Below are positions 1 to 43,125 of a DNA stretch of 43,125 bases, one piece after another. The stretch is from assembly GCF_001870905.1 (NCBI RefSeq), contig NZ_LNDC01000022.1, positions 255 to 43,379 of the forward strand. The letters are read 5' to 3'. Within the stretch, counting starts at the first letter, position 1; each line of letters starts with the position of its first letter. The stretch comes from Geitlerinema sp. PCC 9228 (lineage in GTDB: Bacteria; Cyanobacteriota; Cyanobacteriia; Cyanobacteriales; PCC-9228). Below the pieces are notes generated by a model. It saw nothing but the letters and a program-made list of their open reading frames with translations, had not been told where the DNA came from and did not search any database. The position numbers and the translations under genes are program-made.

Positions 1-233
1 ACGGAGTCTGCTACGAGACCAAGGCTGGACGAACCGAACGCAATCAACACGAATGTCGATTTTTGTCCAGTGATTAGGTTAGTCGGGAATTTTCCTAAAT
101 GCGCCAATACCATTTTCTGCACAACCATACGGAAATTCTGGCGGAAAAATCTCAGTAGCAGCCACCATCGGAGTTGGGATTGAATGGCAGCCAAGTCGGG
201 AATAGGCGATTCCGGTTCCCCAAACGGGGGCAC
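1..233 (-). CDS. Unidentified protein, N-terminal part, cut by the left edge
   Basis: Reading the minus strand from a GTG at 233, the frame stays open to the first base of the window (77 codons). The peptide starts MPPFGEPESPIPDLAAIQ, followed by a run of tryptophans, leucines and basic residues (LRWWLLLRFFRQ) and then FPTNLITGQKSTFVLIAFGS. It looks like a basic amphipathic or membrane-associated N-terminus, but I do not recognise the family. It lies 55 nt downstream of the DprA-like gene on the same strand. No clear ribosome binding site precedes the GTG, so the start is uncertain. The frame could be open by chance, because only 233 nt are visible. Confidence 0.45.
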   Translation of the reverse strand, partial: MPPFGEPESPIPDLAAIQSQLRWWLLLRFFRQNFRMVVQKMVLAHLGKFPTNLITGQKSTFVLIAFGSSSLGLVADS

Positions 234-288
234 GGCAAAATGAGAAAAACTGGCACACTTACCAGCAACTGCGAGATTGCTTGATTCC

Positions 289-792
289 CTAGTCGAAATA
301 AAAGAGGGTGACCACTTTTCTTTGTTCTTCCGCCTCGCGGCAAGTTTGCAACAGCGTGCGGCTGTCGTGAAAAGCAAAGCAAATCAGTTGCTGGCAGCGC
401 GAAATAATTTCTTTATTACACAAAGAACTCGCTTCTGCCAACGAAAGTTGGTCGTTGGCGGGGTTTTCCACCAAATGCATCACCTTGGCAATTTGCTTGC
501 GCGATTCTGCTGATTGACGGTCGAGGCTTTGGGGCAAAATCACCGTCAGCATGTTGGGATCGGCTCGCATGGCCCCTCGAATAGCTGCCGCATTGGTTCC
601 TGTGGCACCCGAGGTGACAATGCGATTCCCCGCTAGAACCAGCGCGTAACTCATCATTTCGATGAGATGTTGGTGGGTAATGGGAACGTGGCGCGAACCC
701 AACAAAGCGATTCTTTTGGAACCAGTTTGTTGGATCGTGGCCAGTTCCTGGGCGAGTTCGTCTATTTTAGGCAGGTCGATAGATTGACTCAA
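289..792 (-). CDS. DprA-like Rossmann-fold protein (cyanobacterial 'DNA recombination-mediator protein A' type)
   Basis: A 167-residue protein with a single Rossmann-like domain related to the nucleotide-binding core of DprA/LOG proteins. Visible motifs are KRIALLGSRHVPITHQ near residue 26, the glycine-rich TSGATGTNAAAIRGA near residue 60, and a C-terminal EEQRKVVTLFYFD. In DprA the equivalent TxGxxGxDxxAH loop helps bind ssDNA and load RecA. This short form lacks the SAM and winged-helix parts of full DprA, so its activity is inferred only. The start is TTG at 792. The N-terminus beginning MSQSIDLPK fits my recollection of cyanobacterial homologues, and no ATG lies close by. It is transcribed away from the phosphotransacetylase-like gene upstream and may share a transcript with the partial gene at the left edge. 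Confidence 0.75.
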   Translation of the reverse strand: MSQSIDLPKIDELAQELATIQQTGSKRIALLGSRHVPITHQHLIEMMSYALVLAGNRIVTSGATGTNAAAIRGAMRADPNMLTVILPQSLDRQSAESRKQIAKVMHLVENPANDQLSLAEASSLCNKEIISRCQQLICFAFHDSRTLLQTCREAEEQRKVVTLFYFD

Positions 793-901
793 GGGCCGCC
801 AAAATTTTGCTCAGAACAACCCATTTATTGTAACAGACACCTGGCGCAGAAAGTAACCGCTATGACTCGATTGTACCAAGCAATCTGCGTTTGGGTCGCC
901 T

Positions 902-1993
902 TTAGATGCTAGTGGTGACCTGCAACAGGGTATTCAGGTCGAAATGTTTTGCGATGAGATGGCAGATGCATTCTACCTTGGCAGCGTTGCGCAGGCGCAG
1001 GCGCTCGAAGGCTCGTTCCAGATAGGAAACCGTTTGTAAAGTATCGTAGGCTACAGACAAAACGGGCACTTCCACATCTTCGGCCCGGCGCAGTACCATA
1101 TCGGAGGGTTGAATGTTGCCGGTGAGAATCAAGCAGTGGGTAGAAGCTTCCAAAGCAGCGAGATGCAAATCCATGCGATCGCCACCAGTAACAATGGCCA
1201 TGTTATGACCGGCATGGAAATACCGCATGGCCAAATTGACCCCCATAGCACCAATTTGCTGGCTTTCCACCAACAAATCCAAACGTTCTTCACAGCAGAG
1301 AACTTTAGCGTGCAATTGGTAGACCAACTCACCAACGCTGATGCTGCGCAAAACTCGGTGGCGGGGCAGCATGCCCAAAACTGGAATTTGATGGTTTTCT
1401 AAAAACGGCTTGATGGAATCTTGCACCAAATCCATCGCCTCTGTGGGAATATCGTTGATACAAACCCCAATTAAGCGATCGCCAAGTTGCTGGGAAGCCT
1501 GCAGCAAAGCTTCCACCGTATGCAAAGGTTGAAAGCGGGTCACCAATAACACCGGTGCATCAATAGCATGGGCCATTTGCGGCAGCGTCAAACCAAACAA
1601 GCCTCCGGTTTCTAGGGTTCCCGCAGCTTCTACGAGCAGCCAATCGCACTCATAGCCAGCCAGGGTTTGCTGGAGTTTGTCGCTATAATCAGTGACATCG
1701 ACACCACTTAGCCGTTCTTTCAAGCTTCTCAAATTGGCACGTACATTTTCTGTTTCCACACATACCAGGGGTGGTTGCAAGCGTTGGGAGGACAATCCTA
1801 AAGTGTGCCCCAAAAACGCTACATCGCCATCGCGGTGATTATGGCAATCGCTGGTTAGGGTTTCCAAAGGCTTGCTGTAGGCAATATCCCATCCTTGTGC
1901 TTGTAGCTGGCGGGCAATTCCTAAAATCGTAGCTGATTTACCGCTGTAGTTCTCTGTAGAGCCGACGATCAGATGTTTGGACGATTGTGGCAC
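902..1993 (-). CDS. Phosphotransacetylase-family protein: BioD-like domain plus DRTGG domain
   Basis: A 363-residue protein. The N-terminal half is a P-loop BioD/CobQ-like domain: the loop reads GSTENYSGKSATILGIA and is followed by YSKPLETLTSD and the switch-like LLVEAAGTLETGG. The C-terminal half is a DRTGG domain (residues about 210-320), with GDRMDLHLAALEAS and LILTGNIQPSDMVLRRAE. This is the regulatory half of long phosphotransacetylases without the catalytic Pta domain, so acetyl-transfer activity is not expected. The role is unknown and may be nucleotide sensing. I place the start at GTG 1993 rather than the in-frame TTG at 2014. The GTG has AGGAG at 2001-2005, 7 nt upstream, and gives an N-terminus (MPQSSKHLIVGST) that begins just before the P-loop. 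Confidence 0.75.
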   Translation of the reverse strand: MPQSSKHLIVGSTENYSGKSATILGIARQLQAQGWDIAYSKPLETLTSDCHNHRDGDVAFLGHTLGLSSQRLQPPLVCVETENVRANLRSLKERLSGVDVTDYSDKLQQTLAGYECDWLLVEAAGTLETGGLFGLTLPQMAHAIDAPVLLVTRFQPLHTVEALLQASQQLGDRLIGVCINDIPTEAMDLVQDSIKPFLENHQIPVLGMLPRHRVLRSISVGELVYQLHAKVLCCEERLDLLVESQQIGAMGVNLAMRYFHAGHNMAIVTGGDRMDLHLAALEASTHCLILTGNIQPSDMVLRRAEDVEVPVLSVAYDTLQTVSYLERAFERLRLRNAAKVECICHLIAKHFDLNTLLQVTTSI

Positions 1994-2118
1994 ATCCTCA
2001 CTCCTATATTTCAAAGTTCGGACAACGAATCTTCCACGGCCATTGGTACTTCACCTGGGCGATATTCTGATTTTTGACCAGACCCAACCGACCGATCCAG
2101 ATCCCTTCTTTTCCTATT

Positions 2119-2499
2119 CTATTCGTCCATGTGTAGCAACTTGCGATAAAAACCTTGAGGAAAATCGATGGTGCGAGATTTTTTGTACTGGATCAGCAGT
2201 TCGATCAGAAAATTCACAAACTCAAAGTTGGGCAGGCTAATCTCGTAACTCAATTCGGCGTTGCTGTCAAATTGCAAGCGACATCTGGTTAAATCGGAAG
2301 GTAAGGAGGTGGTGGTCCAACTGGCGATGAAGGGAATATCTTTGCCGCCTTCAATTTGACGTACCCCTTCCAAACTGCCCTGTTCGTACAGACTCAGTGC
2401 AAAAGGCAAAGCATTGCGTCGGTTTCCTTGGCAGTAGGGCACGTAGACCGCTACTTTACGTTGGTCTGCTGGTGCGAGCTTTTCCAATGGTGTACTCAT
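2119..2499 (-). CDS. Small conserved cyanobacterial protein, possibly pilus-biogenesis factor EbsA
   Basis: A 126-residue soluble protein with no signal peptide or membrane segment. Distinctive stretches are RKVAVYVPYCQGNRRNALP, EGVRQIEGGKDIPFIASWTT and LPNFEFVNFLIELLIQYK. The size and these motifs resemble the cyanobacterium-restricted EbsA family, whose founding member is needed for type IV pilus assembly and biofilm self-suppression in Synechococcus elongatus. I make that link from memory of the family, not from an alignment. The start is ATG 2499, without a strong ribosome binding site. It is divergent from the shikimate kinase gene, with about 160 nt between the starts. No other pilus genes are in the window, so the context neither supports nor contradicts the assignment. 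Confidence 0.6.
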   Translation of the reverse strand: MSTPLEKLAPADQRKVAVYVPYCQGNRRNALPFALSLYEQGSLEGVRQIEGGKDIPFIASWTTTSLPSDLTRCRLQFDSNAELSYEISLPNFEFVNFLIELLIQYKKSRTIDFPQGFYRKLLHMDE

Positions 2500-2645
2500 T
2501 GTTTCAATGGTTGCGATCCCCTACTAGAATTTTGTCATGACTCGATTGGAATTGGCGCTGTTGCCAGCCTTTCCATGATAAACAGCTGTTGGCTTGGGAA
2601 CAACAGGTAGCTGTTGCTTGGTGAGCAGCTAGATGACAAGCAATC

Positions 2646-2662
2646 AAAGGAGGGAAATCTTG
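2646..2662 (+). promoter_or_regulatory. Strong ribosome binding site that fixes a TTG start for aroK
   Basis: AAAGGAGGG at 2646-2654 is an almost perfect anti-16S match placed 5 nt before an in-frame TTG at 2660. An in-frame ATG at 2633 lies upstream of this site and would put the Shine-Dalgarno inside the coding region, so TTG is the more likely start. Confidence 0.75.
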
Positions 2663-3286
2663 ACCGATCCACAGCGCGATCGCGCATCCAGCCAATTGTT
2701 GGCACAACGACTTGGTGGTGTCAATCTCTACTTAATCGGCATGATGGGTTCGGGGAAAACCACTCTCGGCCGCATTCTAGCGCAACGGTTGGGCTATAAA
2801 TTTTTCGATACCGATGTGTTGGTAGAACAGGCCACTTCCATGAAGGTCAGCGATATTTTTGCCCAGTGGGGTGAAAACCAATTTCGGGAGTTGGAAACTC
2901 AGGTGCTGGCGGAACTCTCTGCCTACAAGAATTTAGCGATCGCCACTGGCGGTGGCATGGTATTGCGCCGGCAAAACTGGGGATACCTATACCACGGCAT
3001 TACTGTCTGGTTGAACGTGCCGGTAGAAGCGCTTTACCAACGCCTGCAAACAGATAACACCCGCCCTCTGTTGCAAACTCCCGACCCCAAAGCGAAGCTA
3101 GAATCCATTTACCAGCAGCGACGGCAGCTATACGCCCAAGCCGACTTGCAAATCGTACCGCAAGAGAACGAATCTCCCGAACAGCTGGCCACCCGAGTGA
3201 CTGAAGAAGTTGTCAATCGCCTAAAATCTCCCCAAAGCAACGCCGAAAATCAGCGATCGCTCAATACAGATAATGGAAATGTTTAA
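2660..3286 (+). CDS. aroK: Shikimate kinase
   Basis: Phosphorylates the 3-hydroxyl of shikimate with ATP, step five of the chorismate pathway to aromatic amino acids; cytosolic. A 208-residue product from TTG 2660. The Walker A loop is IGMMGSGKTTLGR (about residues 27-39), followed by FFDTDVLVEQ with the shikimate-binding Asp, the FRELE motif, the Walker B-like ATGGGMVLR, and the lid region with RPLLQTPD. Length and motif order fit the family, with a C-terminal tail rich in N and Q beyond the last helix. It is divergent from the EbsA-like gene and lies 142 nt upstream of argB on the same strand. Both belong to amino-acid biosynthesis, but they could be transcribed separately. Confidence 0.95.
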   Translation: MTDPQRDRASSQLLAQRLGGVNLYLIGMMGSGKTTLGRILAQRLGYKFFDTDVLVEQATSMKVSDIFAQWGENQFRELETQVLAELSAYKNLAIATGGGMVLRRQNWGYLYHGITVWLNVPVEALYQRLQTDNTRPLLQTPDPKAKLESIYQQRRQLYAQADLQIVPQENESPEQLATRVTEEVVNRLKSPQSNAENQRSLNTDNGNV

Positions 3287-3428
3287 AGGCGCTTTATACC
3301 ATTTGTGGGTTTCCTGCGGTTGCGATTTTGGCTGTTTGTAGCCGTTCTTGCAAGATACTATATTTGCCCATATGCCGAGGATGTCTCCCTCCCTTCGGTA
3401 AGTAGCAAAACTCCAGAAGGAAAAACCC

Positions 3429-4325
3429 ATGCAAACGGAAGAAAACAAAAATCTCAGCCAAACTGAAGCCACCAGAGTTCGGGTTCTCAGCGAGGCGCTA
3501 CCTTACATTCAGCAATTTTCCGGTCGTACCGTGGTCATTAAGTACGGTGGGGCCGCTATGAAAAATAGCAGCCTCAAAGCCGATGTGATTCGCGATATTG
3601 TTTTTTTATCTTGCGTGGGATTGCATCCGGTGATCGTGCACGGTGGCGGTCCGGAAATCAATACCTGGCTAACCCGTTTGGGGATCGAACCTCAGTTTAA
3701 AAACGGCTTGCGGGTCACCGATGCTTCTACCATGGATGTGGTGGAAATGGTTTTGGTGGGTCGGGTGAATAAGGAAATTGTCGATCTGATCAACCGTGCT
3801 GGCGGCGATGCGGTGGGATTGTGCGGCAAAGACGGTGCTTCGATCAAAGCACGCCCCCAAGGTGGCGAAGATATTGGCTTTGTGGGAGAGGTGAGTTCCA
3901 TTGATGCCCAGTTGGTGGAGTCTTTGGTTCAGAGCAATTACATTCCGGTAATTTCCAGCGTGGCGGCGGATGAGAGCGGGCAATCTTACAATATCAATGC
4001 CGATACGGTGGCAGGAGAACTGGCAGCAGCTTTAAATGCGGAAAAATTAATTCTGCTGACGGATACGCCGGGAATTTTGCGCGATCGCGACCAACCGGAG
4101 TCTTTGATTACCAAGTTGGACATTCACGAAGCCAGAGAGGCAATTGATTCTGGTATCGTGGCAGGTGGGATGATTCCTAAAGTTACCTGTTGCGTGCGAT
4201 CGCTGGCTCAGGGGGTGCGAGCTGCCCATATTATCGACGGTCGCGTTCCCCATGCTCTGTTGCTAGAAATTTTTAGCGATGCTGGGATTGGTACGATGAT
4301 GGTAGCTTCTGAGTTCACAATCTAA
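3429..4325 (+). CDS. argB: Acetylglutamate kinase
   Basis: Phosphorylates N-acetylglutamate, the controlled second step of arginine synthesis. A 298-residue amino-acid-kinase fold: an N-terminal mobile helix ([18 protein letters not shown]), the nucleotide-binding KYGGAAMK, the substrate loop [27 protein letters not shown], and LLTDTPGIL toward the ATP site. The extended N-terminal helix is typical of the hexameric, arginine-inhibited form, which in cyanobacteria is relieved of inhibition by the PII protein GlnB; that regulation is family knowledge and not visible here. The start ATG 3429 has GGA at a suitable distance (AGAAGGAAAAACCC). It ends 16 nt before the alpha/beta hydrolase, so the two probably form one transcript. 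Confidence 0.96.
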
Positions 4326-4341
4326 TTTTCTCCAACAGTAC

Positions 4342-5367
4342 ATGCAAGAAGAAACCCAGAAAAACTCACCCCAGTGGCTGCTATTTCGCCCCCAACAAGT
4401 CAGGGATGCCGAACGCACCCAAGGATTAATGGATGAGGGATGTTACTCTCAGTTTCTGATACATCCCCATCCCACCGAGCGGGTATTTTTATTTTTTCAC
4501 GGGTTTACAGCCACCCCTGCCCAGTTTCTCCCCATTGCCAGAAATCTGCATCGGGAAGGGCATAATGTGGTCATTCCCCTCATGCCAGGTCACGGTCAAG
4601 CCGGTGAGTGGCATGCCAAACAACCGCCGCCGCTACCGATAAAAGCTCAAATTTACAAAGATTTTGCCAATAAATGGCTGGATCGCACTATACCTATGGG
4701 CAAACAGGTGGTTGTCGGGGGTCTTTCCGGTGGCGGTGCCGTGGCAGCGTGGCTGGCTTTTGCCCGCCCCAAAGAAATTAGTCGTGCTTTGTTGTATGCG
4801 GCTTATCTCAGCAGTAGCAGCCGTGTGGTGGATTTGTTGGTGCGTCGCTTGCGGGGCTACCACGAATGGACGGGCAAGGTGAAATTTGGCTATCATTGCT
4901 TTACGTTTCCCCAACTGAGCGTATTTTTGGAGATTGGCGATGAAGTTATGCGGCGATCGCGCCGGCAAAAACCAGCACCTTTATTTGCCATTTCCAGCGA
5001 AAGCGATCGCGCTGTGGGCAACCGCGACCATCGCACCTTATTTGAAAGAAGCGTGAAACATCAGCCTTTGTGTTGGTATCACTGTTTCGATCGCGTGTTG
5101 GATATTCCCCACACCATGCTCACGGAGACAGAAGGCAATCAATATCAAAATCTTTTGGTTTCCATGACCAAAGCTTACACCGAAAGTGAGCTCACTTGGC
5201 CCCAGGTGCAAGAAATTGCTTATCGCATGAGCCAAGGTAGAACCTTTGATGACGTGGTGGCTGAGTTGGGATGGCGCGATCGCGTTTCTCCTCACATGCC
5301 AGCGATGATGACGTTGGTAGACAAGCGTTCGATAGCGATGAAACGTCAGAAAAACTGGCGTCGATAA
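4342..5367 (+). CDS. Alpha/beta hydrolase (carboxylesterase/lipase-like)
   Basis: A 341-residue protein with the alpha/beta-hydrolase signature. The oxyanion-hole region is LFFHGFTATPAQFLP (about residues 50-64), followed by VVIPLMPGHGQAGEW and the nucleophile elbow GGLSGGGAVAAWLA (Ser near residue 130, GxSxG form). The C-terminal IPHTMLTE (about residue 255) supplies a plausible catalytic His. No signal peptide or membrane helix is evident, so it is probably cytosolic. The substrate is unknown. It sits 16 nt after argB and is probably co-transcribed, although no arginine-related role can be read from the sequence. About 70 residues follow the core fold, including QEIAYRMSQGRTFDDVVAEL, which looks like a small helical appendix. 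Confidence 0.85.
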   Translation: MQEETQKNSPQWLLFRPQQVRDAERTQGLMDEGCYSQFLIHPHPTERVFLFFHGFTATPAQFLPIARNLHREGHNVVIPLMPGHGQAGEWHAKQPPPLPIKAQIYKDFANKWLDRTIPMGKQVVVGGLSGGGAVAAWLAFARPKEISRALLYAAYLSSSSRVVDLLVRRLRGYHEWTGKVKFGYHCFTFPQLSVFLEIGDEVMRRSRRQKPAPLFAISSESDRAVGNRDHRTLFERSVKHQPLCWYHCFDRVLDIPHTMLTETEGNQYQNLLVSMTKAYTESELTWPQVQEIAYRMSQGRTFDDVVAELGWRDRVSPHMPAMMTLVDKRSIAMKRQKNWRR

Positions 5368-5473
5368 AATACCCAGGAGCGTTTTGATTTTTATTCATCC
5401 CACACCCGGCAAAATCTCTTCAATTATAGAACTAGAAGAGCGCGATCGCATTTCTTCCTACATACCAGGAATG

Positions 5474-5545
5474 ATACCAAATCCGATGTACATAAACCCA
5501 CAAAAATTTTGTAGGGTCGATTCGCGAATCGACCCTACACCAGGA
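5474..5545. repeat. Palindromic intergenic repeat with a 30-bp perfect palindrome
   Basis: Positions 5510-5539 form a perfect 15+15 palindrome, with half-site TGTAGGGTCGATTCG and its exact reverse complement. It is preceded by ATACCAAATCC at 5474-5484. A related left part recurs at 5649-5691 without the palindrome. This is the form of dispersed intergenic repeat common in cyanobacterial genomes; there is no coding potential. It lies just downstream of the hydrolase gene. Confidence 0.75.
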
Positions 5546-5648
5546 AATTTCCATGGATCAAATAGCGAGGATGACAGCATTAGCAGCAAAACCGGTAATA
5601 CCAACTTTTTCAAAACGACATCAAGCTGTAGATTAAAATTCTGTAGGA

Positions 5649-5691
5649 ATACCAAATCCAACATGAAGAAACTACAATTTTTCTGTAGGGT
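5649..5691. repeat. Truncated second copy of the 5474 repeat, abutting a MITE-like element
   Basis: ATACCAAATCC, then a diverged middle, then TTTCTGTAGGGT, align with 5474-5517 in the same order and spacing. The copy stops at GTAGGGT, 3 nt before the MITE-like element that begins at 5695. A palindrome arm therefore seems to be lost, or separated, where the second element starts. Confidence 0.5.
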
Positions 5692-5694
5692 GTA

Positions 5695-5814
5695 ATACCA
5701 TTTCCTTAATAGTCTGCAAGAAATAATAGGGGCATTTTTGTAGGGGCGCAACGCGTGAGCGCCCCTACCAGGGGAAGGAAATCCCAAAAAATCATTGTTT
5801 TTCAGAAATGGTAT
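5695..5814. mobile_element. MITE-like element, copy A (120 bp)
   Basis: The element is bounded by 10-bp terminal inverted repeats, ATACCATTTC at 5695-5704 and GAAATGGTAT at 5805-5814. Its centre is an inverted repeat, GTAGGGGCGC ... GCGCCCCTAC, around an ACGCGT core. Between the ends it matches copy B (6113-6229) closely, including CTGCAAGA(A/G)ATAATA and TTGTTTTTCAGAAATGGTAT. It has no open frame of its own. Terminal repeats, about 120 bp length and multiple copies in the window suggest a non-autonomous element mobilised in trans, or a remnant of one. Confidence 0.8.
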
Positions 5815-5839
5815 AAAGGTAGGCACGGGAGTCTTATCT

Positions 5840-6587
5840 CTAACATCGGGCTTCATATAAAATAAAACTGTATCCTACCCAATCCACGACAATAGTAGAA
5901 TCTAGGTAGGTTTCCTTGAAAACGGCACCAAGTAAATGCGCACGACTAAATCGAACAGTATCTAAGTTTGTACCTTCCAATTCTATTCCAGGTAAAATTG
6001 CATTAGTAAAGTTAATTCCTCGCAAGCCAATATCCCGCCAAATCAAATTTGAATTGTCATTTTTTTCTAGCTGTTGACTATTTCCATTTCCGAGAATAGA
6101 AAAAATAGAATTATACCATTTCCTTAATAATCTGCAAGAGATAATATAGGCATTTTTGTAGGGGCGCAACGCGTGAGCGCCCCTACCAGGGCAATTTACC
6201 ATACAATCGTTGTTTTTCAGAAATGGTATAATTTCTTCCTTTTCTCGCAATTTATTTTGGCGATCTTGTGCTTCTCTTTGCTGACTTTGTTCGTTAATCA
6301 CTTGAATTTAAACTTTCCGATTTCTCTTGAACTCGGTTGTAGTAATATGCATCAAAAAGCTTCTCCATTTCTAGGAAAGAAATATTTTTATCCTAGATTA
6401 ATTCTAGTAATTGATATTTTCAAGTTGCTGTATATCCATTTTCTTTTAAATAAATCAAATCTTCAAACTGTTGGATTTTGGCGATATGAGAAGCATTCCG
6501 ATCGTTACTAGACTCTCCCGATACCGGCACAATCTCATTTTATTCGATAGGAGAAATTTCGCTATTCTCCCTAGACTTTTCTGACAT
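5840..6587 (-). pseudogene. Decayed pentapeptide-repeat protein gene interrupted by a MITE-like element
   Basis: A minus-strand reading frame starts at ATG 6587 behind AAAGAGGGGG and encodes MSEKSRENSEISPIE. It then meets in-frame stops of all three kinds (TAA, TGA, TAG). Between the stops it still reads as a helical protein (QQFEDLIYLKENGYTA; FDAYYYNRVQEKSESLNS). A one-base shift is needed near 6300 to continue into VINEQSQQREAQDRQNKLRE, after which the element at 6113-6229 is inserted. Past the element come pentapeptide-like repeats: IWRDI GLRGI NFTNA, then NLDTV RFSRA HLLGA VFKET YLDST. Stops, a frameshift and an insertion together make a functional product unlikely. The original protein was probably a coiled-coil plus pentapeptide-repeat protein of unknown role. 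Confidence 0.65.
6113..6229. mobile_element. MITE-like element, copy B (117 bp), inside the pentapeptide pseudogene
   Basis: It has the same termini as copy A (ATACCATTTC at 6113-6122, GAAATGGTAT at 6220-6229) and the same central GTAGGGGCGCAACGCGTGAG core. AATT flanks both ends, which may be a 4-bp target duplication or simply an extension of the inverted repeats, since AATT is its own reverse complement. It interrupts a minus-strand coding remnant, which is direct evidence that the unit inserts as a discrete element. Confidence 0.8.
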
Positions 6588-6760
6588 AGAGAAACCCCCT
6601 CTTTGACAATTCCAGTAGTTTGTACGGCAGATTGCAATGGAAACGAAGGACTACGCGATCGCTTGTATAACACATACTCCCCAAAAACGCCTAAAGTAAA
6701 AAAGCATAGCGATCGCCACAAAAACCTTGAAATTCCCTCAATCTCAAGAGCCAACCGCCT

Positions 6761-7393
6761 CTAAAAGGAAGTATCCCTTAATTCTAAGAAATTTTGATAC
6801 TCCGCCTGCATCATCTCACGAAAAGAACGATATCGGTCTGCACCAGGTAGCAAATCGCTAAAAAACCAAGCCTCCCACTCCCCCTCCGCAGTCACAATCC
6901 GGGGATTGAGTAGATAAATAGCAGATTCCCCCCTACTACTAATTTCCAAAGCCGTTTGCAAATACTCAACTCGTATCTGGCTGCAATCCTGCACCTCCCC
7001 ATAAACCAGATATTCCTCATCCAGTATTGAGGGAATCAAGCGAGCCATATTTCCATTCGCCTCATTATTGCAATTGCTTTCGATAAAATCTTCAATCCAG
7101 GCTTGATGCCGCACCCGAAACCATTCAATTTCTTCCGTTGACCAAAGCCTGTGTATAAACGGCGTCGTCTGACGCCAACCGTTTGAAACTTTTAAAAACT
7201 CCCGATAAGAGGGTGGTAGAGTCGTACCGAGACGAGTTTCAGCGCGAGCAATTTGTGCTTCTGTGGCTCCCGAAAATCCCAACCAGCCGGATTCAATCAC
7301 CTCCAGAGGGAGGTCTTCTCGCCAACTTCCCATTGACTCCAGTAACTCTTGACTCCACGTTCCCAAGAAACTTTCCCAGTTAAAAGAGTTCAT
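6761..7393 (-). CDS. SMI1/KNR4 (SUKH) family protein
   Basis: A 210-residue protein. The SUKH signature is at residues about 40-75: GATEAQIARAETRLGTTLP, then SYREFLKVSNGW. Later conserved-type stretches are DEEYLVYGEV, SAIYLLNPRIV and WEAWFFSDLLPGA, with a C-terminal helix (RYRSFREMMQAEY). Bacterial SUKH proteins are often immunity proteins for secreted nuclease or deaminase toxins, but many stand-alone copies have no known partner, and no toxin is visible here. The gene starts 15 nt after the stop of the HHH protein gene on the same strand, so they are probably co-transcribed. The start ATG 7393 has only a weak purine tract upstream. No membrane segment or signal peptide is seen. Confidence 0.85.
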   Translation of the reverse strand: MNSFNWESFLGTWSQELLESMGSWREDLPLEVIESGWLGFSGATEAQIARAETRLGTTLPPSYREFLKVSNGWRQTTPFIHRLWSTEEIEWFRVRHQAWIEDFIESNCNNEANGNMARLIPSILDEEYLVYGEVQDCSQIRVEYLQTALEISSRGESAIYLLNPRIVTAEGEWEAWFFSDLLPGADRYRSFREMMQAEYQNFLELRDTSF

Positions 7394-7408
7394 TATGCCC
7401 CAGTTTGC

Positions 7409-8482
7409 TTAGACAACTTGAAGTAGTGGCACTTCAAAGTAGCCTGGAGTGGCAGGTATGCCTTGAAGCGTTACCAGCACCTGCAAGCGATACAGACCTA
7501 GTTGCTGTAAACTAGTTCCAGACAGTAAAACAATATAGGGTGGTTCGTCTTGACTGAGAACCTTAACCTCTGCATTTCCCAAATGAAGGGTTTCACCAGT
7601 AGACCAATGGCGAGCGTAAAACTGCGCCAAAGCAATTACCTGCTGTCGAGCCAAATCGATGGTATTCAACTCCGCCAGATCGAAAACCACTTCTAAAGCA
7701 AAAGACTCATCCCTTTTAATCGAGTCAGAAATTCCTTGACCTGCCTGTTTGACAACCATCGGTTGCTCGGTTCGAGGCGGCTGAAATATTCGTACTTGGC
7801 TGATATTGGTCGTGACAGGCGTTTTGGCGGCGCTTGGTTCCGTTCCCGCATCCGATGCTAAGACCTGGTTGACTCGCTCCAATATCCATGGTTGGAGTGC
7901 CTCGCTCTCAATCCCGAGCCATGTCTTGACAGCATTGGTTTGTACGTGTCGAACCGTCGTTTGGTGCTCTGTCATATCCGCGATCGCTCTACTTTGAAAT
8001 TCTACTGTAAAGGAAGCCAACGGGATCCATGTTTCCTCAAAATTGGTAGGGGATGCTTCGGTTTCAGTCTCCGCTTCAGTATCTGTTTGCGCCTCATCCC
8101 CTGGGGAATGCACCTGGGTTCGATCTGGCTCATCTATTTCAGCTTCTTCTGTTAGGGAAGCCAAGCTCGTTTCCCTTTCTTCTTCAGAAGGAGATTCCGT
8201 AGATTGGTTAGTTTCGCTGGTTGGGAAGGAAATTTCTACTGCCAACGTTTGAGCTTGCGCGCGCCATTGCTCAATTTCGCTGGCAGATACATTGTCTCCC
8301 TGTGCTTTCAGCTGAGACTCCAATTCCTCAACCGAGGCATCCGCTAGTTTTTGAAAAGTGTCAATACCAATTAATTTCAGCCATTGTTCCCTGGTGGCAG
8401 CGATGCCTGTAATTCTGGTCAGGTCGTCGCCTTCTCCACCATTGCCATTGGGTGGTACTGGATTGGTTGTTGATGTCGTCAT
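7409..8482 (-). CDS. Helix-hairpin-helix (DUF4332/COG3743-like) protein with a C-terminal beta-rich domain
   Basis: A 357-residue protein. Residues about 18-85 form a helix-hairpin-helix-like region, DDLTRITGIAATREQWLKL then GIDTFQKLADASVEELESQL, resembling DUF4332 or COG3743 HHH domains that often bind DNA or serve as protein docking modules. A very acidic, low-complexity linker follows (residues about 90-150, rich in E, T, S, D), then a short helical segment. The last 100 residues are beta-rich, with DESFALEVVFDL, FYARHWSTGETLHLG and GLYRLQVLVTLQGIP. The start is ATG 8482, because AAGGAAGGAA (8488-8497) lies just upstream; an in-frame ATG at 8503 precedes that site. It sits between the 149-residue beta protein and the SUKH gene. 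Function unknown. Confidence 0.75.
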   Translation of the reverse strand: MTTSTTNPVPPNGNGGEGDDLTRITGIAATREQWLKLIGIDTFQKLADASVEELESQLKAQGDNVSASEIEQWRAQAQTLAVEISFPTSETNQSTESPSEEERETSLASLTEEAEIDEPDRTQVHSPGDEAQTDTEAETETEASPTNFEETWIPLASFTVEFQSRAIADMTEHQTTVRHVQTNAVKTWLGIESEALQPWILERVNQVLASDAGTEPSAAKTPVTTNISQVRIFQPPRTEQPMVVKQAGQGISDSIKRDESFALEVVFDLAELNTIDLARQQVIALAQFYARHWSTGETLHLGNAEVKVLSQDEPPYIVLLSGTSLQQLGLYRLQVLVTLQGIPATPGYFEVPLLQVV

Positions 8483-8507
8483 TTGAGTTCCTTCCTTGAC
8501 CATTTAG

Positions 8508-8542
8508 AAAACTGGCAGGTAACTATAGAACCTGCCAGTTTT
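8508..8542 (-). terminator. Perfect 13-bp hairpin between two genes of the minus-strand cluster
   Basis: AAAACTGGCAGGT at 8508-8520 and its exact reverse complement at 8530-8542 enclose a 9-nt loop. On the minus strand the stem ends in TTTTC, a short U tract, 64 nt after the stop of the 149-residue protein gene and 26 nt before the start of the HHH gene. It could be a leaky terminator or an mRNA-stabilising stem that sets the ratio of the two products. The U tract is too short for a confident full terminator. Confidence 0.6.
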
Positions 8543-8605
8543 GGTAGCGCCTTTCTCAGTCGCTAGGCATCATTGCACTCAACCAATTGCGAGGAAAAGT
8601 TGCAA

Positions 8606-9055
8606 TTAGGAATAAGTCTGGACAGTGAGTCCGTCGATAAAACCAGTTGCAATCGGATGGGAAAAAGCTACAGGAGCAGTAATGGTTACAACCGCTGCTA
8701 CCTTGTAAACCGTGTTCCCAGTTAAGCCAGCACCGCTGGGGGTAATTGGTGCGGTTTTCACGGTATAATCGCTGGTACCGGGAACCGTGGTGATGGTGGC
8801 TGGTAGTTTGACTTCGCTGCCAGGACCAATAGACTCGCCGTAAAAGTCCACTTGAACTGTCAGAGGTAAGTGCATCAGAAGTTGTACCAACGGAGCGTTG
8901 CCGCTGAATTTGACTTCCGCGCTTAACTCAAATTGCTCGTTCATTTTCAGAATGGTTGCTGGCGCTGGTGCGCTAGGATCCAAACCCTGAATATTGAGAC
9001 TGCCAAAATCAACTGCTAGCGGGGGAGCAAAGGGAATTTGGACTTGAGTAGCCAT
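8606..9055 (-). CDS. Uncharacterised beta-rich protein, 149 residues
   Basis: I do not recognise the family by name. The protein has no signal peptide or membrane helix and is made of alternating hydrophobic strands: NEQFELSAEVKFSG, LPLTVQVDFYGESIGPGSEV, TVYKVAAVVTITAP, FIDGLTVQTYS. It has low charge, no cysteine and a proline-rich start (QIPFAPPLAVDFG), which suggests a single beta-sandwich domain. The order of motifs matches the C-terminal 100 residues of the neighbouring HHH protein. The start ATG 9055 has GAGG 8 nt upstream. It is the first gene of the three-gene minus-strand cluster and is divergent from the LuxR-type regulator about 960 bp away. Confidence 0.7.
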   Translation of the reverse strand: MATQVQIPFAPPLAVDFGSLNIQGLDPSAPAPATILKMNEQFELSAEVKFSGNAPLVQLLMHLPLTVQVDFYGESIGPGSEVKLPATITTVPGTSDYTVKTAPITPSGAGLTGNTVYKVAAVVTITAPVAFSHPIATGFIDGLTVQTYS

Positions 9056-9263
9056 ATTAGTATCCTCGTTTTTTTCTCTGTTAGGGAATTGGAATGGTTA
9101 GCAAGCCTGCGTAGAATGAGCTGTTGTTCTTCTTCTTTTCAGCTCTACTCTGTCTTAAGCTTGTTAACTGCTTGCATCGTGGCATGGGGATTTTGCGTTT
9201 GGCGTCACCCTGAGGGGGTACTCTTGTTTTCCTTGAGGAAGGGAATCAGTTTGAGGATGTTTG

Positions 9264-9386
9264 CTAGAATTTCTTTAAAAGTTTGCAATAAATAATTGAG
9301 GTGTTCCTGTAGGGGTGCCTTACGGAGTAGCCCCACAAGGAAAATTGGGATATTTCAGAAAAATCATTGTTTTTTAGAGATAGTAT
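9264..9386. mobile_element. Diverged MITE-like element, copy C (123 bp)
   Basis: It aligns end to end with copies A and B in the same orientation: TTTCTTTAAAAGTTTGCAA near the left end, a central GTAGGGGTGC ... AGTAGCCCCAC, and AATCATTGTTTTTTAGAGAT close to the right end. The terminal repeats have decayed (CTAGAATTTC and AGAGATAGTAT), so it is an older insertion. It lies in the spacer between the minus-strand cluster and the LuxR gene, upstream of the first cluster gene. Confidence 0.65.
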
Positions 9387-9863
9387 GCAATATTCCCGTA
9401 CTGGCTGGTGAAAAGACAACTGACTGCCTTATCTACCCTGGTGGAATGGAGTTGCTTTTTACGTAAAAACACGCAAAAATAAAACTTTTAGCAAGAAAGC
9501 ACGAGAAAATTTTGCGCAAAAATACGTGAAATATTGAAATATCCGTCAAAAAGTCAAATGAAAGCGAAAATTAAGTCGCTTCTGGTTTTTTCTAAGGTTC
9601 ATCTTTCTAAGTAAGTTTTTGTTGCCGATGCTGACGGTCTAAATGCTTGATTTTAGGAAATTTCAATGGTTGGTATGTACTTGATTTTTATTTTGTCGCT
9701 CTTTTTGAGATTGTCCGGATGGCTGTAATTTTCACAGACAGACATAAATGTATGGTATGGCGAATGATAGCTTGAAGTTGCTTCTATACTGGTAAATCTA
9801 TAAGTCTAGAGAATATTTGATGAATTTTTTGATTGATGAATTTTTCCAGATTATTTTCTTTTG
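9387..9863. other. AT-rich divergent intergenic stretch with no gene seen
   Basis: The stretch between the element at 9264-9386 and the putative LuxR promoter has no plausible coding frame on either strand. It is AT-rich with short direct repeats, for example GATGAATTTTT at 9818-9828 and again at 9835-9845. It may carry operators for the two divergent transcripts, but I cannot define a site. Confidence 0.5.
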
Positions 9864-9891
9864 TTTACATTTTGTCTTTATATAATATAAA
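9864..9891 (+). promoter_or_regulatory. Candidate sigma70-type promoter for the LuxR-type gene
   Basis: TTTACA at 9864-9869 and TATAAA at 9886-9891 are separated by 16 bp, with an overlapping TATAAT at 9881-9886. This is the best-formed promoter match in the divergent spacer. It predicts a leader of roughly 120 nt before the ATG at 10019. Confidence 0.4.
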
Positions 9892-9927
9892 TGCCGCACT
9901 AGGACTGGATAGTACCCTTTTGGGGTC

Positions 9928-9973
9928 ATGGCAAGAAGGAGATTATTTTGACATGATACTAGCAGGTATATAA
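9928..9973 (+). other. Two tandem mini-ORFs in the LuxR leader
   Basis: ATG at 9928 encodes MARRRLF and stops at 9951; ATG at 9953 encodes MILAGI and stops at 9973. AAGGAG at 9935-9940, inside the first, is placed 12 nt before the second ATG. Both lie between the candidate promoter and the LuxR gene and could act as upstream ORFs. Frames this short can easily occur by chance. Confidence 0.25.
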
Positions 9974-10018
9974 GCAGATCGATTGCCCAAAAAAGAGGTT
10001 ATCCCTGCTTGAAAAATC

Positions 10019-10663
10019 ATGAAAATGCTTAGGGTTGAGGATATGTCCCAAACGCATGATGGCTTAAATTGGTCAAAAACCGCATTTGATTCTTACCAGA
10101 TGGACAAGGTATGTTTGGATCTATCCAAAAATAAAAATATTTCTTTACAAGAAATCGTGGAAAGATTTGTAGATGGCTTGTTGATTATCACGGATAAACA
10201 AGAATTGGTTTATCTGAATGAAAGAGCTCGTCGGATTTTCCGCAAACTCAACCCCAACAGGCATCATGTTAATGAAATCCCTTCAGAGATTTGGCATCTT
10301 TCTCAGTTTATTTTGGAAAGCTACCGTCGGTTTCCCCATCAAAATTGGATGATGGAATCCCAGGTTTTTACGCAAAATTCTGTAGCCATTCGGGTGCGCG
10401 TTCAGTACATTCAACGGGAGTTGTGCGCATCTTCCTATTTGATAGTGACAGTGGAGGATCTTTACAAGCCGGTTGAAAAAATAGCACTTGCAGAGGCGGA
10501 AAAATATGGGTTGACTCCTCGTGAGAAAGAGGTGTGGATGCTCCAAAAAGAAAATTATACTTACAAGCAAATTGCTTCGGAACTTTACATTACGCCGAAT
10601 ACAGTCAAAAAACACATGAAAAGTATTTATTGCAAGCGTAAGGCTTATTTGGGAATTGAGTGA
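10019..10663 (+). CDS. PAS-LuxR type transcriptional regulator
   Basis: A 214-residue regulator. Residues about 40-145 resemble a PAS domain (SLQEIVERFVDGLLIITDKQ, VYLNERARRIFRKL, then VRVQYIQREL and YLIVTVEDL). Residues about 160-210 are a LuxR-type helix-turn-helix: LTPREKEVWMLQKENYTYKQ and IASELYITPNTVKKHMKSIY. There is no receiver domain, so control is presumably by a ligand or redox signal at the PAS domain, or by expression level. ATGs at 10019, 10025 and 10043 are all possible starts. None has an ideal ribosome binding site, although TTGAGG precedes the third. It is divergent from the beta-protein/HHH/SUKH cluster and is the obvious candidate regulator of it, which is an inference from position only. 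Confidence 0.85.
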   Translation: MKMLRVEDMSQTHDGLNWSKTAFDSYQMDKVCLDLSKNKNISLQEIVERFVDGLLIITDKQELVYLNERARRIFRKLNPNRHHVNEIPSEIWHLSQFILESYRRFPHQNWMMESQVFTQNSVAIRVRVQYIQRELCASSYLIVTVEDLYKPVEKIALAEAEKYGLTPREKEVWMLQKENYTYKQIASELYITPNTVKKHMKSIYCKRKAYLGIE

Positions 10664-11058
10664 TTTTGAAAAACGATGGGGTCAAACACAGCCGGCAATT
10701 TTATTTTACGCCATTTCTTTTACGTACGTAGGGACAGGCGCGATCGCTTTTTAGAAACAAAATCTATTTTTCCGATTCATACCCAACCCCAACTCCACAA
10801 AAATTTGCTGATATTCTCCAGCTCGCTGCGATCGCGCGGTATAAAAACAGCAAGAACATTCTACAGTATTTTTCTACTTGCAATCGTCGAGGGCGAGTCT
10901 CAAAAACTGATAAGATAACCTTTTGATGGCTTGGTGGCCACCTGCTAGCTCCTGGCTGTTGGGTCTTGGAAATACCAAAAAAGCCCAATACCATCCTTTT
11001 TGGGGCAGTTCCCACCAAAAAATCCAGACGATCGCACATTTTGAGTTACCCGTCGCGC
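10664..11058. other. Intergenic stretch with no gene seen
   Basis: Between the LuxR-type gene and the DUF3352 gene there are HIP1-type sites but no convincing gene on either strand. The frame of the DUF3352 gene stays open back to ATG 10966, but that extension reads as random sequence before the hydrophobic signal segment. Confidence 0.5.
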
Positions 11059-12777
11059 ATGATGAGCCTACGTTCGTTTTTTCTTGCCTTGGCTGTTGCC
11101 GCTCTGTCGCTGTTGCTGGTAGCAGGAAGTGGCGCGTATTGGTTGTACAACCACAGTCCTCTATCCATACTTGGTGGTACGACTTCCACCTATCCCCAAA
11201 CCACCCTTTTTATTCCCAAGTCAGCACCCGCTATGGCTTCTTTGCTAGTGAATCCAGAACGAGTGGATAACTTACTGCGGGTTTTGGTGGCACCCGAGAA
11301 CCGCCGCCAAATCCATCGGGAGTGGCAAAATTTAGAGCAAAACTTACTTTTTAAGACGGGATGGGAATACCAAAGGGACATTGCTCCTTGGTTGGGTGAT
11401 GAAACCACCATTGCGGTAACCACAGCCGATATTGACCGGGATGCCAGCAACGGTCAAATGCCTGGTTATTTATTGGCGACAACCACTAAAAACAATGCCA
11501 CCGTCCAAGATTTTTTACAATCGCTGTTGCGTCGGGGAAAATCGCCAGCATGGAGCGAACATACTTACAAAGGCGTACGCTTGTTTGCCCAACCATCTTT
11601 GGCAGCCGAATCGGAGGTTAGTACTCACCCTACAGAGCAAATGGCCGTAGCAACGGTTGCCAATCGCTTTGTTTTGCTAGCCAACCACCCGCAAGTAATT
11701 CGAGATGCAGTTGATAGCGCCCAAGTGAGCAATTTGAGTTTGGCAAGCGATCGCAATTACCAACAAACCCTGGCGCAGTTGGCACCTCAAAAAGTAGGGG
11801 TAGCTTTTGGGAATCTACCCCAACTAACAGCATGGTTGGGAAACGAGGCTGCTTTGCGTTCCTCTGCCGACCCTTATGAAAAACTGGGGTTGGCTTTAGA
11901 GTTGAAACCGGCAGGAATGATTTGGGAAATTGCCGCCACCGGTCCTTTAAAAACAGCCAGCCAGCAACTCCCCCTACTGTCGGAACCCGTAACGGCTTTG
12001 CAATATTTACCTGCCAACAGTAACTTGGCTATTGGTAGCCGGGATTTGCGCGCACTCTGGCAACAGCTACAACCCCTCCTACAAAGCGATAGTACCCTCG
12101 CAGAGACTATGCGTTCGGTGGTTGGAGATTTGCAACGTCGTTGGGGGGTGGATCTGGAAGAGGAAATTTTTCGATGGTATGAGGGAGACTATGCTTTGGG
12201 GGTGGCAAATTCCCATCGCCAAAACCAACAAGATTGGGTATTTGTGGCGCAAGCGGATCGCCAGCAAGCCGATACCATCGCAGAACATCTCAATGCGATC
12301 GCGAAAGCCAACGGGTATACTCTGGGCAAAGTAACTCTACAAGAACAACCAGTATATGCTTGGACGCAATTTGCTGTTGCGCAAAATCCCATCGATGGCA
12401 CCGATCCAAGCAGAACCTTTCCCGTTTTATCGGCAAGGGAAGCTGGAGTTTATACGTATGTCGATGGCTATCAAATTCTGGCGAGTTCCTTAGAAGCGAT
12501 GAACGCAGCCTTACAAGCACCGGGTAATTCTACCCTTGCTAGTCCAGAATTTCAAGCATCCATCGCCCCATTTCGCACGCCCAACCAAGGATATGCTTAT
12601 ATTAACTGGCAAACTATCCGACCCAACTTGGAAAAACAATTTCCTGCCATACGTTGGTTGGAAAATGCTGCCAGTCCAGTTTCCCAGCATTTGCGATCGC
12701 TCACTGCCAGCAGCTATGGTATCCAAAACGGTGTCTTCAAAGGGCGTATTTTTCTGCGACTTACCGCGGCGCAATAA
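11059..12777 (+). CDS. DUF3352 protein with an N-terminal membrane anchor
   Basis: A protein of about 572 residues. The N-terminus (MMSLRSFFLALAVAALSLL) forms one hydrophobic segment, a signal anchor or uncleaved signal peptide, so the bulk is probably periplasmic or thylakoid-lumenal. The body matches cyanobacterial DUF3352 proteins: TTLFIPKSAPAMASLLVNPE, an RDIAPWLGDETTIAVTTADI motif, a repeated lobe with LQYLPANSNLAIGSRDL, then EEIFRWYEGDYALGV and a C-terminal RSLTASSYGIQNGVFKGRI. The function of the family is not established. I place the start at the ATG pair 11059/11062, just before the membrane segment, rather than at 10966. It is followed after 73 nt by the convergent DUF3493 gene. Confidence 0.8.
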   Translation: MMSLRSFFLALAVAALSLLLVAGSGAYWLYNHSPLSILGGTTSTYPQTTLFIPKSAPAMASLLVNPERVDNLLRVLVAPENRRQIHREWQNLEQNLLFKTGWEYQRDIAPWLGDETTIAVTTADIDRDASNGQMPGYLLATTTKNNATVQDFLQSLLRRGKSPAWSEHTYKGVRLFAQPSLAAESEVSTHPTEQMAVATVANRFVLLANHPQVIRDAVDSAQVSNLSLASDRNYQQTLAQLAPQKVGVAFGNLPQLTAWLGNEAALRSSADPYEKLGLALELKPAGMIWEIAATGPLKTASQQLPLLSEPVTALQYLPANSNLAIGSRDLRALWQQLQPLLQSDSTLAETMRSVVGDLQRRWGVDLEEEIFRWYEGDYALGVANSHRQNQQDWVFVAQADRQQADTIAEHLNAIAKANGYTLGKVTLQEQPVYAWTQFAVAQNPIDGTDPSRTFPVLSAREAGVYTYVDGYQILASSLEAMNAALQAPGNSTLASPEFQASIAPFRTPNQGYAYINWQTIRPNLEKQFPAIRWLENAASPVSQHLRSLTASSYGIQNGVFKGRIFLRLTAAQ

Positions 12778-12850
12778 ATTTTAGCGTCTCGGAAAATAGG
12801 AAGAAAAAACCATCAACTCGACTTTTTCCCCTGTTTTTCCTACCCACCGA

Positions 12851-13150
12851 CTACTTTAATTCTTTCTTCTCTTGCTTTTTCTGCTTCTTCTGTTCGAGAC
12901 GAAACAGCCAAACCATCAAAGCAACCACGCCTACCTGGAGGGCAAAATTGGGCAAAACCGAGCTTACGGCTTCTCCTTGGGCAAATTTTGCTAGAAAAAT
13001 AAAAGCACCCAAAAGACCGGAGGCAGCAAAAGTGACGTAAACAAACTGTCGCAAACCTCGGTAGGGTGCCTTCAATTCCGCACGCAGTTGCGCGTACTGT
13101 TCGGGGGGAAATTGCTGTCGCCGATCGCGATTGGAGTTGGGTGCAGGCAT
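12851..13150 (-). CDS. DUF3493 membrane protein (plastid LPA3-like domain)
   Basis: A 99-residue protein with two predicted membrane helices, FVYVTFAASGLLGAFIFLA and LPNFALQVGVVALMVWLF. They are preceded by the conserved AQLRAELKAPYRGLRQF and followed by a lysine-rich tail. This is the DUF3493 pattern shared by cyanobacteria and chloroplasts; the plant relative LPA3 is implicated in photosystem II assembly. A thylakoid role here is inferred from that. It lies 111 nt downstream of the TpsB-type gene on the same strand, and its 3' end faces the DUF3352 gene. Confidence 0.85.
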   Translation of the reverse strand: MPAPNSNRDRRQQFPPEQYAQLRAELKAPYRGLRQFVYVTFAASGLLGAFIFLAKFAQGEAVSSVLPNFALQVGVVALMVWLFRLEQKKQKKQEKKELK

Positions 13151-13261
13151 GAATGGGTCCTAAAATACGGCAAGGGAAAAATTTGGGCGTATTTTCATTA
13201 TTTTAAAAACATTTTCCCATTCTTGCATACAAGAATCTACCAAATGCGATCGCCCAATTTC

Positions 13262-15055
13262 TCAGAAAGGATTCCACTGTAAGGAAAAATAAATCCCATT
13301 CTCTTGCAAACTATCCTTTTCGCGATCGGTATCCACTAAGGGAATTCCCCAATCAACCCTGCCAATCAAACCGTTGGTTTCCCAACGCAATCCCAATCCC
13401 GTTCCCACCAAGGTACTCGGATCGGGATGGTCAGCATCCACATTCCAACCAGTACCAATATCGAAAAAAGGAACCACTTGCAAAATACTCGATTCCGAAA
13501 AACGAACCACTGGCACTTGCACTTCTGCCGAAACCAAAATGCCGCTATCGGTGAGTAGGGTATCTTCGCGGTAACCGCGAACGCTGTTGAAGCCACCCAC
13601 CCCAAAGCGTTCCGACGATAAAAGCGGATCGGCAGCCAGTTGGATATCGGAACGGACCAACAATAGCGTATCTTCCGCTAGCGATCGCAACCACTGCAAT
13701 TGCGTATGCCAAGCAAAAAACTCGCTATCGGGCAAATTTTCGTTATCCGTTGCCCCCAGCCAATCTACCCCAAACCGAAACTCCGAACGCGCCGCAAAAA
13801 TAAATTTCTCTCCCCGTTGGGTCCATTCTTGGAAAAAACGAGCGGTGGTAAGTTTGGTGATTCCTTCGTCGCTGGCAGCCGCCGACAGAGGAAACGATTC
13901 GTCAAGGAGATATGTAAAACTGCGTTCGTGAGCGGCACTCAGACCCACCAAAAATTCCCGATTGGGGGTTTCGATGAGCGGCTGCTCGAAGGTGAGTTCG
14001 TAGGTTTGGGTTTCGGCTTTAATATCTAATCGATCGAAGGGTTCCTCGATAATATTGCCTTCTTCTAGAGAAGCGCGCAGGCGAATGGTACTGTTGCGGG
14101 CGTTAATGGGGATGCTGTAGCTAGCATCGATATTATTGCTGCCATCGGTGCGCGTGTAGTTGAGTTCCAAGCGATCGCCATTGCCGGTGAGATTGCGGTT
14201 GACCAATTGGGTTTCTTGGCTGAAACTCCCTACGCTGGGGGATTGTCCGTTGTTGAGATTGGCTTGCACCTGCCAGGGGTTGGCTGGTTCCACATCCACC
14301 GACAGCAAGCTCGTACCTGGTTTGGTTCCCGCAGAAAGTTCCGCAGAAATATTTTCAATCAGCGGATCCAATAGCAATAGCTGCAAGGCTTCTAGCAATC
14401 GCTCTTGATGGAGGGGTTGGTCGGTAGCGGCGCGCAAGCGACTACGGATGTAACTGGGTTGTAGGTGTCCTGTGCCCTCGATTTCAATTTCGCTGAGGCG
14501 ACCTTCTATAATGTGAATGGTGACCGTGTTTTCCTCAATTGTTTGGGGGGGAATATAGGCACCAGTGGTAATGTATCCTGCCTTCACGTATTTGTCGGTA
14601 ATCGCCGAACGCGCCCGCAACAGGTCGGCAAAGGTTAGAGGGGTATCGAGAAAGTTATTCAGCTCCTCTTGCAGTTCTCCATCGCTATAAGCAGTATTGC
14701 CTTCAAATTTAAACTTGGTCACCGTAATGGTATCGGGAATGTGGGATGGTGATGGGGAATCCCTTTGCGGGTCCATTTCCGGTAGCAAATCTTCTAAGGG
14801 AGGCAGACGCGGCACTGTCTCCGGCAAACGATCGCGTTCTTGGGTGGGAAATACATCCTGAGTGGGAGGTAGTTGCGATCGCCAAAGTCGTTCCCCTGGG
14901 GGATTCGCCGCTTTTCGCAGGGGAACAGATACTTTGGTTGTTGCCACCCCCTCTGGCTGGATGCTTCCCCATACCACTTCTGCCACCAAACCAGGCAACA
15001 AAGACATGCTGCCAACCATCAAAAATCTCAATTGCTGCCATCCGAGTTGGTTCAC
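13262..15055 (-). CDS. TpsB/FhaC-type outer-membrane transporter (ShlB/HecB family)
   Basis: A 597-residue two-partner-secretion or Omp85-type transporter. It has an N-terminal signal region (FLMVGSMSLLPGLVAEVVWG), a proline-rich linker, and one clear POTRA_2 domain at about residues 110-195 (TVTKFKFEGNTAYSDGELQE; VTIHIIEGRLSEIEIEG). This is followed by a 16-strand-type beta barrel. The barrel contains the ShlB signature FGVGGFNSVRGYREDTLL, with the VRGY motif that lies in the pore in this family, and ends in an aromatic residue (SLQWNPF). Such proteins export a large partner (TpsA), but none is next to it, so the substrate is unknown. An ATG start directly before the signal region supports the chosen start. 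Confidence 0.9.
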   Translation of the reverse strand: MNQLGWQQLRFLMVGSMSLLPGLVAEVVWGSIQPEGVATTKVSVPLRKAANPPGERLWRSQLPPTQDVFPTQERDRLPETVPRLPPLEDLLPEMDPQRDSPSPSHIPDTITVTKFKFEGNTAYSDGELQEELNNFLDTPLTFADLLRARSAITDKYVKAGYITTGAYIPPQTIEENTVTIHIIEGRLSEIEIEGTGHLQPSYIRSRLRAATDQPLHQERLLEALQLLLLDPLIENISAELSAGTKPGTSLLSVDVEPANPWQVQANLNNGQSPSVGSFSQETQLVNRNLTGNGDRLELNYTRTDGSNNIDASYSIPINARNSTIRLRASLEEGNIIEEPFDRLDIKAETQTYELTFEQPLIETPNREFLVGLSAAHERSFTYLLDESFPLSAAASDEGITKLTTARFFQEWTQRGEKFIFAARSEFRFGVDWLGATDNENLPDSEFFAWHTQLQWLRSLAEDTLLLVRSDIQLAADPLLSSERFGVGGFNSVRGYREDTLLTDSGILVSAEVQVPVVRFSESSILQVVPFFDIGTGWNVDADHPDPSTLVGTGLGLRWETNGLIGRVDWGIPLVDTDREKDSLQENGIYFSLQWNPF

Positions 15056-15502
15056 ATCAATCTCCCAGTCGATTTAGAAGCAAACAATAGCAATATTTTT
15101 TCCCAAAAACTGTCAAAAACTGCAATAAAATCGAACATCGATAGCACTAGTCCCTTTGTTAATAGGAACTGCCTATTTCTAATATTTTTCCTAGGCGGCC
15201 TGGTTCTATCGTGCCCCTTCCCTCGATCTTGCGCACGGTTGACCGCCAAACAGAAAAATTTGAGCGTTCGGCTGTTTTTCCCCTCCCGAATTGCAACGGT
15301 TTCTGCTATCCCAGTGGTTTGTGTTCTCACCCTCCCCTAGCGATCGCCAAGCTAGGAACAGCTCGTCGAACGCTTGCCTTCAAGAGCAACCGCTGTCCAA
15401 AATAAAATCGCAAAAACCCTGGTGGCGTATTGACAAACGCCCCTATTTCCTATCCGTCTTTCCCATCGCCAACCAGCGATTTCATAGCTCCATCGCAGGA
15501 AA
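15056..15502. other. Intergenic stretch with no gene seen
   Basis: This is the region upstream of the TpsB-type gene and downstream of the GNAT gene. Frames on both strands read as low-quality sequence with no family resemblance. It presumably holds the TpsB promoter, but I see no clear match. Confidence 0.5.
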
Positions 15503-16895
<1,393 letters not shown>

Positions 16896-17615
16896 ATGAT
16901 GGCAACGGGTTTAAAATCTTCCACACTGGATCTGTTAAAGCGCTTCAATCGAGCTTTTCCCCAGTTTTACGAACAGTTCGTTAGCAGCGAAATTCAGCTG
17001 CAAAATCTGAAACTGGCTTACCAACTATATAAATCGCGACAGGCGGTGATCGAAATCAAACCGGAAGGCAACAAAAGTGCGCTACATTTTGCCTACCGCA
17101 ATCAATCTTTCCTGCTCAGTGACATTTTCGGTGTGTTAGCCGCCTACGGACTAACCATCCACAGCCTGAGCCTCTACGGTCAGATTTACCCTCCCATGCT
17201 GGTTTTTATCAAGCTGGTGGTTTCCCGCAGGGGCAAAGCTCTCACCGAAAAAACCTCGGAAAACGTATGTCGCGCTATCCGAGAAGCATTAGCAGGGCAT
17301 TTTGAGGTGGAAGAAATGCTGGCTGTGGAATTTAACCTAGATGCCGGCTTGGAAGATGTAGAAACCGAGTTTTACGTAGATCCGGTATTTCACTTACCGG
17401 CATTGCTCATTGAAGCCGATAACCAACCGGGACTCTTTTATAAAGTCATGTATGCCATTTGGCAGGAAGACTTGCTAGTGGTCAACGCCAATTTGCTGGT
17501 TTGGCGCGGACGCACTCGATTGATTTTATATTTGCTCGGTCCCAACGAAAATTTAATTCCCGATTACCTGGGGCAGAAAATTGCGGAAAGCGTTCGCCAA
17601 AGGCTGCTTGGCTAG
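16896..17615 (+). CDS. Conserved protein with two ACT-like segments
   Basis: A 239-residue soluble protein. Two segments have the beta-alpha-beta layout of ACT regulatory domains. The first is around residues 64-110 (FLLSDIFGVLAAYGLTIHSL, then MLVFIKLVVS). The second is around residues 168-215 (LLIEADNQPGLFYKVMYAIW, then VVNANLLVWRGRTRLILYLL). The phrase ADNQPGLFYKV is the typical D-x-PGL ligand-loop start, as in GlnD or ACR-type repeats. No catalytic domain accompanies them, so this is probably a stand-alone sensor. The ligand is unknown. Two adjacent ATGs (16896 and 16899) are possible starts. The alpha/beta hydrolase gene follows after 144 nt. Confidence 0.65.
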   Translation: MMATGLKSSTLDLLKRFNRAFPQFYEQFVSSEIQLQNLKLAYQLYKSRQAVIEIKPEGNKSALHFAYRNQSFLLSDIFGVLAAYGLTIHSLSLYGQIYPPMLVFIKLVVSRRGKALTEKTSENVCRAIREALAGHFEVEEMLAVEFNLDAGLEDVETEFYVDPVFHLPALLIEADNQPGLFYKVMYAIWQEDLLVVNANLLVWRGRTRLILYLLGPNENLIPDYLGQKIAESVRQRLLG

Positions 17616-17759
17616 AGGGACGTAGCTGGTTTCTTTCTCCAATATTGCGGAAAAACGAACAAATTTTCGCTAACGAAAAACGGAAAATGTACACTATTCC
17701 CTAGAGGTTTGCTATCCCACCGGCTACAACCTCATTCCGCAAGCGGTCCAAATGGCGAT

Positions 17760-18617
17760 ATGAGCAAGATCGATATTCGGGGCGTTGTCCACAAATACGA
17801 ACTAACCCAAGCCACGCCGAATGCAAGCGTTTTGGTATTCCTGCATGGTTGGCTGCTGAGCAGTTCCTATTGGGAGTCGGTCGTGAACCAGCTCTCGCCC
17901 CACTTTCAATGTTTGACTTATGATTTGCGCGGGTTCGGCAACTCGCAATCCCACCACTCATCGGTTGAGGAAGATGCCTTGGGATATACACCCGCTGCCT
18001 ATGCAGAAGATCTAGGCATTTTACTGGATAAGCTGGCGTTGTCGTCGGTTTGGCTGGTGGGGCATTCCTTGGGAGGTAGCATTGCTCTGTGGGCGGCGGC
18101 GCAATTTCCCCAACGGGTGAAAGGGGTGATTTGCGTTAATTCTGGTGGGGGCATTTACATTCAAAAGGAATTCGAGCGGTTTCGCCAAGCGGGGGCTTGG
18201 ATGGTTCGCCAGCGTAGGTGGTGGTGGCACTACATTCCCATGTTGGATTTGGCGTTTACTAGGATGAATGTGGTACGCCCCATTGCCCGCAAATGGGGAA
18301 AACAGAGGATTGTTGATTTTTTAAATGCTTGTCCGCAGGCGGCGGTGGGGGCTTTGTTGCAGTCAACCACGGAGGGGGAGGTGCATCGCTTGCCCCATTT
18401 GGTTTCCCAGTTGCAGCAACCGGCTTATTTTATTGCTGGGCAAGGAGATACGGTGATGGAACCCAAGTATGTCCGCCATCTGGCCAGCTTTCACCCTCTA
18501 TTTCAAAATGGCAAGGAGAATACTATTGAACTACCCGATTGCGGCCATTTGGCGATGCTGGAACAGTCGGAGTTGCTGGCTAGGGAGATTCGCCAGATTT
18601 GGCAAAAGCATCGCTAA
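17760..18617 (+). CDS. Alpha/beta hydrolase
   Basis: A protein of about 285 residues with a classical alpha/beta-hydrolase core: [20 protein letters not shown] (oxyanion loop with HG), [13 protein letters not shown], the nucleophile elbow [17 protein letters not shown] (Ser in GHSLGG, about residue 105), and the late [20 protein letters not shown] with the likely catalytic His. No signal peptide is present. The substrate is unknown. I choose ATG 17760 ([15 protein letters not shown]) over an upstream in-frame TTG at 17709, because the extra 17 residues look non-conserved. The last 38 nt overlap the 3' end of the convergent tsaD gene. Confidence 0.85.
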
Positions 18618-19677
18618 CCGGCTGGTTGGTGGTTGGCGGTTGGTACAGGTGCATGACTTCGGCTAGGGGCATGCGCGATCGCACGCCTAAATCTAACGGG
18701 GAAGTCCGTCCTTGGGCGAGGTGAGAGGCAGCAGCACAGCCAATCATAGCGGCGTTGTCGGTACAGAATTTTAAGGGGGGAAAGATAACTCGAATTTGTC
18801 GTTCGCTAGCTGCAGCTTGTAGGTGTTCGCGTAGGGCGCTGTTAGCAGCGACCCCACCGCCGACGACGATGGTATCCAATTGATAGTCAGTGGCACAAGC
18901 GATCGCACGCGAGGTGAGGGCTTGGGCGACAGTTTTTTGGAAGCTGGCGGCTAAATCGGCGACGGGTAAGGGTTCGCCGGTGGCTTCTAGTTGTTGCACC
19001 AACCGCAAAACGGCGGTTTTGAGACCGCTGAAACTACAATCGTACCGGTGGTATCCCCCTTCCGGTCGGGAAACTTTGCCTTCGGGGAAAGCAAAAGCAT
19101 CGGGGTTACCGGTTTTGGCGGCTTTGTCAATGGCAGGTCCGCCGGGATAGCCGAGTTGGAGCAATCTGGCTACTTTATCGAAGGCTTCGCCGGCAGCATC
19201 GTCGCGGGTACGACCGAGGGAATGATAGTCTCCGGGGGCGCGAACGTGGATGAGGCTGGTATGGCCGCCGGAAACCAACAGGCAGAGAAAGGGGGGTTGC
19301 AGTTGTGGCTGGCTGAGGTAGCAGGCGTAGATGTGACCTTCTAAGTGGTGAATGCCTAAAAAGGGTTTTTGGTGGAGCATGGCTAGGGTTTTGGCGGCGG
19401 TGGTGCCCACCATGAGGGCCCCTACCAAACCGGGGGCACAGGTGGCGGCAATGCCGTCAATCTGATTCCAATCGCTGCCGGCATCGGTCAAAGCTTGCGC
19501 GATCGCGGCGTCGATGGTTTCTAAATGCTGGCGAGAAGCAAATTCGGGGACAATCCCGCCAAATTGACTGTGGGCGGCCATCTGGGAAGCCACGACATTG
19601 CTAAGGATTTCACAATTCTTAATTACAGCAACGGCGGTTTCATCGCAGCTGGTTTCAATGGCTAAAACCGTGGTCAT
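18580..19677 (-). CDS. tsaD: tRNA N6-adenosine threonylcarbamoyltransferase TsaD
   Basis: Transfers the threonylcarbamoyl group from TC-AMP to A37 of ANN-decoding tRNAs, together with TsaB and TsaE, giving t6A. A 365-residue ASKHA-fold protein: [17 protein letters not shown] at the N-terminus, the metal-binding [12 protein letters not shown] (the two His of HxEGH), [41 protein letters not shown] and the C-terminal metal ligand in [10 protein letters not shown]. Everything expected is present. The protein carries a proline- and serine-rich tail beyond the usual end ([18 protein letters not shown]), and the coding sequence for this tail is what overlaps the convergent hydrolase gene. Confidence 0.97.
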
Positions 19678-20241
19678 TCTTCTACCAAATTCATGCCTTT
19701 CAAAGGTCTAGTATAGCGATTTTTTTGACTGGGGACAGGGGAATTGCTGGAGGGCTATCCAGCAAAATATATTGGAGAAGTAGCCCCCCAAGCGATCGCT
19801 AAGTATTTCATTTTGCGATACAAATCACAAAAAAAGTTTACATAACAAGCTTTACGCAGCCAATAGCAAGAGAGTATCATAGCTGGCAAACCTAGCCATC
19901 GTACTCATTGCGCATCCTAGGTCCGATCGCTGGCGATTGGCCCAGAAAATCTGGACAAATTAAGAAAAACAGCGATCGCGCTCAACAGCTGGTATCAAAA
20001 CAAGGATAGTTGGATACTTTCCCCTGCCCCCAGGTCTTTGGGTTTCCCAGGAAGAGGGATTTTTCCTCGATGGTGGGCAGCCACCAACCAACACAGGGGA
20101 TTCTAGTAAGTTGGATCGGTGTTGGTTGGGACGGGAAAATCCTTAGGGTTTCCCGTTTGGACCGTTCTAGCCATGCCCAGAAACGTTGTTTTCCGAGCCC
20201 AGCTAAAGCAGGGTAATTTCAAACTCGGAGGAGGTTTGTTC
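19678..20241. other. Divergent spacer between tsaD and psaF
   Basis: About 560 bp without a convincing gene. The frame of psaF is open back to 20119, but the upstream 41 codons do not resemble a PsaF presequence, and a strong ribosome binding site marks a later start. Several HIP1-type sites and a possible promoter (19837-19880) are present. Confidence 0.5.
19837..19880 (+). promoter_or_regulatory. Possible promoter region for psaF-psaJ
   Basis: TTTACATA at 19837-19844 fits one half-site of the HLR1 element bound by RpaB at light-regulated photosystem genes. A weaker TTTACGCA follows at 19851-19858, but the two are not at the 10-bp period expected of a true HLR1. TTTACG (19851-19856) and TATCAT (19875-19880), 18 bp apart, make a weak promoter. 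It would leave a leader of about 350 nt, so this is tentative. Confidence 0.25.
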
Positions 20242-20727
20242 ATGAAAAAATTGATAGCCACTTTGATGCTTGCCGTTTCGCTTATGTTTGCATTTGCGCC
20301 GGCAGCATCAGCAATTGAATACGGGAATTTAACCCGTTGTAGCGAAAATCCTGCTTTCCAAGCTAGAGCAGAAAGAGCTACCACCGAAGCCGATCGAGCT
20401 CGTTTTGAAAGATATTCTTCCCTACTATGTGGTGATGATGGATTGCCTCACCTAATTGCCGATGGCAATTTATCCCACGCCAGGGAATTTCTCATTCCCA
20501 GCCTGCTGTTCTTGTACATTGCTGGCTGGATTGGTTGGGTCGGTCGCAAGTACCTGCAAATGGCCCAAAAAGAGAAAAAGCCTGAGGATAAAGAATATAT
20601 CATTGACGTACCAGCTGCCCTTCAATGCGCTTTCAGTGGGTTTATTTGGCCCTTAGAAGCCATTAAAGAAGCCACCAGCGGCGAACTCGCTGCCAAAGAC
20701 GAGGAAATTCCGATTTCGCCTCGCTAA
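20242..20727 (+). CDS. psaF: Photosystem I subunit III (PsaF)
   Basis: The plastocyanin/cytochrome c6-side subunit of photosystem I. The 161-residue precursor has a cleavable lumenal signal peptide ([20 protein letters not shown], cut probably after ASA). The mature part starts [15 protein letters not shown], then [19 protein letters not shown], one membrane helix ([20 protein letters not shown]) and a re-entrant C-terminal part ([20 protein letters not shown]). The two cysteines and the length are normal for cyanobacterial PsaF. The start ATG 20242 is fixed by GGAGGAGG about 7 nt upstream. psaJ follows after 45 nt in the usual psaF-psaJ order. Confidence 0.97.
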
Positions 20728-20772
20728 AAAGTTGTCTTTTGTCGTTTCACTGCCATTTTGGAGGTTTCGATC

Positions 20773-20898
20773 GTGGGAAATTTCAGCAAGTTTCTCTCCA
20801 CGGCACCTGTTATTGCGATGCTCTGGATTATCATTACCTCGGTCATTTTAATTGTGGCCAACTATTACTTCCCCGATCGCTTGGTTTTCAGCCTGTAA
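20773..20898 (+). CDS. psaJ: Photosystem I subunit IX (PsaJ)
   Basis: A 41-residue single-helix photosystem I subunit that contacts PsaF. From GTG 20773 the peptide reads MGNFSKFLSTAPVIAMLWII, then a hydrophobic continuation and the C-terminal NYYFPDRLVFSL. The family hallmarks are the FLSTAPV start of the helix and the FFPD-like YFPD near the C-terminus. GGAGG at 20759-20763 lies 9 nt before the GTG. The position directly after psaF confirms the identity. The gene is easily missed because it is short and lacks an ATG. Confidence 0.93.
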   Translation: MGNFSKFLSTAPVIAMLWIIITSVILIVANYYFPDRLVFSL

Positions 20899-21167
20899 AC
20901 GAAGTGGGGCTGTCAATCGGCGATTGTTCCTGATTTCGAGCATCACCAGCATCGGATTCGATAGCAATTGGGGCGAGTGGTTGCGGGAGCATTCCTGAAA
21001 CTGCTGGCCCCAATTCTCAATGGCGGCTTTTTTTGCATTTTTCATGGTACCGTTGCTGGCATGGGAATCTCTCTACAAAGCAAAAAAGCGATCGCTTTTC
21101 GCAACCAACCGCCACAAAAAAGGGTTAAGATAAAAGGCTGACTTTCATATTGGAAATCTAGAAACCA

Positions 21168-22151
21168 ATGGCAGAAACGTTCTTTTTCAACGCTTTACGA
21201 GAAGCGATTGACGAAGAGATGGCGCGCGACGATACCGTATTTGTCCTGGGAGAAGACGTAGGACATTACGGCGGTTCGTATAAAGTAACCAAAGACCTCT
21301 ACAAAAAATACGGGGAACTGCGCATTCTCGATACCCCCATTGCCGAAAACAGCTTTACGGGCATGGCGATTGGTGCGGCGATGACCGGCTTGCGTCCGGT
21401 GATTGAAGGCATGAACATGGGCTTTTTGCTGCTCGCCTTCAACCAAATTGCCAACAATGCGGGCATGGTACGCTACACCTCGGGCGGCAACTTTAAAATT
21501 CCTTTGGTGATTCGCGGACCCGGTGGGGTGGGCAGACAGCTGGGGGCAGAACACTCCCAACGGTTGGAAGCTTATTTTCACGCCGTACCGGGGTTGAAAA
21601 TTATAGCTTGTTCGACGCCGTACAATGCCAAAGGCTTGCTGAAAGCTGCCATTCGCGACAACAACCCGGTTTTGTTTTTCGAGCACGTGCTGCTGTATAA
21701 CTTAAAAGAAGACTTGCCGGAGTCAGAATACGTGCTGCCTTTGAACCAAGCGGAAATCGTGCGTGAGGGCAGCGATGTCACCATTTTGACCTATTCCCGC
21801 ATGCGTCACCATGTTTTACAGACCCTATCCAGTTTGGAAAAAGAAGGGTACGATCCGGAAGTCATCGATTTGATTTCCCTGAAGCCTTTTGATTTTGAGA
21901 CCATTGGCGCTTCCATTCGCAAAACCCATCGGGTCATTGTGGTGGAGGAATGCATGAAAACCGGCGGCATTGGTGCCGAACTGGTGGCTTCCATCAACGA
22001 CCAATTTTTCGATGAGTTAGATGCCCCCGTGTTGCGATTGTCGTCTCAGGACATTCCCACCCCCTATAATGGAACTTTAGAGCGCCATACGATTGTGCAA
22101 CCCCAGCAGGTGAGCGAAGCCGTGAAAAAAATGGTGGCTCTGCAAGTATAA
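21168..22151 (+). CDS. pdhB: Pyruvate dehydrogenase E1 component, beta subunit
   Basis: With the alpha subunit it forms the thiamine-diphosphate E1 that decarboxylates pyruvate and acetylates the lipoyl domain of E2. A 327-residue transketolase-like protein: [40 protein letters not shown], the conserved [39 protein letters not shown], and a C-terminal transketolase domain with [14 protein letters not shown] and [16 protein letters not shown] (the latter seen as VIVVEEC). Length and motifs are those of plastid/cyanobacterial PdhB. The alpha-subunit gene is not nearby, as is common in cyanobacteria. secD follows after 108 nt on the same strand; a functional link is not expected. Confidence 0.95.
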
Positions 22152-22259
22152 GGGCGTTCCCGCGGGGGAGCTGACAAGCAAACAGCGGCTCCCTCCTCAC
22201 ACCATTGACCCTGAAAGCTGGGCTGGCCGACAATGAGCTAGAGGTATAGGTTAACTCCC

Positions 22260-23729
22260 ATGCAAAGACAGCGATCGCTTTTGCTTTTAATTGTGGTATT
22301 GGTCTTTTCCGCCATCACCGTTCTGTTTCGGTTCCCCCTACCGTTGGGACTGGACTTGCGCGGTGGCGCGCAGCTGACCATCCAGGTACAACCCAGCGAA
22401 GAGGTTCGCAAAATTACCCCTGAGGTTATGGAAGCGACCGAAAGCGTGATCCGCAATCGCGTCAATGGGTTGGGGGTTTCGGAACCGCTGATTCAACGCA
22501 TTGAAAACCAACAGCAGATCGTGGTGCAGTTGCCTGGGGTCAGCGATCCAGCCCAAGCCGAACGGGTTTTGGGAGGGACCGCCCAGTTAGATTTCCGCAA
22601 ACAAAAACCGGGAACCTCCCAACAGTTGCAACAGCTTTTGGCACAAAGGCAACAGCTACGCCAGCAATTGGACGCTTTGCGATCGCAGCTTCAGGGGCAA
22701 TCCACCTTCGAGCAAGCAGACGAGCAGTTGCAACAAGCGCTGGCCGAAACGCAACAACAGCTGCAAAACGTGCAAGAACAATTTCCCCAGCTCTTCGAAC
22801 GCACGGGATTGACCGGAAAATATTTGGAAGATGCCTTTGCCAATCCGCCCCGGCAAGGGGGTAGTTGGAGTGTTAACCTGCGGTTTGACAGCGAAGGGGG
22901 CGATCGCTTTGCAGAACTCTCCAAAGATATCGCCGGAACCGGACGCACCATCGGGATTTTCCTAGACAATCGCCTGTTAAGCGCGCCGGTGGTCCGAGCC
23001 GAATTTGCCGAAACTGGCATCACCGGTGGCGGTGCAGAAATTACGGGGAATTTCGATGCTCAGGAAGCCAACAACCTGGCTATTCAGCTCAAAGGCGGTG
23101 CCCTGCCCGTCCCCGTAGAAATCGTAGAAAACCGGACCGTAGGCGCTACCTTGGGGCGCGATAGCGTCCGCCGCAGTATTTATGCTGCCTGTGGCGGTTT
23201 GGTGCTGGTGCTGGTGTTTATGGTATTTTACTACCGCCTGGCCGGCGCGCTCGCCGATGTGGCGCTGGTGATTTACGCCATTTTGACCCTCGCCAGCTAC
23301 GCCTTTGTGGGCGTGACCATCACCTTACCGGGGATTGCTGGATTTATTCTCAGTATTGGTATGGCGGTAGACGCCAACGTCCTGATTTTCGAGCGTACCC
23401 GGGAAGAAATGCGCGCTGGCAAAAGCCTGTATCGTTCGGTAGAATCGGGCTTTTATCGGGCCTTTACCAGTATTTTGGACAGCAACGTCACCACCTTGAT
23501 TGCTTGTGGGGCTTTGTTCTGGTTTGGTACGGGGTTTGTGAAAGGATTTGCCCTAACCCTGGGGATTGGGGTGTTGATTAGTATGTTCACGGCGCTGACC
23601 TGCAGCCGCACCCTGTTGTTTTTTACCATTTCTTTTCCCCAGTTTCGCCGTCGGGAACTGTTTGATCCCAACGCTCCGAAAATGGCCAAAGCCCCCAGAA
23701 TGGTCGATCGCGCCGGGGAAAAATCCTAA
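22260..23729 (+). CDS. secD: Protein translocase subunit SecD
   Basis: An accessory Sec subunit of the plasma/thylakoid membrane that uses proton flow to help complete protein translocation. 489 residues: a first membrane helix (LLLLIVVLVFSAITVLF), the D1 motif PLGLDLRGGAQLTIQV, and a large periplasmic P1 region. P1 includes a glutamine-rich coiled-coil insertion at about residues 118-180 (QLQQLLAQRQQLRQQLDAL). The domain ends with five membrane helices containing the conserved LSIGMAVDANVLIFERTREE. The long Q-rich insertion is also found in other cyanobacterial SecDs. secF follows after 48 nt. Confidence 0.97.
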   Translation: MQRQRSLLLLIVVLVFSAITVLFRFPLPLGLDLRGGAQLTIQVQPSEEVRKITPEVMEATESVIRNRVNGLGVSEPLIQRIENQQQIVVQLPGVSDPAQAERVLGGTAQLDFRKQKPGTSQQLQQLLAQRQQLRQQLDALRSQLQGQSTFEQADEQLQQALAETQQQLQNVQEQFPQLFERTGLTGKYLEDAFANPPRQGGSWSVNLRFDSEGGDRFAELSKDIAGTGRTIGIFLDNRLLSAPVVRAEFAETGITGGGAEITGNFDAQEANNLAIQLKGGALPVPVEIVENRTVGATLGRDSVRRSIYAACGGLVLVLVFMVFYYRLAGALADVALVIYAILTLASYAFVGVTITLPGIAGFILSIGMAVDANVLIFERTREEMRAGKSLYRSVESGFYRAFTSILDSNVTTLIACGALFWFGTGFVKGFALTLGIGVLISMFTALTCSRTLLFFTISFPQFRRRELFDPNAPKMAKAPRMVDRAGEKS

Positions 23730-23777
23730 TTTGCGACCGTCGGCCAACCAACGAGTACGTGTTGTCAGGTAATCCAT

Positions 23778-24764
23778 ATGAAATTTAGCGTCACAAAACA
23801 GCGATCGCGATGGTGGACGGTTTCCGCCACGGTGATTCTCATTGGTCTGATTTCCGCGATTGTTTCCTTCTTCTCCCTGGGATATCCCTTAAAACCGGGA
23901 TTGGATTTTGTAGGGGGAACGCGTCTGCAGCTGGAGCTGGATTGCACTCTCCCCAACAACTGCGATCGCCCCATTCAAATCGGCCAGGTGCGCCAAGTGG
24001 TCGCCGAACAGGGACTGGAAAACAGCAGCATCCAAGTGGTGGGAGAAGAAAGGAACGGTTTGTCCATCCGCAGCAAAGTCCTCGATACCCAAAAGCGCAC
24101 CCAACTCATCGATGCCCTCTCAGCCGAAATTGGCGAATTCGACCGCAGCCAGATTCGCATCGATACGGTCGGACCCACCATCGGCCGTCAGATTTTTGTG
24201 GCTGGATTGCTCTCGCTGCTGGTCGCCCTGGCAGGCATTATTCTGTATGTCAGCATCCGCTTCCAGTTTGACTACGCCCTCTTTGCTATTGTGGCGCTAT
24301 TTCACGATGTTTTGGTAACCCTAGGGGTTTTCTCCGTTCTCGGGTTGGTCGCCGGGCTGGAAATCGATAGCTTGTTTTTGGTGGCCCTGTTGACAATTAT
24401 CGGTTTTTCTGTTAACGATACGGTGGTTATCTACGACCGCATCCGCGAAAAATCCCAACGCAACCCCAACGAGAGCATTGCCAGCTTGGTAGACAGCGCC
24501 GTCAACGAAACCCTCACCCGTTCCATTAACACCACCCTCACCAGCTTGTTGAGCTTGGTAGCCATTTTGCTCTTTGGCGGCGAAACCCTCAAAGATTTTG
24601 CCCTGGCTTTAATTGTAGGCTTTATCAGCGGTGCCTACTCCAGTATTTTCATTGCCGGTTCTCTGCTGGAATGGTGGCGTCAGCGCACGGGCAAACCTCT
24701 CACCGACCCCAAATTTGCCGATTCATCTGGCGGTAGCGATGCCACGTCAACGGCTTCCAAATAA
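23778..24764 (+). CDS. secF: Protein translocase subunit SecF
   Basis: Partner of SecD. 328 residues with six membrane helices. The first helix is followed by the family motif [19 protein letters not shown] and a cyanobacterium-type extra segment with two cysteines ([14 protein letters not shown]). The membrane core holds [19 protein letters not shown] and the terminal helix region [19 protein letters not shown]. The C-terminus is a polar tail rich in S, D and G. The start ATG 23778 follows 48 nt after the secD stop, so secDF is one transcription unit that probably also includes the small membrane protein gene 69 nt further on. Confidence 0.97.
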
Positions 24765-24833
24765 ACACAATCCCCCGATTGGCGGCTGTTGGGCTGGTTG
24801 ATTTGCTGAATTGTCTTTCTCCTTCCCTTGGCG

Positions 24834-25271
24834 ATGAACTTAGAAACCAATGACAGCGATTCCCGTTGGCAACCCTCCCGCGATCGCACCATCCAAACTC
24901 AAATTCAACGGCTGCATCGCCTCAAAGTATACCTGCGCTGGCTGTTCGTGGTCTTCCTGTGGTCCACAGTAGGCGTTTGGAGTTTGTTCCAACTGCGCGA
25001 AGAAATTGCCCTGTGGTTGGACTATTGGACCTGGGTAGCCCTGCGCTACGGCTTGGCTTACAATCGCTTGCCGGCGGTAGGCTTAGCACTGTGCATTGGC
25101 ACCACCGTTTCCGTTTTAATTTGGCAAAGCCGCAACATCCTGCTAGGCATCCCCAAACAGGAACAAAAACGCATGGAAAAAACCGTCCGCCAAATTCAAG
25201 CCAAAGGCAGCAAACATCCCTTGTGGTGGTGGGTCGTCACTGACCAATCGACTTCTAAAAAATCCCGTTAG
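24834..25271 (+). CDS. Conserved small membrane protein downstream of secF
   Basis: A 145-residue protein of unknown function. Two hydrophobic segments are visible, WLFVVFLWSTVGVWSLF and VGLALCIGTTVSVLIW. They are separated by a tryptophan/tyrosine-rich stretch (IALWLDYWTWVALRYGL) and flanked by charged ends, with a basic C-terminus. An N-terminal polar, coiled-coil-prone part includes TIQTQIQRLHRLKVYLR. I place the start at ATG 24834 rather than an in-frame TTG at 24828. It follows secF by 69 nt on the same strand, so a role at the translocon or in membrane biogenesis is conceivable, but only from position. Confidence 0.7.
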   Translation: MNLETNDSDSRWQPSRDRTIQTQIQRLHRLKVYLRWLFVVFLWSTVGVWSLFQLREEIALWLDYWTWVALRYGLAYNRLPAVGLALCIGTTVSVLIWQSRNILLGIPKQEQKRMEKTVRQIQAKGSKHPLWWWVVTDQSTSKKSR

Positions 25272-25273
25272 TC

Positions 25274-25314
25274 CGCCAACCAGCTACCCCAACCCCAGCA
25301 TGTTGGCGATTTTT
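25274..25314 (+). terminator. Possible terminator of the secD-secF unit
   Basis: CGCCAAC at 25274-25280 pairs with GTTGGCG at 25302-25308 and is followed by ATTTTT. The loop is 21 nt, longer than usual, so efficiency is uncertain. The position directly after the stop at 25271 supports it. Confidence 0.35.
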
Positions 25315-25746
25315 GCATTTCTCCCCCACTCAGAAATTAAGATAGCGCTACCGATAGCACTGCCCACTAAGTCCCGATCCCAAAGGGACCGCCTGTAGTT
25401 ATACTGACAAAACCAGGTTGTATCGCCAGCAACCCATCGCCCGCTTGCTAGCTACCAAGTAAAGTAATACATCAAGGCTGCCAAATCCATTAGCATTAAA
25501 GCTAAACTAACGATTGGTAGTACCGGTGGTGAATTGCTCGCAATCGTTTCTGCGGTCCTCAGGCACCCCCTGTCAACATTGGCACGACATCGGCATCTAT
25601 GGTCCGCAAATTGGGTAGGTGCGTAGACAAAATTGCAAAGGTAAAATTTTTCTTAACGAAATCGGTACGTTGTTCCTTCTTGTTGGAGTTGCTTCCGGAT
25701 CTATCCGTATGTCGTTTTCTATCTTTCGTTTTCAGATGAGCTTTCT
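25315..25746. other. Intergenic stretch without a confident gene
   Basis: Between the secDF unit and a sensor kinase. On the minus strand a short hydrophobic frame ending at 25452 (peptide SPPVLPIVSLALMLMDLAAL, ending YYFTW) has no ATG start and is not called as a gene. No promoter for the kinase gene is recognised with confidence. Confidence 0.45.
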
Positions 25747-27756
25747 ATGGCTAGGTTAGGTCAGGCCTCTTTTCGCAGTATTCTTCTAGGGGTCATTTTA
25801 TTGCTGAGCATACCGACTTTGCTCGTGGGATTGAGCGTCACCCACCGCAAAGCTCGTTCTAGTTTGCTAGAGACAGCTCGCCAAAATCTTAAGGAAAGTG
25901 CGGTTCGTAAAGGAGACAGCGTACAGCGATCTTTTGGTTTCCTCAAAGAAAACTTGCTGCTTGCCAGTTCCCGGATTGGCAGCCAAGAGAATTCTCCAGA
26001 AGAACTGAAAAACTTCCTGCAAGAGCTACAAAAGGCTGCCCCTAAAAATATTCGCTGCCTGCAAGCCATCGATATTGCCAGCCAAACCCCCCTAGCCAGT
26101 ACTTGCCAAAATTTAGACCTAGAAACCTCTGCACTCTTTCCTAGCCAAATCTGGCCCCAAAAACCGCCAAACACAGAACTAGATGCCTCTACCATTCGTA
26201 CCAGCCTCGTTCCCCTACCCATACCGAAAAACCACACTACCTCATCCCAAGAAACCAACCAAGAAATGGGGGTAGTCCTCAACGCTCCTGTCTACGTTGT
26301 TCCCGAACCCGGCGCATCTTCCAACCAACAATTGCAGTATATTCTACGTGCTGTTATTCCCCTCAGACCCAACGAACCTTCTCAAGAAGAACCTGGCTCG
26401 CTAACGGGATATACGGTTCTCATTAACGAAGATGGCACCATTTTAGAGCATCCCAACGATCCCTCGCGAGTAGGCAAAAATATTGCCCAGCAAGCAGATT
26501 CCGAGCGATTGCGAAGTATTGTCAATGGTGCTTTATCGGGCAGGGAACATTTTGTTCATTTGTATCAATTTGACCGCAATAATAAAGAACTCATTGCTGG
26601 CTACACAGCCATTGAAAGCCCGGTCAATCCCGAAAAAAAGTGGGTAGTTTTGGCGGTGACGCGCTTGGATTTTGCGCTTTCTGGTTTGAACGAACTGCGT
26701 CAGGTTTATGGGGTGTTGCTGTTGGGGCTGCTGGCTGCCAATTTCTTAGTAACTTTGTATTTGGCACCGCGATTGCTCGCTCGTCCGCTGGAACGGCTTG
26801 GAGAATATGCTCTTAACGTGCAGTGCCATACTACCACCGAGCCAGTTCCCAACAATTTTCGGGTGCGGGAATTCAACCAATTGGCAGAAGCACTCAATAC
26901 CATGGTTGACCGGCTCAAAACTTGGGCTGAGGAGTTGAATGCTGCTTGGCACGAAGCTAAGGTAGCCAATCGCTTGAAAAACGAGTTTTTGGCTAATATT
27001 TCCCACGAACTGAGAACGCCGCTCAATGCAATTATCGGTTCGATTCGTTTGATTCGCGATGGATTTTGTGACGATCGCGAGGAGGAAATGGGCTTTTTAA
27101 TAGAAGCAGACGAAGCGGCGATTCACTTGTTGGATTTAATTAGCGATTTGCTGGATTTGGCGAAAATTGAAGCAGGAAAGCTTTCTATTCATTTGCAATC
27201 GGTTAATTTACAAGAGGTTTTAGACGAAGCTGTAGAATCTCAAAAAAACCATATTCAAGAAAAGGGATTGCAACTATACGAGCAAAAATCTTCCCAGAAA
27301 CTTCAGGTCAAAGCCGATCCTTCGCGATTGCAGCAAATATTTTTTAATATTATCAATAATGCGATTAAATTTACTGAAAAGGGTAGTATTACGATTTCTA
27401 CGGAAGTGAAGAAGTTGGGAAGCGAGACAAATAGTAAATTTCAAGTTTTGGTTACCATTCAAGATACTGGGATTGGTATTGACCCCAACTTGCAAAGCCA
27501 GCTCTTTCAACCTTTTGTGATGGTCGATGGTTCGACTACGCGCAGCCACGGCGGTACGGGATTGGGACTGGCGATTTCACGCAATTTGGTGGAGCTGATG
27601 GGGGGCAGAATTGTTTTGGAAAGTCCGGGGAAAAATCAAGGAACGACGGTGACGATTGGGTTGCCTTTGCTAGTTAACAATGGTTACAACGCCACCGGCG
27701 ATCGCGCCCAAGCTTCCCCGGAGGAAACCAGGAAAACATCCCAAACGCAAAATTAG
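25747..27756 (+). CDS. Membrane sensor histidine kinase (extracytoplasmic sensor, HAMP, HisKA, HATPase)
   Basis: A 669-residue two-component sensor. Its first membrane helix is ILLGVILLLSIPTLLVGLSV. A large periplasmic sensor region (about residues 35-310) is consistent with a double-Cache fold (GYTVLINEDGTILEHPNDPS near its end). The second helix is VLLLGLLAANFLVTLYLA, followed by a HAMP-like linker. HisKA has FLANISHELRTPLNAIIGS with the phospho-accepting His420. The ATPase domain has the N box INNAIKFTEKGS, DTGIGIDPNLQSQLF and HGGTGLGLAISRNLVELMGG. The C-terminal tail is polar. No response regulator lies beside it, so the partner is encoded elsewhere. The convergent YjbQ gene begins 14 nt after its end. 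Confidence 0.93.
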   Translation: MARLGQASFRSILLGVILLLSIPTLLVGLSVTHRKARSSLLETARQNLKESAVRKGDSVQRSFGFLKENLLLASSRIGSQENSPEELKNFLQELQKAAPKNIRCLQAIDIASQTPLASTCQNLDLETSALFPSQIWPQKPPNTELDASTIRTSLVPLPIPKNHTTSSQETNQEMGVVLNAPVYVVPEPGASSNQQLQYILRAVIPLRPNEPSQEEPGSLTGYTVLINEDGTILEHPNDPSRVGKNIAQQADSERLRSIVNGALSGREHFVHLYQFDRNNKELIAGYTAIESPVNPEKKWVVLAVTRLDFALSGLNELRQVYGVLLLGLLAANFLVTLYLAPRLLARPLERLGEYALNVQCHTTTEPVPNNFRVREFNQLAEALNTMVDRLKTWAEELNAAWHEAKVANRLKNEFLANISHELRTPLNAIIGSIRLIRDGFCDDREEEMGFLIEADEAAIHLLDLISDLLDLAKIEAGKLSIHLQSVNLQEVLDEAVESQKNHIQEKGLQLYEQKSSQKLQVKADPSRLQQIFFNIINNAIKFTEKGSITISTEVKKLGSETNSKFQVLVTIQDTGIGIDPNLQSQLFQPFVMVDGSTTRSHGGTGLGLAISRNLVELMGGRIVLESPGKNQGTTVTIGLPLLVNNGYNATGDRAQASPEETRKTSQTQN

Positions 27757-27770
27757 ACGCTGGTGAAGGG

Positions 27771-28223
27771 TTAAGCGTTACCGCTTAGGTGAACGACCAG
27801 CTGGCGCGTTTGCGATCGCTGTCTGTGTTCCCAAATATAAATCCCTTGCCAGGTGCCCAAGGCCAATCTCCCTCGTACCACGGGAATTTGCTCGCTGGTA
27901 TGGGTTAAAGCCGTGCGAATGTGAGCGGGCATGTCGTCAGGACCTTCGGTGGTATGGTAGTAAGAGCGGCTTTCCGGGACCAAGTCAGCAAAGAACGCTT
28001 CCAAATCTCGCAATACATCCGGGTCGGCGTTTTCTTGAATCAGCAAACTGGCGGAGGTATGGCATAAAAAGACCGTACAAAGACCAGTTTGAATACCTGA
28101 ATCCCGCACAATGGGCTCGATTTGTGAGGTTATTTTGGTAAGGGGTTTACCTCGCGTAGGAATTTGTAAAACTTCTTGGTGGTGGTAAGTGGTTGGGGTG
28201 AGATTTTTAGTTTGATAAGTCAT
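27771..28223 (-). CDS. YjbQ family protein (UPF0047, secondary thiamine-phosphate synthase type)
   Basis: A 150-residue cytosolic protein of the UPF0047/YjbQ family. Visible family motifs are GLCTVFLCHTSASLLIQENA, with the conserved HTSA, then a DMPAHIRTAL stretch holding a conserved His, and RLALGTWQGIYIWEHR near the C-terminus. E. coli YjbQ has weak thiamine-phosphate synthase activity; the in vivo role is unsettled. Full-length for the family. The start ATG 28223 has AAAGGA 8 nt upstream. The gene faces the sensor kinase tail to tail and lies downstream of the glycosyltransferase-like gene but reads in the same direction. Confidence 0.9.
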   Translation of the reverse strand: MTYQTKNLTPTTYHHQEVLQIPTRGKPLTKITSQIEPIVRDSGIQTGLCTVFLCHTSASLLIQENADPDVLRDLEAFFADLVPESRSYYHTTEGPDDMPAHIRTALTHTSEQIPVVRGRLALGTWQGIYIWEHRQRSQTRQLVVHLSGNA

Positions 28224-28267
28224 AGACGATATCCTTTCCAGGATGCCTTATCGAGCAATATACGATT

Positions 28268-29425
28268 TTATGGGCGTTGTTCGCGAGCGACGGTGGAAGG
28301 AGGAGGAACCTTTAGCAAGTAGCGAACCACCTGGGAGGCGATCGCTTCCGACCCGTTAGTGGGCACCGATGCAGCCGATTCTGGTGCCGACAAGGGCTGG
28401 CGCAAGAACTCCCACCCACCGTACATAAATTCATCTGGGGAAACAATTTGATGGTAAGCGTGTTGCCGCAATGCTTGCAACAACAGAGGCGATTCGGCAA
28501 ACCCTTCCCGCTGCAAAGACACCACGGGAACTTGCAGGCGCATGGCTTCCGCAAAAGTACTGTATCCCGGTTTAGAGACCACGCGAGCGCATAGAGGCAT
28601 AAAATCCACCGGTCGCAGCAGTTTGGCTTCGTTACCTCCCAACACTGGCAAATCGGGAATTTCTTGAGCGGAAACAGACAGTAAATTGGGCAGTTGGGGC
28701 GCTTGCGGGTCAAAGGTAATAAATTGCCAATCGGGAAACTGGGTGAGGTTAGCGTAGGGAATTTTTTGTAAACCCAATCCGCCAAAACTCAACAATACGG
28801 TTTTTTCCACCGGAGCGGTAATGTTGAACGCTTGGCGCAAGACTTCTGCCGGATAGTGCGGGGTTCCCCCCGTCAAGCCAGTGTCGGTGATGTGGGGAAA
28901 AGCACTCATGGGTTCGTGAAAAGGCAGGCGAAACAAGCGATCGCATTGTGCGAAACATTCCCCAATCCAATCCGCCAGGTCGGCAAAGGCACCTCCCCAA
29001 GGACGGTAAATAAAATCCCAACCGAAATTGCCCATCATCCAACAGGGAATGCCGGCGGCTTTCGCCATGGGAGCGACCAAAGGTGGAATATCGGCTAGAA
29101 TCAATCCCACCCGGTTTAAGCGTAAAAAATCCACCTCGGAAGCAATTATCTGGTTTTGACGCCGGCGAATTTCTTGCCAAGCCGTTAGGGTGGCTTCCCG
29201 GTCCATTTGTAAGGCATCCGCTTGCACGACCCCCACATCAAAAGCCCGGGGACGGTAAATAAAGTCTTCCCCTACATAAGAAGCTAGCAACCAGCGCGGG
29301 GCTTTGGTGGCAAAAATGAGCAAAATTTCGGGATTCTGTTTTTGGATTTGCGCGGCCACCGAGGCAGCGCGTACGGCATGACCGAAGCCATGGTTGGTAA
29401 TAGCAATATAAACCGCTGGACGCAT
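28268..29425 (-). CDS. Glycosyltransferase-like protein (GT-B fold)
   Basis: A protein of about 385 residues. The N-terminus MRPAVYIAITNHGFGHAVRA followed by SVAAQIQKQNPEILLIF is the Gly-rich first strand of a GT-B/MurG-like Rossmann domain. The C-terminal half has the donor-binding type layout: KTVLLSFGGLGLQKIPYANL, FMPLCARVVSKPGYSTFAEA and VPVVSLQREGFAESPLLLQA. It resembles the N-terminal part of plant arabinokinase-like proteins and bacterial UDP-sugar transferases; acceptor and donor are unknown. I place the start at ATG 29425, because 33 extra residues upstream (proline/serine-rich) precede the fold and look non-coding. No signal peptide is present. It is probably cytosolic or peripheral at the membrane. 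Confidence 0.75.
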   Translation of the reverse strand: MRPAVYIAITNHGFGHAVRAASVAAQIQKQNPEILLIFATKAPRWLLASYVGEDFIYRPRAFDVGVVQADALQMDREATLTAWQEIRRRQNQIIASEVDFLRLNRVGLILADIPPLVAPMAKAAGIPCWMMGNFGWDFIYRPWGGAFADLADWIGECFAQCDRLFRLPFHEPMSAFPHITDTGLTGGTPHYPAEVLRQAFNITAPVEKTVLLSFGGLGLQKIPYANLTQFPDWQFITFDPQAPQLPNLLSVSAQEIPDLPVLGGNEAKLLRPVDFMPLCARVVSKPGYSTFAEAMRLQVPVVSLQREGFAESPLLLQALRQHAYHQIVSPDEFMYGGWEFLRQPLSAPESAASVPTNGSEAIASQVVRYLLKVPPPSTVAREQRP

Positions 29426-29539
29426 AGATCGGCTCGATAAAATTGGACGATGAGAAGGGGTTGGGAAAAAAGACAAGATGGGGGTGTGAGTTGGCCCACC
29501 TCCGCCGCTAGCAGGAACTGACAAGACCCCCCTATTCAG

Positions 29540-30049
29540 CTACGGCAGTTGTTGTTTTAGTTGGTAAAGGGCATCTGCTTCTAGGGTAACTTTTACCTCC
29601 AACAGCTGTTCGGAGTCTCGCAAGGTTAGCAGGTAACGACCGCTAACCACTGACCCCTCGCATTCGGGATTGTTCATTTGATAGGTTTGGTAGGGAACTT
29701 GGGGAATGGCTACGCGCACCACCAAGTTTTCTTGGGATTGGGGATAGACGTACAGTTGCTGTTTTTTGGTATCTAAAATTAATTTTCTTGGGGTGGTGTT
29801 TTTTTCCTGGTTGTCGCCGGTTTTTTGCCAGTAGAGGGTAATGCCGCGAATTTGTGGTTGGGCCAGGACCAGGGTTTCGTCAAATCGTTGGCGTTCCCAG
29901 TCAATGTCTTCGAGGTTGCGACTGGTGGGAAGAACCCGTTGCTGCCAGGTAACCTCTTTGCCCTCTAGGGATTGCCACCACTGGCGAATTGTGTCAAAGT
30001 TGTTCCGGTTGTCCGCATGGTTGCTGCCATATTCCCAAACGACTTGCAT
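29540..30049 (-). CDS. Conserved hypothetical protein, 169 residues
   Basis: I do not recognise the family. It is a soluble protein without a signal peptide, beginning MQVVWEYGSNHADNRNNFDT and rich in beta strands afterwards (IRGITLYWQK, KLILDTKKQQLYVYP, LVVRVAIPQVPYQTYQM, CEGSVVSGRYLLTLRDSEQL). The paired strands and the short N-terminal helix (TIRQWWQSLEGKE) suggest a small beta-barrel or lipocalin-like fold, reminiscent of cyanobacterial CpcS/CpcT-sized proteins, but no lyase motif is seen. It lies 114 nt upstream of the glycosyltransferase-like gene on the same strand and is divergent from proB. Confidence 0.65.
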   Translation of the reverse strand: MQVVWEYGSNHADNRNNFDTIRQWWQSLEGKEVTWQQRVLPTSRNLEDIDWERQRFDETLVLAQPQIRGITLYWQKTGDNQEKNTTPRKLILDTKKQQLYVYPQSQENLVVRVAIPQVPYQTYQMNNPECEGSVVSGRYLLTLRDSEQLLEVKVTLEADALYQLKQQLP

Positions 30050-30365
30050 AACTTTTTCTCCTTATGGCGTGCTCGTAGCGATCGCGATCGCAGTTGTTGG
30101 TAGAATCAATAAGTTCCCAGCAAAAGGGGCGTCCTGCCTGGGGAATTCTCTGGGGTGATGGGTTGCGAGAGCCCGAGATGGGAAAAGGATGGAATTCTTT
30201 TACAACCATAGCAGGTAGCGATCGCCATCTAGGAAATAGCAGCGAAAATTTTCTCTCCATCGGGCAAGATCGACCGAAAATTGCTGGGTATGCTCGGGGA
30301 AAAGAAAACCGCTAAAATCGACCCTTGCAAACAATTGCCCTTTTGAGCTTAGCCAAATTGCTTTC
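30050..30365. other. Divergent spacer between a hypothetical gene and proB
   Basis: 316 bp with HIP1-type sites and no gene. It should hold promoters for both directions, but I see no strong -10/-35 pair. Confidence 0.45.
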
Positions 30366-31478
30366 ATGTCTCAAACCATTGTTGTCAAAATCGGTACCTC
30401 TAGTCTCACGAATACCGAAACTGGAGATTTAGCCCTCTCTACCATTGCACGCTTGGTGGAAACGCTAACGCGCTTGCGGCGGGCAGGCCATCGGGTGGTT
30501 ATGGTTTCCTCCGGCGCTGTCGGTGTTGGCTGCGCCCGCTTGGATTTGCAGGAGCGTCCCCGTCAAATTGCCCTCAAACAAGCGGTGGCGGCGGTGGGGC
30601 AAGGAAGGTTAATGCGCGTTTATGACGATCTGTTTACTAGCTTACAACAGCCCATTGCCCAGGTATTGCTCACCCGCAGCGATTTTGTGCAGCGCCAGTC
30701 TTATGTGAACGCGAGTAATACCTTTAGCGAACTTTTGAATTTGGGGGTGATTCCCGTCGTCAACGAAAACGATACCATTGCTGTGGAAGAGCTGAGCGTG
30801 GGGGATAACGACACGCTTTCGGCGTTGGTGGCCAACTTAATCGAAGCGGATTGGTTGTTTATTTTGACCGATGTGGCGCAGCTGTACTCGGCCGATCCCA
30901 ATGCCGATCCCAATGCCAAACCCATCTATGTGGTGGAGGACTTGCAAGAGTTGCAACAATTGCAGGTAAAAGCCAGCGATTCCCGCAGCGGTTGGGGCAC
31001 TGGTGGTATGAGCACCAAAATTGAAGCGGCCAGAATTGCCACCGGCAGTGGTGTACGAGCAGCGATCGCCGACGGCAAAATCCCGGAAAATATTCCTAGA
31101 ATCCTGCAAGGAGAAGCCATTGGCACCCGATTCGAACCGCACGCTGCTCCCAGTAGCGCCCGCAAACGCTGGATTGCCTACGGTTTGGTTCCCAAAGGCA
31201 AACTCTATTTAGATGCTGGGGCTACTAAAGCTATTTGCCAATTAGGAAAATCGCTACTGGCGGCGGGCATTACCAAAGTAGACGGTCGATTTATGCAGTC
31301 AGAAGCGGTGCAAATTCATAACCACGACGGCTGCGAAATTGCCCGGGGATTGGTAAATTACAGCAGTTGGGAATTGCAACAAATTCAAGGCTGTCGTTCC
31401 GAGGAAGTGCCTGCCATTTTGGGCTACCAGGGGGCTGATACAGTGGTGCATCGGGATAATTTGGTGTTGCTTCCCTAG
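30366..31478 (+). CDS. proB: Glutamate 5-kinase
   Basis: Phosphorylates the gamma-carboxylate of glutamate, the first and feedback-controlled step of proline synthesis. 370 residues: an amino-acid-kinase domain ([90 protein letters not shown]) followed by a C-terminal PUA domain ([33 protein letters not shown]). The presence of PUA gives the full bacterial two-domain form. The repeated ADPNADPNA is an exact 12-bp DNA duplication, but the loop length is normal for the family. proA is not adjacent. The gene is convergent with the DUF3611 gene, with 11 nt between the stops. Confidence 0.96.
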
Positions 31479-31489
31479 GGGGCTCGCTT

Positions 31490-32089
31490 CTATTCGCGGG
31501 TGATGACCGATAGCAAGAGCAAAGCAGCCACCAAGCCGATAAAGTGGGCTACGATTGTATGGGTATTGGCTAGCACCACATAGATATCTAAGGGTTCGAT
31601 CAGATCGTTAATTCGCCGCGGGTTGATGAAACCGGCTGTTTGCGATCGCAAAGACTTAAAAAATAAGATACCGGTAATTGACTCAGCCCCCATCAGGGAA
31701 ACCCCCATGCCGATTAAATTCACGTACAGTCCGCGCCGTAGCAGTTGAATGGTATCCGCTTTGGTGGGGCGGCTGCTGCTATCGGCGGTGGCTAGCTGGC
31801 GAGCCAAGCGCGTATAGCGAAACGACCAAAAGATGCTCAATCCGAGAAACAAAAGACCCACAACGGCTAAAAAGAGCCCGGGTAGGGTGCCATTGCTCCC
31901 TTGAGTGTTGCCATTTCCCTCAGAGGAACCAAACAGCAGCACAAACAGAAAGATGACAGCAGCCACCACCCCAAGCACGACCTGTGCCCAAAAGCCAATC
32001 CAGCCTACCTTTTGAAACCAAGGAATTACGCGCTGGATGGTGGGTGGGAGGTTGTTGGGTAAAGCCGGGTCATCGGTTTTTTTTGGCAT
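31490..32089 (-). CDS. DUF3611 membrane protein
   Basis: A 199-residue protein with about four membrane helices: WIGFWAQVVLGVVAAVIFLF, LFLAVVGLLFLGLSIFW, GLYVNLIGMGVSLMGAESI and AHFIGLVAALLLLSVI. The N-terminal PPTIQRVIPWFQKVGWIGFW and the central RYTRLARQLA with KADTIQLLRRGLYVNLIGMG fit DUF3611, a family found in cyanobacteria and plant plastids whose function is unknown. A low-complexity loop rich in G, N and S (SSEGNGNTQGSNG) separates helices one and two. It is tail to tail with proB and divergent from the large hybrid kinase. Confidence 0.85.
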   Translation of the reverse strand: MPKKTDDPALPNNLPPTIQRVIPWFQKVGWIGFWAQVVLGVVAAVIFLFVLLFGSSEGNGNTQGSNGTLPGLFLAVVGLLFLGLSIFWSFRYTRLARQLATADSSSRPTKADTIQLLRRGLYVNLIGMGVSLMGAESITGILFFKSLRSQTAGFINPRRINDLIEPLDIYVVLANTHTIVAHFIGLVAALLLLSVITRE

Positions 32090-32723
32090 AGTTTTTGCTT
32101 TGAAAACCCACTTGATAGATATCTCGATAGCGATCGCCCGTTTGAAAGCGCAGTATGGGGAACAATTTGGTAGGGAATTTCCAGATGATTGCTGAATCCG
32201 GCCAGATTCTTCTCAATAATGGAAAATGAAACCAACCACCCTAGAGCTGCTACCCTCGCGATCGCCATTGGATAGCAAACGTATTTCAATTTTGCCAGAT
32301 TTTTCCATGGGTGGAGAGCAGGTACAAACAGCAGCCGGCAATCGCCATTCCTCCCTTTCTAGGGAAAACCAGGAGATTCTGGTTATTTTGGTTGGGAAGC
32401 TCCCCTAACACCCAAAAGGCAAGATAAACTAGCTTTGTACCGGGTATACAACGATTTTCCCTCCCGTCCCTATGAATCGTTTTCCACATTGGGGTTCTTT
32501 CAAAGGCGAATTTCCTCTAGGACTGCAATTGACGGGCCTCCCTTCGGGAACACTAAACCAGAATGAGGATATCTGGCGCGCCGTCTGGAAAACGAGCAAA
32601 AGCCATGGGGAGAGGGAAGTAGGGGAGCTACGATCTGCGATCGCCTGGGCTCGCCGTTCCCAATCTACAGGCAAGCATTGCACTCCATCTTTCCTTCTCA
32701 CAGCGCCATTGTAGGGCATCACC
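32090..32723. other. Divergent intergenic stretch with no gene seen
   Basis: 634 bp lie between the DUF3611 gene and the hybrid kinase gene. An 80-codon plus-strand frame at 32472-32714 has an atypical composition and no recognisable motif, so I do not call it. HIP1-type sites are present. Nothing else is resolved. Confidence 0.5.
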
Positions 32724-35700
32724 ATGAAACTGCGGAGAAAAACTTTATTGATAGTCGGTATCGCCATTTTATGTCTAAATGCGGTTTTGTACGCCGTATC
32801 CGAGTTGCATTTGCTACGGAATTTTCAAAAACTGGAAGCACAATACATCCGCCAAGATGTCGTGCGGGCGCTAGATACCCTATCGAACGAACTCTCCCGT
32901 CTCAACACCATTGCCCAAGATTACTCCGAGTGGGATGCTACCTACCAGTTTGTCCAAAATCCAACGCCAGAATACATCAAATCAAACTTTGTGGATAGTA
33001 CCTTTACCTATTTGCATCTCAACCTGGTAGCCATCCTAGACCGAGAAGGCAATATTGTTTTTCAAAAAGGCACTGCCCAGGGGGAAGCTCGCCAAGACAC
33101 TACTACCCGCAAAAAAGCTGTTTATCAAACGGAATTTGTCCAAAAATCCGGTTTACAGCCCTACTTAGCTCAAAAACAACCCCTACGGCAACACGAAGCG
33201 TTAGATAGTGAAATTGCCGGTTTGGTTCGGTTGGGCGATCGCCCCCCACTCATGCTGGCTTCTCGTCCCATTGTCACCAGCGACGTCACCGGTCCCATCG
33301 CCGGTACCTTACTGGTGGGGCGCTATCTCAACCCAGAAGAACTCGACCGCCTCGCGGATCTCACCCAACTTTCCCTGACCCTGCAACCGTACGAACAGCG
33401 CCGCCAACTCATCCCAGAAAGCTGCGACACGACCCGAGACATTCCCACCGCCACCAACTTCACCGCCAATCCCGACAGCATTCCCATTTGTTCCCTCCCC
33501 ACCCCCAACCCCGAAGACAGTGACGAACGGGTAGCCGGATACGTAGCCATTGCCGATTTGCGCGATCGCCCGGCTTGGATTCTGCGCGTGGACACCCCCC
33601 GCTTCATCTACGAACAAGGTCTCAATAGCCTGCATTACTTTTCCTTACTCCTAGTCGGTGTTGGCCTCTCCTTTGGTGCCCTCACCCTCTCAGTGGTGGA
33701 ACGATTTGTCCTCTCCCCAGTAGCCGGTTTGAGCCGCAAAGTACTGCAAGTTGCGGGTAGTGGCAACCTATCGGAACGGGTGGCGGTCACCGGCAACAAC
33801 GAACTCGACCGCCTAGCAGAAACCATCAACACCATGCTGGCGGCGCTAGAAAACTCCCAAAAAGAACAGCAAACCAGCGAAGAACGCTACCGTCTAATGG
33901 CGGAAAACTCCACCGATTTAATTGCCCGTCAAACCCCCCAAGGCATCTTTCTGTACGCCTCCCCCGCCTCCTATTCTCTGCTGGGATACGAATCGGAAGA
34001 ACTGCAAGGGCGCTCGGTATACGAATTCGTCCACCCACAAGACTGGAGCCTTCTCAGCCAGTCCTATTCCACCGTCATGGAAGCGCCGGTCACCGCTACC
34101 ATCACCTATCGTATTCGCCACAAAGATAATCGCTACGTTTGGTTTGAAACCAGTAGCCGCACGGTGCGCAATCCTCAAACCCAAGAAGTACAGGAAATCG
34201 TTTCCGTTTCCCGGGATATCACCGAACGCAAACAAGTCGAACAAGACCTGCGAGAAAGCGAAGCCTCCATTCGCAACTTATACCGCATCACTTCTTCCCA
34301 CCAACTCACTTTTGAGCAACAGCTGCAGGGTTTGCTGGCCATGGGTCGCCGCAGTTTTGGTATGAACGTAGCCGTCCTATCCAAAGTAGAAGGCAATCGC
34401 TACGAAGTCCTTGCCGCCCAATCCCCCCACAACGCCATTTGCGAAGGGGAAGTCTTTTCCCTGGCGGACACCTACTGTACCGAAACCATCCACGCCAAGG
34501 AAACCATTTACTTTGAATCGGTACGGTTGTCAGGGTTGCCCGAGCGCCGGCATCCCAAAATCGACGTGAAAGCCTACATCGGCACCCCGGTCATCGTTGC
34601 GGAAGAAATCTACGGCACCCTGAGCTTTGCCAGTACCGTGGGGCGAGAGGAACCATTTCGCGCGGTGGACCGGGAACTGTTGCAGCTGATGGCGCAGTGG
34701 ATTGGCGGCGAGTTGGAACGCCAGCAAACGGCGGAGGATTTGGCCAGAGCCCGCGACCAAGCTTTGGCAGCCACCCAAGCCAAAAGCGAATTTTTGGCGA
34801 CGATGAGTCACGAGCTGCGTACTCCCATGAATTCCGTCATTGGCATGACCAGTTTGCTGCTGGATACGCCTTTGACCAACGAGCAGCAGGACTTTGTCTC
34901 TACCATTCGTTCCAGTGGCGAGGCGTTGCTGGCGATTATCAACGACATTCTGGATTTCTCGAAAATTGAATGCGGCAAGTTGGACCTGGACGAGCAACCT
35001 TTTGATTTGCAGGTCTGCGTGGAAGCGTCTTTGGACTTGCTGGCGTCGAAAGCGGCACAAAAACAGATCGAGCTGGCGTATTTTATCGACCCGCAGGTAC
35101 CGCGGATGTTGGTGGGGGATGTTACCCGAGTGCGGCAGATTTTGATGAATTTGCTTAGCAATGCGGTGAAGTTTACTGATTCGGGAGAAGTGGTGCTTTC
35201 GGTTTGGGCCCGTTCTGCGGAGACAAAACCCACCGATGCGGCTGCGGCTGGTGGTGATGGGGAAACCGCGATCGCTCGTGCGGCGGATGGGGCTCGATAT
35301 GTGGTACAGTTTGCAGTTCGCGATACGGGGATTGGCATTCCCAAGGAACGCATGCACCGCTTGTTCCAATCCTTCAGCCAGATGGATGCTTCGACGACGC
35401 GCAAGTATGGGGGGACTGGTTTGGGATTGGCAATTAGCCAGCGTTTGAGCGAGCTGATGGGGGGCATGATGTGGGTGGAAAGTGGCGGTTACATGTACGT
35501 GCCGCCCCGGGCTTTCGAGCAAAGCGAACCGGTACCGGGGGAAGGGGAAATTACCACGTGTATGATGCGTTCTGGGTTCGAGCACGGATCGACGTTTTAT
35601 TTTACGATCGCGGCGGATGTTTCCCAGCCGACTCCTCAAAGCGAACGCCACTCCCAGGTACAACCTTTACTGACCGGACAGCAGGCGCTGATTGTCGATG

Positions 35701-36962
35701 ACAATCCCACTACGTTGCAGCAGCTTTCCGTACAGTTGCAAACTTGGGGGATGGTGCCCTATGCCGTGCGATCGCCGCGAGATGCCTGCAAGTATTTGGA
35801 GGGGTCGGAGAGTTTTGATGTGGCGATTTGGGACGGACAAATGCCTGAAGACCGCGATCGCGACCGAGCTATGGCGCAGCTGCAGCAACAACAAGTTCCC
35901 ACCATTTTGCTAACGGATTTGTGGCAGGTTCGGGAGACGGAAACCAACAAATCTGGTTTGGTACGTGCTTGTATTAACAAACCCATCAAGCAATCTCAGT
36001 TGTATAACGTTTTGATGGAGGTGTGTGCGGGGGTTATCTCTAACGAACCGCAAGTTTATAACAATTCCGTTCCCATTAATTCCCAAATGGCGGAAATTCT
36101 GCCTTTGCGCATTTTGCTGGCGGAAGACCATCCGGTGAATTTAAAGGTGGCAGTGCAAATGTTGGGACGGTTGGGCTATCGTGTCGATACGGCGGAAAAT
36201 GGCAAGCAGGTGTTGGAATCCCTCCGGCGACAGCCCTACGATGTGGTGTTTATGGACGTACAAATGCCGCAGATGGATGGTTTGGAGGCAACGCGACGGG
36301 TGTGCGAAATTTGGTCGTCCACTTCGCGCCCTCGGATTGTGGCCATGACGGCGAATGCTATGCAGGGCGATCGCGAAGAATGTATGGCGGCGGGGATGGA
36401 TGATTATATTAGCAAACCCATTCGCATTGACGAGTTGGTACAAGCCCTGCGCCGCTGCGAACCCCGCCGCTACGAACCCTTGGTGGTCGATCGGGGGGCA
36501 CCTGCTGCTACCAGCCAGAAAACCAGCCATCCACCTCTAGCACGGTCTGCCGGCGAACTGGAAAAACTTCCCCCTGCCTCTGGCGAACCAAGCGATCGCT
36601 GGCCAACGGAAGACACGGAATCCCAGGATATGCCTCTAGATGCGGAAACTTTGCAAGCTCTCAAGGAAATTGATGCCTTGCAAGAGGTCATTGATATTTA
36701 TTTGGATAGTGCCCCGCAATTACTGCAGCGCATTCAGGAGGCCGTACGCGCGGAACAAGCAGAAGAGTTGCGCGAGGCAGCCCATTCTTTGAAATCTACT
36801 AGTGCGGCGTTGGGGGCCTTTGAACTCTCGGAAATGGCTAAAAAAATGGAAATTATGGGACGTTTTGGCAATACCACGTCTGCCAGCGGTATGTTGGGAG
36901 AAATTGAAGCGGAGTACCGACGGGTGAAAAAAGCTTTGGACGAGGAAAATAGTAACTCTTAG
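32724..36962 (+). CDS. Hybrid sensor kinase with a complete internal phosphorelay (CHASE4-HAMP-PAS-GAF-HisKA-HATPase-REC-REC-HPt)
   Basis: 1412 residues. A first membrane helix (about 7-25) is followed by a CHASE4-type periplasmic sensor with RLNTIAQDYSEWDATYQFVQ. The second membrane helix is at about 305-326, then HAMP (about 330-380), PAS (RLMAENSTDLIARQTPQGIF, about 392-505) and GAF (about 530-670). HisKA has SHELRTPMNSVIGMTSLLLD with His696, and the ATPase domain NLLSNAVKFTDSGE and YGGTGLGLAISQRLSELMGG. The first receiver keeps its acidic pair and Asp1037 (DVAIWDGQMPE). The second receiver has Asp1178 (DVVFMDVQMPQMDGLEATRR). The C-terminal HPt has AHSLKSTSAALGAFELSEM with His1354. All phosphorelay residues are present, so phosphate could run from His696 through a receiver to His1354 and on to a separate regulator. 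No such regulator is adjacent. Confidence 0.95.
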   Translation: MKLRRKTLLIVGIAILCLNAVLYAVSELHLLRNFQKLEAQYIRQDVVRALDTLSNELSRLNTIAQDYSEWDATYQFVQNPTPEYIKSNFVDSTFTYLHLNLVAILDREGNIVFQKGTAQGEARQDTTTRKKAVYQTEFVQKSGLQPYLAQKQPLRQHEALDSEIAGLVRLGDRPPLMLASRPIVTSDVTGPIAGTLLVGRYLNPEELDRLADLTQLSLTLQPYEQRRQLIPESCDTTRDIPTATNFTANPDSIPICSLPTPNPEDSDERVAGYVAIADLRDRPAWILRVDTPRFIYEQGLNSLHYFSLLLVGVGLSFGALTLSVVERFVLSPVAGLSRKVLQVAGSGNLSERVAVTGNNELDRLAETINTMLAALENSQKEQQTSEERYRLMAENSTDLIARQTPQGIFLYASPASYSLLGYESEELQGRSVYEFVHPQDWSLLSQSYSTVMEAPVTATITYRIRHKDNRYVWFETSSRTVRNPQTQEVQEIVSVSRDITERKQVEQDLRESEASIRNLYRITSSHQLTFEQQLQGLLAMGRRSFGMNVAVLSKVEGNRYEVLAAQSPHNAICEGEVFSLADTYCTETIHAKETIYFESVRLSGLPERRHPKIDVKAYIGTPVIVAEEIYGTLSFASTVGREEPFRAVDRELLQLMAQWIGGELERQQTAEDLARARDQALAATQAKSEFLATMSHELRTPMNSVIGMTSLLLDTPLTNEQQDFVSTIRSSGEALLAIINDILDFSKIECGKLDLDEQPFDLQVCVEASLDLLASKAAQKQIELAYFIDPQVPRMLVGDVTRVRQILMNLLSNAVKFTDSGEVVLSVWARSAETKPTDAAAAGGDGETAIARAADGARYVVQFAVRDTGIGIPKERMHRLFQSFSQMDASTTRKYGGTGLGLAISQRLSELMGGMMWVESGGYMYVPPRAFEQSEPVPGEGEITTCMMRSGFEHGSTFYFTIAADVSQPTPQSERHSQVQPLLTGQQALIVDDNPTTLQQLSVQLQTWGMVPYAVRSPRDACKYLEGSESFDVAIWDGQMPEDRDRDRAMAQLQQQQVPTILLTDLWQVRETETNKSGLVRACINKPIKQSQLYNVLMEVCAGVISNEPQVYNNSVPINSQMAEILPLRILLAEDHPVNLKVAVQMLGRLGYRVDTAENGKQVLESLRRQPYDVVFMDVQMPQMDGLEATRRVCEIWSSTSRPRIVAMTANAMQGDREECMAAGMDDYISKPIRIDELVQALRRCEPRRYEPLVVDRGAPAATSQKTSHPPLARSAGELEKLPPASGEPSDRWPTEDTESQDMPLDAETLQALKEIDALQEVIDIYLDSAPQLLQRIQEAVRAEQAEELREAAHSLKSTSAALGAFELSEMAKKMEIMGRFGNTTSASGMLGEIEAEYRRVKKALDEENSNS

Positions 36963-37283
36963 GAAGGTTTGTATTTAGCCTCTCAGAAACCTCCAATCCC
37001 CAGTCCAAACAGTGAAAATTACCTTTGACCTAGGGGAGGGGGGAGGAGAAAAAAATACCTGTGGGGAGGGCAGTGCCAATTTCGCATCATTCGCTGCCCA
37101 CCGTGCTGATGGTGCCTACCGCACCTCTCCTTCAGATCGTCGCAGGATAGGGATGGGGAAATTTTTGTGATGACTGGGGCTTGATTTTGGCGGAGGATTG
37201 ACCTATAATTTAAATAATGGGAATAGTGACTTTAATTTGAAAATTTCGCATATTCCCATTATCTAGAAGCATCTACTACTAAA
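36963..37283. other. Intergenic stretch, no gene seen
   Basis: Between the hybrid kinase and a diverged MITE-like copy. A weak imperfect stem follows the kinase stop (GGAAGGTTT ... AAACCTCC), without a U tract. The rest is AT-rich with short repeats such as AATGGGAATA near 37216 and its complement TATTCCCATT at 37251. Confidence 0.45.
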
Positions 37284-37455
37284 ATACCATATTTGGAAAG
37301 ATCTAAAAAAAAATTTCGTTTTTTTTAGATCGAGAATGATTTTCTGGAATTTTCCCATTCTCCTGGTAGGGGCGCTTCGCGTTGCGTCCCCAGCTTGGGA
37401 AACGCCCCTACAAAAATATCCTGATTATTTCCTGCAGATTTTTACGGGAAAGTAT
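37284..37455. mobile_element. Diverged MITE-like element, copy D, reverse orientation (about 172 bp)
   Basis: Read on the plus strand it matches the reverse complement of copies A and B: ATACCAT at 37284-37290, AATGATTTTCTGGAATTTTC, CTGGTAGGGGCGC, CGCCCCTACAAAAAT, TTATTTCCTGCAGATTTTTA, ending GGGAAAGTAT at 37446-37455. It is longer because of an inverted-repeat insertion near the left end (GATCTAAAAAA ... TTTTTTAGATC at about 37300-37330) and an altered centre. It lies 83 nt from the 3' end of the tRNA gene. Confidence 0.6.
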
Positions 37456-37538
37456 TTGCTAAGCTTTCCCCGAGAAAAACTCGATCGAAAAGAGGCAACC
37501 CCATTTGGGTTGCTTGCTAAAAATCAGATCGAGCTTAA

Positions 37539-37611
37539 TGGCTCAGGGGTGATTTGAACACCCGACACGAGGCTTATGAGTCCCCTGCTCTAACCACTGA
37601 GCTACTGAGCC
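37539..37611 (-). tRNA. tRNA with CAU anticodon, probably tRNA-Ile2 (lysidine type)
   Basis: The 73-nt sequence folds as a full cloverleaf: acceptor GGCTCAG/CTGAGCC with A73, D stem GCTC/GAGC, anticodon loop CTCATAA, T stem GGGTG/CACCC with loop TTCAAAT. The CCA end is not encoded. The anticodon CAU could mean elongator Met, initiator Met or Ile2. The segment GTGGTTAGAGCAGG and the CTCATAA loop resemble the E. coli AUA-reading tRNA-Ile2, whose C34 is modified to lysidine by TilS; initiator features (three G:C pairs at the base of the anticodon stem) are absent. The anticodon stem has a G28-U42 wobble and an A31-G39 mismatch next to the loop. Confidence 0.85.
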
Positions 37612-37800
37612 AGATGGCGTGCAAAAACCTCTTTTGCCTTTGCACCTTTGCTAGTATAACAGATTCAACTTGCGATCGCCAAGCAAATCTGGAAAAAATT
37701 TTAGGGGAAATTGCGATCGCATTCGGGGGAGGGAGACAGGGCCGTTGCGGCACCATCTCCCAACGAAACCAACATCCATAAAATACAGACAAGCGATCGC

Positions 37801-40065
37801 CTATCGGCCGCGTTTGGGAGGCAAGTACGCCAGCGGATCGACAGCTCCCTGGCCGGGGGGATGAATTTCAAAATGCAGGTGGGGACCGGTGCTGTAGCCA
37901 GTGCTGCCCATTTCTGCCACTTGTTGTCCCTGTTCCACGCGCTGGCCTTTACCCACCAGAATGCGACTGTTGTGGGCGTAAAGGGTCAAACTGCCGTCGC
38001 TGTGCTGAATTTCCACGAGATTGCCGTAGCCACCGGAGTTCCAACCTGCTTCCGTCACCACACCAGAGGCGGCCGCCACAATGGGCGTGCCAATGGGACC
38101 AGCAATATCAATACCTCGGTGCATTCTGCCCCAGCGCCAGCCGTAGCCAGAAGTAAGTACGCCTTTTGCCGGCCAAATATAGCCATTAAAGCTGGCTTCC
38201 CCTTCCGGAATCATGCGGTTGGGTTCGGGCAGGGGGGGCAGCTCCGGCGATACCATTCTCGGCGGCATCATCGGTGCGTAGTTTTCCACACCCAAAGGTG
38301 CCACGGCAACCGTTTCCGAGTCTCCAGCATTAGAGGAGCTAGCGGTTGGTGCTGTCCCTTCCTGAGCGCGATCTCTAGCAGTAAATTCGGGATTGAGGCG
38401 TTCCGTGCTAGCGGCGGGTTGGTTGCTTCCGTTGTTGCCGTCGCTATTGGACAAAATGGAAGGCAAGGTCGTCTCGCCGGTGTTGGTTGCCTCAGCAGCC
38501 AAAGAGGGAGCAGCTTCCTGCTGGGAGCGATCGCGCAGCCGCGAAATTTCGGCGCGCAATCCTTCGACGTAGGGTTGGTATTTGGAGGTCTCGTTTGTGG
38601 TGTTTGACTCTTGCGATAAACGATAGGCTATCGAACCGGTGGCTTCCAGATTGTCCACCATTTGGTTGGAGGGCATTTGTAGAGAACCGGTTTGCCTATC
38701 CACACCCACAATGGTGCTCCCCTCTGCTCCTACCAGTGGGGCTGTATCGGTTAGGGAATCGGAAAGCTGCAGGTCGGGCAAAACAGCAGCCGTGTTGCTC
38801 TGGTTGCTGTCTGGGGCAGAACCGCCGAGCAACGGAGCAATTGTGGAACCATTGGTGCCAACGTTAAATGCAATGGTAGGCTCGTTTTCCAATACCGGTT
38901 GTACCGGTTGGGGAATGGCGAGAACTTGCCCTACCTCAATTAAGTTGGGATTTTCGATCTGGTTGGCTTCGATAATCTCCGAACGGGAGACCTCGTACTG
39001 ACGCGCCAGCGAATAAATGGTATCCCCAGGGCGAACCCGATGCTTGATGGCACCTGCTGCCAGAGGATCGAGCAGTGTTTGACTGGCGAGGGTGGGTAGC
39101 TGCGGTGTTTGTTTGTCCGCTGGTTCGTTTGCTGCTGGTGGAACCAACGACCTCGATAGCGGCGGTACGTCGATGGAGGAAGAGAGGGAAGGCACTTCCG
39201 GCAGTTGGGGGGTTCCTCCGTTTTCGCCGGCAGCTTTGGTGGTGTCTGTTTCCGCTTTTTTGGTAGCACCAGCAATGGGTGGGTTGGCACCGTTGCTTTC
39301 TGGGGATGCCTTACTGCTGCTAGGAGCTGGTACCGTCGCGATCGCGCCATTTTCCCCGGTGATTTTGTCCTCAGGCGTTGCTGTTGCCCTTGACAACGGG
39401 GTATTGGTGGTTTGGGTGTGGTCTTTCCTGGTACCTGCTGCTGCGGACTGGCTGGTGCTCTCTTGCCCGGTTGCTGGCGAGGAAGCGTTTGTGGTGGCAG
39501 CTTGCCATGGTTGGAGGGAGGCGGTCTGTGTACCAAACTGCGGTGGTTGGCTGCCTTTTCCCGAAGCGACCGTACGGTTGGCTGCTTCGGGGGCGGGATT
39601 TTGCGGGTGGGGAATCTTGAGTTCCTGCCCCACATGTAGCAGCACAGTCAACTGCAGGTCGTTAGCCTCCGCGATCGCCCGAACGGGGGTTCCGTACATG
39701 CGGGCTAGAGTCCACAGGTTCTCGTTCTCTTGAACCACGTGGGTAACGAATTCCGGAGAGCTTTTGGAAACGTCGGTAGTTGCTTTTTCTGCAGCTTCGG
39801 AGGAGGTGCGCTCGTCGGTTAGGGAAGCATCCCCCAACGCCTCATCAGCGATGGGTTCGGCTGCCATCACCCTTTCCCCTTGGCGCAGGACGATGAAGCT
39901 AGAAGTGCCCATCGCAATTGCCAATCCGAGCGTAGCGGCAGAGGTTCGACTGCGAACCTTGCGATCTTTTTCCGGAAGCGCCTGTCTTGAATTATCCATC
40001 ATAGTGTCACGGCTAATTGCTTTAAAAGGAACCGGCTTGCTCCGAGGTACAAACGCACCTTTCAA
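37801..40065 (-). CDS. LysM and M23 peptidase domain protein (murein endopeptidase, NlpD/EnvC-like)
   Basis: About 754 residues. A hydrophobic segment near the N-terminus (SAATLGLAIAMGTSSFIVL) is an anchor or signal. Two LysM domains follow, at about residues 107-153 (THVVQENENLWTLARMYGTP) and about 345-390 (HRVRPGDTIYSLARQYEVS), separated by long low-complexity S/T/P/A/Q-rich linkers. The C-terminal M23 domain has GRMHRGIDIAGPIGTPIV, with zinc ligands in HxxxD, and GYSTGPHLHFEIHPPGQGAV with HLH, so it should be an active zinc metallopeptidase. It probably cuts peptidoglycan peptides in the periplasm, as at division. The start TTG 40065 is set by GGAGG at 40074-40078, 8 nt upstream, and gives MKGAFVPRSKPV. 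An in-frame ATG at 40137 precedes the ribosome binding site. Confidence 0.93.
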   Translation of the reverse strand: MKGAFVPRSKPVPFKAISRDTMMDNSRQALPEKDRKVRSRTSAATLGLAIAMGTSSFIVLRQGERVMAAEPIADEALGDASLTDERTSSEAAEKATTDVSKSSPEFVTHVVQENENLWTLARMYGTPVRAIAEANDLQLTVLLHVGQELKIPHPQNPAPEAANRTVASGKGSQPPQFGTQTASLQPWQAATTNASSPATGQESTSQSAAAGTRKDHTQTTNTPLSRATATPEDKITGENGAIATVPAPSSSKASPESNGANPPIAGATKKAETDTTKAAGENGGTPQLPEVPSLSSSIDVPPLSRSLVPPAANEPADKQTPQLPTLASQTLLDPLAAGAIKHRVRPGDTIYSLARQYEVSRSEIIEANQIENPNLIEVGQVLAIPQPVQPVLENEPTIAFNVGTNGSTIAPLLGGSAPDSNQSNTAAVLPDLQLSDSLTDTAPLVGAEGSTIVGVDRQTGSLQMPSNQMVDNLEATGSIAYRLSQESNTTNETSKYQPYVEGLRAEISRLRDRSQQEAAPSLAAEATNTGETTLPSILSNSDGNNGSNQPAASTERLNPEFTARDRAQEGTAPTASSSNAGDSETVAVAPLGVENYAPMMPPRMVSPELPPLPEPNRMIPEGEASFNGYIWPAKGVLTSGYGWRWGRMHRGIDIAGPIGTPIVAAASGVVTEAGWNSGGYGNLVEIQHSDGSLTLYAHNSRILVGKGQRVEQGQQVAEMGSTGYSTGPHLHFEIHPPGQGAVDPLAYLPPKRGR

Positions 40066-40136
40066 ACAAACGACCTCCAAACGACGAGTTGATATCCTGG
40101 TGGAGTCCACCGATCCATTAGAGTACCAAAGGTGCA

Positions 40137-40172
40137 ATGATGTAAATCACTTTAGAGGGAAATCTACATCAT
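40137..40172. promoter_or_regulatory. Inverted repeat upstream of the LysM/M23 gene
   Basis: ATGATGTA at 40137-40144 and TACATCAT at 40165-40172 form an 8-bp inverted repeat with a 20-nt spacer, about 75-105 nt upstream of the TTG start. The arms are AT-rich and could be an operator or a leader stem-loop. There is no direct evidence of function. Confidence 0.3.
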
Positions 40173-40633
40173 CGACAGGGAACTGAATATATTTACTTAG
40201 GGAAGATTACCCCGATTGGCGGATTTATACAAGTTCTTAATTAGCAAAAATTGTAGAGAAACGTTGAAAAATTTGAAATGACCCGGTCGGCAGCGAGATA
40301 TCCTGGGCATTTTTGAGGATTTTGCCCTCAAATCAACCAAATGTATGGCTTTCGCTTCTCCACGAGATACAACCCATTGAGCCAGTTCTCAATACGACTC
40401 TAGAAAACTTACAAGTTCCAAACAACCGTAAATTTACCAAAAAACAACTGCCGTTCGGGCAATTTGGCTACGTGAAAACCCACCCAGATTGCGATCGCCC
40501 CTTCTCCAGTCGTGCCCGTGCATTGAGGCAGCGTGCGGCTTTTGCCCCCAGCCCAGCCATGACCTCCCCCTCAGCGATCGCTGCGTAAGTTGCTCCAAAC
40601 AGATAGAAATTTCTTATAACCACAATCCCACCA
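40173..40633. other. Intergenic stretch with no gene seen
   Basis: This is the region between the upstream side of the LysM/M23 gene and the 3' end of trmL. A 91-codon plus-strand frame at 40313-40588 has no recognisable feature and is not called. HIP1-type sites are present. Confidence 0.5.
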
Positions 40634-41101
40634 TTATTCCCTTGGCAGCCAGCCCAACTGCCGCCTAGCCTCGAACAAACCGATGGCGACGCTAACCGAT
40701 AAATTCAAACTACGCACCTGGGGATGGTCGATGGGAATGTAGGCAGTGACATCGCAGGTTGCCAGCACCTCCGAGGACAAGCCCACCGTTTCGCTGCCAA
40801 ACAACAGCCAATCGGTGGGTTGGTAGGTCAGTTCGTGGTAAGCCATGCTGCCGCGGGTACTAAACCCAATCCAACGTCCGGATTGCTTTTGGTGGTAGGC
40901 TGCAAACGCTGCCATCGTTGGGTGGTAGTGCCACTGCAAATAAGGCCAGTAATCCAACCCAGCCCGTTTGAGAGCGCGATCGCTAATCTCGAATCCCAAT
41001 GGTCCCACCAAATGCAACACCGTTTTGCTCGCCGCACAAGTACGACCGACACTCCCCGTATTGGGAGGAATTTGTGGTTCCACCAAAACGACTTGAGGCA
41101 T
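40634..41101 (-). CDS. trmL: tRNA (cytidine/uridine-34 2'-O)-methyltransferase TrmL
   Basis: A SPOUT-class methyltransferase that 2'-O-methylates the wobble base of tRNA-Leu isoacceptors in E. coli. A 155-residue, single-domain protein with the three SPOUT motifs: PQVVLVEPQIPPNTGSVGRT at the N-terminus (motif 1), DWLLFGSETVGLS (motif 2) and IPIDHPQVRSLNLSVSVAIG (motif 3, part of the trefoil knot that binds AdoMet). Length and motif order are normal for TrmL. It follows gshA on the same strand after a 163-nt spacer that holds a strong terminator, so it is probably transcribed from its own promoter. Confidence 0.93.
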   Translation of the reverse strand: MPQVVLVEPQIPPNTGSVGRTCAASKTVLHLVGPLGFEISDRALKRAGLDYWPYLQWHYHPTMAAFAAYHQKQSGRWIGFSTRGSMAYHELTYQPTDWLLFGSETVGLSSEVLATCDVTAYIPIDHPQVRSLNLSVSVAIGLFEARRQLGWLPRE

Positions 41102-41212
41102 AGTCTCCCAAAAGCAACCTACATCCCGATGCGATCGGAATTTGCACGATCGACCATCGCCATCCTACCGCACCCACTGCCAGGGAACATCCATGATTTT
41201 TACTTATCGGCC

Positions 41213-41249
41213 AAAAAAATCAGAATATCGAGAAAATATTCTGATTTTT
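41213..41249 (-). terminator. Strong intrinsic terminator of gshA
   Basis: AAAAATCAGAATAT at 41215-41228 and its exact reverse complement at 41236-41249 form a perfect 14-bp stem with a 7-nt loop. On the minus strand it is followed by an uninterrupted U run. It lies 15 nt downstream of the gshA stop. The plus strand also ends in U residues, so it could act in both directions. Confidence 0.85.
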
Positions 41250-41264
41250 ATCCAGCAACCATCT

Positions 41265-42419
41265 TTAAGCAGCCATCATTTGGCACAGGGCATCTTCTAA
41301 GTCTCGTTCTTGCTGGTCCATTTCCTGAATTTTTTGCTGTACGACCTGCTGCAGCGACATGCCGGATTCGTACAGGCGCAGCCACTGTTGGGCTTCGTTG
41401 CCATCCTGTAAAATTTTGTTCACCGGCGACAGAAAACAATGGAAGCCTTTAGCCTTAGCAAAGGGTCGCACTTGCTGGAGCAATTCTTCAATCCACGCTT
41501 TCGCCGATAAAACCCGACCATCTTGCCAGTGGCGCAGTTGGGCATTCAAACTATCCTTAGCGACAGCCGCTTCATTTTCCCTAGTCAAAGCCACCAATTT
41601 TTCCTGCACCCGTTCTTGGGATTCCCCAACCGGAACCACCAACGGATCCAACGAGGGGTCCTCCATCAGCTGCAACAATCTAGCCTCCAACAACGCCGTA
41701 ATCCCCAACAAAGACAGCGGATCTACCAACAAATCGCAAATTCTCAACTCCAAGCGATTTAAATTGTAAGGGCGGCGATCGCCATTGGGACGCACCGAAC
41801 ACCACAAATGGCGTACGTTTTGCATGGTGCCCAACGCCAGCTGCTCCTCCGTCCAGTGAATAAAATGCTTGTGGCTGGCAAACAAAGGCACCCAATCCGG
41901 TGTTTGGGGAAACACCTGCCAGCGAGTGGAATGATACCCAGTTGCCTGTCCGTCCAAAAATGGCGAAGAAGCACTCAACGCCAAAAACAGCGGCGCTTCC
42001 ATGCGAACCAAACGCCCCGCCCGCATCAACAGTTCCGGATCGTCAATGCCAATATTGATGTGTACGCTTGCCGTTACCACCTTCGTACCGTAGGTTTGTT
42101 CGATGTAGTTATGGTAAGGATGGTTCGGGTCGGAACGATAAAAGCGATCGCTGCCCCCAGTGGACAAACTACTGCCAGGAATCAGCGTATAGTCTCCCAA
42201 ACCGTGCAAATATTCCCGTAGTTGTTGGCGGGGGCGAACCAAATCGCACAGCAAGCGTTCGTAACTGCACAAGGGAGCCGTCGTATACTCTACATTGCGG
42301 CTATCGGGTTCCCGCACGAACCGATCCAGATCCGCCACAATTTTGTGCGAAAGTCCGACAATTTCGCCCGCTGGCGTCCCCGTATACACCTCTACTTCGT
42401 AGCCCTTGGGTAGCAACAC
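41265..42419 (-). CDS. gshA: Glutamate-cysteine ligase (cyanobacterial type)
   Basis: Makes gamma-glutamylcysteine from glutamate and cysteine with ATP, the first step to glutathione; cytosolic. 384 residues. Family stretches are EVEVYTGTPAGEIVGLSHKI, REPDSRNVEYTTAPLCSYER, SSLSTGGSDRFYRSDPNHPY, TASVHINIGIDDPELLMRAG, and PYNLNRLELRICDLLVDPLS with the metal/ATP-binding acidic residues. This is the short GCS2-like cyanobacterial enzyme, unlike E. coli GshA. The C-terminus is a helical region (QQVVQQKIQEMDQQERDLED). The start is GTG 42419, with AAGGAG 6 nt upstream. Terminators flank it on both sides, so it is monocistronic. Confidence 0.93.
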   Translation of the reverse strand: MLLPKGYEVEVYTGTPAGEIVGLSHKIVADLDRFVREPDSRNVEYTTAPLCSYERLLCDLVRPRQQLREYLHGLGDYTLIPGSSLSTGGSDRFYRSDPNHPYHNYIEQTYGTKVVTASVHINIGIDDPELLMRAGRLVRMEAPLFLALSASSPFLDGQATGYHSTRWQVFPQTPDWVPLFASHKHFIHWTEEQLALGTMQNVRHLWCSVRPNGDRRPYNLNRLELRICDLLVDPLSLLGITALLEARLLQLMEDPSLDPLVVPVGESQERVQEKLVALTRENEAAVAKDSLNAQLRHWQDGRVLSAKAWIEELLQQVRPFAKAKGFHCFLSPVNKILQDGNEAQQWLRLYESGMSLQQVVQQKIQEMDQQERDLEDALCQMMAA

Positions 42420-42507
42420 GTTGGTCTCCTTCGTTGCAAATAATGCTTCGATCTTTCTCTAGTATCTCGAAAAACCATCCATAGCGGAAACTTCTCCAAG
42501 AAATCCC

Positions 42508-42525
42508 CCTGCTTCTTCAAGCAGG
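42508..42525. repeat. Small perfect hairpin in the gshA leader region
   Basis: CCTGCTT at 42508-42514 pairs with AAGCAGG at 42519-42525 around a CTTC loop. It lies between the groEL terminator and the gshA start, 90-105 nt upstream of the GTG. There is no U tract. Confidence 0.4.
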
Positions 42526-42534
42526 AGTATGCCC

Positions 42535-42574
42535 ACGAAAAAAAAACCACCTTCCGAAGCTCAGAAGGTGGTTT
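42535..42574 (-). terminator. Intrinsic terminator of groEL
   Basis: AAACCACCTTC (42544-42554) and GAAGGTGGTTT (42564-42574) form an 11-bp stem with a 9-nt loop. On the minus strand it is followed by a run of nine U (complement of 42538-42546). It lies 78 nt after the groEL stop. Confidence 0.9.
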
Positions 42575-42651
42575 GGTAATATTCTATACAGCGCTGTTCG
42601 TTACGCTAGAGCGAGCATCACCCAATCCAAACAAAACTGAAATCTAGCCAA

Positions 42652-43125
42652 TTAGTAATCAAAATCGCCAGCACCAGCGCCAGCTTTATTGTCTTTGGGT
42701 TCGGGTTTGTCAACCACGATGCACTCGGTGGTCAAGACCATGCCAGCGATGGAAGCAGCATTTTGCAGCGCCGAACGGGTGACTTTGGCCGGATCGACAA
42801 TACCAGCGGCAAACATATCTTCAAATTGGTCGGTGGCAGCATTGTAGCCGATGTTGAATTCTTTCTCTTTCAACCGCTCGGCAATCACCGACCCGTTTTG
42901 ACCGGCGTTTTCCGCAATGCGTTTGAGCGGTGCGTATACAGGGCGCGAGCCACAATTTTCGCTCCGGTGAGTTCTTCCCCTTGGAGATTTTGGTTCGCCC
43001 AAGTTTCCATATCGGGGGCGAGATGGGCCAGAGTGGTGCCACCGCCGGGAACAATGCCTTCTTCTACGGCTGCTTTGGTGGCGTTGATGGCGTCTTCCAG
43101 GCGCAGCTTGCGGTCTTTCATTTCG
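42652..43125 (-). CDS. groEL: Chaperonin GroEL, C-terminal part, with an apparent 2-nt insertion
   Basis: The C-terminal equatorial part of the 60-kDa chaperonin, cut by the right edge. Upstream of the break it reads [20 protein letters not shown], then [20 protein letters not shown] and [15 protein letters not shown]. Downstream, in another frame, it reads [60 protein letters not shown] and the glycine-rich tail [11 protein letters not shown]. The two parts join across TATAC (minus strand, 42934-42938), where family alignment expects only three nucleotides between the codons for AL and APLKR. An extra TA dinucleotide explains the shift. Both halves are well conserved, so a sequencing or assembly error near a contig end is as likely as a real mutation. 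It is followed by a strong terminator. Confidence 0.92.

Follow-up and report, generated by a model that had tools for sequence, protein, structure and literature searches.

The window, a 43,125-nucleotide stretch (C22:255-43379) of the 4.80-Mb, 223-contig draft genome of Geitlerinema sp. PCC 9228, holds four copies of a short repeat with inverted ends, here called A to D (Table 1). All four copies of the MITE-like family that the original prediction placed here are present, with coordinates that shift only slightly: the terminal A and T in the 10-bp ends first described belong to a TNA target duplication, and the element proper therefore runs from TACC to GGTA. Copies A and B have perfect 10-bp ends, ATACCATTTC/GAAATGGTAT, and are 88% identical over the whole element (blastn) and 94% identical over the first 82 nt. 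Their description as a nearly identical pair overstates this a little: the closest copy found to A lies on contig C99 and differs in gaps only, and those closest to B lie on C111 and C173. Copies C and D are diverged, and D is inverted, as predicted. Both match the nhmmer family profile (E = 1.3e-16 and 9.3e-18, respectively); C shares 76% identity with the consensus and has the ends TAGAATTTC and GATAGTA, and D departs from the consensus by an insert of 18 nt in the hairpin and by an AT-rich palindrome of 33 nt in one of its arms. The palindrome is a small insert at 37300-37332 (GATCTAAAAAAAAATTTCGTTTTTTTTAGATCG). A matching duplication at the two sides of copy D was not seen. In the surroundings of copy B, a 153-aa frame on the reverse strand (5840-6301) with pentapeptide-like repeats (GINFTNAILPGIELEGTNL) stays open through the element; when copy B is taken out, its flanking parts fall in different frames, and this frame is probably a gene remnant.

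Table 1. Window coordinates of the four repeat copies and their associated features.
Feature	Coordinates	Strand	Basis or remark
MITE copy A, TACC...GGTA, 118 bp	5696..5813	+	ends, blastn, duplication analysis
Left TAA target duplication of copy A	5693..5695		
Right TAA target duplication of copy A	5814..5816		
Central GTAGGGGCGC...GCGCCCCTAC hairpin of copy A	5740..5768		
MITE copy B, 115 bp	6114..6228	+	
TTA left of copy B, mismatching the right side	6111..6113		
TAA right of copy B, mismatching the left side	6229..6231		
Central hairpin of copy B	6158..6186		
MITE copy C, diverged	9265..9385	+	TGC on both sides, 9262-9264 and 9386-9388
MITE copy D, inverted, diverged, two internal inserts	37285..37454	-	profile match

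The window copies belong to a family that occupies about a hundred sites of the genome. The pattern TNATACCATTTC occurs at 119 sites (63 + 56) and its reversed control at none. A genome-wide search for the 10-bp ends, which the original prediction had put forward as its check, gave 20 places with both exact ends 85-115 nt apart and none for the reversed pattern. From these counts against empty controls, the copies have in common both the ends and the hairpin, not the hairpin alone; the opposite outcome set out with the prediction, copies sharing only the palindrome and lacking consistent ends, did not occur in this genome. With copy A as query, blastn found 42 places at E <= 1e-14. For the copy set, nhmmer hits of at least 20 bits were merged into 108 elements, and we kept 78 non-redundant ones with both ends close to those of the model and with sufficient flank; the stretches analysed amount to less than the whole genome, and copy totals are lower bounds. 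The family has terminal inverted repeats, TACCATTTC/GAAATGGTA. Its copies are 106-168 bp long, mostly about 121 or 140 bp, which leaves no space for a transposase gene, so that the 78 copies with both ends make up a short, multi-copy element that encodes no transposase. As had been predicted, the window likewise has no transposase with matching ends, the transposase searches giving no match on its contig. A search of plasmids gave no match to the MITE, and the left-arm pattern is present in this genome only among 40 genomes, this one included.

Insertion at TNA targets is recorded in the flanks. TNA flanks the element on either side in 55 of the 78 copies, and 44 of the 55 have matching middle bases (22 TAA, 18 TTA, 3 TGA and 1 TCA). 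Shuffling the right-hand bases gives a mean of 21.9 equal pairs, and 0 of 20000 shuffles reach 44. The family thus makes a 3-bp TNA target duplication. The middle base differs in the remaining 11 TNA/TNA copies, including B (TTA/TAA), which could reflect exchange between copies or insertion error, and 23 of the 78 copies are missing TNA on one or both sides. Equal triplets are found in 17/24 copies at 95% or more identity to the consensus, 18/25 at 90-95%, 9/24 at 80-90% and 1/5 below 80%. Copies nearer the consensus keep them more often, which fits insertions of different age, and this decay, together with the spread of divergence, bears out the earlier suggestion of repeated activity over time.

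These insertions lie mostly outside genes, through target choice or selection. Of 49 testable insertions, 8 fall in a frame free of stops for 100 codons or more, compared with 578 of 781 control positions at the same loci; the test used 49 of the 55 TNA/TNA copies, the other six having short flanks. At one locus on C101 (L005, 1368-1623), a copy is inserted at TGA inside the right end of an older, diverged copy.

The centre of the element is its most changeable part. Exact GTAGGGGCGC...GCGCCCCTAC hairpins number 42 in the genome, and most of them were judged by eye to coincide in position with listed ends. In a tally of 80 rows, in which copy B was entered twice, TAGGGGCG is present two or three times in 14; such copies are mostly 139-140 bp long compared with 121 bp, the gain being a 19-bp half unit. 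There are two loop types, AACGCGTGA and TTCGCGAA, which are also mixed within one copy. As an inner module of variable make-up, the central hairpin appears to grow by tandem copying of the 19-bp half unit. Copy A folds better than shuffled sequences, as RNA or as DNA (z = -3.26 and -3.83), as would be expected of a palindrome of this kind. In the fold, GTAG pairs with CTAC inside the stem, and the unpaired GTAG beside a stem that marks GTAG REPs is not seen. We accordingly rejected a REP/RAYT reading of the hairpin, as the GTAG is paired and the duplications sit at the ends of the element.

A second MITE-like family, which has TACCAAATC...GATTTGGTA ends and a GTAGGG hairpin of its own, is represented by pieces at 5475-5539 and 5650-5692 of the window, and copy A appears to have inserted next to or into one of them. 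A genome search with one member of this second family gave 53 matching pieces, and related ends (TACCAAATTTC) occur on IS630 relatives. On C103 (L082, 75000-79500), near 2249-2360 of the locus, a second-family element lies just inside a first-family TAATACCATTTC end, apparently a nested insertion.

The genome contains two broken IS630-type genes, the remains of a likely partner of the family. On C99, a TAATACCATTTCCTTAAAAGAATGCAA end lies directly before a broken gene that starts MSGVSKIQIAESPETLQKRMKQQ and has a MITE copy inserted in it. The second, on C98, is a truncated relative, an N-terminal piece of 135 residues that scores 59.9 bits against the NCBIfam IS630 model, below the cut-off of 100, and matches helix-turn-helix domains. 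A search of the genome for the DDE_3 domain gave no hits, which indicates that this assembly contains no intact mover. As to an insertion sequence with the same terminal repeats, which the original prediction had proposed to look for, the MITE left end is common to the C99 remnant, but the right end is preserved in neither local remnant, and no intact copy is present. The similarity between the MITE arm and the IS end extends past the 9-bp end, with shuffles scoring as high in 12 of 2000 cases for the C99 gene and in 1 of 2000 for its relative in a Halothece MAG (L139). This relative (81% identical) has TTATACCATTTCCTTCAAACAATGCAA before its ATG and provides an empty site, GAGC-TAA-TTCAATGG, against GAGC-TAA-[MITE]-TAA-GCCAATGG on C99. 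Filled and empty sites, which had been proposed as a check, agree on a TNA duplication (44/55 identical, one empty site); the empty MITE sites rest on this one case because the comparison genomes are no nearer than the same order. The MITE-like character originally suggested is borne out by consistent ends, target duplications, the absence of room for a transposase, a mostly extragenic setting and a genomic IS that shares the left end.

Relatives of the transposase piece at E <= 1e-15 occur in 172 of 388 genomes of the order, this one included, and two intact relatives of the partner are IS630 transposases (NCBIfam IS630, 241 and 195 bits; cut-off 100) with a DDE_3 domain. The closest intact IS found are only about 53-55% identical over the first 133 residues. 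In 14 other genomes, IS630 relatives, several of them intact, carry TACCATTT-like ends. We selected 32 IS loci in these genomes from 72 for clear ends, the others being the same places fetched twice, shortened, unclear, or of the TA type (G196, and G011, TA-like by eye). All 32 have TNA on both sides, with identical triplets in 28. For instance, one genome (G261) contains nine 1142-bp IS copies with TACCATTTTTC ends, all nine flanked by identical TNA triplets. For six of these nine we found empty sites with a single TNA within 1 mismatch, their joined flanks occurring without a break at another place in G261 or in further genomes of its genus; for the other three none was found among the 30 loci read. 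By comparison, the relative in G196 reads TA-CCATTTGG...CCAAATGG-TA, without an outer TNA.

According to the portion of PMC2170065 available to us, IS630 and Tc1/mariner elements duplicate TA, and in the accessible text of PMC8533490 the TATA of Sailor is a described exception. The IS relatives flanked by TNA do not show the 2-bp TA duplication. Since TA is the duplication described for IS630 elements, TNA is the one unusual point of the family. A literature search for IS630 elements with a TNA duplication, which did not cover ISfinder, gave no paper on the subject by title.

Other explanations of the repeats are far less probable. If the shared unit were the central GTAGGGGCGC palindrome only, REP-like or a small dispersed repeat, the ends would be incidental. 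Such a reading would account for the matches in 28 other genomes of the order, most of which span the hairpin part only and none of which, with two candidates scored per genome, covers the whole element, and also for the GTAGGG hairpins of the second family. We consider it very improbable, as the ends vary no more than the hairpin does within the Geitlerinema genome, the duplications lie exactly outside them, most exact hairpins coincide by eye with listed ends, and the GTAG is paired in the stem with no unpaired tag. Spread of the copies by recombination or tandem duplication rather than by transposition has so small a probability as to be nearly negligible: copies sit on dozens of contigs with unrelated flanks and triplets of their own, and the Halothece relative shows a clean empty site at the place where the C99 IS630 gene carries its MITE, even though A and B are 300 bp apart and the unequal TNA of 11/55 copies is what exchange between copies would leave.

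The identity of the mover also has to be weighed. IS5/IS1031-like elements make TNA or similar 3-bp duplications, and the mover could be from this or another such DDE family, the IS630-like left end being a coincidence. TNA duplications are indeed unusual for IS630, and the genome has four DDE_Tnp_1 matches above cut-off, one of them, on C124, beside a MITE-like end. We nevertheless judge a mover of this kind improbable, because IS630 relatives with TACCATTT-like ends themselves show TNA duplications and the C99 IS630 gene lies directly behind the same end. The DDE_Tnp_1 transposases were rejected as movers: the end on C124 adjoins a coding stretch that we take to be ISAs1-like, and a second such end was not found with it.

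Comparison with known systems places the family among bacterial MITEs. Nezha is a cyanobacterial MITE with inverted ends, target duplications and a stable fold, and we liken it to the present family by description, not by sequence. The small dispersed repeats of Nostoc, reportedly characterized by Elhai in 2008, are said to be short palindromes found inside minitransposons and inside each other, whereas the hairpin here belongs to a longer element with ends. As far as the consulted part of PMC3733652 describes them, GTAG-tagged REPs are short cyanobacterial palindromes like this hairpin; in the present family, in contrast, the GTAG is paired within the stem, and the hairpin forms part of a longer element with ends. 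Bacterial type I MITEs, in the excerpt of PMC10969869 that we used, are like the present family small, non-coding and mostly intergenic, with inverted ends common to an IS (in the present family, the left end), target duplications and more copies than the parent. The family differs from them in its variable GC-rich hairpin with tandem half units and in having only remains of a parent. We take the type I/II wording from the section of PMC3542288 at hand, where the MITEs of Anabaena sp. 90, cyanobacterial and mostly intergenic like those described here, are classed as type II, no IS with matching ends being present in that genome, whereas here the left end matches an IS. The relatives of the partner resemble IS630/Tc1/mariner elements such as ISY100, as presented in the part of PMC2170065 we consulted, with one gene between short inverted repeats and a DDE_3 domain, but the duplication there is TA and here is a 3-bp TNA next to an element starting TACC.

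Based on these data, we propose that A to D are copies of a non-autonomous MITE. It very probably has its origin in an IS630-type insertion sequence bearing the same ends, and very probably owed its movement to that element acting in trans. Seen directly in the sequence are the ends of the element, its target duplications and one empty MITE site, together with IS630 remains that share its left end and IS630 relatives whose ends are of a like kind and whose target duplication is likewise TNA. From these features we infer that an IS630-type transposase cut and joined the element in trans, with a stagger of 3 bp. In such a model, the MITE would have arisen from the IS630-type insertion sequence, whose transposase would bind the TACC ends and, acting in trans, cut the DNA there; the excised element would then be joined to TNA targets cut 3 bp apart on the two strands, and repair of this stagger would leave the TNA duplication. 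Points that weigh against this reading are the lack of DDE_3 hits in the genome, the loss of the right end from both local IS630 remnants, the distance of the closest intact IS, the copies with unequal or missing TNA, and the departure from the TA of IS630 elements. Because only broken remains of the partner are present in this assembly, the family can probably no longer move.

The four window repeats, and with them about a hundred genomic sites, can thus be read as one ordinary MITE family with a likely mover. The kind of element is ordinary, and the TNA duplication is a feature for specialists. One possibility, which we regard as rather doubtful, is that a cyanobacterial branch of IS630, together with its MITEs, has switched from TA to a 3-bp TNA duplication with a TACC start, a change of stagger not yet described. 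If true, the strand-transfer stagger would have changed within a family for which duplication of TA is considered almost invariable. The TNA relatives and the TA relative in G196 offer a natural comparison for target choice and cut spacing in DDE transposases of the Tc1/mariner group.
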